In this document: one piece after another, positions 1-64,000 of the stretch
Position numbering within the stretch: position 1 is the stretch's first letter
Layout of the letters: each line of letters opens with the position of its first letter
Assembly (NCBI GenBank): GCA_029242715.1
Contig: JAQWTL010000020.1
Location: 124,001 to 188,000 of the forward strand
DNA from: Phycisphaerales bacterium
GTDB taxonomy: Bacteria; Planctomycetota; Phycisphaerae; Phycisphaerales; SM1A02
Length of the DNA: 64,000 bases
Direction of reading: 5' to 3'
Position numbers and translations under genes: made by a program
The notes under the pieces: model-generated
The model's database searches: none
Told to the model about the DNA's origin: nothing
Seen by the model: only the letters and a program-made list of their open reading frames with translations

Positions 1-494
1 GGCCAGTTCTTCGGGGTCACGGGGTGGCCGGGCCACATGTCGTTGGAATAGGGAATGCCAAGGTATTCATCGAAACCATGGTGCACCGGCAGGAACTGCT
101 TGTGATGTCCAAGATGCCATTTTCCAAACATGCCTGTGGCGTATCCACGTGATTTGCAGATCTCCGCCAGCGTCGTCTCGTCTTCGTGAAGCCCATGCTT
201 TGCAGAAGGCGCCAATGCGCCATGAATGCCAAGACGGTTGGGGTAACAACCCGTCAACAATGCTGCTCGAGATGCAGAACAGACTGGCTGGGCGACATAG
301 AACCTGGTGAAACGCGTTCCATCACGTTCCATCTGGGACAGATTGGGCATCTCCCAACCAGTAGCTCCCTGGGAGGGCAGATCACCCCATCCCATGTCGT
401 CCACGAATACCACCACGATATTGGGGCGCTCCTGCCGGGATTCAACCGGGGCGCCCATGCCGAGACACAGAACCATCAAGCTTAGATTGAACAT
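1..494 (-). CDS. Sulfatase, N-terminal part (cut by window edge)
   Basis: Type I formylglycine-dependent sulfatase, which would hydrolyse sulfate esters, here probably of sulfated polysaccharides outside the cytoplasm. The first 164 codons are visible. A short hydrophobic leader comes first, then the metal-binding FVDDMGWGD segment, then the formylglycine motif CSASRAALLTG (C-x-A-x-R) whose Cys is oxidised in the mature enzyme, then GKWHLGHH with the family's conserved Lys and His. The ATG at 494 opens directly into the leader. The gene is divergent from the PHP-domain lipoprotein gene with about 100 bp between them. The C-terminal part lies outside the window, so length and substrate class cannot be judged. 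The family call is secure. Confidence 0.93.
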   Translation of the reverse strand, partial: MFNLSLMVLCLGMGAPVESRQERPNIVVVFVDDMGWGDLPSQGATGWEMPNLSQMERDGTRFTRFYVAQPVCSASRAALLTGCYPNRLGIHGALAPSAKHGLHEDETTLAEICKSRGYATGMFGKWHLGHHKQFLPVHHGFDEYLGIPYSNDMWPGHPVTPKNW

Positions 495-593
495 GCCCCC
501 CAGCCTACCTTGGATCGAGCGATGAGAGGGTGGAGTCCACTGCTCCCTCACCCCTGTTGGTAGCATGATTCCGTGAATATCATCAATACCATC

Positions 594-1793
594 ATGAAAC
601 CCGTTTCAATCATCATGCTTCTGGGGATGCTGCTCGCCGGGTGCCAGGCCAAGGAAAAATGGTACCGGGGCAACACACACACGCACACCTACTGGAGCGA
701 TGGTGATGCAGCCCCTGACCAGGTAGTGGCCTGGTATGTCGACCATGATTACGACTTTCTTGTCCTGTCGGATCACAATGTGATGCAGCAAGGTGAACGC
801 TGGCATCCAATCACGGAAACCGGAAGCCTTCCGCTTACGCAGCAGCACGTGGATCTGATCGAAGAACGATTCGAGCCCGGTTGGGTCGAGATTCGTGAAC
901 GTGACGGTGTCCGGGAAATGCGATTGAAGACACTCCCCGAACTCCAGGCTTTCTGCAAGGAAGAAGGACTTGTTCTCATCCCTGGTGAAGAAGTAACAGA
1001 TCGCTGGAACAAGAACGAAGTCCATATCAACGCGATCAACAACATCGAGGTCATCCCTCCTCAGCATGGTGACTCTGTACAGGACACGATCCAGCGCAAC
1101 CTCGATGCAATCGCAGAACATGGACGAAAGCATGACCGTCCTGTACTTGGACATGTGAACCATCCCAACTTCGTCTGGTCATTGACCGTGGAGGACATTG
1201 CTTCCATTCGAGGGGAACGATTCTTCGAGGTCTACAACGGTCACCGCAGCGTGAAAAACCATGGGGATGCAACTCATCCCTCCACTGATGAACTCTGGGA
1301 CCTGGCCCTTGTCGAACGACTGGCCAATGGTGCTGGCGATGGTGAACTTCTCTACGCTGTCGCCACGGATGACGCACACAACCACCACGGCAACAACCTC
1401 CATTCCATCCCGGGTAGAGGCTGGATCATGGTGCATACGGATGCCTGTACACCCGAGTCGATCATTCCAGCCATGAAACGTGGCGACTTCTACGCATCAA
1501 GCGGTGTGAATCTGAATGGCATTTCGGCCGATGGTCGACGCCTGAGGCTCTGGATTACGGAGCAGCCCGGAGCGACGTACACGACCGAGTTCATCGGAGT
1601 ACGTCGGAGTGATGATGGTGAATGGACAAAGCCCGGCGTACTCTCAACCGTAGTGGGCACGAGTGCCACCTACGAATTCACCGGTGACGAACTCTATGTT
1701 CGCCCCCGTGTGACATCGTCTCTTCCACATCCAAGGCCGTACAAGGAAGGCGATCGACAAATGGCCTGGGGTCAGCCGGTGCGTCCCGGCTGA
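594..1793 (+). CDS. PHP-domain metal-dependent phosphoesterase-like lipoprotein
   Basis: About 399 residues. The protein begins with a lipoprotein signal peptide ending in LLAGC, so the mature protein should be lipid-anchored. The rest is a PHP (polymerase and histidinol phosphatase) domain. It has the first metal motif HTHTYWSDG, then LSDHN, a Glu-bearing LIPGEEVTD, NHPN, and a late DDAH motif, all expected metal ligands of the family. The function is therefore probably hydrolysis of a phosphoester or related bond at the cell surface; the substrate is unknown. An in-frame GTG lies 21 nt upstream at 573, but the ATG at 594 places the signal peptide normally. The gene converges with the GACC-repeat gene, leaving 7 bp between their stops. 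Confidence 0.82.
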   Translation: MKPVSIIMLLGMLLAGCQAKEKWYRGNTHTHTYWSDGDAAPDQVVAWYVDHDYDFLVLSDHNVMQQGERWHPITETGSLPLTQQHVDLIEERFEPGWVEIRERDGVREMRLKTLPELQAFCKEEGLVLIPGEEVTDRWNKNEVHINAINNIEVIPPQHGDSVQDTIQRNLDAIAEHGRKHDRPVLGHVNHPNFVWSLTVEDIASIRGERFFEVYNGHRSVKNHGDATHPSTDELWDLALVERLANGAGDGELLYAVATDDAHNHHGNNLHSIPGRGWIMVHTDACTPESIIPAMKRGDFYASSGVNLNGISADGRRLRLWITEQPGATYTTEFIGVRRSDDGEWTKPGVLSTVVGTSATYEFTGDELYVRPRVTSSLPHPRPYKEGDRQMAWGQPVRPG

Positions 1794-1800
1794 CCTTCGT

Positions 1801-4800
1801 TCAGCAGATGCCCCAGGCTCCAAGAACAACCAGAATGTCATCGATGTTGGTAGCGCCATCACCGGTGATGTCACCATCAGCAGTTCCCCAGGCATCGAGA
1901 ATGACCAACAGGTCATTGATATCAACAACGCTGTCGTCGTTGGTATCCCCATTGCATTCGCATTCATCGGGAACCTCATTCCCGTTGTTGTCCAGGCAAC
2001 TTTCTGCCAGACAATTGTCTCCTGCACCGTCCCAGGGGCCTGCGATGTTGTCAGGACTGTTGCCGCACACGATGGCGGCATCGAGGCTGGGCCCCACACC
2101 ACCAATCGTCCGAATGGCACCACCCGAAGCGCCCGACGTATTTCCCTTGATCGTTGTACCAGTGACAACCGGGCTGCTGTACCAGCAATAGATACCACCG
2201 CCATAGGTGCCAGCCGTGTTGCCATCGATCAGGCAGTTTTCCACGACGACCGGGGAGTTGTCGGAATAGATCGCACCGCCACTGCCCTGGCCACCGTTGT
2301 TCCCGGTAGCCTGGTTGCCCGTGAAGGTGGAATTCCGGTAGATCGCCGGCGAGTTGTAACTCGTCGCCAATCCACCACCAAGGCTGTCAGCCATGTTGTT
2401 GGTGATCATGCAGGAATCAAACACAGGAATGCTGTCTTCCTGGCTGTGTGCTGCACCACCACGCATAGCCCAGTTGGCCTCGATGGTGACATTGGTCAGG
2501 ACCGGAGATGACCGGTAGATCCGGAGTCCACCACCTCGATTGGAGGCTGAATTCGTTCCGATGAGTCCGCCGGTGATCGACGTGTTGCTATCGATAATGT
2601 AAAAACCGCCACCAAAGGGTGAATCATTACCGGTAATCTCACATTCAATGAACACGGGTTCACCGATCTCGATGTACACACCACCTCCGGATACTGAAGC
2701 TGAGCTGTCCCGGAAGGCGCAGTTGGTAATGGTCGGACTCGACAGGCAGTACAACGCACCGCCCTTCTCAGCCGATCCGTTGATGCATTCAACGAGCTCT
2801 ATGACGGTGTCGGAAGACTCGCCATTGTTGCAGACGATGCAGGGCCGCTGGCTCTCACCATCGATATAGATGATCCCCGCCCGTTTGGGCTCGCCCTGCA
2901 GGTGAATGGCCTTGCCCTTCAGATCGACAACGGGCACAGAAGCATCCCCGGAGCCGGTGTAGGTTCCAGCCCGGATCAGGACGGTATCGGTGTCGTTGGC
3001 CTCATCCACGGCTTCCTGGATCGTCAGATAATCGCCACCGCCGGAAGCATCCACGACGATCGTATTTGAACAGTAGAACATGGGGTCATCGCATCCATCG
3101 AAGATCGGCCCCGTGTACTCACCGCCCCATGCCATGCAATCCTCGTAGAAGAGCTGCATGCATTCACCTTCGACACAGCAGTTGCCTCTCATGCAGGGCG
3201 CCCATTGACACTCGGTATCAGACAGCCAATACCCCCCGAGTGACTCGCAGTCATCCTGGGTGGTCCAGTCGTAGCAGATTCCATAGCCTCCCATGCAACA
3301 GGCTCCGCGAGTGATGCAGGGATCCCATTCCACACAGTTGACTTCTCCAGGCTCTCCACCGATTGAACCGCAGTACTCTGCAGTGTAATTCTGGCAGTTG
3401 TCAGAGGAACCGACACAGCAGGAAGTCACCCGGCATGTCCAGTAGTCATCACAACTTGACTCTGCGCCCTGGAAGACCCCCCCCTGCTCGAGACACTCGT
3501 CTTCAAACAGGATCTCACAGTCCGTCTGGAAACAACAAGCCCCTGGCGGCTCACAGGTCACATCCTCGCAGGAAATGTTGAAACCCCTGACATAACCGCC
3601 CTGACTGTTGCATTCGTCTTCCGTGAGCGACTGACACTCATACCCGAAACAGCAGGCGGCCTGGAGCGATGCGCAGTCGAAGTCCTCACAGAGCGTTCCC
3701 TGACCAAGGTAGACACCGCCGTTGTCTTCGCAATACGGCTGGACCTCTAACTCACACCATGTATCCGAATAACAACAGGCGCCTTCGGTGCAATTGAGCT
3801 CTTCACAGGTCAACCCCTGGCCCCAGGTACCCAGAAAAACATCGCAAGACGACTCGGCCCAGTCTTCGTAGCATCCGAAGCTGCCACCAATACAGCACGC
3901 CCCGTTCAATTCACTCAAACAGGTGTATTCGGGGTCATCGCATCCGTCCAGTACCGGTGAGCTGTACTCACCGCCCAATGCCTCACATTCATCCAAGAAG
4001 CGTTGCGTGCATTCACCCTCGATGCAGCAGTTTCCTCTCATGCAGGGCGATACGTCACACTCACTTCCCATGAGCCAGTAGCCACCAATGGAGTCGCATT
4101 CGTCTTCGGTCGTGAAGTCGTAGCATTCTCCATAGCCCCCCATGCAACAGGCCCCTCGATCAATGCAGGGATCCCAATCCTGACAACTCAAATCTCCCGG
4201 AACCCCTTTGATCGAAAGACAGTATTCAGCGGTGTAGTCGTAACAGGTATCTGATGACGCGATACAGCATGAGACGACCTGACATGTGGAGAAATCGCTG
4301 CAGCTCGTATCGAAACCCTGAAAGAGGCCTCCTTGCTCGAGACAGATGTCTTCAAAGAGGATCGCACAGTCCGTCTGGAAGCAACACGCGCCGGTCGGTT
4401 CACAGGCCACCTCCTCACAGGTGACATTGAAACCCCTGGCATAACCGCCCTGATCTTCGCAGTCCAGCTCCGAGAGTTGCAGACACTCGTAACCGAAGCA
4501 GCATGCGGTCGGCAGATTGTCACAATTGAAATCCTCACACAGCGTGCCAGCACCCAGATAGACGCCGCCATTCTCTTCACAGAGTGGCTCAACCTGTTCT
4601 TCACATGTTGACGAGTAACAACATGCGCCGACAACACAATTCATGTCATCACAGGTCAATCCGGATCCCCAGATCCCACCCAGAATGGCACAGCTGTTTT
4701 CGGTCTGATTTTCAAAGCACCCGCCCAGCAAATCTATACAACAGGCTCCTGTTGTGCCGCTTGAGCGAGACTGCCCTTCACCACGCCGATTCACATCATC

Positions 4801-4968
4801 CTGGATCTCTACGCCGATGTCTGTCACGACTTGGGGACTTGATTCGACGTTCCGAATGGAATTGTGCACGCCGTCCAGAGAACTGGGCGGAAGCGTATCA
4901 CCGAATAGATTTCCCACCATCAGGATGGCACACGACATCACACCAAAGAACAACTGCACAGATTTCAT
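1801..4968 (-). CDS. Secreted Cys-rich GACC-repeat / beta-helix / dockerin-like protein
   Basis: 1055 residues with signal peptide (MKSVQLFFGV...). After a linker, residues about 74-635 hold 14 Cys-rich modules, each opening with a [G/T/A/V]-x-C-C signature such as GACC or GNCC and continuing with four or more further cysteines. They form two blocks of seven in the same order. Residues about 640-975 are a right-handed parallel beta-helix of the pectate-lyase/Pmp type, with repeated GGG-[FLIV]-Y turns. The C-terminus carries a paired dockerin-like EF-hand (DINDLLVILDAWG, then NIDDILVVLGAWG). The architecture suggests a disulfide-rich extracellular binding or structural protein; no catalytic site was recognised. 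The start at 4968 is fixed by GGAGG 8 nt upstream and by the promoter, whose -35 box would lie inside the longer open frame. Confidence 0.85.
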   Translation of the reverse strand: MKSVQLFFGVMSCAILMVGNLFGDTLPPSSLDGVHNSIRNVESSPQVVTDIGVEIQDDVNRRGEGQSRSSGTTGACCIDLLGGCFENQTENSCAILGGIWGSGLTCDDMNCVVGACCYSSTCEEQVEPLCEENGGVYLGAGTLCEDFNCDNLPTACCFGYECLQLSELDCEDQGGYARGFNVTCEEVACEPTGACCFQTDCAILFEDICLEQGGLFQGFDTSCSDFSTCQVVSCCIASSDTCYDYTAEYCLSIKGVPGDLSCQDWDPCIDRGACCMGGYGECYDFTTEDECDSIGGYWLMGSECDVSPCMRGNCCIEGECTQRFLDECEALGGEYSSPVLDGCDDPEYTCLSELNGACCIGGSFGCYEDWAESSCDVFLGTWGQGLTCEELNCTEGACCYSDTWCELEVQPYCEDNGGVYLGQGTLCEDFDCASLQAACCFGYECQSLTEDECNSQGGYVRGFNISCEDVTCEPPGACCFQTDCEILFEDECLEQGGVFQGAESSCDDYWTCRVTSCCVGSSDNCQNYTAEYCGSIGGEPGEVNCVEWDPCITRGACCMGGYGICYDWTTQDDCESLGGYWLSDTECQWAPCMRGNCCVEGECMQLFYEDCMAWGGEYTGPIFDGCDDPMFYCSNTIVVDASGGGDYLTIQEAVDEANDTDTVLIRAGTYTGSGDASVPVVDLKGKAIHLQGEPKRAGIIYIDGESQRPCIVCNNGESSDTVIELVECINGSAEKGGALYCLSSPTITNCAFRDSSASVSGGGVYIEIGEPVFIECEITGNDSPFGGGFYIIDSNTSITGGLIGTNSASNRGGGLRIYRSSPVLTNVTIEANWAMRGGAAHSQEDSIPVFDSCMITNNMADSLGGGLATSYNSPAIYRNSTFTGNQATGNNGGQGSGGAIYSDNSPVVVENCLIDGNTAGTYGGGIYCWYSSPVVTGTTIKGNTSGASGGAIRTIGGVGPSLDAAIVCGNSPDNIAGPWDGAGDNCLAESCLDNNGNEVPDECECNGDTNDDSVVDINDLLVILDAWGTADGDITGDGATNIDDILVVLGAWGIC
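3058..3903 (-). repeat. GACC superrepeat block B (seven modules)
   Basis: Codes for modules 8-14, opening GACCIGGS, GACCYSDT, ACCFGYEC, GACCFQTD, SCCVGSSD, GACCMGGYG, GNCCVEGE. Each matches the module at the same place in block A better than its own neighbours. This shows duplication of a seven-module block rather than module-by-module growth. Confidence 0.8.
3904..4749 (-). repeat. GACC superrepeat block A (seven modules)
   Basis: Codes for the first seven Cys-rich modules of the GACC protein. Module openings run GACCIDLL, GACCYSST, ACCFGYEC, GACCFQTD, SCCIASSD, GACCMGGYG, GNCCIEGE. The following block repeats the same order, so this is one half of a roughly 282-residue tandem duplication. 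Confidence 0.8.
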
Positions 4969-5273
4969 GAATTTCCTCCCCGAGTGCTTGTTCCCCGGTA
5001 TAGAACGGTCACCCGATCCTATCAATCGGAGCAGCTGTTTCCTAGATCACAAACAGGAATCCGGTAACACCTCTCAATGAGAGGCGAAAGAACCGCTCTT
5101 TTGGCCATTTCAAGGATATGGAATGAGCAAATACGTGATGAATCTGGTCGACATGACCTCATGAAAGAACACGGTTGGGTACCTTGTGCCCAGTACCAGA
5201 TCTGACTGAATCACGACTACTTCAGGTGTCGAATGCTGGAACCTATCAAGCCTGGTGAACGAACGAGTACACA
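4969..5273. other. Divergent intergenic region
   Basis: 305 bp between the GACC-repeat gene and the flavin oxidoreductase gene. It holds the minus-strand promoter listed separately and a short dyad (CTCTC-AAT-GAGAG type, near 5073). No RNA gene or convincing reading frame was seen, and I could not pick a clear promoter for the plus-strand gene. Confidence 0.5.
4997..5025 (-). promoter_or_regulatory. Sigma-70-type promoter of the GACC-repeat gene
   Basis: On the minus strand TTGATA (5025-5020) and TATACC (5002-4997) are separated by exactly 17 nt. This matches 5 of 6 consensus bases at each box. Transcription should begin near 4990, giving a leader of about 22 nt that contains GGGGAGGAAA just before the ATG at 4968. 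This is a motif match by eye; activity is inferred. Confidence 0.6.
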
Positions 5274-6602
5274 ATGACGTACACCTCTCCCGGGCACATT
5301 CACACGGTTGAAGACTTCCGGGAGTTCCTCCAACGCAATGCCTCAACCCTCGATTGCATCGAGGACGTGCAGGCAGCTGGCAGGCTCCTGGCCCAGGACC
5401 GGGTCGTCGCCGGACGAAAGGCCTGCAATCGGTTCTGTGCGCAACCCTCGAAAACAAGCCATGCCAATCCTGATGGAAGCCCCAGCGACCAGACCAGAGC
5501 CATCTGGGAAACATGTGGCCTCAGTGGAGCGGGTCTGATCTGGAGCGGCAGCGAGTATGCCGTAGAAGAAAACGGCAAGGCGAACCCGGATCAACTCTTC
5601 CATGATCCTGAACGGGAAACAAAGTCTTCCCTGAGAAAACTCATCAAGGCCACCCAGGCCGGTATCGCATCAACCGGTGACGATCCCGGTTCACGCATCA
5701 TCGGGCTGCAATTGAATCATGCTGGCCGATTTGCACGGCCACATGGCCAGACCATCGAATCACGCATTGTTCACCATCATCCACAACTGGCAATCAAGTA
5801 CGGTCTCTCTCCCGACGCTCCCCTGCTGACAGATGATGAACTGAAAGACATCCGTGACCGATTCGTCGATGCCGCAACCAACGCTCAGACCGCCGGCTTC
5901 GACTTCGTCTCCATCAATTGTGCTCGTGGTCATCTCCTGCATGAACTTCTTGCTGCCCGTACCAGGAACGGGTGCTATGGAGGATCGCTTGAGAACCGGC
6001 TTCGGCTGCTTCGAGAAATCATCGAAGGCATTCAGCAGAACTGCAGTGGCTTCAACATCGGAATAAATCTGTCACTGACTGATCGCCCTCCCTTCCAAGC
6101 AGATCCGGATACCGGCGAAGGCAAGCAGATGGCTCGCGGCCCGGGCGACTGGCCCTACGGCTTTGGTGTCTCCGAACGTGACCCCGACAAAGCCGACCTC
6201 TTCGAACCGTTCTCGGTGCTCGCGATGATGCAGGTAATGCGTGTTCGACTTGTCAGCGTATCTGTCGGGGCGCCCGATTACTGCCGTCACGTATACGCGC
6301 CAGGAAGTGCCCCCAGCGAATGTGGATATCACCCATCCGTACATCCACTCGATGGCGTGAGAAGGCACATCGAAGCTACCAGAGCATGCAAGCAACGGTA
6401 CCCGGATCTGAATATCGTGGGCAATGGCTACTCATGGCTGCAACAGTACCTGCCAAACGTTGCGGCCATGGAAATCGAAGATCATCACGTTGATTTCATC
6501 GGGCTGGGCCGGATCCTGCACGCCTATCCCACGATGCCACGCGACCTGATACAGCACGGGGTCATTGATGGCACCTGGCTCAAGGATCTGTTCAAGCAGT
6601 AA
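5274..6602 (+). CDS. NADH:flavin oxidoreductase, Old Yellow Enzyme family
   Basis: 442 residues forming a single FMN-binding TIM barrel. Recognisable elements are LQLNHAGRFARPHG (substrate/FMN-binding His and Arg region), the conserved SINCARGHLLHELL strand-helix, GGSLENRLRLLREI (the family signature) and a C-terminal IVGNGYSW...DFIGLGRILHAYP phosphate-binding region. The C-terminal NAD(P)-binding domain of 2,4-dienoyl-CoA reductases is absent, so this is the short form. It would reduce activated C=C bonds or a related substrate with NAD(P)H; the actual substrate is unknown. The ATG follows a weak purine-rich stretch. It converges with the DUF6797-like protein gene 18 bp away. Confidence 0.88.
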   Translation: MTYTSPGHIHTVEDFREFLQRNASTLDCIEDVQAAGRLLAQDRVVAGRKACNRFCAQPSKTSHANPDGSPSDQTRAIWETCGLSGAGLIWSGSEYAVEENGKANPDQLFHDPERETKSSLRKLIKATQAGIASTGDDPGSRIIGLQLNHAGRFARPHGQTIESRIVHHHPQLAIKYGLSPDAPLLTDDELKDIRDRFVDAATNAQTAGFDFVSINCARGHLLHELLAARTRNGCYGGSLENRLRLLREIIEGIQQNCSGFNIGINLSLTDRPPFQADPDTGEGKQMARGPGDWPYGFGVSERDPDKADLFEPFSVLAMMQVMRVRLVSVSVGAPDYCRHVYAPGSAPSECGYHPSVHPLDGVRRHIEATRACKQRYPDLNIVGNGYSWLQQYLPNVAAMEIEDHHVDFIGLGRILHAYPTMPRDLIQHGVIDGTWLKDLFKQ

Positions 6603-6620
6603 GCCCGCAGGCCAACATGT

Positions 6621-9600
6621 TCATGGCGTGACCAGTGATCTTCCGGACTCTCGCCTCAACTCATGTACGGTCAAGTGCGCATAGCCCTCATGATCGCGTC
6701 CACCTGAAGGGACCAGATAATCGACATGCATCTGCATGGCAGGTGACATGTCCGGAATCACCAACCAGGCCGAACGACGATCAGGTGAGAGCACCACGCG
6801 TTTCACCGGAAGGTTGGTCCGACCCTGGGATCCGTCGAGTTTGAATTCCGGTGAGCCATAGCGTTCCGACCACTGGTAGTTCCATGCATTGACATCCCAG
6901 TGATCCGGTGCAGAAGCCTCGGCGTCCAGCGGTTCGGTGAAATGCAGAACCAGTCCATCATTGACCGCCTTGACCTCATCAGGCAGGAAGGGCAAGGGGC
7001 CCGTTGATCTCACCCGATAGAAACCGCCATCCTCCTTGGCATCTGATGACCAACCCACCAGCCCACACAGGTAGAGATGACCATCTACTGGATTGAATCG
7101 ACCTGACATCAGTCCAGTCGGAATCTGAATGGGTAATGGAACGACACCACCCTGATGCACACCATCAACTTCGTCTTCGAGAATCAGGTACACCCGACCC
7201 GTACCGTATGACAAGCCCAGAAGCCGGCCATTCAGATCGCCCCATCCAGGATTCGTGACTCGCAGTTGCGAAGAGGGAGAACGATCAATGCTCGGGTGAA
7301 CCCATGCAAGAGGCAGGTCATAGGCGTCCTGGTCTTCCATCGGGGTGCCGGTCCAGTTGTTTCCATAGAAACCACCCGGGGTGATTCGATTGATGCGATT
7401 GGCTGGCATCCAGTGGCCTTCCTGATCCGAGCAGAAGAACACGCCATCCGGTTCGACGGCCAATCCCATCGGAGCACGGAAACCGGATGCCAGAACCTCG
7501 GATGTTTTTCCATCAGCCGAAATCTTCTGCAGTGTTCCATGGTGAGGATGAAGCGCATCCTTGGCATGCCTTGCAGCCTTGACGTAGTACAGGTTTCCAA
7601 GGGCATCACATTGAAGACCATTGGCAGGCTCATGAAAATGTTCGGTGTTCATGGTGTCACTGTTGATATTCACATAATGATCGGTCAACCAGTCATCATT
7701 GACATCAACCAGAGAAGTCACCTGATCGCGGCCGAGTACCAGGATCTCGTCACCGCGTGCACAGATCCCCAGCGGCTGATTCAGCCCGGAGGCGATCCGA
7801 GTCCATTTCAAGGATTCAAGATTCTCATCGATACCCTGCACCAGCCAGACATCACCACTCCAGGTCGTAATGACCGCAGTTTCCTCCTCGGGAAGAAAAT
7901 CCAGTGCGCCGAATCTCATCCATGAGTTCCATGGATTCTCTTCGGGCCGCGTGATGAGATCCACAGTGAAGGCGGATTCGCTGGGAAGCTTCATTCCCTG
8001 CATGAGAACAATGGCATCCTGAAGATTTGTCGCTGGCCCTTCCCAAGACATCAACCGGGCTTTCTGAAGAAACGGTTCACTGGGAACATGCAGTGCGATC
8101 TCTCCACTTCCCAATCGACGCCAGGTTGCGCTCGGAAGACGACCTTGAACCAACCAGGCTTGAACGATCGGCGCCCCCGTCTCAGCTGCCACCCATTGCA
8201 ACTGACTGGCATCCAGTGCCTCGAGATAGATCTGAACACCTTCGATGTAGCCACTGAAAGAAGACGGGTTCGGAAAGTCATCTGCAGTAAATCCCAATTG
8301 GACAACTGCGTCATCCACTGAATCCTTCAATGGAAGAAAGCCGGAGGCTTCTTCATGTCCGTCAAGGAACAGTCTGACCCGACCATCTTCGTGCGTCCAT
8401 GTAAAGGCTGCCTGATGCCAGGCACCGTCATCAATACGAGTGGTTCCTTCAACTACTCCAGTCCAGCCCACATCAAAGGCAAGACATCCCTCACGAATGA
8501 AGAACGTGACTCCATTGGGTACCCACGGGCCTTCCTGAAGGGTCTTGGACATGATCGTTCCATCAGACCGTGTTGCTATCCAGGCAGAGAAGGTGAGATC
8601 CGATGTCGTGAAGGGCATTCGACGACGTCCTTCCCAGATAGCGCGGGATGTACCATCAAAATCAAGTGATCGGCCTTTGATGCCCCGCCGCCAGGTAACC
8701 CCCTCAAGAATCAAATCCTGCTGCCCATTGACGGCATTTCGCATCGCGGGGCCTTGCCCCTCATCGAATGTCCAGGATGCAGAAGGTCTGATGGATAGTG
8801 ATGACTCGGGTGATTGAGCCACTACGTAGCTATCCTGAACGGGCAGATCAGCAGCAGTCAAGTCCTGGCCACTCAATGTCCTTACAGACATGACCGCACC
8901 CTTGTTTGCCCCAAGCGGAAACTCACGTGCCGGCTGATCTGCGTTGAGTTCTATGGACGTGGCATCTTCTGACCGCGATGGGTTGAAGTCCAACTGACCT
9001 GCCGTCTCTACCGTCTGGACCGAGCCTGCCTGTTTCGGTGATGAAAACCTGTCCATCTGCATCTTCGCATTCATCCCCGAGAGAATCTTGGCGAAGGTAT
9101 TGAGTTCATCTGCCTCTGTAATGGGTGCAATGAGAACCTGATAGACCTCTGGTCCATCATGTTGGCCTGGATGCAGAACAAGACGTACATCGTTTTCCTG
9201 CTGAATGACTCGTGCTCCACGAGGTCCCGGCTGAACGATGCCGATGGCCATGGCGGGACGGTTGCCATTCATCACGACAACACCAAAGCGGTCATCCCCG
9301 GAGATGCCCGGCTTATCAATTTTGATATCTGGTGAGCCAATCAGCTTCAAGGAATCTCGAGGAGCTTTCAGGATCTCGATAAACAGATCCTGATCCAGCC
9401 CTGCAACCTGAATGGTGCGGGTATAGACAGGCAACTCATCCCGTACGATCAGACCGGGCGTCTCCAGAATGGCCGTGTTTCCAACAACGTAGGAAAGCGC
9501 AACTTCATCGTCATGGATCTGCAGGCCTTTCCAGTGGCCACGCTCCACTTTCAGCGGTCCGTAGCGCCAAGGCCGGATATCCGCAAAATCACCGTCTACC

Positions 9601-9953
9601 GAAACCCCCGGCTTGCTGGTGCTCGACCAATCAGGCGTTCCATGAATGCCCGGATGAATGCCATGAGGTCCATCAAAGACAATGCCACGAAGCGCTACAC
9701 CGTCACCACGCCAACCTGCTGACCACCGAAGAAGGTCCATGTCAAAGAGCATGGTGGCCTCGCCTCCAGGCGTATCGCCCAAGGGAATTGCCAAACCCTT
9801 GCAGGCAATGTTGCCCTCCTCAACCTCGATGGAAGCAGACAGGAAAGGTCCGTAATCCATGACTTCCCATTTTGGCCCACCTTGTCCCAACAGAGCGCCA
9901 GGGCTGATCAGAAGACTGGCTGCTGCAAGGAGGGTTGGTCGTTTCAATTCCAT
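6621..9953 (-). CDS. Giant secreted protein: DUF6797-like, LamG and propeller domains
   Basis: 1110 residues with a signal peptide (MELKRPTLLAAASLL). The first ~280 residues, including MDYGPFLS, KGLAIPLGD and a DGPHG segment, look like the DUF6797 region found in planctomycetal secreted proteins (recalled, not searched). Residues about 390-585 form a LamG/concanavalin-A-like beta-sandwich (SWTFDEGQG ... GYIEGVQIY), likely carbohydrate binding. Residues about 680-980 resemble a glucose/sorbosone-dehydrogenase-like six-bladed propeller (PLGICARGDEILVL, GLAVEPDG). The C-terminus is a beta-sandwich segment. Related propeller proteins often carry a cytochrome c, but no CxxCH is present here. The ATG at 9953 has AAGGAG 8 nt upstream and is preferred to a TTG at 9983. 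The role is probably extracellular glycan recognition or oxidation. Confidence 0.75.
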   Translation of the reverse strand: MELKRPTLLAAASLLISPGALLGQGGPKWEVMDYGPFLSASIEVEEGNIACKGLAIPLGDTPGGEATMLFDMDLLRWSAGWRGDGVALRGIVFDGPHGIHPGIHGTPDWSSTSKPGVSVDGDFADIRPWRYGPLKVERGHWKGLQIHDDEVALSYVVGNTAILETPGLIVRDELPVYTRTIQVAGLDQDLFIEILKAPRDSLKLIGSPDIKIDKPGISGDDRFGVVVMNGNRPAMAIGIVQPGPRGARVIQQENDVRLVLHPGQHDGPEVYQVLIAPITEADELNTFAKILSGMNAKMQMDRFSSPKQAGSVQTVETAGQLDFNPSRSEDATSIELNADQPAREFPLGANKGAVMSVRTLSGQDLTAADLPVQDSYVVAQSPESSLSIRPSASWTFDEGQGPAMRNAVNGQQDLILEGVTWRRGIKGRSLDFDGTSRAIWEGRRRMPFTTSDLTFSAWIATRSDGTIMSKTLQEGPWVPNGVTFFIREGCLAFDVGWTGVVEGTTRIDDGAWHQAAFTWTHEDGRVRLFLDGHEEASGFLPLKDSVDDAVVQLGFTADDFPNPSSFSGYIEGVQIYLEALDASQLQWVAAETGAPIVQAWLVQGRLPSATWRRLGSGEIALHVPSEPFLQKARLMSWEGPATNLQDAIVLMQGMKLPSESAFTVDLITRPEENPWNSWMRFGALDFLPEEETAVITTWSGDVWLVQGIDENLESLKWTRIASGLNQPLGICARGDEILVLGRDQVTSLVDVNDDWLTDHYVNINSDTMNTEHFHEPANGLQCDALGNLYYVKAARHAKDALHPHHGTLQKISADGKTSEVLASGFRAPMGLAVEPDGVFFCSDQEGHWMPANRINRITPGGFYGNNWTGTPMEDQDAYDLPLAWVHPSIDRSPSSQLRVTNPGWGDLNGRLLGLSYGTGRVYLILEDEVDGVHQGGVVPLPIQIPTGLMSGRFNPVDGHLYLCGLVGWSSDAKEDGGFYRVRSTGPLPFLPDEVKAVNDGLVLHFTEPLDAEASAPDHWDVNAWNYQWSERYGSPEFKLDGSQGRTNLPVKRVVLSPDRRSAWLVIPDMSPAMQMHVDYLVPSGGRDHEGYAHLTVHELRRESGRSLVTP

Positions 9954-10217
9954 CGAGGAGCTCCTTGGAATGTCTGGAGGCAATCAGCAGATTGGTATTG
10001 GGAAGAGTCTAGGCCCTACAGAGCGGTTGCCCACCCGACCCTTTCTCCACAAGATGGATTTCGTGCCCCATTTAGACCGCAAAAAGCCCCCTATCGGGCC
10101 TCTGCATTGACGTCCCCTTGAAGCGGCCATTACAGTCCTCCAACATCCGACACCAGCGGGGAGTCGGGGATCGCACAGGATTTGATGCAATTTGGATCTA
10201 CTGGAGACCAGAAAACC

Positions 10218-10544
10218 ATGTCACTAATCAAGAACACGCTGATCGCTGCAACAGCAGGCCTCATCGCGGCAACAAGCTCCGCGATGGCAACAACCGAAAT
10301 GACCTACAACCCCTACTACGGTTATGACGCCTATGGCTACAGCGGCTATGGTTACGAAAGTGCCTCGATGTGGGCTGACTACTACCGCAACATCACCGGT
10401 GCCTACTTCGGTTACAACGATCCCACCCTCTACGGTGCCAGCTACTACAACGATGCCTATGCAGGCTACGGTTACATGACACAGTTTTACTACAACCCGT
10501 ATGCAGCTTATGCATACAATCCATACTACTACTTCATTCAGTAG
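10218..10544 (+). CDS. Small secreted Tyr/Gly-rich protein A
   Basis: 108 residues: a signal peptide of about 24 residues (MSLIKNTLIAATAGLIAATS) and a low-complexity mature part in which 26 of about 84 residues are Tyr, mixed with Gly, Ala and Asn. It has a single Arg, no Lys and no Cys, and ends in YNPYYYFIQ. No domain was recognised. The ATG at 10218 has GGAGA upstream; an in-frame TTG at 10182 would bury the signal peptide. A perfect terminator follows, so the gene is probably its own transcription unit. A second Tyr-rich protein with a similar end lies beyond the symporter. A structural role at the cell surface (aggregation or tyrosine cross-linking) is a guess. Confidence 0.75.
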   Translation: MSLIKNTLIAATAGLIAATSSAMATTEMTYNPYYGYDAYGYSGYGYESASMWADYYRNITGAYFGYNDPTLYGASYYNDAYAGYGYMTQFYYNPYAAYAYNPYYYFIQ

Positions 10545-10616
10545 TCTTCCGCCTTCCATGCGGGTCTAGCAATTGCTTGACCCTGAAATGCATGGAGGCC
10601 ATTGCATTTGAGTTTC

Positions 10617-10653
10617 ACGAATCGCCGCACCCTGTGCGGCGATTCGTCTTTTT
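10617..10653 (+). terminator. Rho-independent terminator of Tyr-rich gene A
   Basis: Perfect 14-bp stem (ACGAATCGCCGCAC and its complement), a 3-nt loop CCT, followed by CTTTTT. This is a textbook intrinsic terminator between Tyr-rich gene A and the symporter gene. Confidence 0.9.
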
Positions 10654-10728
10654 GCACATTGAGCGTACCAGCAGTTGGGATCTCAACCCGTTAGGCTAGA
10701 ACGGTCCTGATCTCAACGGGAAAGTCGT

Positions 10729-12432
10729 ATGCCCACCCTGCTCGCCACCATGTCCCTCTCTGCCATCGATGCCATTGTGTTCTTTGGCTTCATGGCCTTC
10801 GTGGTCATCGTGAGCCTGTGGGCCGCCCGCGGCAACCGGACCTCTGAGGACTACTTCCTGGCTGGCCGGAAGTTGACCTGGCCGCTGATCGGCATCTCGC
10901 TGATCGCATCCAACATCTCCTCAGAACATTTCGTTGGCATGACCGGTGGCGCCTACGGCGAACAAGGTCTGGCCATCGCTGCCTGGGAATGGATTGCAGC
11001 CATTGCGCTGGTTCTTGTTGGCTGGTTCCTGCTGCCACGGTTCCTTTCCGCTGGCATCTACACCATTCCCCAGTATCTGGAGTTTCGCTACAACCCAGCG
11101 ACGCGGTCCATCATGGCCACCTACATGCTGATCATCTACGTGATTGGCCTCTTTGCCATGACGCTCTACGGCGGCGCTGTCGCAATTGATGCCCTGTTTG
11201 ATCTTTCAAATCACTTCGCCGATTGGTTCGGACTGATGCCTACCGCCGAAGTGGTCGAACGAGAAGCCAATGGCGAGATCATTCCGCGTATGGATCAGGC
11301 ATCGTGGTGGGCCACCGTTGCTGGCATCTGGCTCATCGGAATCATCGCCGGCGCGTACACAGCCTGGGGCGGTTTGCCGGCCGTCATCTGGACCGATTTC
11401 ATCCAGGGCATCACGCTGTTGATCGGCGGTACGCTCGTACTCTGGTTTGCCGTCACCAACCTGGGAGAAGGCTCCTTCTTCGATGGTTGGTCAGCGTTCA
11501 CGAATCACAGCCATGAAAAACTCCACCTGATCAAGGACCGTGATCATGAAGCCCTCCCCTGGACAGCATTGCTGGCAGGCATCTGGATTCCCATCATTTT
11601 CTACTGGGGGCTGAATCAGTTCATCACACAAAGAGCGCTTGCTGCAAAGAGTGTTGCCGAAGGCCAACGCGGTGTGATGCTCGCTGCAGCACTCAAACTT
11701 TACCTGCCTCTGATCGTCGTCATTCCGGGCATCATCGCCTGGCAGATGTATGCCGAAGAACGTCCTGATCTTGGAGACAAGGCGTACCCGGTCATGATCG
11801 CCGAGATTCTGCCGGCATGGTTGCGTGGCATCCTGCTGGCCGCACTTGCGGGCGCTGTCATGAGCACCTTCAACTCGGGACTCAATGCGGCCTCAACCAT
11901 CTACACCATTGACGTCCACAAACGATGGTTCCAACCCACCGTTTCTTCAAGAGGCGAGCTCCGGGTCGGTCGAATCGCAACCGTGTTCCTCGTCATCTTC
12001 GGATGCTTGTGGGCACCGGTCATCTCCCAGTTCGATGGCATCTTCCAGTACATCCAGGAAGTCAACCTGTATGTCTCGGCGCCCATCCTGGCGGTGTTCG
12101 TAGTCGGCATGATCGATCCCAGGATGCCACCCATCTCCGCGGTCTGCGGACTGATCTTCGGCCCCGTCATCTATGGATTGTGCCGTGAAGGCGATGCCCT
12201 TGTTTCACAGGAATGGATGGCAGAATTCAACTCGTGGTCATTCCTGCATCATGGTCTGATCGTATTCATATCAGTCGCCGTGATCATGTGGATCCTGAGA
12301 TTGGCAGCACCGCTTCCAGAAAGACGCGCCATGCCTCGCAGCCAACTGGATACGCGAACGCCAACCGATGTCTGGGTCTGTGGCTCGCTGGTCATCCTGA
12401 TCACGGTCGGCCTGTACCTGTGGCTGGCCTGA
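10729..12432 (+). CDS. Sodium:solute symporter (SSS family)
   Basis: 567 residues with about 13-14 hydrophobic helices, typical of the SSS/SGLT fold. The early NRTSEDYFLAGRK segment and the following GISLIASNISSEHFVG helix (with the Na+-site Ser/Asn region) are diagnostic; GIYTIPQYLEFRYN is also characteristic. SGLT-type sugar transport is the closest impression, but myo-inositol or other substrates cannot be excluded. The protein acts in the inner membrane with Na+ as coupling ion. The gene sits alone between two Tyr-rich secreted protein genes and is separated from the first by a terminator, so it should have its own promoter within the 75 bp upstream. Confidence 0.9.
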   Translation: MPTLLATMSLSAIDAIVFFGFMAFVVIVSLWAARGNRTSEDYFLAGRKLTWPLIGISLIASNISSEHFVGMTGGAYGEQGLAIAAWEWIAAIALVLVGWFLLPRFLSAGIYTIPQYLEFRYNPATRSIMATYMLIIYVIGLFAMTLYGGAVAIDALFDLSNHFADWFGLMPTAEVVEREANGEIIPRMDQASWWATVAGIWLIGIIAGAYTAWGGLPAVIWTDFIQGITLLIGGTLVLWFAVTNLGEGSFFDGWSAFTNHSHEKLHLIKDRDHEALPWTALLAGIWIPIIFYWGLNQFITQRALAAKSVAEGQRGVMLAAALKLYLPLIVVIPGIIAWQMYAEERPDLGDKAYPVMIAEILPAWLRGILLAALAGAVMSTFNSGLNAASTIYTIDVHKRWFQPTVSSRGELRVGRIATVFLVIFGCLWAPVISQFDGIFQYIQEVNLYVSAPILAVFVVGMIDPRMPPISAVCGLIFGPVIYGLCREGDALVSQEWMAEFNSWSFLHHGLIVFISVAVIMWILRLAAPLPERRAMPRSQLDTRTPTDVWVCGSLVILITVGLYLWLA

Positions 12433-12550
12433 CGCGGCCCAATCGCCTCCCTGACGCCAAGGAGTTCACTGGAAAATGGATCCCAGTACTATCAAACAGT
12501 CAACTTGTTTTTGAACTCTGAAGATTGAACCTTAAGAATCGGGACTACAC

Positions 12551-12946
12551 ATGAAACAAATCACTTTGAAATCCGTTTTCACAATCGCACTCATGATGTT
12601 TGCTGGCATCTCGTTCCTGAGCAGCTCGGCATTTGCACAATCATCTCCATGGGTCACGACGACTGCCAGCCCGTACACCAATCCCTACGCAACCGCGTCA
12701 TACCCGGCGAGCAGTTACACCTCCGATTACAACTACTATTACAACACGCTCTACAGCCCATATGAGAACCTGTACAACAGCTACATAGGCGACGGCAACT
12801 TCAATAGCGTGTACAACGCACTCTTCCCGGGCTACTTCAACATGTACTACAGCATGCCTACAACGCCCATGTATCTGCCCTTCACATACTCGCCGTATGG
12901 CTATGGCAGTTACTACTCCAGCTACAACCCCTATTACTACTATTGA
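12551..12946 (+). CDS. Small secreted Tyr-rich protein B
   Basis: 131 residues. The signal peptide (about 30 residues) ends in SSSAFA, followed by a mature chain of about 102 residues with 27 Tyr plus Ser, Pro, Asn and Thr. The mature part has no Lys, Arg or Cys and ends in SYNPYYYY. Composition, small size, secretion and C-terminal motif match Tyr-rich protein A, although overall alignment is loose. A TTGAAC-N8-TTGAAC direct repeat lies about 35-55 nt upstream and might be regulatory. A strong terminator follows. No known family was recognised; a surface or matrix structural role is only a hypothesis. Confidence 0.75.
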   Translation: MKQITLKSVFTIALMMFAGISFLSSSAFAQSSPWVTTTASPYTNPYATASYPASSYTSDYNYYYNTLYSPYENLYNSYIGDGNFNSVYNALFPGYFNMYYSMPTTPMYLPFTYSPYGYGSYYSSYNPYYYY

Positions 12947-12998
12947 AGCACTGTAGACTGCCTATTGTCCAACGAGACAATTTTACAAACAAAGCATG

Positions 12999-13037
12999 AA
13001 ACCCTGCTTTGGCAAGACATGCCGAAGCAGGGTTTTT
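12999..13037 (+). terminator. Rho-independent terminator of Tyr-rich gene B
   Basis: AAACCCTGCTT pairs with AAGCAGGGTTT, and the stem continues through one T-G wobble into GGCA/TGCC around a 5-nt loop. The stem is followed by TT. It also serves as a barrier to transcription reaching the convergent SDR gene. Confidence 0.85.
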
Positions 13038-13056
13038 GAATGAGCCGAATCGATTG

Positions 13057-13824
13057 TCAATGCGTCGTCACGCCACCGTTGACATGGATGTTCTGACCTG
13101 TAACAAAATTTGAAGTGTTACTCGCCAGAAAGGTCACGGCGCCAGCCAAGTCTTCCGGCAGCCCCATGCGCGCCATCGGCACCACGGAACGATAGGCCTC
13201 AAGTTGATCGGGATGCGCATCAGCATGGCGTTCAACCGGAATCCAGCCCGGCGAGATCATGTTCACCGTGATCCCATGAGGCGCCAGTTCGGTGGCCATG
13301 CTTCGCGTCCAGCCATTCTGCGCACCCTTGGCTGCCACATATGGGCTGAAATTACCTGCGCCTCTTGCCAGGACCTCCGAACCGATGTTGATGATTCGAC
13401 CCCACCTCTGAGCTTTCATGTGAGGCAGGAGACGACGAGCCAACAAGTACGGGCTTTTCAGGAAGAAGTCGATCATCTGCTGATGAAAATCCCAGTCGTA
13501 TTCCTCAATGGACCGCTGCGGCTGATCAGGTGTTGCGTTGACGACAAGAATGTCGATTCCACCCAGTGCTGATTCAACCTCGGTCACCATTCGATCAACT
13601 TCACCTTCATCAATGACCGAGGCACAAGACAACATGCCTTGATGACCTGCCGCCTGTAAATCGGCAAAACAGGCCTCGGCACGCTGCTGGTTGTTTGCGT
13701 AGTTGAGAACCACCCTGGCACCATGACGAGCCAGAGCAAATGCCATGGACCGACCCAGACCCGTGGTGCTTCCAGTCACCAGCGCCGTACGACCCGTCAG
13801 ATCAAACTCACTGGCCACACTCAT
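13057..13824 (-). CDS. SDR-family NAD(P)-dependent oxidoreductase
   Basis: 255 residues, a classical short-chain dehydrogenase/reductase. The Rossmann motif TGSTTGLG is near residue 16, the catalytic Ser is in INIGSEVL, and the catalytic YxxxK appears as YVAAK. ITVNMISPGWI and the terminal GQNIHVNGG are also typical. The canonical NNAG is changed to VNATP. FabG-like and glucose-1-dehydrogenase-like SDRs look alike, so the substrate is open. The ATG at 13824 shares one base with the stop of the STAS gene upstream (TGATG), which indicates translational coupling and a functional or regulatory link with it. Confidence 0.88.
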   Translation of the reverse strand: MSVASEFDLTGRTALVTGSTTGLGRSMAFALARHGARVVLNYANNQQRAEACFADLQAAGHQGMLSCASVIDEGEVDRMVTEVESALGGIDILVVNATPDQPQRSIEEYDWDFHQQMIDFFLKSPYLLARRLLPHMKAQRWGRIINIGSEVLARGAGNFSPYVAAKGAQNGWTRSMATELAPHGITVNMISPGWIPVERHADAHPDQLEAYRSVVPMARMGLPEDLAGAVTFLASNTSNFVTGQNIHVNGGVTTH

Positions 13825-14219
13825 CACTCGCCTGCCTCTGCAGCTTCACCATCCGTCGGACGGAAGGCCAATCGAGCCTGGCCAAGATCCGGATAGATGC
13901 CGAACATGTGATCAAGCCTGATCAGGCGAAGCGCCTGGGCAACGAATCCCTTGACGCTGCAGAGTTTGACTTCTCCCCCGGCTGCCTTCATGCGTTTGTG
14001 AAGTACCAGAAGTGTTCCCAGCCCGGTACTCGATATGTAATCGAGTTTGGAGCAGTCGATGATCAACTTGTTGAAGCCATTTCGGACCATGGACTCCACA
14101 TCATCAGAAAAAGCCCTGGCGTTATCGCGATTGATTCCACCATCAGCCATCAGGATGAACACATCGCGGTCAATCTCGTGGGGTATGAATTCCATGGGAA
14201 CGCGAAGGATACTCGCCAA
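13824..14219 (-). CDS. STAS-domain anti-sigma factor antagonist
   Basis: 131 residues (123 if the in-frame ATG at 14195 is used; the TTG at 14219 has GGAAG 5 nt upstream). A single STAS domain of the SpoIIAA/RsbV type: a beta-rich start, LIIDCSKLDYISSTGLGTL with the phosphorylatable Ser region, then a C-terminal helix. Family members bind and titrate a serine-kinase anti-sigma factor, releasing a sigma factor; the Ser is the phosphorylation site. No kinase or sigma gene is adjacent here. The stop overlaps the SDR start. Confidence 0.85.
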   Translation of the reverse strand: MASILRVPMEFIPHEIDRDVFILMADGGINRDNARAFSDDVESMVRNGFNKLIIDCSKLDYISSTGLGTLLVLHKRMKAAGGEVKLCSVKGFVAQALRLIRLDHMFGIYPDLGQARLAFRPTDGEAAEAGE

Positions 14220-14343
14220 TGGGACTTCCGTGGCCCACCACTAGCTTCAGTGCCCGGTGAGGAGTCTTCAAGCCCTCATCAACCCAGAATCTCTCCACCA
14301 AGTGGATTCTCGCCGGCAGTGAATGATGGAGCCGAGCATGCAA

Positions 14344-15711
14344 TCACCAAACTTTGGGACCGGCAGTCCATGACCATGGCATTGGGTCCGAGCCTTCCTG
14401 CCCGGCAATGCCATACCGGCCATGAAGCCACGGCCCTGTTCGAGAAAAGGTGAATTCAAATGGACCACTTGTACCACCCGAAGACCAGGTTCCCATCAAT
14501 GTCCGACCTTTGAGAACACCCTTGAGTGTGCCACCAGGTCCACCAAAGGTTCCGCTTACCTTGTCACCATCAATTGACATCTCGATGACACCACGGCTGC
14601 TCCACCATGGTGATTCAATGCCCAACTCGGAAACTGGTTCCAGTTTGAAGTCGAGTTCATCCAACCATACCTGCTTTCCAATGACCTCCCGGCCTTCCAC
14701 ATCATGGATACCAAGCCGCAACAGCGGCCCTCGATCGAATTGGGTCCAGTCGATATCGATTGTTCCGAAATTGGCTCCGAGGTAAGGAGACAGAATCCGG
14801 TTTCGATTTGGACCAATCCCCTTCCACACCTCGGTCAGGCCACTGGAAGTCAGGTCGTAGAGGGGATACATGTCGGGTTCTTCAATGCGTGAAAGTTCCG
14901 CCCAGTGCGTATCACCACTGATGAAAAGAACGCCCCCCGCCCTTGTAGTTCGAATCAGATCAATCAATCTTTGACGTTCATGTGGCATGTTTGCCCAAGC
15001 TTCCCATCCGTTGAATTCGGGCAGCAACTGCGTACTCATGCCAAATACCCGAAGCTCCGCAGGAACCTTCAACTGAGCCTCCAGCCATTTCCACTGATCT
15101 TCTCCGAGCATTGTTGATTCGGAATCCTGGCGAGGCTCATAAGGACCGATGAAACCGTCCTCCATGGCCTGGGAAATCTCGCGCTTTGCAAGCGGTGTCC
15201 GGAATGTACGGACATCCAGCATGATGAACTGGACCTTTCTGCCAGGTGGGCCCACGAGATAGGACGTGTAAATGCCGGGGTGCTTTCGGCGCTCAGAGTC
15301 AGCTGGCTCTTCAAAGAAGTCCAGGAACACTTCCTTGGACTCCGCCTTCTTCGGATACTCAAACCCGGCATCGTTGGCGCCGTAATCATGATCATCCCAG
15401 GTCCCGATGACCGGAGTGCCTGACCTCATGTCCTTGAAGCCGGGTTTGGCAGCCAATTCCGCATACTTTGAAGCCAGAACTTCCATGTCCTCGGTGTCTC
15501 CGTACACGTTGTCACCAAGAAACACGAATACATCCGGACTCCAACGGCCAACTGCTGCCCAGATCGGCTGGGGATTTTCGTGATTGGCACAGGACCCAAA
15601 CGCGATTCTGGTCACGGGTTCTTCCTTGAAGTCCACTTCATCAAGAGGAATGGCCATGACCTGGGTGACAATCACAGCCAGGAACACTGCGCATAAACGA
15701 ATGAAAGGCAT
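14344..15711 (-). CDS. PhoD-like alkaline phosphatase/phosphodiesterase, secreted
   Basis: 455 residues with signal peptide (MPFIRLCAVFLAVIVTQ). The metallophosphatase motifs are clear: RIAFGSCANHENPQ, FVFLGDNVYGDT, GTWDDHDYGAND, then FISGDTHWAEL. These are the metal-binding residues of PhoD-type enzymes that release phosphate from phosphodiesters or monoesters in the periplasm. A C-terminal stretch of about 100 residues is beta-rich and of unknown role. The ATG at 15711 has GGAG 7 nt upstream; 25 further codons are open before it but lack a signal-like profile. No pho box was recognised. Confidence 0.87.
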   Translation of the reverse strand: MPFIRLCAVFLAVIVTQVMAIPLDEVDFKEEPVTRIAFGSCANHENPQPIWAAVGRWSPDVFVFLGDNVYGDTEDMEVLASKYAELAAKPGFKDMRSGTPVIGTWDDHDYGANDAGFEYPKKAESKEVFLDFFEEPADSERRKHPGIYTSYLVGPPGRKVQFIMLDVRTFRTPLAKREISQAMEDGFIGPYEPRQDSESTMLGEDQWKWLEAQLKVPAELRVFGMSTQLLPEFNGWEAWANMPHERQRLIDLIRTTRAGGVLFISGDTHWAELSRIEEPDMYPLYDLTSSGLTEVWKGIGPNRNRILSPYLGANFGTIDIDWTQFDRGPLLRLGIHDVEGREVIGKQVWLDELDFKLEPVSELGIESPWWSSRGVIEMSIDGDKVSGTFGGPGGTLKGVLKGRTLMGTWSSGGTSGPFEFTFSRTGPWLHGRYGIAGQEGSDPMPWSWTAGPKVW

Positions 15712-15988
15712 CAGATTCTCCAGCGAGTCCAATAGTTCATACCCAGGCCCTGGGCCTGACCAAATCCCGACCTGGAGCCGGAACACCGATAATAGGCTTC
15801 TTGAGGAGCCTCTGAAATCAGCCGCGAAACTCCAGTGAGGCCTCTTGGGAGTGCATTGTGGATGAAATCTTACCCATCAATCCGCTATACCCTGTCCGCA
15901 ACTTGGCTCCGGCTGATACGGGGCTATGTTGAAGGATGAGGAAGTGATCACCGACCTGGAAAACCGGTGATTGGGAAGGTAATTCAGA

Positions 15989-16066
15989 ATGCGATTTGAA
16001 CGTTGGGCGCGTCGCGCCGTGGCAGCCGTATCGGCCATTGTCATTGTTGTAATGGCCAACCTCTGA
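15989..16066 (+). CDS. Possible 25-residue membrane peptide
   Basis: A 26-codon frame beginning ATG CGA TTT with GGAAGG 9 nt upstream. It encodes an Arg-rich start (MRFERWARR) and a single hydrophobic helix (VAAVSAIVIVVMANL), then TGA. It could be a real single-pass micropeptide or the remaining signal peptide of a deleted secreted protein. An inverted repeat (ATCACCG ... CGGTGAT) lies about 30 nt upstream. It sits in a 590-bp stretch otherwise without intact genes. Evidence is the SD spacing and composition only. Confidence 0.35.
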   Translation: MRFERWARRAVAAVSAIVIVVMANL

Positions 16067-16080
16067 AGCAAACGACCTGT

Positions 16081-16256
16081 TCAGGTCCAGTAGCTCATCA
16101 GCAGCAGGATGTCGTTGACACCGACAATGCCATCATTGTCGAAGTCTGCGGGACACTCTCCATCAGGACAGACTCCCCAGGCCTCCAGCATCAACAACAC
16201 ATCCGTAACTGAAACAGCCCCATCGCCGTTGACATCCCCAAATCCTGCGATTCAAA
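16081..16256 (-). pseudogene. Headless dockerin-like domain remnant
   Basis: Reading leftwards there is an open stretch encoding a paired EF-hand module: GDVNGDGAVSVTDVLLMLEAWG, with a second half DFDNDGIVGVNDILLLM and a terminal SYWT stop. It matches the C-terminal dockerin-like modules of the GACC and YHYH proteins. An in-frame TGA precedes it at about 16259 and no start codon is available, so it is best read as the last exon-like scrap of a deleted secreted protein. It is out of frame with the VOC gene that ends at 16301. Confidence 0.6.
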
Positions 16257-16300
16257 GAAGATGATCCCTCGACGAGCTCCGCGGTAGCCTTGAAACCTTC

Positions 16301-16756
16301 TCAGATGGGTCGCCCGGACCAATCGGAACTCTTCAGTTCCACGACGTGCCCGTCGGGATCATTGAAAAACAGACTCCAGCCACCTGTAGACCAATCCACT
16401 TCACCTGAAAGCGCGACTCCGAATCTTGCCAGTCGATTCCGCCAGACTTCCCTGCTGTCCTCCGGAACTCCAAAGGCAACATGGAGCGGCCCGCGACCAT
16501 CATGAGCTGGTATGAGGCCCCCTCGGATTTCGATGGGCTTAACTGATCCACCGCGAAGGCAGATCAGAAGCACCTGACGCGGGCCGGCCCACATCGCGGT
16601 AAGCCGTTTGCCTGGCTCGTTGTCCGCACACGGAAAACCCAGAACATTCCCATAGAACGATAGAGATCGATTCATGTCATCGACATAGATCGAGGTCTCG
16701 ATGACACCGACAACCTCGTGTCCCGTGTCTTGCGATTTGTCTTCAGATTCGTTCAA
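16301..16756 (-). CDS. VOC-superfamily (glyoxalase/dioxygenase-like) protein
   Basis: 151 residues with the paired beta-alpha-beta-beta-beta modules of the vicinal oxygen chelate fold. The opening IETSIYVDDMNRSLSFYGNVLGF and the ending FFNDPDGHVVELKSSDW (metal-ligand Glu) are typical. The role could be glyoxalase-like, dioxygenase-like or fosfomycin-resistance-like; the sequence alone does not decide. Translation appears to start at TTG (16756), which overlaps the TGA of the upstream YSC84-like gene (TTGA); no better start is available before the first strand. Coupling suggests the two are co-transcribed. Confidence 0.8.
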   Translation of the reverse strand: MNESEDKSQDTGHEVVGVIETSIYVDDMNRSLSFYGNVLGFPCADNEPGKRLTAMWAGPRQVLLICLRGGSVKPIEIRGGLIPAHDGRGPLHVAFGVPEDSREVWRNRLARFGVALSGEVDWSTGGWSLFFNDPDGHVVELKSSDWSGRPI

Positions 16757-17304
16757 CGGCCAGCTTCATATTGGTACTGCTGGCCACCAACCGCTGCCGT
16801 AACAGCGAACCCGCGGGTGTCCATGGTGAAGATCATCACACCATCGCTGTAATTAAGCGTATTGGTTCCACCTTCCTTGGGACCAGCCCAGGAGGCATTT
16901 GCTGATGCAGCAAACTGATTGCTTCTGAACTTGTCGAAAGCCCACCGATTCTCAAAGAACAGGACCTCTGACCAGGACATTCCGCCAAGTTGCGCCCCCA
17001 AGGTGCCCTGCGTGACATCCGCGTAGCCTGTCATCATGCCATCACGAAAAGCTACGCCACGTCCATAGGCACCTGCAATGCCTGCACCACCCTTGGTGAT
17101 CTTTGGAAAAACGACGTAGGCATATGCATTGTCGAAGAAGGTGTTGGTCCGAGGATCCATGTCCCGAAAAGTACCAATAGCGGCCTCGGCATCGGCAACC
17201 AGATTGTCACGCGCCTCAGGAGTATCCGGTGTGGCGGAACACCCTGCTCCGAATAGAACCAGTCCAAGAAAGCCAGTTGCGACAAGAGCAAGCAATCGAA
17301 TCAT
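16753..17304 (-). CDS. YSC84-like lipid-binding lipoprotein
   Basis: 183 residues. The signal peptide ends in LFGAGC, a lipobox. The remainder resembles the Ysc84 (SYLF) domain: NAYAYVVFPKITKGGAGIAGAYGRGV, then GTLGAQLGGMSWSEVLFF and a C-terminal TRGFAVTAAVGGQQY. Bacterial members are periplasmic or membrane-associated with proposed lipid binding; their role is poorly defined. The ATG at 17304 has GAGG 9 nt upstream and is preferred to a GTG at 17319. The downstream VOC gene overlaps by 4 nt. Confidence 0.82.
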   Translation of the reverse strand: MIRLLALVATGFLGLVLFGAGCSATPDTPEARDNLVADAEAAIGTFRDMDPRTNTFFDNAYAYVVFPKITKGGAGIAGAYGRGVAFRDGMMTGYADVTQGTLGAQLGGMSWSEVLFFENRWAFDKFRSNQFAASANASWAGPKEGGTNTLNYSDGVMIFTMDTRGFAVTAAVGGQQYQYEAGR

Positions 17305-17477
17305 TTCAGTTGTCCTCACGGCTGCAGAATGTAGTACCCGTCATCCCAGATCAATGCATGTAAGCCTCAGACTATCGCACAATCATGGTCATAAGCAAGC
17401 TGTCGAGTAATGCACATGTCGAATTGACACGGCACGCCTTGATTGAAAACAAGGCTGTCCACATCAACCAGAACCGA

Positions 17478-18782
17478 TCACTGAGGCCTTTGCCGAGATT
17501 GAAGCATCTCCTGACGCCAAAGCAGCAGACTTGCGTCTTCATCAGGGTTTACAGCAGCAACATGCATCAGAATTCCCAGTACGCCTGTTCGGCGAGCTGC
17601 CACATAGCGATCAAGGGGCATGAAGGGATTCCTGGGATTTGATTCGGTGTTGGAAACAACCCATGATCCTGTCAAACGAGTTCCAGCTGGCAAATGCCGG
17701 GGATTATCCAGCAGCCAGGTCTGCCCCCAATGCGGGTCATATCTGGGGACATCCAACAGGACCTGCGTATCACCATCTGGCAACGTGGCGTTCAAGTTCA
17801 TACTTGAAACAATGCCATTGGCCCGAGGAGTGAATCCCACCAGATCTACCGCCACAGGCAGTGTCCATGAGTCCTGTAGATGAGCCGTTTCGCCTGCTGG
17901 AACATCCACACGCCAGATCATGCTCAAGAGCGTTCTCAAAGGCCTGCTTTCATTGAGCCGGGTAGTCCATGCGTGAAGCCGATCATGAAGGAATTCAATC
18001 TTTCCACTCGGCCGGTACTGAACCTGCATGAGAAGATCGGACTCTTTGGGTATCTCCCAGTGAAATCCATCTGGCAATACAAGTTCCCTGGCCCCGACGC
18101 CAACGCCTCCGATGTCTCCACTGGGAGTATCACGAACATCACCTGCCATGTAGTACCCAGGCCCATTTTCCCGAGCATCCAGATACCGGCCTGATCCCGT
18201 GGTATCCGCGAGGAACGTCACGGCATGAACGACTGTTGGTGAATTCGTTTCATATGCATAGCCTTGGATCCGGAGGCTCTGGTTGTTATTGACCGGCACT
18301 ACGAATGTCCGCTTGTCACGAACCACACGTCCCCAGGTCCCCCCGCCTTCAGCTGGAACCGGCCATGGAGCGAGCATCTTCAATTGAAGATCTGCTGTCC
18401 GCGAAGTCGTTTCAACGATTTCATCCAGTACCGCACCAGGCTTGCCAAGAGGGCTGCCATTGGAGACCCAGGCTTTAATGAGCTCAATCTCTGCCTGGGA
18501 CAACCCACGATGTCCCTGAATGGACAACCCTGCAGGTCCCGGCAACCAGGGAGGCATGATGCCTTCCTGTACTACTGCCTTGATGAATCCCGCACGTGCT
18601 CGGACTTCTTCATAGGTCTCAAGCTTGAAAGGACCGGGGCCATTCTCAGCATGACATTCAGTGCAATGAGCCCTGATGATGGTGTGGATATCTCCATGCC
18701 ATGTCGGCACGGATTGCTCGCCTGGCCCTTGCAGAAGCAGAACAAGCAGCAGACTGATCAACGAATTCGCTCGATATAGCAA
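17478..18782 (-). CDS. Cytochrome c / copper type II monooxygenase-like protein
   Basis: 434 residues. A short hydrophobic leader (SLISLLLVLLLQG) is followed by a c-type heme site CTECH near residue 37 and a possible axial Met in EGIMPPWLPG. The C-terminal ~300 residues resemble the Cu type II ascorbate-dependent monooxygenase (PHM-like) fold, with HAVTFLAD and a LLMQVQYRPSGK strand. Family members are periplasmic; the substrate is unknown. In many bacteria I recall this module fused behind a redoxin domain; here the redoxin is a separate gene immediately upstream. The start is uncertain: TTG at 18782 (or 18761) with no clear SD. It overlaps the redoxin gene by 25 nt in another frame. Confidence 0.72.
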   Translation of the reverse strand: MLYRANSLISLLLVLLLQGPGEQSVPTWHGDIHTIIRAHCTECHAENGPGPFKLETYEEVRARAGFIKAVVQEGIMPPWLPGPAGLSIQGHRGLSQAEIELIKAWVSNGSPLGKPGAVLDEIVETTSRTADLQLKMLAPWPVPAEGGGTWGRVVRDKRTFVVPVNNNQSLRIQGYAYETNSPTVVHAVTFLADTTGSGRYLDARENGPGYYMAGDVRDTPSGDIGGVGVGARELVLPDGFHWEIPKESDLLMQVQYRPSGKIEFLHDRLHAWTTRLNESRPLRTLLSMIWRVDVPAGETAHLQDSWTLPVAVDLVGFTPRANGIVSSMNLNATLPDGDTQVLLDVPRYDPHWGQTWLLDNPRHLPAGTRLTGSWVVSNTESNPRNPFMPLDRYVAARRTGVLGILMHVAAVNPDEDASLLLWRQEMLQSRQRPQ

Positions 18783-19351
18783 CCCAACGGTGCGCGATAC
18801 GCAACCTCTACAACCTGATCATTGAATGAAGCATCGATGGCCTCACGAAGCCAGTATTGCGTGGGATGATCTCTGCGATTTCCCAGGGATGCATACAGGT
18901 CGTTGATCCTGCCCTGATAGACCTTCTTCCAACTGCCGTCTTCCTGAATACGAAGGACAACGGCTTCAGGTGTGACGGTCGCGTTCATCTTCTCAACCAG
19001 ATACTGGTCGGGATCCAGCAGAACGTCCATCTTCAACTTGTACGCTTCCGCGTGCTTTTCTGCGATCTGTCGTGTCACATCTCCACGAGCATGGACGAGA
19101 TACATCCGCCCACCACCTTCAACCAGTTGCTCGTGAATACGCTGATATTCAGGCGCCAGTGCATTGGAAATCGGGCAATCTGGACTGGCAAAAATGAGAA
19201 CGGCAACATCCCCAGGCTGACCCTCCAGAGGCTTCTTGAGAGAAGGGTCGACGGGTCCCGTTCCAACAGATTTTGAAGCTGGCGTACTTGCACAGCCAAA
19301 GATCATGGAAATGGTCAGGAGAACAGGGAGTAGGAGAAATCTTGAGGACAT
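18758..19351 (-). CDS. Redoxin-domain lipoprotein
   Basis: 197 residues. The signal peptide ends in SMIFGC (lipobox), followed by a thioredoxin-fold domain: VLIFASPDCPISNALAPEY carries the single active-site Cys (CPIS rather than CxxC), and VTPEAVVL holds the conserved cis-Pro turn. The ending PLGCYIERIR matches the short Cys motif that joins redoxin to cytochrome c in fused relatives. A role in periplasmic thiol redox or in maturation of its partner is likely but unproven. The ATG at 19351 gives a normal signal peptide; 51 further codons are open upstream. It overlaps the cytochrome c/Cu monooxygenase gene. Confidence 0.8.
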   Translation of the reverse strand: MSSRFLLLPVLLTISMIFGCASTPASKSVGTGPVDPSLKKPLEGQPGDVAVLIFASPDCPISNALAPEYQRIHEQLVEGGGRMYLVHARGDVTRQIAEKHAEAYKLKMDVLLDPDQYLVEKMNATVTPEAVVLRIQEDGSWKKVYQGRINDLYASLGNRRDHPTQYWLREAIDASFNDQVVEVAYRAPLGCYIERIR

Positions 19352-19418
19352 GGGAGTGAGTGTCCTGCCAAATGCCCGGTTATTCAAGTGAACCATACGG
19401 GTTTTTTTCGTCAGATTT

Positions 19419-20435
19419 CTATGGGCAGAACTGGTCTGCGTAGGCCTGACAGGCAGAATCCCAGTTCGTACAGCAATACTCATAGCCAGGTGTCGTATGA
19501 ACACAGTTGCAAATCGGTGGTGGAATCATGTTCGCTGCACAAGCGTCACAACCACCACCGCCGCCGCCACCGCCATTAAAGTTGCGGGGATCAGGATCTC
19601 CGTGGTAGCACCCAGCAATCCAGGGGAAGCCGTTGACGTCGAGTTCAAACGAAATGGCGTGGTAATGCCAGCCTCGCACTTCATCGTAATGGCCATTGCA
19701 ATCATCCAGTGCCATGGCACCCGTCAGATCCTTCGCGAAGACGCCTGGGCTCTCGTAGGGACCATAGACCGGGAAGCCGTCAAACTCATAGCCCATCAGG
19801 ATCGAGTGGCCATCAGCCCCCAGGTCATATGCCCAATCAGATGCCTGGTGATAGTGGTATGAACCGTCTGGCGAGGGGTGAGCATTGAATTCATCGAAGC
19901 AGATCGTGCTCGGAGCATCTGTCATGCCGCCGTCATAAGGGTTGTACATGGACACGCCATTGGTGCAGACACCAACAGCACCCAGCGTATTCAACAGATT
20001 GACAGAAGGTGAACTGGTCGGAACTGGATTCAACTTGATGTACCAGGTGAAATTCTGATCCGTTGGGGTATTGGGATTGAAGCATCCAGTGGATCCATCA
20101 AACGGGCCCATGGGATGGTCTGCAAGACCCGTTCCCGTGACAACCGCAACGCCTTCGTCGTAATCCATGGTGACCGTCACGTCATTCGTAAATGGATGAC
20201 AGGTGAGACCGAATTCCTCAAGAACCTGAAGGATTTCATGAACACCACAGTTCCCGTCCCCGTCGGTGTCGTGTTGATCGCTTCCCCACGCAGAAACAAT
20301 ATCCAGCACATCACTGACGTCTACCGCTGCATCACCATTGATGTCCGAATCACATCCCAGTCGGGTCTGGCTGCTTGCTGAAGCAAAGCCAGTAGCAGCA
20401 ACGACAATCGTCGCAGTGAAGAGGAGCCGTTTCAT
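19419..20435 (-). CDS. Secreted YHYH-domain protein with N-terminal dockerin-like module
   Basis: 338 residues with signal peptide (MKRLLFTATIVVAAT). A dockerin-like pair (DINGDAAVDVSDVLDIVSAWG, then DTDGDGNCG) occupies about residues 28-72, at the N-terminus rather than the usual C-terminus. The YHYH domain follows (GSYHYHQASD, GYEFDGFPVYGPYE, RGWHYHAI), a family of secreted proteins of unknown activity with clustered His/Tyr. A run of eight Gly leads to a Cys-rich tail (CDACAAN ... YCCTNWDSAC). AAGGA precedes the ATG. Located directly upstream of the redoxin gene, same strand, so it may be co-transcribed. Role probably surface binding. Confidence 0.82.
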   Translation of the reverse strand: MKRLLFTATIVVAATGFASASSQTRLGCDSDINGDAAVDVSDVLDIVSAWGSDQHDTDGDGNCGVHEILQVLEEFGLTCHPFTNDVTVTMDYDEGVAVVTGTGLADHPMGPFDGSTGCFNPNTPTDQNFTWYIKLNPVPTSSPSVNLLNTLGAVGVCTNGVSMYNPYDGGMTDAPSTICFDEFNAHPSPDGSYHYHQASDWAYDLGADGHSILMGYEFDGFPVYGPYESPGVFAKDLTGAMALDDCNGHYDEVRGWHYHAISFELDVNGFPWIAGCYHGDPDPRNFNGGGGGGGGCDACAANMIPPPICNCVHTTPGYEYCCTNWDSACQAYADQFCP

Positions 20436-20630
20436 ATCTGATGATCCTTCCTTGCCTTGCGAATCCCGGCATGGTCACAATTTCAACCGGACATTCCGCC
20501 TTACGGCAGGCGGTCCCCAAGCATCCCCTGATTAATGGAAAGTACCTTATTTGGGGCTTCAGACAAGCTTCATGCCGTTGATTTGGACACCAGAGTCTGA
20601 TCTGCCCTCTGATGCAGCCCCTTACAGATG

Positions 20631-21272
20631 CTAACGCGTCCCAAATATGCGATCGCCCGCATCACCGAGCCCTGGAAGGATGTAACCAACATCGTTCAAC
20701 TCTCGATCCAGAGCGGCAACAAAGACCCGAACCCCGGGATGGGCTTCGGCCATCGCCTCGACTCCCTCAGGGGCGGCAACAAGACAGATCAGGCGAATGT
20801 CTTTACAACCATGCGTCTGGAGAACTTCTGTTGCTGCAATGGCGGATCCTCCCGTTGCCAGCATCGGGTCAACCAGAAAGACCGGCCCCTCGGCAATCAT
20901 GGCGGGAAGCTTGCAGTAATAGGTCACCGGCTTGAGCGTGCTTTCATCACGGTAGAGTCCGATGTGCCCGACATTGGCCTCTGACATGAGTGCGACGATT
21001 CCCTCGACCATGCCAAGCCCTGCCCGAAGAATTGGGACCAGCGTCACAGGTGCAGACAAGCGGGCCGCGACAACATCCTCCAACGGGGTTCGAACATTGG
21101 TTTCAGTCACTGGAAGATCACGACTGGCCTGAAAAGTCATGAGTCCGGCAACCTGACCGATCAGCCTCCGAAAATCTTCATGTGTAGTCGACTCGTCGCG
21201 TAGACGAGCCATCTTGTCCTGAATCAGTGGATGGTCAAGGATCGTGAGGTTGGGATGGCTGCTGGCGTTCAT
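20631..21272 (-). CDS. upp: Uracil phosphoribosyltransferase
   Basis: 213 residues, the usual size. It converts uracil and PRPP to UMP in pyrimidine salvage. Recognisable elements are VPILRAGLGM, the PRPP-binding VFLVDPMLATGGSA loop, and the uracil-binding end GYILPGLGDAGDR. The ATG at 21272 starts the conserved N-terminus; 17 more codons (GTG at 21323) are open but overlap the divergent gene. Only 51 bp separate the two start codons, so the divergent promoters must overlap or lie within coding sequence. Confidence 0.96.
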   Translation of the reverse strand: MNASSHPNLTILDHPLIQDKMARLRDESTTHEDFRRLIGQVAGLMTFQASRDLPVTETNVRTPLEDVVAARLSAPVTLVPILRAGLGMVEGIVALMSEANVGHIGLYRDESTLKPVTYYCKLPAMIAEGPVFLVDPMLATGGSAIAATEVLQTHGCKDIRLICLVAAPEGVEAMAEAHPGVRVFVAALDRELNDVGYILPGLGDAGDRIFGTR

Positions 21273-21323
21273 GCGTGTACTGTACCGGAGACCATGCCCG
21301 ATCTGTTCCAGCCGGAGGCTCAC

Positions 21324-22265
21324 ATGAACCTGATCAAGCAGGTGGAAAACGCGGACACCAAGCTGCGTTCACACGTGATCGAGACGCCCTTCATCCAAGC
21401 ACCCTGGCTTGGAAGCAGGACATGTCTCAAGCTCGAAAATCAGCAACACACGGGCTCATTCAAGGCTCGTGGTGCACTGAATCGTGTACTGGAACTGGAT
21501 GACGATACTGCACGTCGAGGCCTGGTCGCAGCGTCCACCGGCAATCACGCTCTGGCTGTTGCCTGGGCAGCAGAGCAGGCTTCCATCGATGATGTCCTGA
21601 TCTATGCACCGGCCTCCATCACGGAAACCAAACGGTCCAAACTTGCTTCCAAAGGCATTGGCATCGAGATCCATGGCGAAGACTGCAGCGAAGCGGAAGC
21701 ACATGCACGCAGGATTGCAGATGAAACCGGCCGTTGCTTCATTTCTCCATACAACGACCTTCTGGTTGTTGCAGGCCAAGGCACAGTTGGAATGGAACTG
21801 GCCAGGCAGACCACACAGCTTGATGTTGCCTTCATCGCTGTTGGCGGAGGTGGATTGATTTCTGGTTCGGCGGCCGTCCTCAAGGCTCGTTGGCCGGATA
21901 TCCAGATCATCGGCTGCCTCCCGATCCAGTCTCCTGCCATGCTTCGATGTCTTGAAGCCGGAAAGATCATCGATGTCGAATGCGGCCCCACACTCAGTGA
22001 TGGCACAGCTGGTGGCGTTGAACCTGAAGCCATCACCTTCGACCTTTGTCAGCAACTGGTCGATGACTGGATCCTTGTTGAAGAAGACGAGATCGAGGAT
22101 GCCGTTTCACAGGTCCATCATCACCATGACATGCGCGTTGAGGGGGCCGCTGGTGTCGCCGTCGCCGCTCTTCAGAAGTCCATTGATAGATGGCAGAACC
22201 AACACGCAGCAGTCGTGATCTGCGGCGGTAACGCGGCATCTGACAGGAAGCCGCCAACGCTCTGA
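21324..22265 (+). CDS. PLP-dependent threonine/serine ammonia-lyase-like enzyme
   Basis: 313 residues of fold-type II PLP enzyme. The Schiff-base Lys lies in QHTGSFKARGA, the phosphate-binding loop is GGGGLISG, with supporting STGNHA and a terminal CGGNAA. These suit serine/threonine dehydratase or serine racemase. It lacks the C-terminal ACT regulatory domain of biosynthetic IlvA, so it is a catabolic/short-form enzyme or a racemase. Start ATG 21324 has GGAGG 6 nt upstream; a longer frame (ATG at 21231) would overlap upp. A strong hairpin follows at 22277-22307. Confidence 0.88.
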   Translation: MNLIKQVENADTKLRSHVIETPFIQAPWLGSRTCLKLENQQHTGSFKARGALNRVLELDDDTARRGLVAASTGNHALAVAWAAEQASIDDVLIYAPASITETKRSKLASKGIGIEIHGEDCSEAEAHARRIADETGRCFISPYNDLLVVAGQGTVGMELARQTTQLDVAFIAVGGGGLISGSAAVLKARWPDIQIIGCLPIQSPAMLRCLEAGKIIDVECGPTLSDGTAGGVEPEAITFDLCQQLVDDWILVEEDEIEDAVSQVHHHHDMRVEGAAGVAVAALQKSIDRWQNQHAAVVICGGNAASDRKPPTL

Positions 22266-22276
22266 ATCTGATGTGC

Positions 22277-22307
22277 ATTCGGCTCGGTCATGAAGACCGA
22301 GCCGAAT
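22277..22307. terminator. Hairpin between ammonia-lyase gene and tRNA-Pro
   Basis: Perfect 13-bp stem ATTCGGCTCGGTC with a 5-nt loop (ATGAA). It lies between the plus-strand gene and the 3' end of the minus-strand tRNA-Pro and touches the tRNA discriminator base. Neither strand has a clear T-run after it, so termination (possibly both ways) is inferred from position and stability. Confidence 0.5.
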
Positions 22308-22381
22308 CGGGCTGGACGGATTCGAACCGTCGACCTCTTGACCCCCAGTCAAGCGCGCTAACCAAGCTGCGCTACAGCCCG
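22307..22381 (-). tRNA. tRNA-Pro (anticodon GGG)
   Basis: The cloverleaf folds by hand: acceptor CGGGCTG/CAGCCCG perfect, anticodon stem CTTGA/TCAAG with loop CTGGGGG (anticodon GGG, bases 22346-22344), T-stem GACGG/CCGTC around TTCGAAT. The leading C is characteristic of tRNA-Pro. CCA is not encoded. It reads CCC/CCT proline codons. It follows tRNA-Ser on the same strand by 44 bp, so both may share one transcript. Confidence 0.93.
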
Positions 22382-22425
22382 TAACTCACCGCTTGACATC
22401 TCGTCGTAATGCGAGACGCCAGAAG

Positions 22426-22513
22426 CGGACAGGGTGGGATTCGAACCCACGGTACGGAAAAACCGTACACGGCATTTCCAGTGCCGCTCCTTCAGCCGCT
22501 CGGACACCTGTCC
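22426..22513 (-). tRNA. tRNA-Ser (anticodon GGA)
   Basis: 88 nt. Acceptor GGACAGG/CCTGTCC perfect with discriminator G; anticodon loop CTGGAAA between GGCA and TGCC, giving anticodon GGA for TCC/TCT. It has the long type II variable arm (a TACGG/CCGTA stem), the serine hallmark. CCA is not encoded. It lies just downstream of lspA on the same strand. Confidence 0.93.
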
Positions 22514-22604
22514 AGAAGCGAGCATTGTAGAAAAAGTTCAAGGGGCATGCCATGCTGGCTTGAGGCCCCCGGATGGGCCTTGGGCAGCAGCTCCCCTGAT
22601 GGGA

Positions 22605-23249
22605 TCAGGAGGCGTCAGATTGGGCCTGTTTGGAGCGATCCTGCTGATCGGAGAAATGCAGGTGAACGAGCAGGACGGCCATACCCGCCAACAGCAGCAC
22701 ATCGGCGATGTTGAAGACCCATGGGAACACTTCTGAACCACCACCAAACCAGTTCAGACCAAATGGCAGATGCCGATCAGGAAAGAGATGCAGGAAATCA
22801 CGGACCCTGCCCAAGGCAAGGCGATCCCAGAGGTTCCCAAGTGCTCCGGCAAGAACCAGTCCGATGCCGATATGCGCCAGAATGCTCTTGCATCTCGTCT
22901 GCCATCCGAAAATGTAGATGGCGATCATGACAGCCAGTACCGTGAAAATGATGAAGAACGCTCTTTGCTCGCTGCCAATCCCGAAGACCGCACCGGAATT
23001 CAGAACAAGGTGAAGATTCAGCATGCGGCCTGGAACCAGCACAACACCTTCATGAAATGGAATAGGGTTGTAGTCGGGGTTGTCCAGAAGGGCGTGACGA
23101 GACACCACGACCGGCTGTCCGGCAACAGTTTCAAATGCCCAGGACTTTGTCCACAGATCCGCGGTCAACCCGATTGCAACGACAACAAGAAGCACAGCCC
23201 AGCACCGTGCCGATGCCCAGGTTCTGCATTCACACGATCCTTTGGTCAC
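22605..23249 (-). CDS. lspA: Lipoprotein signal peptidase (signal peptidase II)
   Basis: 214 residues with four hydrophobic helices. This inner-membrane aspartyl protease cleaves the signal peptides of prolipoproteins before the lipobox Cys. Conserved motifs are LNSGAVFG, GNLWDRLALGRVRDFL (first catalytic Asp) and VFNIADVLLL (second catalytic Asp). It is about 50 residues longer than E. coli LspA, with a larger first periplasmic loop. The GTG start overlaps the TGA of the DksA-like gene (GTGA), so it is translationally coupled. Several prolipoproteins in this window are plausible substrates. Confidence 0.95.
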   Translation of the reverse strand: MTKGSCECRTWASARCWAVLLVVVAIGLTADLWTKSWAFETVAGQPVVVSRHALLDNPDYNPIPFHEGVVLVPGRMLNLHLVLNSGAVFGIGSEQRAFFIIFTVLAVMIAIYIFGWQTRCKSILAHIGIGLVLAGALGNLWDRLALGRVRDFLHLFPDRHLPFGLNWFGGGSEVFPWVFNIADVLLLAGMAVLLVHLHFSDQQDRSKQAQSDAS

Positions 23250-24175
23250 AAGCCTCGCTCGATCTGACGGGCGGCATCAATGCTGTATTTGGCCCATGGC
23301 TTGGCATTGAGTCGCTTTTTGGAAATGGCCTTCTTCGTCAATGCACAGACTCCGTAGGTGCCATCAGAAATCCTGTGAAGCGCATCGATAATTTCCCGGA
23401 TTCGCTGGCGTTCACTTGCTGCCATACCAAGCATGAGGTCCTGCTCATAGACATCTGAGCCGACATCAGCCATGTGGATAGGCATGTTTGATGTATCACC
23501 ATCATCCGATCGCAACGCCTCATATTCCATGGAATCAACAGCTGCCAGCAGTTCACGCCGCTTCGTAATCAGCAACAGTCGGAAATGCTCCAACTCGGCC
23601 TTTGACAACTTTGTCTTCACAGGCTTTTCATCAGCAGCCTTCTTCAACTTGGCCGCGTCATCTGCAGCCGTTGAACGCTTGCGAGTCTTCTTGGCTGGCT
23701 CAGCTGAAATCCGGCGGATTTTTCGACCATTCACAACTACGAAACCGCGTGAATCCGTCTCGGATGCCAGCACGGCCTCTACGACCGTCTGTCGTCGACG
23801 ACGGCGTACTGGCGCACCTTCCGGGGCTTTCGCCTTGGACTTTCCTACCGCTTTCTTGGTTGTCGTCTTCTTGGCCGCTGCTTTCTTACTCGTAGCCTTC
23901 TTGGTCACGACCTTCTTTGAAGCAGCTTTCTTAGTCACAACCTTCTTCTTGGAGGCAGCCTTCTTGGAAGGCGCCTTCTTCGATGCAGCTATCTTGATGG
24001 TGATCTTCTTTTTGGAAGCAGCCTTCTTGGCTGGGGCCTTCTTCTTGGCTACCGCCTTTTTAGTGGCTGTTTTCTTCGTAGTGGCCTTCTTTTTGACAGC
24101 ACGGCGTCCCGTGGACCGGGATGTTGTCCCAGTACTTCGCTTCGCTTTCTTGCTGCTGGTCTTCTTTTTGGCCAC
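23246..24175 (-). CDS. DksA/TraR-like protein with histone H1-like Lys/Ala tail
   Basis: 309 residues from GTG 24175 (an alternative GTG at 24226 adds 17; neither has a good SD). Residues 1 to about 140 are a Lys/Ala/Thr-rich tail of repeated KKAxxKK units, like bacterial histone H1-like proteins. The C-terminal ~115 residues are DksA/TraR-like: a coiled-coil helix pair (LSKAELEHFRLLLITKRREL ... ASERQRIREII) and the zinc-finger region TYGVCALTKKAISKKRL. Only one of the four zinc Cys remains (YGVC), so zinc binding is probably lost. DksA modulates RNA polymerase through its secondary channel; with a DNA-binding tail this may act on chromatin or transcription. The lspA start overlaps its stop. 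Confidence 0.78.
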   Translation of the reverse strand: MAKKKTSSKKAKRSTGTTSRSTGRRAVKKKATTKKTATKKAVAKKKAPAKKAASKKKITIKIAASKKAPSKKAASKKKVVTKKAASKKVVTKKATSKKAAAKKTTTKKAVGKSKAKAPEGAPVRRRRRQTVVEAVLASETDSRGFVVVNGRKIRRISAEPAKKTRKRSTAADDAAKLKKAADEKPVKTKLSKAELEHFRLLLITKRRELLAAVDSMEYEALRSDDGDTSNMPIHMADVGSDVYEQDLMLGMAASERQRIREIIDALHRISDGTYGVCALTKKAISKKRLNAKPWAKYSIDAARQIERGL

Positions 24176-24343
24176 GCTGGATACGCTGTCGCGCCCTAAG
24201 GCATTGTCAAATGAACACTTACACACCCTAGGAGGTCTCTGAAGGCGGCAATCGAACGGAGCAATTTACTTCTGATGGCGTTGCCCGTCAATGAACGCAG
24301 GCCAATAGGCCCCAAGAAGCTCTGCAGGAGCCCTCAGAAGGGC

Positions 24344-25312
24344 TTAGGAGGTTGAGACCGCCCCGATTTTTCTGAACTTCTCGTAACGACGATCAACAAG
24401 CGTCCGGGGGTTGAAGCGGGTCAATTCCCGAAGCTGATCGACGATGTGCCGCTCCAGTGCCTCTCCTGCTGCTGAGGGATCACGATGGGCCCCTCCCACT
24501 GGCTCTGTCACGACCTGGTCGACGAGTCCATTGGCCAAGTTGTCCCTGGCAGTCAGGCAAAGAGATTCCGCAGCAGCAGAATTGGTTGCCTCGTTGGCTT
24601 CCTTCCAGAGGATTGCTGCACAACCTTCCGGACTGATGACGGAGTACCAGGCATATTGGAGCATGTCGACGCGGTCTGCCACTCCGATACCCAGAGCACC
24701 ACCAGATCCTCCTTCACCGATCACGACTGAGAGAATCGGCGTATTCATGCGGCTCATCTCTTTGAGGTTCACCGCAATGGCTTCTGCCTGGCCACGCTCC
24801 TCGGCCTGAACACCTGGATAGGCTCCGGGCGTATCAATCAAGGTCACGATGGGCAGGCCATACTTCTCGGCCAACTTCATCTTCTTGAGCGCCTTGCGAT
24901 ACCCCTCGGGGTGAGCACAGCCGAAATTGCATGCAATTCGCTCCTCGGTCGTCCGGCCCTTCTGGTGACCGACGATCAGAACCTTGAAAGGGCCAATCCT
25001 TCCAAGGCCGGTGAGGATGCTTCGATCATCACCATATTGACGATCCCCATGGAGTTCACGGAAGTCACGACAGATCATGTGGATGTAGTCAGGAGTCTGC
25101 GGACGTTCTGGATGACGTGCAATCCGAACGATATCCCAGGCACTGAGATTGCCGTAGATCTTCTGAAGAAGGCTGTTCCTGCTGTCCCGGAGGCTGGTGA
25201 TTTCCTCTGCGATGTCCGCTGCATCGTCACGGGCCTCCAGCGATTCGATCTGGCGTTCCAGTTCGCGAACCGGCTCCTCAAATGGCAAGACTGTTGTGCT
25301 GGCTGACGTCAT
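24344..25312 (-). CDS. accA: Acetyl-CoA carboxylase carboxyltransferase subunit alpha
   Basis: 322 residues, normal for AccA. With AccD it forms the carboxyltransferase that moves the carboxyl group from biotin to acetyl-CoA, giving malonyl-CoA for fatty acid synthesis. Motifs: LERQIESLEA at the start, YIHMICRDFRELHGDR, IDTPGAYPG and IGEGGSGGALGIG (crotonase-fold oxyanion region), SPEGCAAILW. The ATG at 25312 has AGGTG 8 nt upstream; 71 further codons are open before it but overlap the proC promoter region. Divergent from proC with 81 bp between starts. Confidence 0.96.
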   Translation of the reverse strand: MTSASTTVLPFEEPVRELERQIESLEARDDAADIAEEITSLRDSRNSLLQKIYGNLSAWDIVRIARHPERPQTPDYIHMICRDFRELHGDRQYGDDRSILTGLGRIGPFKVLIVGHQKGRTTEERIACNFGCAHPEGYRKALKKMKLAEKYGLPIVTLIDTPGAYPGVQAEERGQAEAIAVNLKEMSRMNTPILSVVIGEGGSGGALGIGVADRVDMLQYAWYSVISPEGCAAILWKEANEATNSAAAESLCLTARDNLANGLVDQVVTEPVGGAHRDPSAAGEALERHIVDQLRELTRFNPRTLVDRRYEKFRKIGAVSTS

Positions 25313-25393
25313 TCTGAGTACACCTGTCTCCTGCTTCCATTGTACCGTGCAGTCAATGGCCTCCATGGAATTGGCCGATTGCGAGGACTCGAT

Positions 25394-26203
25394 ATGCCCC
25401 AGAAAATGGAACAAGTCGGCTTCGTAGGGTGCGGGGAGATGGGCTCCATGGTCCTCACCGCAGCCCTCCAGGCAGGTGTACTGGATCCGGCAAGAACTGT
25501 GGTCGCTGAACGGAATCCAGACCAACGCACCAAACTGTCAGGACTGGGGGTTCAACTTGTTGAATTCCCTGCGGAACTTGGCCAGTGCGACCAGATCATC
25601 CTCGCTGTTCGCCCACAGCAATTTGCTGAAGCTGTGGCCGAAATCGGGGCTGATGATCACGGCCGACTCGTCATCTCCGTGATGGCAGGTATTGGCAGCA
25701 ACACGATTCAAACTGCCTTCGGGGAGAACACCCGTGTGATCTGCGTGATGCCCAATGCACCCGTCCGAGTGCACGCGGGAATGTGCGCCTTGATGCCGGC
25801 CTCACAAGCAACAGATGAGGATATCGCCTTCGGCCAAGCGCTCTTTGGAACACTGGGCAAAACGGTAATCCTTCCGGAATCAAATCTCTGGGCAGTCACG
25901 GCATTGAGCGGTTCTGGCCCTGGTTACCTTGCTTTGATCGCAGAAACAATGGTTGAACACGCCATCGAGATGGGAATCGACCCGGACGTCGCCCCGATAC
26001 TGGTCGCTGAGACCATGGCAGGAACCGGCCGCATGCTGGCAGAGACCGGCATGACTCCTGCCCGATTACGTGCAGCCGTTGCCACTCCGGGAGGCACAAC
26101 GGAAGCCGCTATCAACTCAATGATCGATGAAGGCGTGCAACAATCCATACGTCGTGGCATTCAGGCCGCGCATGATCGGGGCGAAACACTGTCTGGTGGC
26201 TGA
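25394..26203 (+). CDS. proC: Pyrroline-5-carboxylate reductase
   Basis: 269 residues, the family's usual size. It reduces pyrroline-5-carboxylate to proline with NAD(P)H. N-terminal Rossmann motif VGFVGCGEMG, then RVICVMPNAPVRVHAGMCAL, and the C-terminal dimerisation/substrate domain with TALSGSGPGYL and ATPGGTTEAAI. Start at ATG 25394, eight bases after a GAGGA motif; an upstream frame from 25340 is not needed. Converges with the ABC permease gene, 21 bp between stops. Confidence 0.96.
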   Translation: MPQKMEQVGFVGCGEMGSMVLTAALQAGVLDPARTVVAERNPDQRTKLSGLGVQLVEFPAELGQCDQIILAVRPQQFAEAVAEIGADDHGRLVISVMAGIGSNTIQTAFGENTRVICVMPNAPVRVHAGMCALMPASQATDEDIAFGQALFGTLGKTVILPESNLWAVTALSGSGPGYLALIAETMVEHAIEMGIDPDVAPILVAETMAGTGRMLAETGMTPARLRAAVATPGGTTEAAINSMIDEGVQQSIRRGIQAAHDRGETLSGG

Positions 26204-26224
26204 AGAGGACACGAGCCCGTTCAA

Positions 26225-27394
26225 TCAATAGTCACGACGCACAAAGACCCACCAGGCCAGAACCAGAATCACGAACTCGAAGAGAAGCGACCAGCCAATG
26301 ATGGCTCCTGCAGAGATCTCCTGCTCGCGACCGATCAACTTCTTCTGAGCCTCCTGGTCGCTTCTGAATACCTCATCATCTACTTGCTCGTCTTCCTCGA
26401 AGATCTTGCCTGACATGATGTCAACCATCGTGACATCACGCCCCTGGTCAATCCATCTCTGAAGCAGGCCGATGGTTCTGCTGGTCTCGGGCAGTGGCCA
26501 GCGAATGATGTTGAGCGTTGTCACCCAGGGATCAAGCTGACTCATCAATCTCCTGCGCTCATCAACCTCATTCTGGAGGTACTCCATATTGGATTCTGTC
26601 CGCTTGATCTGACCGCTGTAGTAATCAAGCCCCGATTCCGTATTCTCGCCTTCTTTCATGCTCTCCAGAGTGCTCTTGTAGGTCGCCAGGTTCTGGACGT
26701 CTTCCTCCAGTTCCTGCTCGTAATGCACCGCCATGACTTCACCCTGAAACCAAACGATGTGAAGGATGTCGTCTGCCTGCCGAACCCCGAACGTCATGAA
26801 CCAGAACAGAAGTGTGAACAACAAGGCCACCAGGGTGGATCTGGTGAGAACGCCGAACAGGACATTGACACAGAAGAGGTAGCTGAAAAAAATCGTGACG
26901 AGAGGGATCGCGAGAAAGATCGTGACATTCCACTCACCCACTCGCCAACCTGCCACCAGGAAAGCACCCACGCAGAACACTGATACCTGAAGGATGACGA
27001 ACAGCAGTCCGCCGATGTACTTGGAAAGGAAAAGCGTGGTGCGCCTGACCGACTTGGACATCACCATTTCCACTGCACCCTCAGAGAGGAATGTCGGGAA
27101 AATCGATGATGTGGAAATCAACGCGAGGATCGTGGCAACCCAGGCCAGCCAGAGGTTGACGATGAAAGCTGAAAAGATTCCCAGGTACAGCGTCTTGGAA
27201 TACTCGCTCTCGGAATTCAGGAACTCGCTCTCGATCGTGTACGCACCGAAGAAAAGAGACATGCCCTTTTCGTTGAATCCGAATGAGGCGAAGCCGATGA
27301 TCACGAGCAGGGAGAGAACCAAGACTGTCTTGAAAAGCTTCTGAGCCTTCAACGATCGATAGGATTCCACCAGGATGGCCATGACAGCGATCAT
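26225..27394 (-). CDS. ABC-2 type transporter permease
   Basis: 389 residues with about six hydrophobic helices: one near residues 20-38, four between 70 and 210, one at the C-terminus. FLSEGAVEMVMSKSVRR followed by LFLSKYIGGLLF is the cytoplasmic segment typical of NosY/NatB-like ABC-2 permeases. Between helices 5 and 6 lies a ~160-residue charged, coiled-coil-prone loop (residues about 225-360). The start overlaps the stop of the ATPase gene (ATGA), so the two make one exporter. Substrate unknown. Confidence 0.85.
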   Translation of the reverse strand: MIAVMAILVESYRSLKAQKLFKTVLVLSLLVIIGFASFGFNEKGMSLFFGAYTIESEFLNSESEYSKTLYLGIFSAFIVNLWLAWVATILALISTSSIFPTFLSEGAVEMVMSKSVRRTTLFLSKYIGGLLFVILQVSVFCVGAFLVAGWRVGEWNVTIFLAIPLVTIFFSYLFCVNVLFGVLTRSTLVALLFTLLFWFMTFGVRQADDILHIVWFQGEVMAVHYEQELEEDVQNLATYKSTLESMKEGENTESGLDYYSGQIKRTESNMEYLQNEVDERRRLMSQLDPWVTTLNIIRWPLPETSRTIGLLQRWIDQGRDVTMVDIMSGKIFEEDEQVDDEVFRSDQEAQKKLIGREQEISAGAIIGWSLLFEFVILVLAWWVFVRRDY

Positions 27395-28359
27395 GCGTCA
27401 CCGCCTTTGCCCGTCACGGCTCCCGGGGTTCCGGAACCTTCACCGGTCGTCTCGATGGCTCGGATGAACAGATCTTCAAGAGATTCCCGAACCGGCATGA
27501 CACGATGAATGGTCGTACCGGACTGCCGCAACTTGTCCAGCAACGGCTGGACATCCGTCGCCTTCGCCGTCGGCATGGTGATCTTCGTCAAATCAACGCC
27601 GACTGATTCGACACTGGTCGCTCCAGGGGCCATGTCGCCTGCAATTTTTCCTTCAACGTGAATCTCATAACGCTGGGAGTCAGACGTCAGCGCCTCAATG
27701 GTGCCTTCCATGGCAACACGACCCTTCACCATGATGGAAACACGATCACAGACCATTTCCAGTTCACTGAGAAGATGGCTGTTGATGAAAATCGTCCGCC
27801 CCTGTTCTCGAAGCCGAATCAGCAGATCACGAATCTCCCGCCGACCAACCGGATCAACGCCATCCGTCGGCTCATCAAGCAGAAGGAGCCTGGGGTCGTT
27901 CATGAGCGCCTGGGCGATACCGATCCGTTGTTGCATCCCCTTGGAAAATTCCCCGACGCGATGCCGCTTCCAGTCCGTCATCCCGACCAGTTCGAGCATT
28001 TCGTCAATTCGCTTCTTGCGTACACGCCTGGGGACCCCTGAGAGCCCCGCGAGATAATCCAGAACCTGGCCTGCCTTGAGATGTTTGGGAAAGCGATGAT
28101 GCTCTGGCAGGTATCCCACCCGACTGAGGGTTGGCTTGTGACCAACTGAATGCCCCAGAACTGTGCCCGAGAGCCTGTTGGCTCGAATGACCGTCATGAT
28201 GATCTTGACCAGGGTGGACTTGCCTGCACCGTTGGGCCCGAGCAGTCCGAAGATCTCGCCCTCGTGAACCCGCATGCTCACACCTCGCAGGGCATGCACT
28301 CGTCTCTTGAATGTCTTGTAGACATCATCAATGGAGATGACTGGAGCAGCGGACATCAT
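27391..28359 (-). CDS. ABC transporter ATP-binding protein (NatA-like)
   Basis: 322 residues. Walker A GPNGAGKST near residue 41, signature FSKGMQQRIGIAQAL, Walker B LLLLDEP with the following TDGVDP D-loop, and NSHLLSELE switch His. The C-terminal ~80 residues form the DUF4162-like domain common in multidrug/NatA-type ATPases. It energises the adjacent permease. ATG 28359 has AGGAGG 5 nt upstream. Divergent from the UbiD-like gene with 75 bp between starts. Confidence 0.93.
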   Translation of the reverse strand: MMSAAPVISIDDVYKTFKRRVHALRGVSMRVHEGEIFGLLGPNGAGKSTLVKIIMTVIRANRLSGTVLGHSVGHKPTLSRVGYLPEHHRFPKHLKAGQVLDYLAGLSGVPRRVRKKRIDEMLELVGMTDWKRHRVGEFSKGMQQRIGIAQALMNDPRLLLLDEPTDGVDPVGRREIRDLLIRLREQGRTIFINSHLLSELEMVCDRVSIMVKGRVAMEGTIEALTSDSQRYEIHVEGKIAGDMAPGATSVESVGVDLTKITMPTAKATDVQPLLDKLRQSGTTIHRVMPVRESLEDLFIRAIETTGEGSGTPGAVTGKGGDA

Positions 28360-28434
28360 TGAACCTCCTGGCTGGGCTCAAGTGTATCCTTCTTGAACAC
28401 ATCCTGTATGCCTGCGCGAGGTATCCTGCTGCCC

Positions 28435-30465
28435 ATGCCAGAAGGTTTTCGCACACTCCAAGAGATGGTCCATGCCCTTGAAGCTCAGGGAGAGCTGTTT
28501 CGCATTACCGATACAGTCTCACCAATGCTTGAAGTTGCTGCCATTGCGGATCTTCACAGCAAATCAACAGCTCCACATGAAAGCAACGCAGCCAAAAGCT
28601 TTGATCCAGCCAGGGCTCGACTTGGCGGAAAAGCCCTGTTGTTCGAAAACATCGAAGGATGTGATTTTCCTTTAGCCATCAATACTTTCGGCTCATACGT
28701 CCGTATGGAAATGGCATTGGGCTGCGATCCCCTTACTGGCTTCTCGGGAATTGCAGACATGCTGGAGGCCATGAGTACACCAAGGCCACCAACAGGAATT
28801 CGGGACGCGCTCTCAAGACTCAGAACACTGAGCCCTCTTCTCAAGGCAGGCCCGAAGCTCAAACGGAATGGTCGATGCCAGGAAGTCGTAAAGCTGGCTT
28901 CACGTGGAGAAGTCGATCTCACACGGTTGCCCATCATCAAGTGCTGGCCTCTCGATGGGGATCCATCCGCTGTCGGCTGGCCCGTCACACCCGAACAAGC
29001 TGGAACCGCTGCCGGTCAAGGTCGCTACATCACCTTCGCAGGCATCCATACGATCCATGCCAGAGATCGGGGCAAGCCCAAGCCCCCTTCTCACAACATC
29101 GGCATGTATCGCGTTCAACTCATCGATGACACGCACCTGGCCATGCACTGGCACCTTCATCATGATGGCGCATCCCACTGGCGATCATGGAAGGCCATTG
29201 GTGAACCGATGCCGGTAGCCATCTGCTTTGGTGGTGAGTCTGTCCTGCCTTATGCCGCAACCGCACCCATGCCACCTGGTGTGAGTGAACTACTGATGGC
29301 AGGTTTCCTGAACGGCAAAGGAATTCCTCTGGTCAATGCCAAGACAGTCCCTTTGCGCGTACCCGCCAACGCCGAGATCGTGATCGAGGGGATGGTTCGA
29401 ACAGATGCCGGCAATATCGGCTGGGAACCCGATTCCGGCGAACCACTTGGCGATGGCGCCGTCATTGAAGGTCCCTTCGGTGATCACACCGGTTGGTATT
29501 CCATGCCAGATCGCTACCCGACCCTCGAGGTTACGGCGATGACCCATTGCAAAGATGCGATCTACCCCACAACCATCGTGGGCGTTCCACCTCAGGAAGA
29601 TTATTACCTGGGCAAAGCCACTGAACGGATCTTCCTTCCGTTGCTGAAGCTGCTTGTTCCTGACATCATCGACTACCACTTGCCACTCTTTGGTTGTTTT
29701 CACAACTGTGTCTTCGTGTCGATCCGAAAGGCCTACCCACTTCAAGCACGCCGCCTCATGCACGCCATCTGGGGTGCTGGACAAATGGCCTGGACCAAGA
29801 TGATCGTGGTCGTGGAAGAAGATGTGGATATTCATGATGAAGCAGCCGTCATGTCCGCCCTTGCGACACACTGCCACTTCCAACGAGACATCGAGATTGT
29901 CAATGGACCCCTGGATATCCTGGATCACGCCTCGCCACGTCTTGGTGCCGGACACAAGATCGGCTTCGATGCCACACCAGCATGGCCCGGCGAAGAAGTC
30001 CGGGGCATACCGTCGGTAACTCCTGACATGCCTGATCTCTCCAGACTCCGCGACAAGCTGGCAAGCTCTCTGAGCAAGGCCACGTTCAAACATGACATTC
30101 CCGACTGGGGTAATGGACGAGTCATCACCCTGGGCGTGAACAAGGCATCGGATGGACCGGGTGCCGGAGGACGTGCCATCGAGTCTGTTCTCGCAGCCGA
30201 CCCGGACTGGAATGGGTGCATCATTGCTGTTGACGAGTCCGTTGATCTCACGGACATGAACATGGTGCTCTTCTACCTGACTGCCAACATGGATCCCGGT
30301 CGAGATCTCTACCGGAACCAGGATCGCCTTGGTATCGACGGTACAAGCAAGGTGATCAGCGAAGCCCGTGACGGGCAGCCCGTCCGACAATGGCCTCCAC
30401 CAATCCAAATGGACCCGAAGATCACTTCAAAGGTCGCCGGCGAGTCCTCAAGCATTGGACTGTAG
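28435..30465 (+). CDS. UbiD-family decarboxylase (long form)
   Basis: 676 residues against about 490-510 for classical UbiD. The N-terminal LQEMVHALEAQGELFRI and LLFENIEGCDFPLAINTFG are typical, as are IVGVPPQEDYYLGKATERIFLPLL and the C-terminal VVVVEEDVDIHD region. UbiD enzymes use prenylated FMN made by UbiX to decarboxylate aromatic acids; the planctomycetal long forms I know of are usually assigned to menaquinone synthesis by the futalosine route. That assignment here is inferred. Extra length lies in the central and C-terminal parts. A GAGG motif lies about 13 nt before the ATG at 28435. No ubiX is adjacent. Confidence 0.85.
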   Translation: MPEGFRTLQEMVHALEAQGELFRITDTVSPMLEVAAIADLHSKSTAPHESNAAKSFDPARARLGGKALLFENIEGCDFPLAINTFGSYVRMEMALGCDPLTGFSGIADMLEAMSTPRPPTGIRDALSRLRTLSPLLKAGPKLKRNGRCQEVVKLASRGEVDLTRLPIIKCWPLDGDPSAVGWPVTPEQAGTAAGQGRYITFAGIHTIHARDRGKPKPPSHNIGMYRVQLIDDTHLAMHWHLHHDGASHWRSWKAIGEPMPVAICFGGESVLPYAATAPMPPGVSELLMAGFLNGKGIPLVNAKTVPLRVPANAEIVIEGMVRTDAGNIGWEPDSGEPLGDGAVIEGPFGDHTGWYSMPDRYPTLEVTAMTHCKDAIYPTTIVGVPPQEDYYLGKATERIFLPLLKLLVPDIIDYHLPLFGCFHNCVFVSIRKAYPLQARRLMHAIWGAGQMAWTKMIVVVEEDVDIHDEAAVMSALATHCHFQRDIEIVNGPLDILDHASPRLGAGHKIGFDATPAWPGEEVRGIPSVTPDMPDLSRLRDKLASSLSKATFKHDIPDWGNGRVITLGVNKASDGPGAGGRAIESVLAADPDWNGCIIAVDESVDLTDMNMVLFYLTANMDPGRDLYRNQDRLGIDGTSKVISEARDGQPVRQWPPPIQMDPKITSKVAGESSSIGL

Positions 30466-30531
30466 ATCAGCCGAGCAACTGACATCGACTGCCATGCCAA
30501 CCCGTCAGGACCAGTACGTCCCGGGCATTTG

Positions 30532-31767
30532 TCAGGGGCTCGCCCAGGTCTCATTCACGGAAGCCACTTGATCAGGCTTCAGGAAAAAGTAATACAACTT
30601 GCCCTCGGCATACTGCCCACCGGCAAGTATTTCGGCTGCCGACCCGGTTCCCATGTAGAGATCCGCACGACCAGGCGCACGAATGGCCCCGCCCGTGTCC
30701 TGATCCAGCATGAACTGGGTGAATGGCTTGGAACCGCTGAAGGTATTTGTCGTTGTATCCACAAGCACGACTCCACCACGTGGGTAGACAGATTTATCCG
30801 TCGCGATTGTTCGTTCCGTAGTCACCGGGAATCCCAGTGAACCTGAAGGCCAGGTTCCCCCGCCGTATTCACGGAAGAACACGTAGCAATCATTGTCAAG
30901 GATCAACTCGCTCACCTGATCAGGATGCCGCTTGTACATTCGTCGCACGGTCGGGAGGCTCAATTCCGTGGGATCCGCCAGACCCGCCTCCACGAGGGAG
31001 ACACCCAGGCCCTTGTATTCACCATCAGTCTTGCCGTCATAGCCCACGTACATGAACGTGCCATCTTCCATGCGAATCTTGGCTGATCCATTCACATGCG
31101 CGATATACGCTGACAATGGATCTTCCACCCAGATAAGTTCGGTGCCATCGAACATCTCACTTGATTCGATTTCCCGCCGGCCTGGCCAGGGCTTCAGTTC
31201 GCCATTCGCGTGCATGCGACCAAGTGGCTGACCAGAACTCGGATGTGTCACGAGATCGTGAGGCCGGAGATAAAGCGGAGTGTCATCAGCATCCGTTGGG
31301 GCTGTCTTCCCATCGAGTACTGGTGAGAAATAACCCGTGAACAGGATGGTGCCGTCACCATCGCATCCAACGGATTCATAGACATCGAACTGCTCGCGAA
31401 CGCCTCGTTGAAAACTCTCTGAATCAGTGGATTCAGTAACGAGTTCCCGCATCGCGACCACGGAGGCCCGGGCCCTTGCATGATCAATCCCGTCATGGGG
31501 ATACCAGTCAAGTGTTGATTCCTTGTCGAACCAACTGATGCTTTCATCCATCGAATCCTGCAGGAAGAGATCTCGCGCCTCCCATGCTGCATCGAGATCA
31601 GGCATCTGATCGGGATCCGTGACCCGCACCAGTGCCCGATGACCCTTCGGCAATGGACGGGAGTAATCCTTGGTTGCAATGTTGGCGCCTGGCTCCACCT
31701 TTTCCTGCGTGCAGGCGGAGAGTCCCAGAAGTGCGATCAATACAATGAATCCAGTCAGCAGCTGCAT
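30532..31767 (-). CDS. mltA: Membrane-bound lytic murein transglycosylase A
   Basis: 411 residues, lipoprotein signal ending LLGLSAC. MltA cleaves glycan strands of peptidoglycan to 1,6-anhydro-muropeptides at the outer membrane. FTGYFSPVLDG, VHVNGSAKI-like region (AYIAHVNGSAKIR) and the 3D-domain end DTGGAIRAPGRADLYMGTG with the catalytic Asp are clear. AAGGA sits 7 nt before ATG 31767, preferred to ATG 31782. Divergent from tatA. Its presence supports a peptidoglycan wall. Confidence 0.93.
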   Translation of the reverse strand: MQLLTGFIVLIALLGLSACTQEKVEPGANIATKDYSRPLPKGHRALVRVTDPDQMPDLDAAWEARDLFLQDSMDESISWFDKESTLDWYPHDGIDHARARASVVAMRELVTESTDSESFQRGVREQFDVYESVGCDGDGTILFTGYFSPVLDGKTAPTDADDTPLYLRPHDLVTHPSSGQPLGRMHANGELKPWPGRREIESSEMFDGTELIWVEDPLSAYIAHVNGSAKIRMEDGTFMYVGYDGKTDGEYKGLGVSLVEAGLADPTELSLPTVRRMYKRHPDQVSELILDNDCYVFFREYGGGTWPSGSLGFPVTTERTIATDKSVYPRGGVVLVDTTTNTFSGSKPFTQFMLDQDTGGAIRAPGRADLYMGTGSAAEILAGGQYAEGKLYYFFLKPDQVASVNETWASP

Positions 31768-31924
31768 TCGGCGTCCTTCCATGGTTCAAGTACCCTTCAG
31801 CCCCCTCCAATGGAGCCATATAAGCAGTCTATCGGCCCCGAACAACCTCCGTTTGAAGACTTCTACGGCCGACTTGCGGCCAAACCGATAGACTATGTAC
31901 TGGCATATCCCCACGGAGGAACCC

Positions 31925-32239
31925 ATGACTCTTTCCACGGCCCTATTCCCGATCCTCGCCTTTGGCGGTATCGGTACGACTGAGGTCATCATCATCCTCG
32001 TGATCGGTCTGCTCATCTTCGGTCGCAGGCTGCCGGAAGTCGGTCGCAATGTTGGCCGAAGCCTCGTGGAGTTCAAGAAAGGCGTCAAGGGCATCGAGGA
32101 CGATATTGACAAGGGCAGCACCAAGACCCAGACGTCCCCAAAGCTCTCAGACCAGTCCGTCGCAAGACATTCTGAAGACGTCCATGCCACCGCTGATGCC
32201 GTCCACACCAAGGGCGAAGACAAGCCCGCTTCGGACTGA
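31925..32239 (+). CDS. tatA: Sec-independent (Tat) translocase subunit TatA/E
   Basis: 104 residues: one N-terminal transmembrane helix (TTEVIIILVIGLLIFG) ending in the invariant FG, the amphipathic helix RRLPEVGRNVGRSLVEFKKG, and a hydrophilic tail. It forms the size-variable pore for folded proteins with twin-arginine signals. GGAGGA at 31916-31921 decides the ATG at 31925. tatB and tatC are not in view. The helix is preceded by about 14 residues, longer than in E. coli TatA. Confidence 0.93.
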   Translation: MTLSTALFPILAFGGIGTTEVIIILVIGLLIFGRRLPEVGRNVGRSLVEFKKGVKGIEDDIDKGSTKTQTSPKLSDQSVARHSEDVHATADAVHTKGEDKPASD

Positions 32240-32285
32240 TCACCCGGTCATCTCTGCCATCTCCGATATACTCACCCGTTGACTT

Positions 32286-32359
32286 GGGCGATTAGCTCAG
32301 TTGGCTAGAGCGCACGGATCACACCCGTGAGGTCACAGGTTCGAGTCCTGTACCGCCCA
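32286..32359 (+). tRNA. tRNA-Val (anticodon CAC)
   Basis: 74 nt. D-arm TAGCTCAGTTGGCTAGAGC, anticodon stem CACGG/CCGTG with loop ATCACAC (anticodon CAC, reads GTG), T-stem ACAGG/CCTGT. The acceptor GGGCGAT pairs with ACCGCCC, leaving one A-C mismatch at position 6:67. CCA is not encoded. TATACT at 32267-32272 could be its -10 box; no good -35 is visible. Confidence 0.92.
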
Positions 32360-32364
32360 TTTGC

Positions 32365-32393
32365 ACATGGCCCTGGTCTTGCCAGGGCCATGT
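32365..32393 (+). terminator. Hairpin after tRNA-Val
   Basis: Perfect 12-bp stem ACATGGCCCTGG/CCAGGGCCATGT with a 5-nt loop, starting 6 nt after the tRNA. No T-run follows, so it may act as an RNA-processing or Rho-assisted end rather than a classical terminator. Confidence 0.5.
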
Positions 32394-32436
32394 CACACCC
32401 CACCTGGATGAAACAACACCGGGGTAGACCAAAGCC

Positions 32437-33216
32437 TTGAAGACAGAAGATTCCATCAAAGGCTTCCTTGTCCTGGACAAGTCACCAGGCATCAGTTCCA
32501 TGAAAGCACTGGCGAGGATCCGGGTGCTGGCACGTGATACGGCCGGAGGCGCCAAGAGCGGGCACGCAGGAACATTGGACCCTCTTGCAACAGGCGTTCT
32601 GGTGATCGGTATCGGAAGGCCTGCCACGCGACTGCTCTCACGAATCGTTGGAGCCTCCAAGCGATACCGCACTGGCGTCGATCTCTCTGCGTTCAGCCCG
32701 AGTGACGACCTTGAAAGAGAGCCGGAGCCAGTCAAGATCGACTCACCTCCAACACGTGATGACATCATGACGGCGTTGAACGGTTTCAAGGGATGCATCC
32801 AGCAATCCCCACCTGCATTCAGCGCCATCAAAGTCGGTGGCAAACGGGCCTACCATCTCGCTCGTGACCAGAAACTGGAAAGCCTTCCACCACGTCCTGT
32901 CCTTGTGCACGGCATTGGACTGGCGGAATTCGAATGGCCGTTGGCCACGATCGATATTCACTGCGGCAAGGGTTTCTATGTCCGCTCACTGGCCCGCGAT
33001 CTTGGTAACGCACTGGGAACCGGCGGATACTGCACCTCCATTCGACGGACTGCCGTCGGACCATTCACGCTCAAGGAGGCGAGGACACTGTCTGAAATGC
33101 CCACTGAACTGCGACAGGAACACCTGATCGACATCGATCATGCAATGGAGATGCTCGAGCAGGAATCAGAAGGACTCAGCTGCGACGTGGACGGGGACGT
33201 CCACCACAACCCCTGA
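32437..33216 (+). CDS. truB: tRNA pseudouridine(55) synthase
   Basis: 259 residues. Makes pseudouridine 55 in the T-loop of tRNAs. GFLVLDKSPGISS at the start, the catalytic motif HAGTLDPLATGVL with its Asp, then KRYRTGVDL (conserved Tyr) and the C-terminal CGKGFYVRSLARDLG are all present. The C-terminal PUA domain is short or missing. The start must be TTG at 32437, as the only nearby ATG (32408) runs into a stop. Located 77 bp after a tRNA gene. Confidence 0.93.
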   Translation: MKTEDSIKGFLVLDKSPGISSMKALARIRVLARDTAGGAKSGHAGTLDPLATGVLVIGIGRPATRLLSRIVGASKRYRTGVDLSAFSPSDDLEREPEPVKIDSPPTRDDIMTALNGFKGCIQQSPPAFSAIKVGGKRAYHLARDQKLESLPPRPVLVHGIGLAEFEWPLATIDIHCGKGFYVRSLARDLGNALGTGGYCTSIRRTAVGPFTLKEARTLSEMPTELRQEHLIDIDHAMEMLEQESEGLSCDVDGDVHHNP

Positions 33217-33329
33217 ATTGAACAGGGGCGCCTTGTCGACAACTGAAGATATGACGTGAAAAGCAATATGCAGGCGAACGGATTGACGGAGCCATTGGCA
33301 ATCCCGCCATCATCAAGCGGAAGATGAGT

Positions 33330-33962
33330 TCAATCTCGAAGTTCGACCGTCCAGTATGCTTCATTCAGGAAAACCTTCCATACTTCGTATTGCTTTCGGC
33401 GAAGTGACAATGCCCGATCCGGGCAATGCCGAGGCTGTCGAGGTGTTGTAATCAGTCGCAGGCCCGCTTCTCGTGGCGTTCGGTTGCCCTTGCGAGTATT
33501 GCACCGGATGCACGCACACACGAGATTCTCCCAGGTGTTTCCACCGCCTCGTGAAATCGGGTTGACGTGGTCGATTGAGAGTTCGGATAACGGGAACCTC
33601 TTGCCACAGTACTGACACCGATTTCGGTCGCGAGCAAACAGGTTTCTTCGATTCAATCGAACATGAAAGTCCGGCTGGCGGTTGGAACTTGTGAGGCGAA
33701 TGATTCGCGGAGCCGCCACGTACCGGCTGGCAGCCCGGATCCAATCATGGTCACCCAACTCATACTGCCTCTGCAGGTCTGCGATCTCGAGCCATGATGA
33801 GATGTTGAATGTCTCGTATCGCCCCTGGTTGACTGATATCACTTCAGCAATCTGGCGAAAGAGAAGAATGAATGCCTGCCGTACCGAAATGACTCGCATA
33901 GCCGTGTATCCCCGGTTCAGAACCAGGACGGGTTCGTCGAGAATCGATGCGCAAGAAGTCAT
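33330..33962 (-). CDS. HNH endonuclease-domain protein
   Basis: 210 residues. N-terminal segment VLVLNRGYTAMRVISVRQAF is the signature of a chromosomal HNH family widespread in planctomycetes and other phyla. The HNH zinc-finger nuclease follows: CQYCGKRF, the His pair in LSIDHVNP, CIRCNTRKGNR. It is a predicted metal-dependent DNA endonuclease; family members are not tied to phages or introns and their role is unknown. Nothing around it suggests a restriction system. Start at ATG 33962; 20 more codons upstream are open. Confidence 0.88.
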   Translation of the reverse strand: MTSCASILDEPVLVLNRGYTAMRVISVRQAFILLFRQIAEVISVNQGRYETFNISSWLEIADLQRQYELGDHDWIRAASRYVAAPRIIRLTSSNRQPDFHVRLNRRNLFARDRNRCQYCGKRFPLSELSIDHVNPISRGGGNTWENLVCACIRCNTRKGNRTPREAGLRLITTPRQPRHCPDRALSLRRKQYEVWKVFLNEAYWTVELRD

Positions 33963-34175
33963 CTGGCTGATTGCAGATCTCCCATCGAGGTGTACAGGTC
34001 CAGCCATCTGGACAAGCAACACCGTCTATTTAGTTATATCGACCGCATGCCCCCCGATCAATGCAAAGGATCGCACGGAATCACATTTGGATTCCGTGCA
34101 GCACCTTTGCATAACGTTCAGGGAGGCCGAAACGGCTGAGAGGATGGTCCCGGGCCATCAGGCCCTCAAGGGGCC

Positions 34176-35357
34176 CTATTTAGCCGGCATGACCTCAAGT
34201 AGTTCAACATCGAAGACCAGGGTTGCGCTGGGCGGAATAACCGGAGGGCGACCACGGGCGCCGTATCCCAGGTCGGCGGGAATCAGCAATTTCTTTTTCT
34301 CGCCAACCTTCATCTGGCCCACACCCAGAGCCCAGCCCTGGATAACTCCACCAAGCCTGAACTTGATGGGCTCTCCACGATCAACCGAAGAATCAAACTT
34401 GGTGCCATCCAGCAAGTAACCGGAATAGTGAACCAGTACTTCGTCATTCATTCCGCTGGGCGAGACGGCATCTTCAGCGCCTTCCTTCAGAACCCACCAT
34501 TTCAATCCCACATTTTCACCATCGGCGGGACGATCCACTGCTATACCAGGGACATCTGATGGATCCACATCTGTACGTGTCAACATCTTCGAGGACTCCA
34601 TTGCTTTCTTGATCCGCTCGGCTGTAAGAAGAGCGTCCTTCTCATTCTTGGTCTGCTCCGTACATACGGCTGGGGAGCCACCCTGTGCCTCGACGATCTT
34701 CCTGGCCTCAGCCAGATCAACCTTGGTCACCTTCTCGATGATGATCTCACTCTTGGGAGAATCAACAAAGGCACCCTGTCGTTTTTGCTTGGGTGCAGTT
34801 CGAATAGCATCAACCGTTTTCTGGCCCGCGATGACGTGACCGAAGACGGCATAGGCCGCCCCGTCAGCCTGCGGCCGATCCAGATTGCTGTTGTCACGCA
34901 CGTTGATGAAGAACTGATTCGTTGCCGAATTCGGGTTTCCCCCGATCCGGGCCATCGAAATGGTGTAATTCTCGTTCTTCAGACCATTGGTCCACTCGTT
35001 GCTGATCCCATCCCTGGTTGGACGCTTCTCATAATTCGTGTCGAAACCCCCGCCCTGGATCATGAAACCATCGATGACACGATGGAAGATCGTGCCGTCA
35101 TAGTCACCATCCTTGGCGTAATGCAGGAAATTCGCAGTTGAAATGGGAGCCAATGTCGCATTGAGACGAAGCAGGATGTCACCCTGGTTCGTTTTCATGA
35201 GTACGTATTCATATGTGGAAGCAGGCGCCTTTTCGGATGCTGACTGAGCAGCCGCAGGCTTGGCCTCCCCTTCCTGGGCATGCAATACAGCACTGGAAAA
35301 CACGATGCAGAACAAAGCAAGGAATGAAAATCGAGTAAGGCGGAACAGAGATGTCAT
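34176..35357 (-). CDS. Cyclophilin-FKBP double peptidyl-prolyl isomerase, secreted
   Basis: 393 residues with signal peptide ([17 protein letters not shown]). Residues about 45-215 are a cyclophilin domain ([24 protein letters not shown]); residues about 290-393 are an FKBP domain ([44 protein letters not shown]). The two unrelated isomerase folds are joined by a ~75-residue linker containing a lone Cys. It would speed proline isomerisation of exported proteins in the periplasm. Two-fold PPIase fusions are uncommon. ATG 35357 starts at the signal peptide; SD weak. Confidence 0.9.
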
Positions 35358-35501
35358 GACGGACTCGCTTGAAATCAGTATCACGAATGAACAGAGACCA
35401 TAGGTCCCCACGGAATGTCCAATTGGACTGGACAGAACAGAGTAGCGGAGTATCCGCCCCATGGCACATGCGGAGGATCCAGGCCCATTCACGGCCAGAA
35501 A

Positions 35502-35963
35502 TCAAGATCCATCAGCATCACGGCTGATTCTGATCTCTTCAATCGGGATCAAGGGCCCATTGCCCATGCCAGGACAAGGCGTCTCCCGCTGGGCGCCCTC
35601 CCAGGCAGCCCTGGATTCAAGATTCTCAGGCCAGAATGGCCATGTTCTGCATTGCTTCGGCCTGGCTCCGTAGAGACTGCAGACAGCCTTCCCTGGCTGA
35701 GAATCTCGATCAAGAAAGACACAATCCCAGCCGTGCTCCGTGAGTTCTTCCTTCAAAGACCACCCGTCCTTCAGGCGACGGGCCCATTTATCCAGAAAGG
35801 CCTGAAGGGTCATCCCGAGTTGACACGCCATCTGCTGAGCTTCTTCATCATTGAACCAGACCGCACCGGGCGGTCCGGTACAGCAATTGCCACATTGGGT
35901 GCATTGAAACTGCAGGCCATCTTGATACCACTCTCGATCACCTGTTGGCCTGCTACTCATCAT
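35502..35963 (-). CDS. YkgJ-family Cys-cluster protein
   Basis: 153 residues. The N-terminal FQCTQCGNCCTGPPG and the following CVFLD, CSLYGARPKQCRTWPF make the eight-Cys cluster of the YkgJ family, thought to bind zinc or an iron-sulfur cluster; function unknown. ATG 35963 follows directly after the TAA of the preceding gene with no gap, implying coupling with that uncharacterised 333-residue protein. Confidence 0.85.
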   Translation of the reverse strand: MMSSRPTGDREWYQDGLQFQCTQCGNCCTGPPGAVWFNDEEAQQMACQLGMTLQAFLDKWARRLKDGWSLKEELTEHGWDCVFLDRDSQPGKAVCSLYGARPKQCRTWPFWPENLESRAAWEGAQRETPCPGMGNGPLIPIEEIRISRDADGS

Positions 35964-36965
35964 TTATTCGCCTGCATCCGACTCCAGGGATTCCACCTCA
36001 AGCATGAAAATCTCTGAACGTGGATGACGAGGTGCCAAATCGACCAGTGCCTCCGGCCGGTCATCGAAAGCCACTCGATCCAGCGTGTAGAACTCACTGA
36101 ATGACCAGTCAGTGTCATCTTCAATACGCTCACGAAGGAGAGATTCGACCTCGTTTCGACTTCCACAGACGACCCAAGCCATTGCGTGAGCCTGTCCATC
36201 AGCAATGCCTCCACATGCTTCGAGCAAGACGATGGCATGCCAAAGTGTTCGCCCAAGATCACGGCCGGATGCATCGAGATTCCGATCCTGGTCCTCATCA
36301 AGAACCAGTTCCAGTTCATGGCGAAGTGCCAGGAGCAGTTGATCCACATCGCAGAGAAGCGAAGGGTCATCCAGCATCACTGGCCTGACAACCGTACGTT
36401 CCAGCTCTGACTCGGCAACCATGAGCTCCTGCTCATCACACTCCTTCAAACCTTGTTTCATCAACATCGATTCGATGTCTTCTCTTGCGCCCGGCTCGAC
36501 ATGAATCGTGACTCGCTTGTCCTGGTCGAGAAACACTTCCATGAATGGCGACTCGGTATTGACACCGACTGCCAGAGAGGCGTCCTCCAGAAAGATGGCT
36601 TCATACCGATTCCAAGTCGCCCGAAAACGATCAATTGAAACCGTCGACGCACCAAGGAACACATCCACGGCGCGAAAGGCATCCCGCGAACCAACCTCCA
36701 TGATTCCAGCGACCTGTTCCGGAAGCAGGCTGAAGCATGCCGTCAGCAGTGACTTGAGCCGCTCATGGGAAACCACCACCAGAAACGTATAGGTATCCGG
36801 CCCATCGCCTTCCGCTTCCACCCAGGTCATGCAATACCCCTCACGCGATGGACGCGCCGGAGCGACCTCCACGCCAAGGGGGTAGGCGAACCCGTCCATG
36901 GTGACCCGCTGAAGATCTGGCCTGATTCTGAAGGGGGACTTCACGCGGACATCGTATCGGGTCAT
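35964..36965 (-). CDS. Conserved-looking hypothetical protein, 333 residues
   Basis: No family recognised. No signal peptide and no transmembrane helix; acidic overall. It reads MTRYDVRVKSPF... then a beta-rich region with a short hydrophobic core (TYTFLVVVSHERLKSLL), and ends with alternating acidic helices. Two halves look like repeated alpha/beta modules: HVEPGAREDIESMLMKQGL and VVCGSRNEVESLL. A longer start (ATG 36989) is possible. It is coupled to the YkgJ-like gene and divergent from the NSS transporter (97 bp between starts). Confidence 0.6.
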   Translation of the reverse strand: MTRYDVRVKSPFRIRPDLQRVTMDGFAYPLGVEVAPARPSREGYCMTWVEAEGDGPDTYTFLVVVSHERLKSLLTACFSLLPEQVAGIMEVGSRDAFRAVDVFLGASTVSIDRFRATWNRYEAIFLEDASLAVGVNTESPFMEVFLDQDKRVTIHVEPGAREDIESMLMKQGLKECDEQELMVAESELERTVVRPVMLDDPSLLCDVDQLLLALRHELELVLDEDQDRNLDASGRDLGRTLWHAIVLLEACGGIADGQAHAMAWVVCGSRNEVESLLRERIEDDTDWSFSEFYTLDRVAFDDRPEALVDLAPRHPRSEIFMLEVESLESDAGE

Positions 36966-37062
36966 CCAGCAGGGCTGACGTACCTGCATGGCACTCGGCT
37001 CTCGGGCTATGATGCGGCCGCCAGGTTCCGCTCTTGAGGATCTTCTGGAGGCCATTCAAGGC

Positions 37063-38823
37063 ATGAAGCAAAACAGATCCCATTGGGGCAGTCGATTCGG
37101 TTTCGTCCTTGCCGCAGCAGGTTCAGCTGTCGGCCTGGGGAACATCTGGAAGTTTCCGTACATCACCGGTGAGAACGGTGGTGGCCTGTTCGTCCTGATC
37201 TATCTGGCCTGCATTCTCCTGGTCGGCCTGCCCATTCTGGTGGCAGAGATCATGATCGGCCGTGCGGCACAAGCCCAACCCGTCCTGGCATTCAAGCGCC
37301 TCTCAGGAGACCGTACCCCCTGGAGTGTCGTGGGCTGGCTCGGCGTCATCAGCGGCTTCATCATCCTGTCCTTCTACGTCGTCGTTGCCGGCTGGGCAAT
37401 GGACTACACGATCAAATCCGTTGTCGGCTTCACAACTCCCATTGCAGAAAAAGCCGAACAAACAGCACTTGTCTACCGATCAACGGCATCCAGCGAAGAG
37501 ATGCAGGAACTGATCGTTGATGACATGACGCGATTGTCACTCGACCGGGCTGAGCGTGATTGGCGAAGACAGTTCCCACCGATGACCTGGGAACAATGGC
37601 TCGTCGCCAAGAAGGCCATGGACGAAGGCGCTGATGTCGACAAGATCCGTGAGCATCCGGAAAAAGCCGAGGCCATCGATCTTGTCGCCGCTGCAGAACC
37701 TCCACTTGATGACATCAAGAATGGAATACGCGAGAAGGCAGAGGACACCGTCAAGGCAATGGATCCTGTTGCCATGCGAGACAAGGCAGAAACGATCCAC
37801 CGGCGAAATACGATCCGGGATGAAGTCAGCGGTGTCTTTGTCGGATTACTTCAGGATGGCTGGACAAGTACATTCTGGGCCGCTCTGTTCATGTTCATCA
37901 CGATTCTCGTTGTGGCAACGGGAATCAGTTCAGGGATTGAGAGGACCTGCCGGGTCCTCATGCCACTCCTGGTGCTCTGCATCCTGACCCTTGTGGTCTA
38001 TGGCCTGTTCCAACCTGGATTCGGCGACGCCGTCGCCTTCGTCTTCAAGCCAGATGCCAATGCACTGGAACCCAAGGGCGTTCTGGAAGCGCTTGGTCAT
38101 GCCTTCTTCACACTGTCGCTGGGCATGGGTGCCATGATCACCTACGGGTCGTACCAACGCTCCCAGAGCGGTGGGCTGCTCGGGCAATCTGTGGCAATCG
38201 CAGGCCTGGATACGGTTATTGCAATCCTGGCTTGCATGATGATGTTCCCGATCATCTTCTCCTACGGGCAGGACCCCAGCGGTGGCCCCGGCCTCGTATT
38301 CATGAGCATGCCACTGGCCTTCGCAGAGATGGGCGAACTGGGCATGCTTCTGAGCATCATCTTCTTCGGGCTTCTGGTCTTTGCCGCACTGACTTCCGCC
38401 ATATCGCTGCTGGAAGTCGTCGCGTCCTACCTGATCGATGCTCGCAATTGGTCACGGATGAAAGCATGCTGGATCCTGGGTGGCGCCATCTTCGGATTCG
38501 GCATCATCACGGCCTTTGCAAACAGCTCGGGTTTCAAGATGGTTTCCTGGCTGCCTGGTTATGGCCAGACCTTCTTTGACACGATGGATCTTCTCACCAG
38601 CAACTGGATGCTTCCATTGGGAGGCCTTCTCATCGCTATCTATGCAGGCTGGGTAATGCCGGCCCGTGTTCGACAGGCCGAGCTTTCGGACCTGTCTGGT
38701 TTCTGGGCCGGTAGTTGGCTCTTTCTTATTCGGTTCGTTGCACCGATCCTCGTAATCATCGTGCTGCTCGACAAGATCGGGCTGATCGACGTGAATGACG
38801 TCTTCTATCGCATCATGCATTGA
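37063..38823 (+). CDS. Sodium-dependent transporter (NSS/SNF family) with large insert
   Basis: 586 residues. The N-terminal GFVLAAAGSAVGLGNIWKFPY is the diagnostic Na+/substrate-binding helix of neurotransmitter:sodium symporters, which take up amino acids with Na+. The usual bacterial protein is about 450-510 residues. Here residues about 124-265, between helix 3 and helix 4, form a highly charged soluble insert of about 140 residues (helix-rich, many Glu/Lys/Asp), which by topology should face the periplasm. ATG 37063 has GGAGG about 10 nt upstream. 34 bp before the AGCS transporter gene, probably one operon. Confidence 0.9.
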   Translation: MKQNRSHWGSRFGFVLAAAGSAVGLGNIWKFPYITGENGGGLFVLIYLACILLVGLPILVAEIMIGRAAQAQPVLAFKRLSGDRTPWSVVGWLGVISGFIILSFYVVVAGWAMDYTIKSVVGFTTPIAEKAEQTALVYRSTASSEEMQELIVDDMTRLSLDRAERDWRRQFPPMTWEQWLVAKKAMDEGADVDKIREHPEKAEAIDLVAAAEPPLDDIKNGIREKAEDTVKAMDPVAMRDKAETIHRRNTIRDEVSGVFVGLLQDGWTSTFWAALFMFITILVVATGISSGIERTCRVLMPLLVLCILTLVVYGLFQPGFGDAVAFVFKPDANALEPKGVLEALGHAFFTLSLGMGAMITYGSYQRSQSGGLLGQSVAIAGLDTVIAILACMMMFPIIFSYGQDPSGGPGLVFMSMPLAFAEMGELGMLLSIIFFGLLVFAALTSAISLLEVVASYLIDARNWSRMKACWILGGAIFGFGIITAFANSSGFKMVSWLPGYGQTFFDTMDLLTSNWMLPLGGLLIAIYAGWVMPARVRQAELSDLSGFWAGSWLFLIRFVAPILVIIVLLDKIGLIDVNDVFYRIMH

Positions 38824-38857
38824 TTACGACTGATCCCAGTTCCCTTATGGAGTAGAC

Positions 38858-40729
38858 ATGGACGGATTCAATGATTTTCTGGGCGAAATCAACGATGTCA
38901 TCTGGACCAACTGGATGCTGTACATCCTGCTCGGAACAGGCCTGTTGTTCACCCTCTGGAGCGGTATCTCCCAGTGGCGCAGCTTGACCCATGGCGTCAC
39001 TGTCACAGCGGGCAAGTACGACGATCCCAATGATCCCGGTGCCATCAGTCACTTCCAGGCGTTGTCTGCAGCCCTCTCTGCAACCGTTGGACTCGGGAAT
39101 ATCGCGGGCGTCGCCATCGCCATTGCGTTGGGTGGTCCTGGGGCCGTTTTCTGGATGTGGGTCATCGGAATCATTGGCATGTCACTCAAGACCACCGAGG
39201 TCTGCCAGTCCATGCTCTTTCGCAACACGGATGATCCCGACAATCCCCATGGCGGACCCATGTTTGTCGTCGCCAAGGGCTTCAAGAAATGGGGCCTTGG
39301 CTGGATCGGCATGATCCTCGGGGTTCTGTTCTGCCTGACCTTGCTCGTCTCGACCATTACAGGCGGCAACATGTTCCAAGCCTGGAGTGTGGGCGACATC
39401 TCGCATGAGACCCTGGGCGTCAGGAACTGGATCCCTGGTGTCATCCTCGCTGTCATCGTGGCCTTGGTCATCCTGGGCGGTATCAGGCGTATTGGCCAGG
39501 TCGCGGGCTTGCTGGTGCCGTTCATGTGTCTCATGTACATCATCACGGCCATCGTGGTCCTGGCATTCGAGATCGATCAGATCCCCGACCTCATCGGCCT
39601 GATCTTCCGCTCAGCCTTCTCGCCATCAGAAGCAGGCGGTGCCTTCCTCGGTGGCGCCGCAGGATTTGCCTTCCTGTGGGGTATGAAACGAGCACTCTTC
39701 TCAAGCGAATCCGGACAGGGCTCCTCCCCCATCGCGCATAGTGCAGCTCGAACCAAGGAACCTGTCAGCGAATCAGTTGTTGCAGGCTTGGAACCATTCA
39801 TCGACACCATCATCGTGTGCACCCTCACGGCCCTCGTGATTCTCTCCACAGGTGCCCTGACTCGAGGTGGTGATGGCGAGGGACTGGATGGTGCCTGGGA
39901 AACTCCACCCAAGATCACCATTACAGAAATACCCACTGAAGAAACCGACAAGTTGACCGGCGAGAAGAAGATGGTCGACAAGCCCCACTGGGTTGTTGGT
40001 ACACCTACGACCTTCCGGGATGGTGATGAAACCGTGGTTGAAGGCAAATCCTCATTGCCAAAACGAAGCGAAGAAGGTCAACGAATCGATCGCAAGGAAT
40101 GGCGACATGGTGACGTTGTGTTCATCATCGCTCAGGGTGATGACACCCTGAATATCGACACCAATTCCAACCGGGCCAAGTTCTACGGCAAGGTGAAGAT
40201 CCCAGAAGATGCCAATGAATCACGTTACATCCGCTGGAAATCTATTGCCGCCGATGATGACAACTTGACCCACTTCGACCATCTCGTCGAAACCGAAGAC
40301 ATCACTCTGACCTTCCCGGGTCTCTACAAGGAATACAAGGGTGCCTCGCTGACGGCCTATGCCATCAACCGAGTTCTTCCCGGCTGGGGAAGTTGGATCA
40401 TCCTTATTGCAGCCTGGCTATTCGCCATCTCCACCATGATCTCCTGGAGCTACTACGGCGAACAGGGCATCGTGTTCCTCTTTGGCAAGTTCAGCAAAGC
40501 CGTGATTCCGTTCTACAAGATCATCTACTGCTGCCTGGCAATCGTTGCCACGCTGCCACTGGTGGAAACCACTACCGAGATTGGCAACCTTTCCGACCTG
40601 GGGACTGGCCTGATGCTGTGGGTCAATATTCCCATCATGCTCATCTTCGGATCCGTGGCGATGGTGGCCTACCACTCCTACTTCAAGCGATTGCGCAGCG
40701 GTGAAATCAAGCGGACCAAAAAGTCCTGA
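38858..40729 (+). CDS. Alanine/glycine:sodium symporter (AGCS family) with large insert
   Basis: 623 residues against roughly 450-490 for the family. N-terminal ATVGLGNIAGVAIAIALGGPGAVFWMW is the AGCS signature, and PMFVVAKGFKKWG with SESVVAGLEPFIDTIIVCT continue it. Residues about 335-485 are a soluble beta-rich insert before the terminal helices, unlike other members and likely exported. It should import alanine or glycine with Na+. ATG 38858 has GGAG 8 nt upstream. Directly downstream of the NSS transporter that also has an insert. Confidence 0.9.
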   Translation: MDGFNDFLGEINDVIWTNWMLYILLGTGLLFTLWSGISQWRSLTHGVTVTAGKYDDPNDPGAISHFQALSAALSATVGLGNIAGVAIAIALGGPGAVFWMWVIGIIGMSLKTTEVCQSMLFRNTDDPDNPHGGPMFVVAKGFKKWGLGWIGMILGVLFCLTLLVSTITGGNMFQAWSVGDISHETLGVRNWIPGVILAVIVALVILGGIRRIGQVAGLLVPFMCLMYIITAIVVLAFEIDQIPDLIGLIFRSAFSPSEAGGAFLGGAAGFAFLWGMKRALFSSESGQGSSPIAHSAARTKEPVSESVVAGLEPFIDTIIVCTLTALVILSTGALTRGGDGEGLDGAWETPPKITITEIPTEETDKLTGEKKMVDKPHWVVGTPTTFRDGDETVVEGKSSLPKRSEEGQRIDRKEWRHGDVVFIIAQGDDTLNIDTNSNRAKFYGKVKIPEDANESRYIRWKSIAADDDNLTHFDHLVETEDITLTFPGLYKEYKGASLTAYAINRVLPGWGSWIILIAAWLFAISTMISWSYYGEQGIVFLFGKFSKAVIPFYKIIYCCLAIVATLPLVETTTEIGNLSDLGTGLMLWVNIPIMLIFGSVAMVAYHSYFKRLRSGEIKRTKKS

Positions 40730-40739
40730 GGCCGGTAAC

Positions 40740-41396
40740 GTGAGTGACATCCTGCATCGCTGGTGCGTGGCCTCCTTGGCAGACGCCCTTGAGGCTCAAC
40801 TCCGCGACGAGGAGACCAGGCTCAAAACCGAGCAATCGGTTTCAGGGCTTGATGCGCGTGATGAAGTGACGTTGCATGCACTGCTTTCTGAGGGGCTGGA
40901 AACAGCTGGACATGGTGTTCACCGCGAGTGTCGCTATCCCGCTGCACGAAGTCATCGCCGCCGGTCCGAGGGGGATCGCTGTGACCTGGTTCTGACGCCG
41001 GACAAACGACCACTTCAGGTTCCCGAGTCGGATGCCACCTTGTTCGTAGATCCACAGGCGTTTCCACTTGAAGACGCTTTCTGGCTGGAGGTGAAAGTCG
41101 TCTCGCAATTCACGGAAGACGGCGGCAATTCCAGTTACAGCACTCAACTGCTCTCAACGGTTCGAGAAGATGTCGCCAAACTCAGCAAGGACCCCGGCAT
41201 ACTTCATGCCGGACTGCTCATCCTGCTCTTTACTGCTGATCCAGCCATTGCCGAACACGACCTCGGGATCTGGCAGGACAAATGCCTGGAAAAAAGCATG
41301 CCCATCTCCGCACCATGCCACCGCGTGATCCCGATTGCTGATCGGCTGGGCAACAAGTGTTGCACCATGCGGATCTACCCGGTCCGTCACTATTGA
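40740..41396 (+). CDS. Uncharacterised protein with possible PD-(D/E)XK nuclease core
   Basis: 218 residues, cytoplasmic, no family recognised. D82 in RCDLVL and E117/K119 in WLEVKVVSQF fit the D...E-x-K metal-binding pattern of the PD-(D/E)XK phosphodiesterase superfamily; a helix and strand (ILHAGLLILLFT) follow as expected. N-terminal helix rich in charged residues; C-terminal cysteines at C193, C207 and C208. GTG 40740 has GAGG upstream, giving 218 residues. It follows the AGCS gene by 10 bp, so shares its transcript. Nuclease activity is a hypothesis. Confidence 0.55.
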   Translation: MSDILHRWCVASLADALEAQLRDEETRLKTEQSVSGLDARDEVTLHALLSEGLETAGHGVHRECRYPAARSHRRRSEGDRCDLVLTPDKRPLQVPESDATLFVDPQAFPLEDAFWLEVKVVSQFTEDGGNSSYSTQLLSTVREDVAKLSKDPGILHAGLLILLFTADPAIAEHDLGIWQDKCLEKSMPISAPCHRVIPIADRLGNKCCTMRIYPVRHY

Positions 41397-41400
41397 TTCT

Positions 41401-42525
41401 TCAGGCCTTGAGCACATCCATGATGGCTGCAGCCGCATTGCCCGCAAAGTCCTGCCCCTTGTAGGGCTCCATAGCTGCCTGGATCGCATCACGCTGTTGC
41501 TGACAGGCGTCCTCGGAATCCAGCAGTTGCCCCACTGCACTGGCAATCGGTGCCGCACCGCCCCAGTGGGGTACGAATTCCGGAACGATTCGTCGACCTG
41601 CGATGAGATTGGGCAACAGACGATCCGATGTCGTCAGGATGATCTTGCCTCCAAGCCAGCCAACAGGACCGGTGCGGAACATCCCCACCATGGGCCGGAC
41701 ATGACGCATGATGTCGAGCGTGACTGTCCCCGACACGGCCAGTGCCATGTGGCACCAGTCCAGGGCGGCATCACGCTGGCCCACAGCAACCATCACATCA
41801 CTTGAAGCAGGCAGGACTCCCCGAACGATCGAAGCTTTCTCTTCATCTACTGCAGTCATGACCGTAGACAAACCAGAGATCCTGGCCTCAAGCATCTCCT
41901 TCACCTGCATCATCAAAGGAACGTTTCTGATGATTTCCTGTTCTCTGGAACCTGGCATCAGCAGCAGTCTTCTGGCGCCATCGGGAAAGTTATGCTTAGA
42001 AGGGTCCGACGCCGACTCATCAAGCTCCCGATTGATCGCAGGATGCCCCACGAAACGAGCGGGGATATTGCGGCTTGAAAACCAATCCGGTTCAAATGGA
42101 AGCAGACAGAGAACCTGATCCGTACAGCGGCGAAGCTTTCTTGAACGCCAGGGCGCCCAGGCCCACAACTGCGGCGCTGCCAGGTGGACCACCTTCACCC
42201 CGCGAGGCTTGAGGGCCTTGCACAGTGGAAAGTTGGCTGCTGGTGAATCAACGGGTACCAGACAAGCCGGTTCATGCGATTGGGCCCACTGGAGAATGTC
42301 TCGGTGCAGTTTTCGGATTCGCTGAACATGGGCAAGTGCACCAAGGCCCATCGCGGCCTTGTCGACCGTATTGGCGTGGAGCCGAGCCCCGGCTTGGGCC
42401 ATCTGGGGACCACCCCAGGCGTGGATCTCCAGTTCCGGACAAACGGATCGCAACCGCTCGATGACTCGTGATGCGAGCGTATCTCCGCTGGGCTCAAAGG
42501 CTGTAAAGAGCAATGAAGTCGTCAT
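41401..42525 (-). CDS. lpxB: Lipid-A-disaccharide synthase
   Basis: 374 residues. Condenses UDP-diacylglucosamine with lipid X to form the lipid A disaccharide at the inner membrane. FTAFEPSGD replaces the usual GEASGD; GGPQMAQAGARL, APQLWAWAPWR, and LLMPGSREQEI (family SR motif) are present, followed by the C-terminal glycosyltransferase half. The nearby IDAPDF-type motif is altered to VDSPAANF. Divergent from aspS with 130 bp between starts. It implies that this organism makes lipid A. Confidence 0.9.
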   Translation of the reverse strand: MTTSLLFTAFEPSGDTLASRVIERLRSVCPELEIHAWGGPQMAQAGARLHANTVDKAAMGLGALAHVQRIRKLHRDILQWAQSHEPACLVPVDSPAANFPLCKALKPRGVKVVHLAAPQLWAWAPWRSRKLRRCTDQVLCLLPFEPDWFSSRNIPARFVGHPAINRELDESASDPSKHNFPDGARRLLLMPGSREQEIIRNVPLMMQVKEMLEARISGLSTVMTAVDEEKASIVRGVLPASSDVMVAVGQRDAALDWCHMALAVSGTVTLDIMRHVRPMVGMFRTGPVGWLGGKIILTTSDRLLPNLIAGRRIVPEFVPHWGGAAPIASAVGQLLDSEDACQQQRDAIQAAMEPYKGQDFAGNAAAAIMDVLKA

Positions 42526-42655
42526 GGGTGGATTGACCAGGGACATCTGCCGGCCCAGGCTGGACGGATTGTACGAGCCAGGCAGGGTACGGCAGGCCTG
42601 CCCCCGTTACCATGGCCCCCTTCCCCATTACTTGGGCCCATGAGGACTCTGATCG

Positions 42656-44437
42656 ATGATGAAACGAACGCATGGCTGTGGCGACCTGCGAGAAGCGAAT
42701 TCTGGCGAAACCGCCGTTCTGGCTGGATGGGTCAACACCTTCCGTGACCAGGGCAAAGGCCTCGTCTTCATAGATCTCCGTGATCGAAGCGGCATCACAC
42801 AGGTCGTTTTCGATCTCGAGGATTGCGAAGACGATGTCATTGAGAATGCTCGTTCACTCAGGCGAGAAGATGTCGTTGCCATCACTGGTCTCGTCAGACT
42901 CCGTGAAGGCAAAGCAAATGAGAAACTGGATACGGGTCACATCGAGGTCATGGGCCAGGGACTCGAAGTCCTGAACCGTACGGACAACCCCCCCATCCTG
43001 CCCGATGATCATGAAGCCGAGAAGATCTCCGAGCAGGTCAGGCTGACCTATCGTTACATCGACCTTCGCAGACCACGCATGCAGAAGATCATGCGCATCC
43101 GACATGATGCTGCACGAATCACGCGGGAATACTTCGACAAGCATGGCTTCCTTGAAATCGAGACCCCTCTGCTCATCAAGAGCACTCCGGAAGGCGCTCG
43201 TGACTTCATCGTTCCTTCCCGGATCTATCCAGGACAGTGGTATGCACTTCCACAAAGCCCACAGATCTTCAAGCAGATCCTCATGGTTGCTGGTTGTGAT
43301 CGATACCTCCAGATCTGCAAGTGCCTGCGGGACGAAGATCCACGCGCTGATCGCCAGGCTGAATTCACGCAGATCGATCTCGAAATGTCCTTCGTCAGCA
43401 GAGACGATGTCCTTGAATTGATGGAAGGTTTCATGCGGGAGATCTTCAGCCGCCTGCTGGATCATGATCTCGGCGACATTCCTCGAATGCCCTGGTCTGA
43501 AGCCATGGATCGTTTCGGATCTGATCGCCCTGACCTCCGGTTTGATCTTGAATTGCAGGATATTTCCGAAATCGCTGGCCGTACCGACTTCAAGGTGTTT
43601 ACCGAAGCCCTCGCCAAGGAAGATGGCGTGGTCAAGGCTATCCGGGTACCTGGTGGCGCAGAGAAGTTCTCTCGAAAGATCACCGATGGATATGCCGAAC
43701 TGGCCCGGACCCATGGAGCCGGTGGCCTTCCCGCGGTGAAGTACACCGACAAGGGATTTGAAACCGGCATTGCCAAGTTCCTTGGTGATATCGGTGATGA
43801 CCTGGTCAAGGCGCTCGGGCTGGAACCTGGAGATTGTGTTCTCTTCGGCGCAGACAAGCGGACCATGGCCAATACCGCACTCGGTGCAGTACGCCTTCAG
43901 GTTGCTGCTGATCTTGATGTCATCCCAAGTGGTGTCTACAAGGCTCTCTGGGTAGTCGACTTCCCCATGTTCAAGTGGGATGAGGACAATAAACGGTGGG
44001 CCAGCGAACATCACCCGTTCACTGCCCCACGCGAAGATCAGTTGGACATCCTGGAATCTGATCCTGGAGGCTGCCTCTCGGATGGTTATGACTTTGTCGT
44101 CAACGGATCAGAGGCTGGCGGCGGTTCGATGCGTATCCATGATCCCAACGTGCAGAAGATCGTCTTCGGTCTGCTGAACCTCTCGGAGGAAGAAGCCAAG
44201 TCGAAGTTCGGATTCCTGCTGGATGCACTTCGATTCGGCGCCCCCCCTCACGGTGGCATCGCCTTTGGCCTGGACCGGCTGGTAATGCTCCTGGCGGGCA
44301 CCGACAACATCCGTGATGTCATTGCCTTCCCCAAGACACAGAGTGGTGCCGACATGATGTCCCAGGCACCCGGGCCAGTCGATTCTGCACAACTCGATGA
44401 ACTCCAGTTGCGGGTGATCGAACAGGCACCTGCCTGA
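42656..44437 (+). CDS. aspS: Aspartyl-tRNA synthetase
   Basis: 593 residues, bacterial type. Charges tRNA-Asp. OB-fold anticodon domain at the start (VLAGWVNTFRDQGKGLVFIDLRD), class II motif 2 CLRDEDPRADRQAEFTQIDLE, the central GAD insertion (GGLPAVKYTD) and motif 3 GIAFGLDRLVMLL. Whether it is a discriminating enzyme or also charges Asn-tRNA cannot be told here. GAGGA precedes the ATG. The DAACS gene follows by 28 bp. Confidence 0.97.
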   Translation: MMKRTHGCGDLREANSGETAVLAGWVNTFRDQGKGLVFIDLRDRSGITQVVFDLEDCEDDVIENARSLRREDVVAITGLVRLREGKANEKLDTGHIEVMGQGLEVLNRTDNPPILPDDHEAEKISEQVRLTYRYIDLRRPRMQKIMRIRHDAARITREYFDKHGFLEIETPLLIKSTPEGARDFIVPSRIYPGQWYALPQSPQIFKQILMVAGCDRYLQICKCLRDEDPRADRQAEFTQIDLEMSFVSRDDVLELMEGFMREIFSRLLDHDLGDIPRMPWSEAMDRFGSDRPDLRFDLELQDISEIAGRTDFKVFTEALAKEDGVVKAIRVPGGAEKFSRKITDGYAELARTHGAGGLPAVKYTDKGFETGIAKFLGDIGDDLVKALGLEPGDCVLFGADKRTMANTALGAVRLQVAADLDVIPSGVYKALWVVDFPMFKWDEDNKRWASEHHPFTAPREDQLDILESDPGGCLSDGYDFVVNGSEAGGGSMRIHDPNVQKIVFGLLNLSEEEAKSKFGFLLDALRFGAPPHGGIAFGLDRLVMLLAGTDNIRDVIAFPKTQSGADMMSQAPGPVDSAQLDELQLRVIEQAPA

Positions 44438-44465
44438 GTTCCCCGTGATCGGTTAGGCTCTGGCC

Positions 44466-45791
44466 ATGAAGAAGGCCAACCTTCTGACACTCCTGATCAT
44501 TCTGGGCATGGTCCTGGGCGCCCTCTACGGGCAGTTCCTGCTCTACGGTGGCGAAGAAGCCATCACGGCCCTTCATTGGACCAAGGCTGCCGGGGACCTC
44601 GTCCTCATCCGACCACTCAAGCTCATGGTTATCCCGCTGATCTTCTTCAGCGTGGTTGCTGGCATCACACGAATCGGAGATCCATCGAAACTTGGTCGGC
44701 TCGGAATCGCGACACTCGGCTACTACTTCGGCACGATGTTGATCGCGGTTGTCATCGGCACTCTGCTCGTATCACTGGTTCAACCAGGTGATTTGCCTGA
44801 TGACGTCAGGATGAGTGTGATTGCCGAAGGACAATCAGCCTTCCAGGGTGATTCCGGACTCAAAGGCAAGGTCGAAGGCCAGTCCATGGGCGGCGCGTGG
44901 TCCAACATCCTCAAACAGGTCATCCCATCCAATGTTGTTGAAGAGATGTCTGCAGGCCGACCACTTGGCCTCATCGTCTTCGCCATGATGCTGGGTCTTG
45001 CGCTTGCCGCAGGTGGCGCACGAACCAAGGTGGCAAGGGATTTCTTCGACGCCGGATTCGAAGGACTGATGATTCTTATTCAATGGGTGATCTGGCTGAC
45101 ACCTCTTGGTGTGTTTTTCCTGCTGGCCTGGACGGTTGGCAAAATCGGCATGGCTGAATTGATTGGCCCACTTAGCAGCTACATGGGCGTGGTCTTCATC
45201 GGACTGTTGTTCCACATGGTCGTGGTGCTGCCAATCGTGCTTTGGATCTTCACCGGCATCAACCCGTATGGCTTCATGTCCAAGATGAAGCCAGCACTCC
45301 TCACGGCATTCGGGACTGATTCCAGTTCCGCCACGCTCCCCGTCACGATGGAAACCGCGGAGCTGGAAGCAGGATGCTCCAAGCGTGCATCCAATTTCGT
45401 ACTGCCGCTTGGTTCCACGATCAACATGGATGGCACGGCGCTGTATGAAGCTGTTGCCGTCGTCTTCCTGTTCCAGTTGTACGGAATCGACCTGAGCTTC
45501 TCAGAACTGCTCATCGTCGTGATCACGGCGACCCTGGCCGCCGTAGGTGCCGCAGGCATCCCATCTGCCGGCCTCGTCACCATGGTCATCGTTATTGCCG
45601 CCGTGAACGGATCGCTTGAAGGATCCGGACTGTCACTCCCGGTTGCCGCCATCGGCGTCATCCTGGGCGTAGACCGGATTCTGGACATGTGCAGAACAAC
45701 GGTGAATGTCTGGGGCGATGCCGTTGGCGCCAGGATCATGACCCGAATTGCACCTGATGAGCCTTCGACTGCCAAGACCATCCAGAAATGA
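44466..45791 (+). CDS. Dicarboxylate/amino acid:cation symporter (DAACS)
   Basis: 441 residues. GltP/GltPh-like uptake of glutamate, aspartate or C4-dicarboxylates with Na+ or H+. Eight hydrophobic helices with the re-entrant loops: HP1 region TDSSSATLPVTMET, the NMDGT motif in PLGSTINMDGTALYEA, and HP2 GIPSAGLV, then DRILDMCRTTVNVWGDA. A charged loop (residues about 115-150) separates helices 3 and 4. Follows aspS closely; a shared terminator lies between it and the convergent lipoprotein gene. Confidence 0.95.
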   Translation: MKKANLLTLLIILGMVLGALYGQFLLYGGEEAITALHWTKAAGDLVLIRPLKLMVIPLIFFSVVAGITRIGDPSKLGRLGIATLGYYFGTMLIAVVIGTLLVSLVQPGDLPDDVRMSVIAEGQSAFQGDSGLKGKVEGQSMGGAWSNILKQVIPSNVVEEMSAGRPLGLIVFAMMLGLALAAGGARTKVARDFFDAGFEGLMILIQWVIWLTPLGVFFLLAWTVGKIGMAELIGPLSSYMGVVFIGLLFHMVVVLPIVLWIFTGINPYGFMSKMKPALLTAFGTDSSSATLPVTMETAELEAGCSKRASNFVLPLGSTINMDGTALYEAVAVVFLFQLYGIDLSFSELLIVVITATLAAVGAAGIPSAGLVTMVIVIAAVNGSLEGSGLSLPVAAIGVILGVDRILDMCRTTVNVWGDAVGARIMTRIAPDEPSTAKTIQK

Positions 45792-45826
45792 AAAAGGCAC
45801 GCGCGGCTGTAACAGCCACGCGTGCC
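45791..45826 (-). terminator. Intrinsic terminator, likely bidirectional
   Basis: Stem GGCACGCGCGGCT/AGCCACGCGTGCC with one C-A mismatch and a short GTAAC loop. On the minus strand it is followed by TTTTT, ending the lipoprotein/trxB transcript; on the plus strand only a weaker TTTA follows, ending the DAACS gene. Confidence 0.8.
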
Positions 45827-45849
45827 AGATGTCCTTTATTCGCAAGACG

Positions 45850-46254
45850 TCAGAACTGGCCGCCATCCCGCTGCATCGTTGTCTGCACCTGCCTCATGAT
45901 CTCGGTGAGCCTCTGAGCCTTCGGTGAATTGGCGATTTTCTCCGTTATCTCCAGGAACTTGGGCGAGACCGCAACTTTCTGCCATGCCTTGGCAGCGTCC
46001 TGGGCCTTGGCCATGTACTCGGGACGCTTGTCGCCAGGAATCGCCTCTACCGCCGGCTTCAACTTGTCCATTGCATTGGCCATGGCCTGCAGACCATCAA
46101 GAAAACCATCCTCATCACCGGCCTGTGCTGCCTTGTCGATCTTGGCTGTTGCAGCATTCATGGCATTGATTGCTGAATCTACCGGATTCGAACAACCGGC
46201 AAGCAACAAGGCAATCACCGCAAGAACGCTCAATACAATCTGCTTCTTCATCAT
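45850..46254 (-). CDS. Small helical lipoprotein
   Basis: 134 residues. Lipobox VIALLLAGC. The mature part is helical, with Ala-rich amphipathic stretches (INAMNAATAKIDKAAQ, MANAMDKLKPAVEAI), reminiscent of small periplasmic helical-bundle lipoproteins. Function unknown. AAGGAA lies 7 nt before the ATG pair at 46254/46251. It follows trxB by 87 bp on the same strand and ends at the terminator. Confidence 0.7.
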   Translation of the reverse strand: MMKKQIVLSVLAVIALLLAGCSNPVDSAINAMNAATAKIDKAAQAGDEDGFLDGLQAMANAMDKLKPAVEAIPGDKRPEYMAKAQDAAKAWQKVAVSPKFLEITEKIANSPKAQRLTEIMRQVQTTMQRDGGQF

Positions 46255-46341
46255 TTGAATTTCCTTAAAACTGAACATTCATGGGAAAATGCAAACGCTG
46301 ATTCAACCTGAACCAAACCCGCATCCCCGAAGATTTCTTTA

Positions 46342-47313
46342 TCAAGATTCTGATTCTGCCAACCATCGTTCCGTATCGAGTGCCGCTTGGCATCCCATTC
46401 CGGCTGCTGTAATCGCCTGGCGATATATGGAATCCGCAACATCACCTGCTGCGAAGACGCCCTCGATGTTGGTATTGCTTCCACGCCCTGGAAGTTTGAT
46501 GTACTTCGCCTCATCAAGATTGATGCCACTGCCATCCAGGAAACCCGTTGCAGGCGTATGACCGATTGCAACAAACAGGCCCTTCAACTCCAGATGCGAA
46601 GCCTCCCCTGTAACAAGGTTCTCAAGATCAACACCGGTGATTGAATCATCTCCAGTGACATCAGTCACCTTCGAGTTCCAGATCACCTCCGCATTTGGCT
46701 CATCAAGGAATCGCTTCTGCATGGTCTTGGATGCACGCAGCTCATCTCGTCGGTGAATGACATAGACCTTCGAGGCGAACTTCGTAAGGTAATGAGCCTC
46801 TTCCATCGCGCTATCGCCACCTCCGACGACGCCCAGGGGCTGATCCCGGAACATCGGCAAAGCACCATCGCACACGGCACAGGCACTGACACCACCACCT
46901 GAAGTGGCTAATCGCAGTTCGTTATCCAGACCCATCCAGTTGGCGGTCGCTCCAGTCGCAAGGATCACTGCCTTTGCACGAACCTCATTGCCTCCGGATG
47001 TCTTCAGGACAAACGGCCTGGATGAAAAGTCACAGGAAACGATGTCTTCGCCCACGACACGCGTGCCGAATCGTTCCGCCTGCTTCTGGAACATGGCCAT
47101 CATCTCAGGGCCAGCAATACCCTCGGGAAATCCGGGATAGTTCTCAACATCGGTGGTCAGCATCAACTGACCGCCAGGAAGAACCGGTGCCGGATCCTGC
47201 CGAGGCACACCGACGTAACAGACGGGATTGAGTTGAGCCCGCGCCGCATAGATTGCCGCTGTCCAACCAGCGGGCCCACTACCAACAATGACAACCTGCT
47301 CGACATCGGACAT
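46342..47313 (-). CDS. trxB: Thioredoxin-disulfide reductase
   Basis: 323 residues, usual length. FAD- and NADPH-binding Rossmann motifs ([32 protein letters not shown]), redox-active Cys pair CAVC in [11 protein letters not shown], and the C-terminal [10 protein letters not shown]. Transfers electrons from NADPH to thioredoxin. GGAG lies 10 nt before the ATG. It is 23 bp downstream of the 495-residue secreted protein gene. Confidence 0.97.
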
Positions 47314-47336
47314 CGAATCTGCTCCAAATATTGCTG

Positions 47337-48824
47337 CTATTCCAAGACGCCATTCTTGCGAAGCAAGGCCTTGATGGGTGGCCAGAGGATGATGTCTGCA
47401 TCGTCACCGAGTTCGGCATGTTCCTCGCCTCGATCATCCTGCTCATCTGAACCCACGCTGTAGAGAAGCGCCGAGCCCGGCTCAAGCCAAAGGCGATCAC
47501 CAGCCACCATCAAGAGTGTCTTGTTCTTGATCTTTCGATAATGAAACGGCCCCAGAACCTCTGGCTTGTCCAGAAAGTTGTATGGGTCCTTGTCAATCTG
47601 ACGCGTGATCTCGGATCCATAAAGACGTTGCGCTGAGATGGATTGGTCGACGGGATACTCGCCATATCGACGATGGAACCCGCACAATCCAGCCGAGATT
47701 GCCGTGCCATAGACCGCCACACGAAGCCTGTTTCGAATCTCAAACAGTTCCTGGATATTCTCAATCGAAAGAAGAACGGCTGCGTATCGCATCCCGTTTG
47801 CCTTCTCAAACTCAGAAGCCAGGCTGATGATGTAGCCGTAATCACGAGCTCGCCATCGGCGCCACCAATCGTCGTAGATCAATGTCAGCCGCTCCTTGGA
47901 CGCATCCATGCTGGCATGACGCCCAGCAATGGCCCGCCAACGTGCTGCCGCACCGAGCCGGGTAAGCGGTTCCTTTTCCGACTGAAGACGGGTGAATACC
48001 TCTACGAATCGATCAGGAATCGGATCTCCCGTTTCCTTGTCGAATACCTGTTCCATTATCGCCTCGGCAACATATCTGTCTGCCTCGGGAATCAGGAGCC
48101 TGGCACGATCCGGCCGCAGGTATGGAAGCTGGCGGAGTGATATCTCACGGAACTGGTCTGGTGAAATCTGGTCCATGTAGGTCCAGTACATGTCCCTTGC
48201 ATTGGCAAGGCTCTCCGTGAGGAGCTCGAAGGTATGCGTCTTCTCTTCCATGAACTGGCGATCACAGAACATACGAAGCACGAACAGCTTTGAATTGAGC
48301 AGGGATAAGGCACCATCCACATCACCGATCTCGAACCGGCGATAGATTTCAGCCGTCGCAAAGGCGGCGATCGTGTCGAGTGCCTTGAAGTAGTTGAACT
48401 CAACGACCGGTTGGCCGCCATCAATCAAGATGTCTACTGAGAGTCCGGCTTCTGAATAGGAATTCGGAACGTTCTCAGCACCATAAGGAAGCCCGATGAT
48501 GGTTCGATCTGCAGATCGGATGATGGCTTCGGCCATGCCCGAATTGCTGCTGGCCCATTTCGAGACATCACCCCACTCGGACATTCCAGGCCAGATGCTT
48601 CCTTGGTTGAAGGTGCTACTGACTGGTTGAGGCGGTGAACTCATCGCCAGGTAGGCATCAAAGAGAACCTTCCAGGCCTTCGCAGATGCATCACCACGAA
48701 TGGTGCCATCCTTGTTGAGTTCTTCAACCAGTTTCTGGGCGGATTCCTCATCTGCCATCAGCCCGCCAGGGGCCAGGAAGAAACCACCAGCTACCAGGAC
48801 CATCATCAGGATTCGTCGCATCAT
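47337..48824 (-). CDS. Uncharacterised secreted protein, 495 residues
   Basis: Signal peptide ([19 protein letters not shown], cleaved near LMADEES). No domain family recognised. Mostly helical with many aromatics ([18 protein letters not shown]), and the last ~80 residues ([15 protein letters not shown] ... [10 protein letters not shown]) look like a type II secretion-associated pseudopilin C-terminal segment found in PVC bacteria. AGGAG is 7 nt before ATG 48824. First gene of a run with trxB and the small lipoprotein. Divergent from the SIS gene across a GC-rich dyad. Confidence 0.6.
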
Positions 48825-48967
48825 CAAGGACTCCTGCCATCTTGCGAACGTCGAAGTCTAGCAGGCGTGGCCCCTCCACGCCCCCCAGGGGGGCCAGCAA
48901 CCTATACTCCTCCCTAGGCCAGCCTGTCTCGCCTCAGGGACCCTTCCTAAACATACTGGTTTCCGAC

Positions 48968-49570
48968 ATGAGCAGATCTTCCAGCCCTATGCCAGCCACC
49001 ATGCATGATCAATTGCTGAGCCAACTCCAGCACTCGTGCAACAAGCTCTCAGAGTTGGAGAGCCAATTGCCGGATGTCCTGCGACTTGGTGAGGTCATCG
49101 TGGCATCCCTGACTGCAGGCGGAACCCTCTTTACCGCCGGGAATGGTGGCTCGGCAGCACAAGCTCTTCATCTCACCGAGGAGTTGATCGGACGCTACGA
49201 AGCAACAAGACCCCCGATCAGATCGATCTCGCTCGTTTCGGACCCTTCGGCGATGACCTGTATCGCCAATGATTTTGGATTTGAGATGATCTTTGAACGC
49301 CCCCTCAAAGGGCTTGCTCGAGAAGGTGATGTCCTGCTGGCCATGAGCACATCTGGCAAGAGCGAAAATATCCTGAGAGCACTCAAAGCCGCCAGGGATA
49401 TGGGCGTGACCACCATGGGCCTGCTTGGCCGAGATGGTGGCCCTGCCCTGGAGCACTGTGAGCATGCCCTTGTCATCGATTCAGACAAGTCGGCAACGAT
49501 CCAGGATGTTCACCAGGTGGTCATTCATCTTCTGTGTGAACTGATTGAGCACTGTGTAGCCAAACACTGA
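48968..49570 (+). CDS. SIS-domain phosphoheptose isomerase-like protein
   Basis: 200 residues. GNGGSAAQALHLTEELIG, the STSGKSENILRALK phosphosugar-binding loop and QDVHQVVIHLLCELIEH fit GmhA (sedoheptulose-7-phosphate isomerase) or a DiaA-like relative. GmhA makes the heptose precursor of LPS core. Several ATGs (48968, 48989, 49001) are possible; 48968 gives the usual length. Not part of an obvious LPS cluster; lies in a run with the MauE-like and M20 genes. Confidence 0.83.
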   Translation: MSRSSSPMPATMHDQLLSQLQHSCNKLSELESQLPDVLRLGEVIVASLTAGGTLFTAGNGGSAAQALHLTEELIGRYEATRPPIRSISLVSDPSAMTCIANDFGFEMIFERPLKGLAREGDVLLAMSTSGKSENILRALKAARDMGVTTMGLLGRDGGPALEHCEHALVIDSDKSATIQDVHQVVIHLLCELIEHCVAKH

Positions 49571-49644
49571 AGCAAGACACGCGACAATAAACAAGCTTGT
49601 CCTGCGTTCAACCAAGGCAGATCTACCACCTCACGAGACACCCC

Positions 49645-50721
49645 ATGGCTGAAGCTTCAACTGATACAACTCGCAATCAACTTGGAATTCTGGGTCTCGT
49701 TCTTGTCCGGATCGTGGTCCCGGCCTGGATCTTGTCTGGTGCCCTTCTGAAATTCGCGTCAAACTCACCAAAGCTTCTCCCGGAGCATTTTCGAAAACTT
49801 TTTGATGAAGACAGTTACGGCATCATTCTTGCCAGCGTGCTGGTCATTGAAATAGCCGCGATTGTCATCATGCTCTTTATTCCGAAGTTCGCACGGCTGA
49901 TCGCCGTCCTGATGTTGGCCGCATTTGTTCTTGTTCTCATCAACGAATTGATTTCAGGCAATCTCACGAATTGCGGATGCCTGGGAAGCTATTCACCGCC
50001 GCCGTGGCTCATGCTCGCCATTGATCTGCTGCTGCTTATCCTCGTCATAGCGATCCGACCCGCCAGCGTGACAGAGGAAGGTTCACTTCGGCTTGGAGTC
50101 GCCCAGGCATTAGTCATCTTCCTCGTCGCGTCCGCTGTTGTCTTTGCATGGGTTCTTGCTAAGCCAAAGGTTGTGAGCTCAACACTCACTGGGCCACAAA
50201 GCCCCGCGGTTGTAGTCGGAATGATTCCTGAAACCTATGGTGAGATGCCGGATTCCAGTCTGGACAGCCAACCGGAAGCGTCCACAGAATCAGTTCCAAC
50301 ATCGCCCACGCCATCCCGTGACTGGTACGAGTTGGACACCACTGATTGGGTCGGCCGCAATGTGAAGGACATCGATCTTGTCCAGTACACAAAAGGCCTG
50401 CCCGCAGATCTGGAACAGGGCGAGCAATACCTCATCTACTACAGCCGTACCTGTGATCACTGCCTGATGCTGCTGGAATTCCAATTCGGCTTCGGATCAC
50501 CAGTACCCACGACACTTGTTGCCGTGCCGGAAACCGCTGACGGCTTTGCCGCCGAGGGGCTCATGGATAATCCCTGTCTTGATTGCCAGATGGCAGAACT
50601 CCCAACGGGGATCGACTGGATCATGACCCCCCCCCTGGTGATGGCCCTGAGGGATGGAGAGGTCATCTGCGTGAAAGAAGCCGAGGAAGCCGATGCGCCG
50701 GAATGCCTTCCGTTCCATTAG
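49645..50721 (+). CDS. MauE/DoxX-like membrane protein with C-terminal thioredoxin-like part
   Basis: 358 residues. The first ~180 residues have five hydrophobic helices and the NCGCLG motif of MauE/DoxX-type proteins, which support disulfide or maturation chemistry. A Ser/Pro/Thr linker follows, then a soluble part with YYSRTCDHCLML, a CxxC site of thioredoxin type, and further Cys pairs CLDC and a final C. The C-terminal part is not a standard thioredoxin, so a membrane-anchored thiol oxidoreductase role is inferred. Neighbour of SIS and M20 genes. Confidence 0.65.
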   Translation: MAEASTDTTRNQLGILGLVLVRIVVPAWILSGALLKFASNSPKLLPEHFRKLFDEDSYGIILASVLVIEIAAIVIMLFIPKFARLIAVLMLAAFVLVLINELISGNLTNCGCLGSYSPPPWLMLAIDLLLLILVIAIRPASVTEEGSLRLGVAQALVIFLVASAVVFAWVLAKPKVVSSTLTGPQSPAVVVGMIPETYGEMPDSSLDSQPEASTESVPTSPTPSRDWYELDTTDWVGRNVKDIDLVQYTKGLPADLEQGEQYLIYYSRTCDHCLMLLEFQFGFGSPVPTTLVAVPETADGFAAEGLMDNPCLDCQMAELPTGIDWIMTPPLVMALRDGEVICVKEAEEADAPECLPFH

Positions 50722-50758
50722 ACGCTAGCCTGCATCTCCTCAAGGGAGATTGCACGGC

Positions 50759-52150
50759 ATGAACAAGACGCTTCAAGACGTACTGAACTGGATCGACGAA
50801 CACCTCGAGGAGTCTCTCGAACGCGTCGAGGACTTCCTCCGGATTCCCAGCGTTGGCACTGATCCTGCCCATGATGAGGACACTCGGAGAGCCGCCATAT
50901 TTGCCGGCGACCTCCTCTCGGATATTGGCATGGACTCCACGGTTCATACCACTCCAGGGCAACCGATGGTCGTCGCACATGATGATGGGCCCGGCGACGG
51001 TCCGCACATCCTGTACTACGGGCATTACGACGTGCAACCTGCCGATCCACTGGAACTGTGGGATTCGCCCCCCTTCGAACCAGTCCGCGTCGACGGTGAT
51101 GAAGGACCCAAGATCGTTGCCCGGGGCGCAGCTGATGACAAAGGTCAGTTGATGATGTTCATCGAGGCCTTCCGGGCATGGAAGGCTGTGACTGGTTCAT
51201 TGCCTGCACCTGTACGAATTCTGCTGGAAGGTGAAGAAGAAAGCGGCAGCGACAGCCTTGAACCGTTTCTCCACGAGCATTCAAATGAACTGGAATCTGC
51301 GGTATGCGTGATCAGCGATACCGGCATGTGGACACCGGACACACCAGCCATCACGACCCGACTTCGAGGCATCATCTATCTGCAGGCCACGTTGCACGGG
51401 CCCTCACACGATCTGCACTCCGGTGCGTATGGCGGCGCCGTGATCAATCCAATCAACGCGCTCACTCGAATCGTCTCGCAACTTCATGATGATCAAGGTC
51501 GCATTCAGATTGATGGCTTCTATGACGATGTCGCTGTCGACGAAGCGTTGCTCGCTGAATGGAAAGATCTGAACTTCGATGAAGCCGGCTTCCTTGCAAC
51601 AGCCGGCCTCAAATCCTCCACAGGCGAAGCCTCGCATTCCACATTGGAACGAGTCTGGGCACGACCGAGTTGCGACATCAACGGCATCTGGGCTGGTTAC
51701 ACCGGACCGGGTGCCAAAACCGTGATTGCGGCCGAGGCCTCATGCAAGATCAGTTGCCGAATGGTTCCCGGCCAGAACCCCCGAACCATCATGGATGCCC
51801 TGAAGGCATTCCTGGAAGCACGCACACCAGAGGGTTGTCGCTGGAAATTCGAGGAACATGGCTGCAATCCAGGCATCTGCGTGGCAACTGATTCCCCCTG
51901 GCTCCAGTCGGCCCGACAAGCCATGAACCAGGTATTCGACAATGATGCCGTGCTGATTGGCTGTGGTGGATCTCTGCCCATCGTCGGGTCTTTCCAGTCC
52001 ATCCTGGGAATCGATTCCCTGCTGGTGGGCTTCGGCCTGGACAGCGACCGCGTCCATTCTCCAAATGAAGAATTCTCGGTTGCCAGGTTCCGCCATGGCG
52101 TCAGAAGCCATGCTGCCATGGTTGAGGCCTTTGGATCCCTGTCTGGCTGA
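50759..52150 (+). CDS. M20-family dipeptidase
   Basis: 463 residues. Metal-binding motifs are clear: GHYDVQP, ADDKGQ, EGEEESGS (catalytic Glu/ligands), and SDTGMWT; a dimerisation lid domain lies between about residues 195 and 320. It resembles CNDP/PepV-like metallodipeptidases. Cytoplasmic, no signal peptide. ATG 50759 has GGGAG upstream; a TTG at 50750 is less likely. Starts 37 bp after the MauE-like gene. Confidence 0.93.
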   Translation: MNKTLQDVLNWIDEHLEESLERVEDFLRIPSVGTDPAHDEDTRRAAIFAGDLLSDIGMDSTVHTTPGQPMVVAHDDGPGDGPHILYYGHYDVQPADPLELWDSPPFEPVRVDGDEGPKIVARGAADDKGQLMMFIEAFRAWKAVTGSLPAPVRILLEGEEESGSDSLEPFLHEHSNELESAVCVISDTGMWTPDTPAITTRLRGIIYLQATLHGPSHDLHSGAYGGAVINPINALTRIVSQLHDDQGRIQIDGFYDDVAVDEALLAEWKDLNFDEAGFLATAGLKSSTGEASHSTLERVWARPSCDINGIWAGYTGPGAKTVIAAEASCKISCRMVPGQNPRTIMDALKAFLEARTPEGCRWKFEEHGCNPGICVATDSPWLQSARQAMNQVFDNDAVLIGCGGSLPIVGSFQSILGIDSLLVGFGLDSDRVHSPNEEFSVARFRHGVRSHAAMVEAFGSLSG

Positions 52151-52183
52151 TCATTCCCCACCGGTCCTTCGTACCATGATCAC

Positions 52184-54622
52184 GTGAACTCGCTGCACAC
52201 GTTTCTATGCACGCTTCTCTGCCTGTTGCTTTGGCCGATGGCCACGCACGCTCAGGATCAGATCGACATCAAACTGCTCCAGTATGGAGCAGGCAATGTC
52301 TACCGTCCTGGCGAAGTCAACGGTATGGAAATCGAATTGACCAGCCGGATGCCCTCGGATAAATCCGTGTGGATCCAGTGGGACCATGAAACGCCAGATG
52401 GAGATGTGATTGCCTATGGAAGGCAGGTGACGCTGTCACCTGGTCAACCTCGAACGACCTGGCTGAACGTCCCCCTGAGCCCCGACACGACACTGGACTC
52501 ACAGAACTCGATACGTGTTCGTGAATTGACAGACGGTGAACCAGGGCAGGACCTTGGCGTGCATCAATTCAAGCCCATCTTCGTATCTCCAAGATTGATT
52601 CCTCGCAACACCAACCTGGTGGGAATCATCGGGACCAGGACGGCGGGCCTCGAATTCTATGAACGTTCCCCGGAGTTCATTCCCAACTTCAACATTGCCG
52701 GAGAACCCACGGCACTGGGCAGCATGCCTGTCTCCAGCAAACTCCCGGATAGCTGGGCCGGTTTGCGTACGTATGAAACACTTGTCTGGACGAACACCGA
52801 AGTAGAGCTCTCCCCTGCCCAGGAACAGGCGCTCATCGAATGGATGGAGCGCGGTGGGCACCTGGTCATCGTGCTGCCGCAGGCGGGCAATCCCTGGAAC
52901 CTCGGATCTGGTGAAGATGGACCTCTTGGTTCAATCATGCCCGGATCACCAGCAGTGGATGAGTCCGTGCCACTCATGTCGGTGCTACCCCAACTGGTCA
53001 AACAATTGCCACGGACCGCGCCTACAGGCTCGATTCCCGTCCACGTCTTTCGTTCACAATCCGGAGAGATCAACGTCGCTCCCCAGGAAGATGGATGGAT
53101 CGACATCTGGTCCGTCAATGGCGTTGGCTGCGTAGCTGTCCAAAGACCCGTTGGAAGAGGTCTGTTGAGTGTGGTTGGTGTTGACCTGGCTGCCAATTCG
53201 TTGCGGGACAGCGTCATAGTCAATCCTGGAGAATCCGCTTCACCCATCGAGAGTATCCCGGAGCCTGATGTGTTCTGGAACCGCATACTGGGTCGTCGAG
53301 GTGACACACCACTGTCACGTTCCTTGAATGAACTGCGTGCAGAAGAACGTCTCGTCTTGACTGCTCCTGATGTGCGGGTCGTGGGCGACAGTCTCATCAG
53401 TGCAGAGACCGATGACGTGGGACAAGTCGGGGGCGGCCTCTTGATTGCCTTTCTCCTCTTCATCACCTACTGGTTGTTTGCCATTCCATTGTGCTGGGGC
53501 GTTCTCAAGAAACGCCGCTGGTTGCACTGGTCCTGGATGGGCTTCTTCATCGTGTCCATACTGTTCAGCGTCATTGCATGGATACTGGTTGCTACAACTC
53601 GAGAATCATCCATCCATGCAAGACATCTGACGGTCATCGATTCCGTGCATGGCCAGGACCAGCAACGTGCCATCAGTTGGATGTCCCTGTTCACACCTGG
53701 CTATGCTGATCATGAACTGGTCATCAAAGGCGATGGCGATGATTTGATCCTGCCATGGGAACCCAGTGAGAACAGACTGAGTGGTTTCCCTGACAGAAGG
53801 CAGACATCGGTCGATTCTGGCCGCGGTTCCAACAGCATGGTCATCCCAAGCAGATCGACGACAACACCTCTTCAACTGGACTGGCGTGGCCCGATTGCCC
53901 TCTCTGACTGGGGAGATGTACTTCGCATGGATCCTCAACGCCCTGTCCATGTGGTCAGGGATCGCGATGGCATCGCCACTGGCATTCGAGGCTCCGTCAT
54001 CAGCCGACTGCCCGGCGAGCTTGAAGATGTCCAGGTCATCTTCGTCGACAAGCAGCATCCCATGGCTCGACCGTCTGAAGTCGTCGATGGGAAGAAGATG
54101 TCCTGGGTTCAACCTTCTGAATCCGGACGAATGGAAAGGATTGGATGGCACTGGGCCATGGGCGAGGATGTTCCTGAAGGTGGTTACATCATTTTCGACA
54201 ACCTCAAACTTGACCCCCAATTCAACCTTGAGCAGTCTGTCAAGACCAGGTACTCCGGTCACCGCGAGCAGATCGGTACGTCTTTGAATCCGATGAACTC
54301 TGGTGAACGTCGCCGGGCCTTGGAAGCACTGTCGATCTTTCACCAACTTGAACCACCGACCTGGATTCGACAAGCCGGCGAAAAGCGGGATGCAGATCAT
54401 GCCATTACCACTCGCCTTGTAGGCCGCGAACTGGACCTTTCCGCCTTGATGAGCCAGCCAGTGGTGATCATCACAGGCTTCCTGCCGGCCAGTGAATTGC
54501 CCATTCCGCTTATGGTGAACGGCGAACCAGTGGAATCCAGTGAGGGCCTGGTGATGGTCCGATGGATCCTGCCCCTGCAGGAGGAAGCCAGCAGCACGGA
54601 TTCGCCCACGAAGAGAGGCTGA
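52184..54622 (+). CDS. Large uncharacterised membrane protein
   Basis: 812 residues, starting GTG 52184 with a signal peptide (LLCLLLWPMATHA). A beta-rich region is followed, at about residues 190-230, by YETLVWTNTEVELSPAQEQALIEWMERGG, a class I glutamine-amidotransferase-like/DUF4350-like fold piece; two hydrophobic helices occur near residues 415-475 (GGLLIAFLLFITYWLF, SWMGFFIVSILFSVIAW); the C-terminal ~330 residues are soluble. This resembles large membrane proteins found with ABC ATPases in planctomycetes and GldG-like systems (inferred). Just upstream of an ABC ATPase gene, 31 bp apart. Confidence 0.6.
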   Translation: MNSLHTFLCTLLCLLLWPMATHAQDQIDIKLLQYGAGNVYRPGEVNGMEIELTSRMPSDKSVWIQWDHETPDGDVIAYGRQVTLSPGQPRTTWLNVPLSPDTTLDSQNSIRVRELTDGEPGQDLGVHQFKPIFVSPRLIPRNTNLVGIIGTRTAGLEFYERSPEFIPNFNIAGEPTALGSMPVSSKLPDSWAGLRTYETLVWTNTEVELSPAQEQALIEWMERGGHLVIVLPQAGNPWNLGSGEDGPLGSIMPGSPAVDESVPLMSVLPQLVKQLPRTAPTGSIPVHVFRSQSGEINVAPQEDGWIDIWSVNGVGCVAVQRPVGRGLLSVVGVDLAANSLRDSVIVNPGESASPIESIPEPDVFWNRILGRRGDTPLSRSLNELRAEERLVLTAPDVRVVGDSLISAETDDVGQVGGGLLIAFLLFITYWLFAIPLCWGVLKKRRWLHWSWMGFFIVSILFSVIAWILVATTRESSIHARHLTVIDSVHGQDQQRAISWMSLFTPGYADHELVIKGDGDDLILPWEPSENRLSGFPDRRQTSVDSGRGSNSMVIPSRSTTTPLQLDWRGPIALSDWGDVLRMDPQRPVHVVRDRDGIATGIRGSVISRLPGELEDVQVIFVDKQHPMARPSEVVDGKKMSWVQPSESGRMERIGWHWAMGEDVPEGGYIIFDNLKLDPQFNLEQSVKTRYSGHREQIGTSLNPMNSGERRRALEALSIFHQLEPPTWIRQAGEKRDADHAITTRLVGRELDLSALMSQPVVIITGFLPASELPIPLMVNGEPVESSEGLVMVRWILPLQEEASSTDSPTKRG

Positions 54623-54653
54623 TCCGTATACGCTTGAGCACCGGATTCTTTCC

Positions 54654-55601
54654 ATGGCCATCATCGAAACCGTCAACCTGACCAAGAAGTACGGCGACCT
54701 CACGGCGCTGGACAACCTCAACCTCGAGATCGAGGAAGGTGCCTGCTTCGGTTTCATCGGCCCTAATGGAGCGGGAAAGACCACGACCATCAAGATCCTG
54801 GCCACGCTCCTGAAGCCGACCTGGGGCGAGGCACGAATTGATGGAAACGTCGTGGGATACCAGAACCCGCACATCAGACCGATCATCGGATACGTCCCCG
54901 ACTTCATGGGCGCGTATGACGACATGGTCGTCACGGAGTATCTCGATTTCTTTGCCGCCTGCTATGACATTCATGGCCAACGGAGACGCAAGGTTGTCTC
55001 TGATGTACTTGATCTCACGGACCTCAATTACAAAGCCAATGCAGAAGTCAACAGCTTGAGCCGTGGCATGAGCCAGCGGTTGTCAGTGGCAAGAGTTCTG
55101 TTGCATGACCCAAAGGTCTTGCTTCTGGATGAACCTGCTTCAGGTCTCGATCCACGGGCCCGTGTCGAGATACGCGAGCTTCTCAAGGAATTGAGGCGGA
55201 TGGGCAAGACCATCGTCATCAGCTCGCATATCCTTCATGAACTGGCGGAACTGTGCAACATGGTCGGCATCATCGAGCAAGGAAAACTCTTGTTCTCAGG
55301 AAGCGTCGATGAGATCATGGAACGAGCCAATGTCGGCCAACTGGTTCGCATCTGTGTGGAAGACCGCGTGAAGGAAGCCGGCCGGATGCTCATGCAGGTA
55401 CCTGGCGTCAAGCGTGTCGAGTTGATTCGAGATCGTGGCGAACTGGTCCTGGAGGTTCTTCTTGACAGTGATGCAGAAATCCCCGTTCCAGAGCTTGCCA
55501 GTCGCCTGGTAGCCCAGGGATATCGCCTGAAATCTTTCCATCCCGCTGAGATCAATCTCGAAACGGCCTTCATGCGATTGACCAAGGGACTTGTTGGATA
55601 G
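54654..55601 (+). CDS. ABC transporter ATP-binding protein (GldA/NatA-like)
   Basis: 315 residues. Walker A GPNGAGKTT at residue 40, Q-loop YVPDFMG, signature SLSRGMSQRLSVARVL, Walker B LLLDEPASGLDP, switch SSHIL. A C-terminal ~90-residue domain (NVGQLVRICVEDRVKEA) like those of antibiotic or gliding-type ATPases. No typical ABC-2 permease is adjacent; the 812-residue protein upstream is the only membrane partner nearby. Start ATG 54654. nadK follows by 5 bp. Confidence 0.9.
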   Translation: MAIIETVNLTKKYGDLTALDNLNLEIEEGACFGFIGPNGAGKTTTIKILATLLKPTWGEARIDGNVVGYQNPHIRPIIGYVPDFMGAYDDMVVTEYLDFFAACYDIHGQRRRKVVSDVLDLTDLNYKANAEVNSLSRGMSQRLSVARVLLHDPKVLLLDEPASGLDPRARVEIRELLKELRRMGKTIVISSHILHELAELCNMVGIIEQGKLLFSGSVDEIMERANVGQLVRICVEDRVKEAGRMLMQVPGVKRVELIRDRGELVLEVLLDSDAEIPVPELASRLVAQGYRLKSFHPAEINLETAFMRLTKGLVG

Positions 55602-55606
55602 GTGTG

Positions 55607-56497
55607 ATGATGGACAGTAGCCCGATCACGAAAACCAAGACAACCGCATTGTTACTGGCCGATCCATCGCGACCAGAAGCCGTGGCCGCCCGTGACAAGA
55701 TCCAGAAGACTCTTGCCGAACTTGGCACACCATTCGTCAATGGTTCGATCAACGAAACAGAACCGATCCCCGGAAATCCCAAGCCCGATGTGGCCATAGT
55801 CATTGGCGGTGATGGGACGATGATTGCCCAGGCCAGAAGACTTGTCGATCACGGCATCCCAATGATTGGCGTGAACTGTGGAAGGCTGGGATTCCTGGCA
55901 CCGTTCAGCCCGGCAAGTTTCCAGGAGCATGCCCAATCCGTCCTGGGACCGAATCGAATTCTTGAACACCGCATGCTTCTTGAAGTCCGGATTGAGCCCG
56001 CCGATGGCAGCGAAGTGATTACTCGGCGTGCCATGAATGATGGACTGATCACAGCGGGCGAACCATTCCGAATGATCCAGATGTCCACCGCCATTGATGG
56101 ACAGGAGGGCCCCAAGCTCTCAGGCGACGGCCTGGTTGTCGCTACGCCGACTGGTTCAACTGGCCATAACGCCTCGACTGGGGGTCCCATCGTGGATCCT
56201 CGGCTCGACGCCATTATCGTGACACCCATCGCAGCACAGTCACTGGCCTTCCGCCCATTTGCACTGCATGGCCCATCCACTCTTGATGTGGTGCTTGACC
56301 AGGTCAACAAAGGCACGTCACTGGTCCTGGATGGCCAACGCCATGTTCCTCTTCAAAATGCGGATCGTGTCAGCTTTTCCCGCTACGACACCCTGATGGG
56401 ATTCGTCGCATGCCCTGGACACCCCTTCTGGCGAATTCTTCATGACAAGCTTGGCTGGGCTGCCCCACCAAGGGGTAGCGGCGGCGAGCCGTCATGA
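55607..56497 (+). CDS. nadK: NAD kinase
   Basis: 296 residues. Phosphorylates NAD to NADP. GGDGTM, the NCGRLGFLAPF loop, and ATPTGSTGHNASTGGPIVDP are family motifs; the usual N-E-x dyad appears as MNDGLI. The stop TAG of the ATPase gene overlaps the leader, and ATG 55607 or 55610 is used; the first is listed. Encoded within the same compact run as serS downstream. Confidence 0.95.
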   Translation: MMDSSPITKTKTTALLLADPSRPEAVAARDKIQKTLAELGTPFVNGSINETEPIPGNPKPDVAIVIGGDGTMIAQARRLVDHGIPMIGVNCGRLGFLAPFSPASFQEHAQSVLGPNRILEHRMLLEVRIEPADGSEVITRRAMNDGLITAGEPFRMIQMSTAIDGQEGPKLSGDGLVVATPTGSTGHNASTGGPIVDPRLDAIIVTPIAAQSLAFRPFALHGPSTLDVVLDQVNKGTSLVLDGQRHVPLQNADRVSFSRYDTLMGFVACPGHPFWRILHDKLGWAAPPRGSGGEPS

Positions 56498-56516
56498 CCG
56501 ATACCATGTCGGCCGC

Positions 56517-57920
56517 ATGATTGATCTGAAACTACTTCGAGAAGACCCCGACCAATTCATCCAGGGCGCTGCCGCCAAGGGGGTCGATGTCGATATCCCC
56601 CGCCTGCTGGAGCTTGACCAGCAGCGGCGGGAACTTCTGCAGCAACAGGAAGCCCTCCGGGCTGAACAGAAAAAGCTCGGCAAGGAAACCGGTCCGATGA
56701 TCGGGAAGCTCAAGGGTCAACTCAAAGGGGCAGAAGACTCCAATGTCGCGACACTCCAAGCAGAGATCGCTGAACTTGAAGCCCGGCCCGCTGCACTCAA
56801 GCAGCAGATCCAGGAACTTGATGATCTGCTCCTGGCCATCGAACCTGAATGGAAGACAATCCAGCTCAAAATCCCGCAACCACCAGACGCGGATGTCCCA
56901 CTGGGCAAGAGCGCCGAAGACAATGTCGAGATCCGTCGCTGGGCTCCGGATGACTGGGACTGGAACAAGTCTTTCCAGGAAAATCGCGGGTTTGAACCGA
57001 AGACTCACCTGGAACTGGTGAATGATCTCGGACTGGTTGATTTCGAACGTGGCGTGAAGGTTGCCGGCTCACGAAGCTACGTCATGACTGGAAACGGCAT
57101 GCTTCTCCATCAGGCGATACTCGCGATGGGAATGCAGCACATCACACAGGACCATGGGTTCAGGGCAACTTCCGTACCGGTTCTGGTACGAGAACAGGCC
57201 ATGGTGGGTACTGGATTTTTCCCGGGTGGCATCGAGCAGACTTATCACATTGATGCTGACAGCACCCCGGGACCAGGCCAGGACCTCTACCTGACCGGAA
57301 CTGGTGAAGTAGGACTGATGAGTTTGCATTCTGATGAAATCGTCGAGGCCAATCAATTGCCGATGAAGTATGCGACAGTCTCGACCTGCTTCCGACGAGA
57401 AGCCGGTGCGGCAGGCAAAGATACTGCAGGCCTGTATCGAATTCATCAGTTTGACAAGGTCGAACAGGTCGTCATCGATAAAGCTGACGAAGAAACCAGT
57501 CGAGCACATCATCAGGCGATGATCTCCATCGTCGAGAATCTGCTCCAGTCACTGCAATTGCCCTATCGACTTCTGCAGTGCTGTACTGGCGACCTTGGAA
57601 GCAAGAACGCGGACATGATCGACATCGAGTGCTGGATCCCGGGGCGTGGTGAAGAGGATGCCAATGGTCGACCTACAGGCGAGTTTGGCGAAACCCATTC
57701 TGCTTCCAGACTGTATGACTTCCAATGTCGCCGCCTGAATCTCCGCTACAGAGATGACAAAGGCAAGACCGTGTTCTGTCATTCATTGAACAACACCGTC
57801 GTCGCGAGCCCTCGCATTCTCATTCCGATCATCGAGATGCATCAGCAAGCGGATGGCAGTATTCAAATTCCAGAAGCACTGCGACCATTCATGAATGGCT
57901 GCGAACGCATCGGCAACTGA
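56517..57920 (+). CDS. serS: Seryl-tRNA synthetase
   Basis: 467 residues. N-terminal coiled-coil arm (LDQQRRELLQQQEALRAE ... LEARPAALKQQIQEL) that grips the long variable arm of tRNA-Ser, then the class II catalytic domain: CFRREAGAAGKDTAGLYR (motif 2) and NNTVVASPRILIPIIEMHQ (motif 3). About 40 residues longer than E. coli SerRS. ATG 56517 begins the conserved MIDLKLLRED start; the frame open from 56442 overlaps nadK. Cognate tRNA-Ser (GGA) is elsewhere in the window. Confidence 0.97.
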   Translation: MIDLKLLREDPDQFIQGAAAKGVDVDIPRLLELDQQRRELLQQQEALRAEQKKLGKETGPMIGKLKGQLKGAEDSNVATLQAEIAELEARPAALKQQIQELDDLLLAIEPEWKTIQLKIPQPPDADVPLGKSAEDNVEIRRWAPDDWDWNKSFQENRGFEPKTHLELVNDLGLVDFERGVKVAGSRSYVMTGNGMLLHQAILAMGMQHITQDHGFRATSVPVLVREQAMVGTGFFPGGIEQTYHIDADSTPGPGQDLYLTGTGEVGLMSLHSDEIVEANQLPMKYATVSTCFRREAGAAGKDTAGLYRIHQFDKVEQVVIDKADEETSRAHHQAMISIVENLLQSLQLPYRLLQCCTGDLGSKNADMIDIECWIPGRGEEDANGRPTGEFGETHSASRLYDFQCRRLNLRYRDDKGKTVFCHSLNNTVVASPRILIPIIEMHQQADGSIQIPEALRPFMNGCERIGN

Positions 57921-57926
57921 TTGCAA

Positions 57927-58298
57927 TCAGTGCCCTGCAACTTGACGCAGACGATCTGCCGCCGTTTCGTCATACAGGCCCTTCTTGCCGAACCCGGGAT
58001 GAGCACCGAGTTTTTCTGCGTTGGCCTGATGTTCCTCAAGGTCCGAAATCAAAAGCACCTTCGCACCCGGCAGCCCTTTGACTCGCGACTCGATGAGATC
58101 CATGCCTGACTGTCCGACGGCAAAGGCACCATCAAGTATCCGATTGACCAGCCAAACGGATTCTTCCCCGTAATGATCCGAAAGAGACTCATCATCATTG
58201 ATCGAGTGGACGGCAGCGCCTGGAAGAACTCGGTCCACCATACCCTTGAGCATGAAAGCATCGGGTGTGCAATGCCCGACAAGTACAACGTTCATCAT
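57927..58298 (-). CDS. Uncharacterised 123-residue protein coupled to tilS
   Basis: No family recognised with confidence. An N-terminal MNVVLVGHCTPDAFMLK and a later LPGAKVLLISDLEEHQANAE give a receiver-like or Rossmann-like alpha/beta impression, without a clear phospho-acceptor Asp pocket. No signal peptide. ATG 58298 overlaps the TGA of tilS (ATGA) and has AGGAG inside the tilS end, so it is co-translated with the tRNA lysidine synthase. Last gene of the right-hand minus-strand run. Confidence 0.65.
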   Translation of the reverse strand: MMNVVLVGHCTPDAFMLKGMVDRVLPGAAVHSINDDESLSDHYGEESVWLVNRILDGAFAVGQSGMDLIESRVKGLPGAKVLLISDLEEHQANAEKLGAHPGFGKKGLYDETAADRLRQVAGH

Positions 58299-59338
58299 GA
58301 GTCTCCTGGAATCTTCTCAATACGAATTTTACGAGCCTCAAGGATGATAGTCAGGCCAGAACCAACTTCAAAGCATCTTCGATGCTCTCGATGATCACCC
58401 ACTGCCTCAGCTGCCGAAAACAAAGCCTTATGTGACAGTCTGTCTGATCCAATGTCCCCGACTGACAAGAGCGATCGACGCAGACCACTGGCGATGACCG
58501 CTACCGGCAAACCAGATACATCACCTCGTGACCATTCTGTGCAATTCGGTTTGCCGAAAATGGAAGCTACCAATCCTTCCAACGCGGTTGCAGCAATCGA
58601 CTGGAGATCTGCGGTAGCGGCTACGCGGGCCGCAACCCCTGGCCACATGTTCTCAAGTACCGGCAGGACATCACTGCGAAGCCTGCCACGCTGGGTGTTG
58701 ATATCAACATTGCCCGGGTCGTCACACCAGGTGATTTCAGCCGCATGACACAGTTCTGCTGCTTCCTGACGGGAAATGCCCAGCATCGGCCGAACAAGCC
58801 CAATACCCTTTTTCAACTCACGGGATCGCGGCATCCCGGCCAGACCCGCAGGACCAGCTCCTCTGCCAAGCGCCGCCAGGATTGTCTCCAACTGATCCTC
58901 CGCGTGATGACCTGTCGCCACCAGGCTTGAGCGGCAGTCAAGAGCTGCACTTGCCAGAGCGTCATATCGCAATCGACGCGCTTCCTCTGGCGTTCCTTCG
59001 ACAAGCTGAAGATCTCGAACTTCTGCTGGCACATCAAGGCTCGCCGCTACCGCCAGAACATGCGATGCTTCATCATCAGCTTCAGGTCTCAGATGGTGGT
59101 GCACATGCACCACCCGCGGAAGAATCGCAAAGGTATCGTGCTCTCGAAGAATCGCTGATGCGATGAGTAATGCAATCGAATCACGACCCCCACTCACTGC
59201 AAGCACCACAGGCCCTGGCTCCTCGCCGCCACACGCCCGTCGAAAGCCCAACTCGATCTCGTGAACGAGTTGGTGACGACGCGCTTTCAGCGGAATGCCA
59301 TCGTTGGATGCACCGGTTTGAGGAGGCTCTTGTTCCAT
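58295..59338 (-). CDS. tilS: tRNA(Ile)-lysidine synthase
   Basis: 347 residues. Modifies C34 of tRNA-Ile(CAU) to lysidine so that it reads AUA. PP-loop ATP-binding motif SGGRDSIALL, HVHHHLRPEAD and the GHHAEDQLETIL motif are clear; the C-terminal domain is the short form. ATG 59338 lies 14 bp after the astD stop, an unusual partnership of RNA modification with an amino-acid catabolic run. Confidence 0.93.
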   Translation of the reverse strand: MEQEPPQTGASNDGIPLKARRHQLVHEIELGFRRACGGEEPGPVVLAVSGGRDSIALLIASAILREHDTFAILPRVVHVHHHLRPEADDEASHVLAVAASLDVPAEVRDLQLVEGTPEEARRLRYDALASAALDCRSSLVATGHHAEDQLETILAALGRGAGPAGLAGMPRSRELKKGIGLVRPMLGISRQEAAELCHAAEITWCDDPGNVDINTQRGRLRSDVLPVLENMWPGVAARVAATADLQSIAATALEGLVASIFGKPNCTEWSRGDVSGLPVAVIASGLRRSLLSVGDIGSDRLSHKALFSAAEAVGDHREHRRCFEVGSGLTIILEARKIRIEKIPGDS

Positions 59339-59352
59339 GACTTGTGATGCTA

Positions 59353-60852
59353 TCAGTCCCCGGCCTCATCGGATCGAAGCCACTGGTCCTTGAAGGTCAT
59401 GCCTGCAGGAACTGGAATTTCGGACCCCGGCTGAAGGAGGCTCGCCACCGGATAGGCACACGAGTCGATAGCGAGTGCAGCGGCGGGACGATGGTTACCA
59501 CTATGACCTACACCACCAAAGGGCAGTCGACTGGAAGCACCTGCCGTGCCTACGTTCCAGTTCAGACATCCGGTGGAGATATCAGCGAAACAACGATCAA
59601 AGACCGCCTCATCCTTGGTAAAGACCGAGGCTGCCAGCCCGTACCGCGTCTGCCTTGCCTGATGAATCGCTTCATCGAGTGATGAAACGGTTGCGATCTG
59701 GACAAGTGGTCCGAAGATCTCCTCATCGTGATCCAGGCTGAAACCATCAACTTCGATGATGCCTGCCGAAAGGAACCAACCATCGCAAGGGAGTTCCACA
59801 GCCGGTACCAGTGAACGACCACCTCTTGAAATGATGGCCCGTTGTGCATCAAGAACACGCGCCCTTGCGGCCTCTGTAATCAATGGACCCATGAATGGTG
59901 CAACAGGATCATCATGGGCACCAACCAGAAGTGTTGTTGCCACGGTGCACAGTGCCGCGAGAAACTCATCCGCAACCTTTTCATGAACCAGGATTCGACG
60001 TGTACAGGTGCAACGCTGGCCAGTCGTGGCAAAGGCAGCACGTGCACATTCAATCACAGCAAGACGAAGATCGGCATCTTCGTGAACGATGGCTGGATTG
60101 TTCCCGCCGAGTTCCAAGGCAACCAGACGTCCCGGAGTATCGAGGTTCTGCTCAAGGATGCTTCTGCCGACAGGCCAGGATCCCGTGAACAGAATGCCAT
60201 TCACATCATCATGAGTGCACAGTGCCCTGGATTCCTCCACTTGTCCTTGAACGACGTTGAAGACGCCTGGCGGCAGGCCGGCCTCCTGCATCAGTTCACC
60301 CAGACGCTGACCCACAGCGGGTGCCAGTTCAGAGGGCTTGAACACCACCGTGTTGCCCGCCAACATTGCGGGAACAAACTGACCATTTGGAAGATGAGCC
60401 GGAAAGTTGAATGGTCCGATCACAGCCATGACACCATGAGGTCGATAGCGACATCGGCCGGTCCGACCCGTACCTGCTTCTGCAGTCCAATCCCGTATGC
60501 GGCCAGCAACGGCATCCTCAAGAGTGAGATCAACCTTCCCGCCCAGTGCCGTTGCCTCGATCCGTGCCTCTGAACGGGGCTTGCCAACCTCCCTTGCAAT
60601 CAGATCAGCAAGTTCGTCAACATGCGCAGCAGTGATATCTCGCCAACGGCGAAGATGTTCTGCACGCGCCTCCAATGAGAGCGCAGACCATGAACCAAAT
60701 GCCTTTCGGGCTGCCATCACCGCATCGTCAACGTGTGAAAGACATGGCGTGCCTGACCAGATCACTGAATCTGGACGAGCGGGGTCCGTTGACACCAGGT
60801 TATCGCCCTGGATGGAACAGTGAACGCCATCAATCACATCATGACTGCTCAT
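59353..60852 (-). CDS. astD: Succinylglutamate-semialdehyde dehydrogenase
   Basis: 499 residues. NAD-dependent oxidation of succinylglutamate semialdehyde, fourth step of arginine succinyltransferase catabolism. ALDH motifs: FNFPAHLPNGQFVPAMLAGN, LELGGNNPAIV (catalytic Glu), and FATTGQRCTC (catalytic Cys). RLPFGGVGHSGNHRP is typical of AstD. ATG 60852 overlaps the astA stop (ATGA); a longer frame upstream is a shadow of astA. Confidence 0.93.
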   Translation of the reverse strand: MSSHDVIDGVHCSIQGDNLVSTDPARPDSVIWSGTPCLSHVDDAVMAARKAFGSWSALSLEARAEHLRRWRDITAAHVDELADLIAREVGKPRSEARIEATALGGKVDLTLEDAVAGRIRDWTAEAGTGRTGRCRYRPHGVMAVIGPFNFPAHLPNGQFVPAMLAGNTVVFKPSELAPAVGQRLGELMQEAGLPPGVFNVVQGQVEESRALCTHDDVNGILFTGSWPVGRSILEQNLDTPGRLVALELGGNNPAIVHEDADLRLAVIECARAAFATTGQRCTCTRRILVHEKVADEFLAALCTVATTLLVGAHDDPVAPFMGPLITEAARARVLDAQRAIISRGGRSLVPAVELPCDGWFLSAGIIEVDGFSLDHDEEIFGPLVQIATVSSLDEAIHQARQTRYGLAASVFTKDEAVFDRCFADISTGCLNWNVGTAGASSRLPFGGVGHSGNHRPAAALAIDSCAYPVASLLQPGSEIPVPAGMTFKDQWLRSDEAGD

Positions 60853-61913
60853 GAAGTGACCGATTCCTGCCTCGCCTGGTCTGCCATTTTGCCCGCTGTT
60901 GACTGTGGCGTGTAATGAAGTTTCTGACCTGGCTTCAAGCGAAGCATGTCCGCAGCCTGCCCTGGCAGATGCATGGCATCGCCTTCTTCCTGGTAGGCAC
61001 AACGGACCGCTCGGAAGTCCGCACCTTCATGGATACAGACGATTGCGGATGGCAGCGATGAAACATCTTCGACCGTACCCGCGAATGTCGCGGATTTCGT
61101 ATCACGCACCAATGGGATCTCATCACGAACGGCCTCGAGATACGGCCCTCCGTCGAAGGGATCCACCTCATCATTGTGCTGGAAGCCCAGTCGCTCAAGC
61201 ATGCGCTGAGCCGGAACAGCCGCCGGACTGACATGCCCGATCAAGCGACGAGCCTCAGCAGGCAGAAGAGACGCATAGATCTCGATATCAGGGAAGAGCG
61301 ATGTGATGAATTCCTTGGATGTCCTGCTGAAAGCATCTGCTTCCTTGTAGGACAGATTGATGAAGCGACGCCCCAGATGATCCCAGAGCATGGTGCGGCC
61401 ATCGGGTGTCAATGTGCCCATGATTTCACCAATGATTCGATTGGAAAAATCAGCAGGATGCATGCCGATGAAAGTGAATCGCACCTTGCTCAGAAGGGAA
61501 CCAAGTCGATCTGCTGTTCCACGATAGGCCGATGAGAGAACCAGTCCCCCTACTTCCGTGGATGCGGATGTGTCCTGACAGAGTTGCAGCGTGATCTGCA
61601 CATGACCCGTCTGCAGGTCACGGCTGTAATGCTCACGCTTCCTTACCTTCAAAACGAGTCGGGGCAACTCCTCAGTGCCTTTTCCCGCGATGAGACTGGA
61701 TGTGCCTACAACCTTTCCGGAGTCGGGCTCGACAACCGCGAATACGTACTGTCGTTCGCTGGCAGGAATCTTCCCGAGGAAACTGCGCCTCGATTTCACC
61801 AGCAAATCGCGCAGTGCGAGCGTGTCACCTGGCAGGTTGTTGGAATGGACCGTCTTTGCCAGCCGCAGCAGGGAATCCTGATCATCGGTCATCGCGCTTC
61901 GCAGGAGGAACAT
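60849..61913 (-). CDS. astA: Arginine N-succinyltransferase
   Basis: 354 residues. Transfers the succinyl group of succinyl-CoA to arginine (and possibly ornithine), first step of the AST pathway. FLLRSAMTDDQDSLLRLA start, VVGTSSLIAGKG, GLVLSSAYRGT, MGTLTPDGRTMLWDHLGRRF and SPAAVPAQRMLERLGF are the family landmarks. Its ATG shares one base with the stop of the aminotransferase gene (TGATG) and its stop overlaps astD. Confidence 0.94.
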   Translation of the reverse strand: MFLLRSAMTDDQDSLLRLAKTVHSNNLPGDTLALRDLLVKSRRSFLGKIPASERQYVFAVVEPDSGKVVGTSSLIAGKGTEELPRLVLKVRKREHYSRDLQTGHVQITLQLCQDTSASTEVGGLVLSSAYRGTADRLGSLLSKVRFTFIGMHPADFSNRIIGEIMGTLTPDGRTMLWDHLGRRFINLSYKEADAFSRTSKEFITSLFPDIEIYASLLPAEARRLIGHVSPAAVPAQRMLERLGFQHNDEVDPFDGGPYLEAVRDEIPLVRDTKSATFAGTVEDVSSLPSAIVCIHEGADFRAVRCAYQEEGDAMHLPGQAADMLRLKPGQKLHYTPQSTAGKMADQARQESVTS

Positions 61914-63346
61914 CAGGAACCATCCTCCAGCACATCACTGACGATGGAAAGAACCGACTCGATATCGGCTTCCTGAAGGACACCAACTGGCGGAAGGAAC
62001 CGAAGGTGAAATGGCCCATGGCCACAGGAGAAAGCAATCACTCCTGCATCCAGCAATCTCATCAGCAACGCCTTGATCCTTGCGCCATCGCCACCATATG
62101 GGGTCAGTCGCATCATGCCACCTGCCCCGCCGATGACTTCATCAAGTTCAGCCGGACTGTTGTGATCATGCATGGAAGGAAAATGCGAGGGCGATGACTG
62201 CACGAGTTTTTCAGCAAACCGACGGAAAGCCTTGTGCAGTCGGGCATGCCGCCCATCTTCCCCATAAGCACCTTCCTGCTGCAGTCGTTCCAACATTCGG
62301 CGGCCCACCCTCAGGGAAGCCGTTGAACCGATGAAGGTAGCACTGAGCAGACCGGGTTTCGGGTTCATATCGGGGGTATAGAGCGTGGCACAGACCTGTG
62401 ACATCTTGCCGACTGTGACCACGTCGGGCTCAAGATCAAGCCATTGATACCGGAACATCGCCTCGGTTCGACCAAAGCTCTGTACCTCATCAAACCATAC
62501 GGGGATTCCCGCTTCGCGTGCACGCTCCATCAATGGAAGGAAGAAGGAACGTGGCGCAACATTGAATCCACCTTCGCCCTGGAGCGGCTCCAGCGCAAGA
62601 CAGGCATGTTGCCCCGGGTAACGTCGAATGGCGTGATCAAGCTGTTCAACAGCTCGTTCAGTAGATCCCTCGGGATCCGCTGCATTGAAGTAAGGCAGAT
62701 GCTCGACCTCGAGATTCAGCGCCAGACCCTGTCGAGCCCCCGCGCTGTCTCCCACTTGTGCCATGGTTGTGGTTCTACCAGCGAAGCAGTGCTCAAAGGT
62801 CAGGACACGCGGTGCCCCATTCGTCTTCTGCATGCAGATCTTGAGGGCATTCTCATTGGCCAACGCCCCTGAGTTGGTGAGGAAGCAGTGAGCCAGCTTT
62901 CTTGGGCCATCCTTGGCGGCACCTGCGAGGAGGCACTCGGCGAAATTCGCCGCATCCTCATTGCACTGAAGGTTGCCCTGCATGACGACATCACCTGTTG
63001 CAGCCACGAGTGCCGTTCGGATGATGTCCAGATCCCCATGACCAAATGCCTGCACACCGATCCCGGTAATGAAATCGTATTTCACAGAACCATCAGTCAG
63101 TTCGACCAGAGCACCTCGCCCCAATCCTGAGCCCATCAATGGAAAGACAAGGCCCCGACCTCTTGCCTCGCCATAGGCCTGAATGACCTTCTCGGCAGAG
63201 GCTTGCCTGGCTGGATCGGGACCTCTCACACCATGAAGGGTCGATTGTGCCTGCTGTATTCCAGCGATGACACTCTCGATGGCGGCCTGAACCTCGGGCG
63301 TGGCGATGGCTGGATGGAGCCCCTGGATGGACGTTCCTGTTGTCAT
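61913..63346 (-). CDS. Class III aminotransferase, AstC-like
   Basis: 477 residues, fold-type I PLP enzyme of the acetylornithine/succinylornithine group, longer than AstC (about 406). TNSGALANENALKICM is the phosphate-binding loop, WFDEVQSFGRTEA holds the PLP-binding Asp, and the Schiff-base Lys is in TVGKMSQVCAT. Given astA and astD directly downstream it probably handles succinylornithine or ornithine; lysine-6-aminotransferase-like specificity cannot be excluded. N-terminal 70 residues are an extension. Coupled to astA by TGATG. SD weak. Confidence 0.83.
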   Translation of the reverse strand: MTTGTSIQGLHPAIATPEVQAAIESVIAGIQQAQSTLHGVRGPDPARQASAEKVIQAYGEARGRGLVFPLMGSGLGRGALVELTDGSVKYDFITGIGVQAFGHGDLDIIRTALVAATGDVVMQGNLQCNEDAANFAECLLAGAAKDGPRKLAHCFLTNSGALANENALKICMQKTNGAPRVLTFEHCFAGRTTTMAQVGDSAGARQGLALNLEVEHLPYFNAADPEGSTERAVEQLDHAIRRYPGQHACLALEPLQGEGGFNVAPRSFFLPLMERAREAGIPVWFDEVQSFGRTEAMFRYQWLDLEPDVVTVGKMSQVCATLYTPDMNPKPGLLSATFIGSTASLRVGRRMLERLQQEGAYGEDGRHARLHKAFRRFAEKLVQSSPSHFPSMHDHNSPAELDEVIGGAGGMMRLTPYGGDGARIKALLMRLLDAGVIAFSCGHGPFHLRFLPPVGVLQEADIESVLSIVSDVLEDGS

Positions 63347-63393
63347 GGGTGTCCCATTGTATTGACTGGAAGGAACCTGGGAGCCAGACCGTC

Positions 63394-64000
63394 TCAGGAA
63401 CCTCGATCAAAGCCAAGGGTGACCCAAACCCCTCGATCGGCCCCGCCCCGACAGGCCTCAAAGGTCCGAGTCTCAGGAATGCCGATTGTGCAGGCATTCG
63501 TCGTCGTTGGCTCGCCATCTTCTGGAATCCTGTTGATGGAAAGGGCACCATCTGAACGGTCCGACATCATCACTCGAACATGTTCAGGAGTCAGCTTTCC
63601 CTTGGCGAGGATTTCTGTGGCACGTGCAAGGCGTGCACAACTGCTGGGTTGAGGTGGCTCGCCTTCCATTTCGACATGTGAAGTTTCAAGACAGTGATTT
63701 GTCTGAACCAGGACCGTATCGTCAAGCGGTCTTTGGACAACATGATCTGCAGAACATTCCAGTTCAACGCCCCCTGAGGCATCGGCATACCAGTACGTAT
63801 GGGCCGCAGCACGTGGCGCCTCCATGACCAGCTTGACCGCAGATCGGTGGTCCTGTTCACGAATGACACGATGCTGGATATCGAGATATCCAACACCGGG
63901 CCTGGCACCACGAACCTTGATATTCGTCGTTCCCACCCAGAGACCATGTTCATTCATTCCAATCAAGGTCGGTGCACCGGCAACGGTGACACTCCATGTT
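63394..64000 (-). CDS. C45 (acyl-transferase/Ntn-hydrolase) family protein, C-terminal part (cut by window edge)
   Basis: The last 202 codons of a gene whose start lies to the right of the window. TLIGMNEHGLWVGTTNIKV and RCTIG-like later strands match the C45/acyl-CoA:6-aminopenicillanate acyltransferase family, Ntn hydrolases that cleave amide bonds after self-processing at an N-terminal Cys (not visible here). QTNHCLET and RATEILAKGKLT are also family-like. It precedes the AstC-like gene by 47 bp on the same strand, so a role in releasing or processing an arginine-linked amide is possible. Confidence 0.75.
   Translation of the reverse strand, partial: TWSVTVAGAPTLIGMNEHGLWVGTTNIKVRGARPGVGYLDIQHRVIREQDHRSAVKLVMEAPRAAAHTYWYADASGGVELECSADHVVQRPLDDTVLVQTNHCLETSHVEMEGEPPQPSSCARLARATEILAKGKLTPEHVRVMMSDRSDGALSINRIPEDGEPTTTNACTIGIPETRTFEACRGGADRGVWVTLGFDRGS

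Follow-up and report, generated by a model that had tools for sequence, protein, structure and literature searches.

Within the window, i.e., the whole stretch of 64,000 nucleotides that was analysed, the gene of a sodium:solute symporter is bracketed by two genes encoding small Tyr-rich proteins with signal-peptide-like N-termini, namely protein A on its upstream side and protein B on its downstream side. The features of this locus are the following:

10107-10136, plus strand: candidate sigma-70-like promoter of gene A (TTGACG-18-TACAGT), from a consensus scan alone, in which the count of matches is not above chance expectation
10218-10544, plus strand: gene A (ATG at 10218, GGAG at 10203-10206), encoding protein A, 108 aa, Tyr-rich and predicted to be secreted, with the signal peptide at 10218-10289 and the mature chain at 10290-10541
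10383-10421, plus strand: conserved signature of the A family, YRNITGAYFGYND, common to the two paralogs of A listed further below
10617-10647, plus strand: terminator of gene A, a 14-bp stem then CTTTTT (folding z -6.6 against shuffled sequences)
10729-12432, plus strand: sodium:solute symporter (SSF, PRK10484 type), between the genes of A and B
12551-12946, plus strand: gene B (ATG at 12551), encoding protein B, 131 aa, Tyr-rich and predicted to be secreted, with the signal peptide at 12551-12637 and the mature chain at 12638-12943
12797-12850, plus strand: conserved core of the B family, NFNSVYNALFPGYFNMYY, from the alignment with proteins of the congeneric genomes G002 and G004
12998-13036, plus strand: terminator of gene B, a 17-bp stem then a T run (folding z -7.2 against shuffled sequences)

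Both N-termini are of the Sec type, with an AxA cleavage site after residue 24 in A (AMA) and after residue 29 in B (AFA). Mature A (84 aa) contains 26 Tyr (31%), a single Arg and neither Lys nor Cys, and ends in YNPYYYFIQ; mature B (102 aa) contains 27 Tyr (26%), no Lys, Arg or Cys, and ends in YNPYYYY. As such, the recount and the folding scores confirm the preliminary description of two Tyr-rich, Lys- and Cys-free proteins with a YNPYYY tail, bracketing a symporter and each followed by a strong terminator, and its claim that they are secreted is borne out, at the level of sequence, by the signal peptides. Among the 2786 open reading frames (ORFs) of at least 60 aa in 492 kb sampled from the source genome, A ranks first (0.217) and B second (0.206) in Tyr fraction over the whole ORF, the third and fourth ranks being held by two paralogs of A and the best unrelated ORF reaching 0.075. 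An origin of the Tyr richness in DNA repeats was rejected, as only short and weak 12-mer repeats were found, and so was an antisense ORF at 10224-10559 (minus strand), whose richness in Val mirrors the Tyr codons of gene A. The aromatic fraction amounts to 0.36 in A and 0.31 in B, with 3-6 acidic residues, and the aromatics are slightly more evenly spaced than in shuffled sequences, 5-7% of which are equally even. Apart from composition, there is no resemblance between A and B (z 1.3 against shuffles) and a common ancestry was rejected on that score; nonetheless, none of 20,000 shuffles with their compositions gave a common 6-mer within the last nine residues.

Regarding codon use, the share of TAC among Tyr codons is 0.77 in A and 0.74 in B (0.57 genome-wide, 0.88 in GroEL) and that of AAC among Asn codons 0.86 and 0.80, respectively (0.52 genome-wide, 0.85 in GroEL). 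This preference for codons ending in C, which GroEL shares, hints at high expression. Structure prediction returned a pLDDT of 40 for A and 43 for B with no confident part, though the alignments held three sequences only and such low values are no proof of disorder. The best-predicted part of the B model (residues 61-100, pLDDT about 52-64) is weakly helical and comprises the conserved core.

Profile searches in Pfam, NCBIfam, PHROG and PDB gave no match to A or B, in agreement with the preliminary description, which knew of no described family, and Rfam held nothing relevant. Among 100 relatives searched by profile, no relative of B was found outside the genus and A had one marginal match (E 0.003), in a different family of the order; across 84,980 scanned genomes, A had no relative and B only the protein of G002. 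By sequence comparison, then, A and B have no convincing relative beyond the genus, it being understood that this survey used sequence profiles plus a single motif and would miss proteins conserved in composition alone. Descriptions of such bacterial Tyr-rich proteins were not found in the open-access literature.

Inside the source genome, A has two paralogs:

L053:7372-7830, minus strand: paralog of A adjoining GroEL, with an added Arg/Glu-rich, probably helical tail
L054:7137-7676, plus strand: paralog of A

The regions YRNI[TI]GAYFGY and AGxGY...YYNPY are common to A and both paralogs. A scores z 13-15 with them against shuffled sequences and, compared with the first paralog, shows 37, 30 and 59 differences at codon positions 1, 2 and 3, respectively; this excess at third positions, along with the z-scores, establishes the A family as a real coding family. 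Around the GroEL orthologs of five congeners no Tyr-rich ORF was found, so that an A-family paralog next to GroEL occurs in the source genome only.

The conservation of the locus was considered in six genomes of the genus, namely the source genome (G000) and five congeners, each in several to many contigs. The symporter (SSF, E 1.3e-60; NF007790/PRK10484, 436.8 bits against a cut-off of 401) has orthologs with 82-91% identity in three of the five congeners, i.e., G002, G003 and G004, where the symporter locus is kept; the identity is 90-91% in G002 and G004, the two relatives with Tyr-rich proteins there. G001 and G005 gave weak symporter matches only, with no ortholog found. The recurrence of similar genes near the symporter, which the preliminary description had put forward for checking, is thus seen in two relatives, and three of the four genus genomes with the locus encode Tyr-rich, Lys/Arg/Cys-free, putatively secreted proteins in one or both gaps flanking the symporter (slot A and slot B hereafter), on both sides in G000 and G004. 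In G002 the order is DUF6797 gene, symporter, Tyr-rich gene, SDR, STAS and PhoD; G003 shows this very order but no Tyr-rich gene; in G004, which lacks the SDR, slot A contains a single Tyr-rich gene and slot B a pair. The two slot-B genes of G004 (L051:12637-13579) occupy the position of the SDR in the other genomes, the first of them (L051:12637-13083) having no likeness to anything else found. Since the locus of G003 does without them and no symporter ortholog was found in two congeners, the Tyr-rich proteins are dispensable.

This arrangement invites a reading in which the exported Tyr-rich chains are aromatic-rich glycan binders, keeping oligosaccharides close to the cell by CH-pi stacking and helping to feed an SGLT-type symporter. 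In keeping with it, the symporter locus is the only place with Tyr-rich ORFs in the sampled DNA of G002 and G004 (219 kb each), the genes stand on both sides of the symporter in two genomes, the symporter is a solute:sodium one of PRK10484 type, and the gene adjoining A carries a LamG/concanavalin-like domain. Against it, A and B contain no carbohydrate-binding fold or family that could be found, the two paralogs of A lie elsewhere, one of them by GroEL, and the symporter of G003 has no Tyr-rich protein at its side; such a role is regarded as unlikely. As to the neighbours themselves, the protein adjoining A (6621-9983) combines the LamG/concanavalin-like domain with DUF6797 and has 61-69% identity in congeners, hence also evolves faster than the symporter. 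Further along the window, 19419-20435 encodes a probably secreted YHYH-domain protein with an N-terminal segment, DSDINGDAAVDVSDVLDIV, which by eye is dockerin-like.

With the locus held in place, the coding sequences in the slots diverge. Between G000 and G002, the symporter, SDR and STAS proteins have 88-91% identity and B only 43% (252 aa in G002, z 14.8), the outer neighbours PhoD (74%) and DUF6797 (69%) evolving faster than the symporter and far slower than B. The B ortholog of G004 is weaker (25% identity, z 3.2; z 6.2 against the G002 protein), and all three proteins have the core Y[ND]x[LT][FY]PGYF in common. The G002 ortholog (L050:7877-8632) bears a C-terminal extension in which a helix-DGEIT-helix, resembling by eye a SHOCT-type hairpin, gave no profile match. 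In slot A, the G004 protein is without similarity to A (z 0.2) and nearer to B (z 5.0); nonetheless, the stem of the A terminator, CGCCGCACCC[T/C]GTGCGGCG, is also present behind this G004 gene, the rest of the sampled DNA being without it, and the B terminator is conserved behind the G002 ortholog. As terminator stems are kept around changed genes, it follows that the slots and their transcription signals persist even where the gene inside has been altered or exchanged.

Divergence of this kind might reflect surface proteins turning over rapidly under pressure from phages, predators or competitors, their Tyr richness being incidental to a coat serving as decoy or receptor. The far faster divergence of B than of its neighbours, a slot content varying by species and the third gene of G004 are all compatible with it, but the composition and the exclusion of Lys, Arg and Cys are kept, which is not obviously expected from diversifying selection, and we hold this to be improbable. 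More improbable still is that the ORFs are young, near-neutral or selfish and of little function in a gene-poor spot: while the searches place them in this genus alone, G003 lacks them and the genome collection contains no relatives outside the genus, a function is indicated by the signal peptides, the conserved terminators, the third-position excess of the A family, the use of preferred codons and a composition that recurs.

What recurs across the slots can be specified further. From residue 26 onwards, the four congeneric Tyr-rich proteins contain 18-25% Tyr and no Lys or Arg, and the tripeptide NPY is observed 11 times against 0.93 expected across eight proteins, several of them mutually unrelated, although these counts are not independent as homologous and tandem copies are included. 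The homologs and slot neighbours end in ...YEPTYYSF, ...YWNQ, ...WSYLF, ...EQYFG, ...IRRWS and ...YRPQF, and neither the paralogs nor any of the four congeneric proteins has the YNPYYY tail. The preliminary description had proposed that composition and C-terminal motif were both kept; composition does recur in the congeneric proteins despite their altered sequences, together with gene position, terminators and NPY, and the C-terminal motif does not. Its suggestion that the tail could be an export or outer-membrane signal fails on the same ground, a tail that is not conserved not being an export signal. Scans of 151 genomes of the family and 248 of the class found YNPYYY in proteins of this kind in the source genome only. 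The other matches to the pattern that were checked were set aside as unrelated, i.e., a 957-aa protein of G004, a repeat protein of G332 and two places without such an ORF. This G332 protein (L125:52-3021) has 989 residues, 10% Tyr and many NNTI/GNTF beta-helix-like repeats, YNPYYY being apparently coincidental there.

The explanation tentatively preferred, with somewhat less than even confidence, is that A and B are secreted disordered chains self-associating via Tyr stickers at the cell surface or in a matrix; self-association, already evoked in the preliminary description, is plausible from composition. In prion-like domains, the aromatic fraction is 0.19-0.43, Tyr is stronger than Phe, Lys is destabilising and dispersed aromatics favour condensation (PMC11820118). 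With a high aromatic fraction falling within that range, few charges and little Lys, A and B have a composition of this type, and it is because of this fit to the sticker-and-spacer rule that self-associating disordered chains are proposed. Sec would export A and B as small, largely unfolded chains, in which the evenly spread Tyr would act as stickers between Ser, Asn, Gly, Pro, Thr and Ala spacers. With no Lys and almost no Arg, the chains would be held together by Tyr-Tyr stacking and hydrogen bonding, and their assembly beyond the cytoplasmic membrane could form a sticky layer, a condensate or a matrix, supplied by single-gene units from which both proteins are probably produced in quantity. 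The Tyr content, the absence of Lys, Arg and Cys, the signal peptide, the position and the terminator would be what is kept, and the sequence might drift fast or be exchanged because the property would reside in composition. A pure composition model is nevertheless challenged by the A family, which keeps a specific 13-residue signature, and by the B core, which is conserved and weakly helical; in addition, the steady position beside the symporter suggests a more specific job, and the lack of such proteins at the G003 locus also speaks against the preferred explanation.

Alternatively, the exported chains might be precursors of a covalently hardened coat, in which oxidation would create dityrosine or DOPA links of the kind found in mussel glue and oocyst walls; tyrosine cross-linking was raised in the preliminary description too. 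The very high Tyr content, the lack of Cys and hence of disulfides, the small size and low complexity of the chains and their signal peptides would suit such a fate. However, no cross-linking enzyme was seen at the locus of A and B, and the Lys used by mussel-type glues is missing in both proteins; this outcome is held to be rather unlikely. A search of the genome for tyrosinase (PF00264) found none, its control being silent as well. The oocyst walls of apicomplexans contain small secreted Tyr-rich proteins with dityrosine formed by oxidative cross-linking; A and B are alike in being small, Tyr-rich and predicted to be secreted, and differ from these eukaryotic, oxidatively cross-linked proteins in that no cross-linking enzyme was identified here.

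Taking the preferred explanation of Tyr-mediated self-association one step further, A and B may exemplify a class of exported bacterial proteins, at the level of the genus, whose composition (Tyr-rich, free of Lys, Arg and Cys, studded with NPY) would be under selection in place of their sequence. Locus, terminator and physical chemistry would then persist as the protein changes beyond recognition, and the class would be an extracellular bacterial counterpart of condensate proteins with Tyr stickers, linked to the locus of a sodium-solute symporter. This generalisation is doubtful as it stands. If true, nature would offer here a way to learn whether selection in a bacterium can act on low-complexity composition by itself, equivalent positions between genes about 90% identical having kept composition and largely lost sequence similarity. 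Marine planctomycetes would also be the source of a new exported material based on Tyr, and the case would caution that such proteins escape searches by homology.

Among known surface proteins of planctomycetes, the YTV cell-wall proteins are rich in Cys, and reports of them are confined to Planctomycetales (PMC8567305). They are lineage-restricted like A and B, for which a surface role would be a further likeness, but A and B contain no Cys and come from a Phycisphaerae genome, and are therefore not members. The curli CsgA and FapC amyloids are also secreted, of low charge and suited to self-assembly, whereas A and B have no curlin or Fap family match in Pfam and NCBIfam and no regular repeats. 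A further parallel lies with prion-like domains of the FUS/hnRNPA1 type, to which A and B are similar by an aromatic fraction within their range, Tyr stickers, Ser/Gly/Asn spacers, almost no Lys and no predicted fold. Those domains are eukaryotic, intracellular and usually contain Arg and Gln, whereas A and B are whole bacterial proteins with predicted export, and the likeness is one of composition with no common ancestry shown. We propose that A and B work like Tyr-rich low-complexity proteins, the surprising part being that the locus is conserved and the sequence lost.
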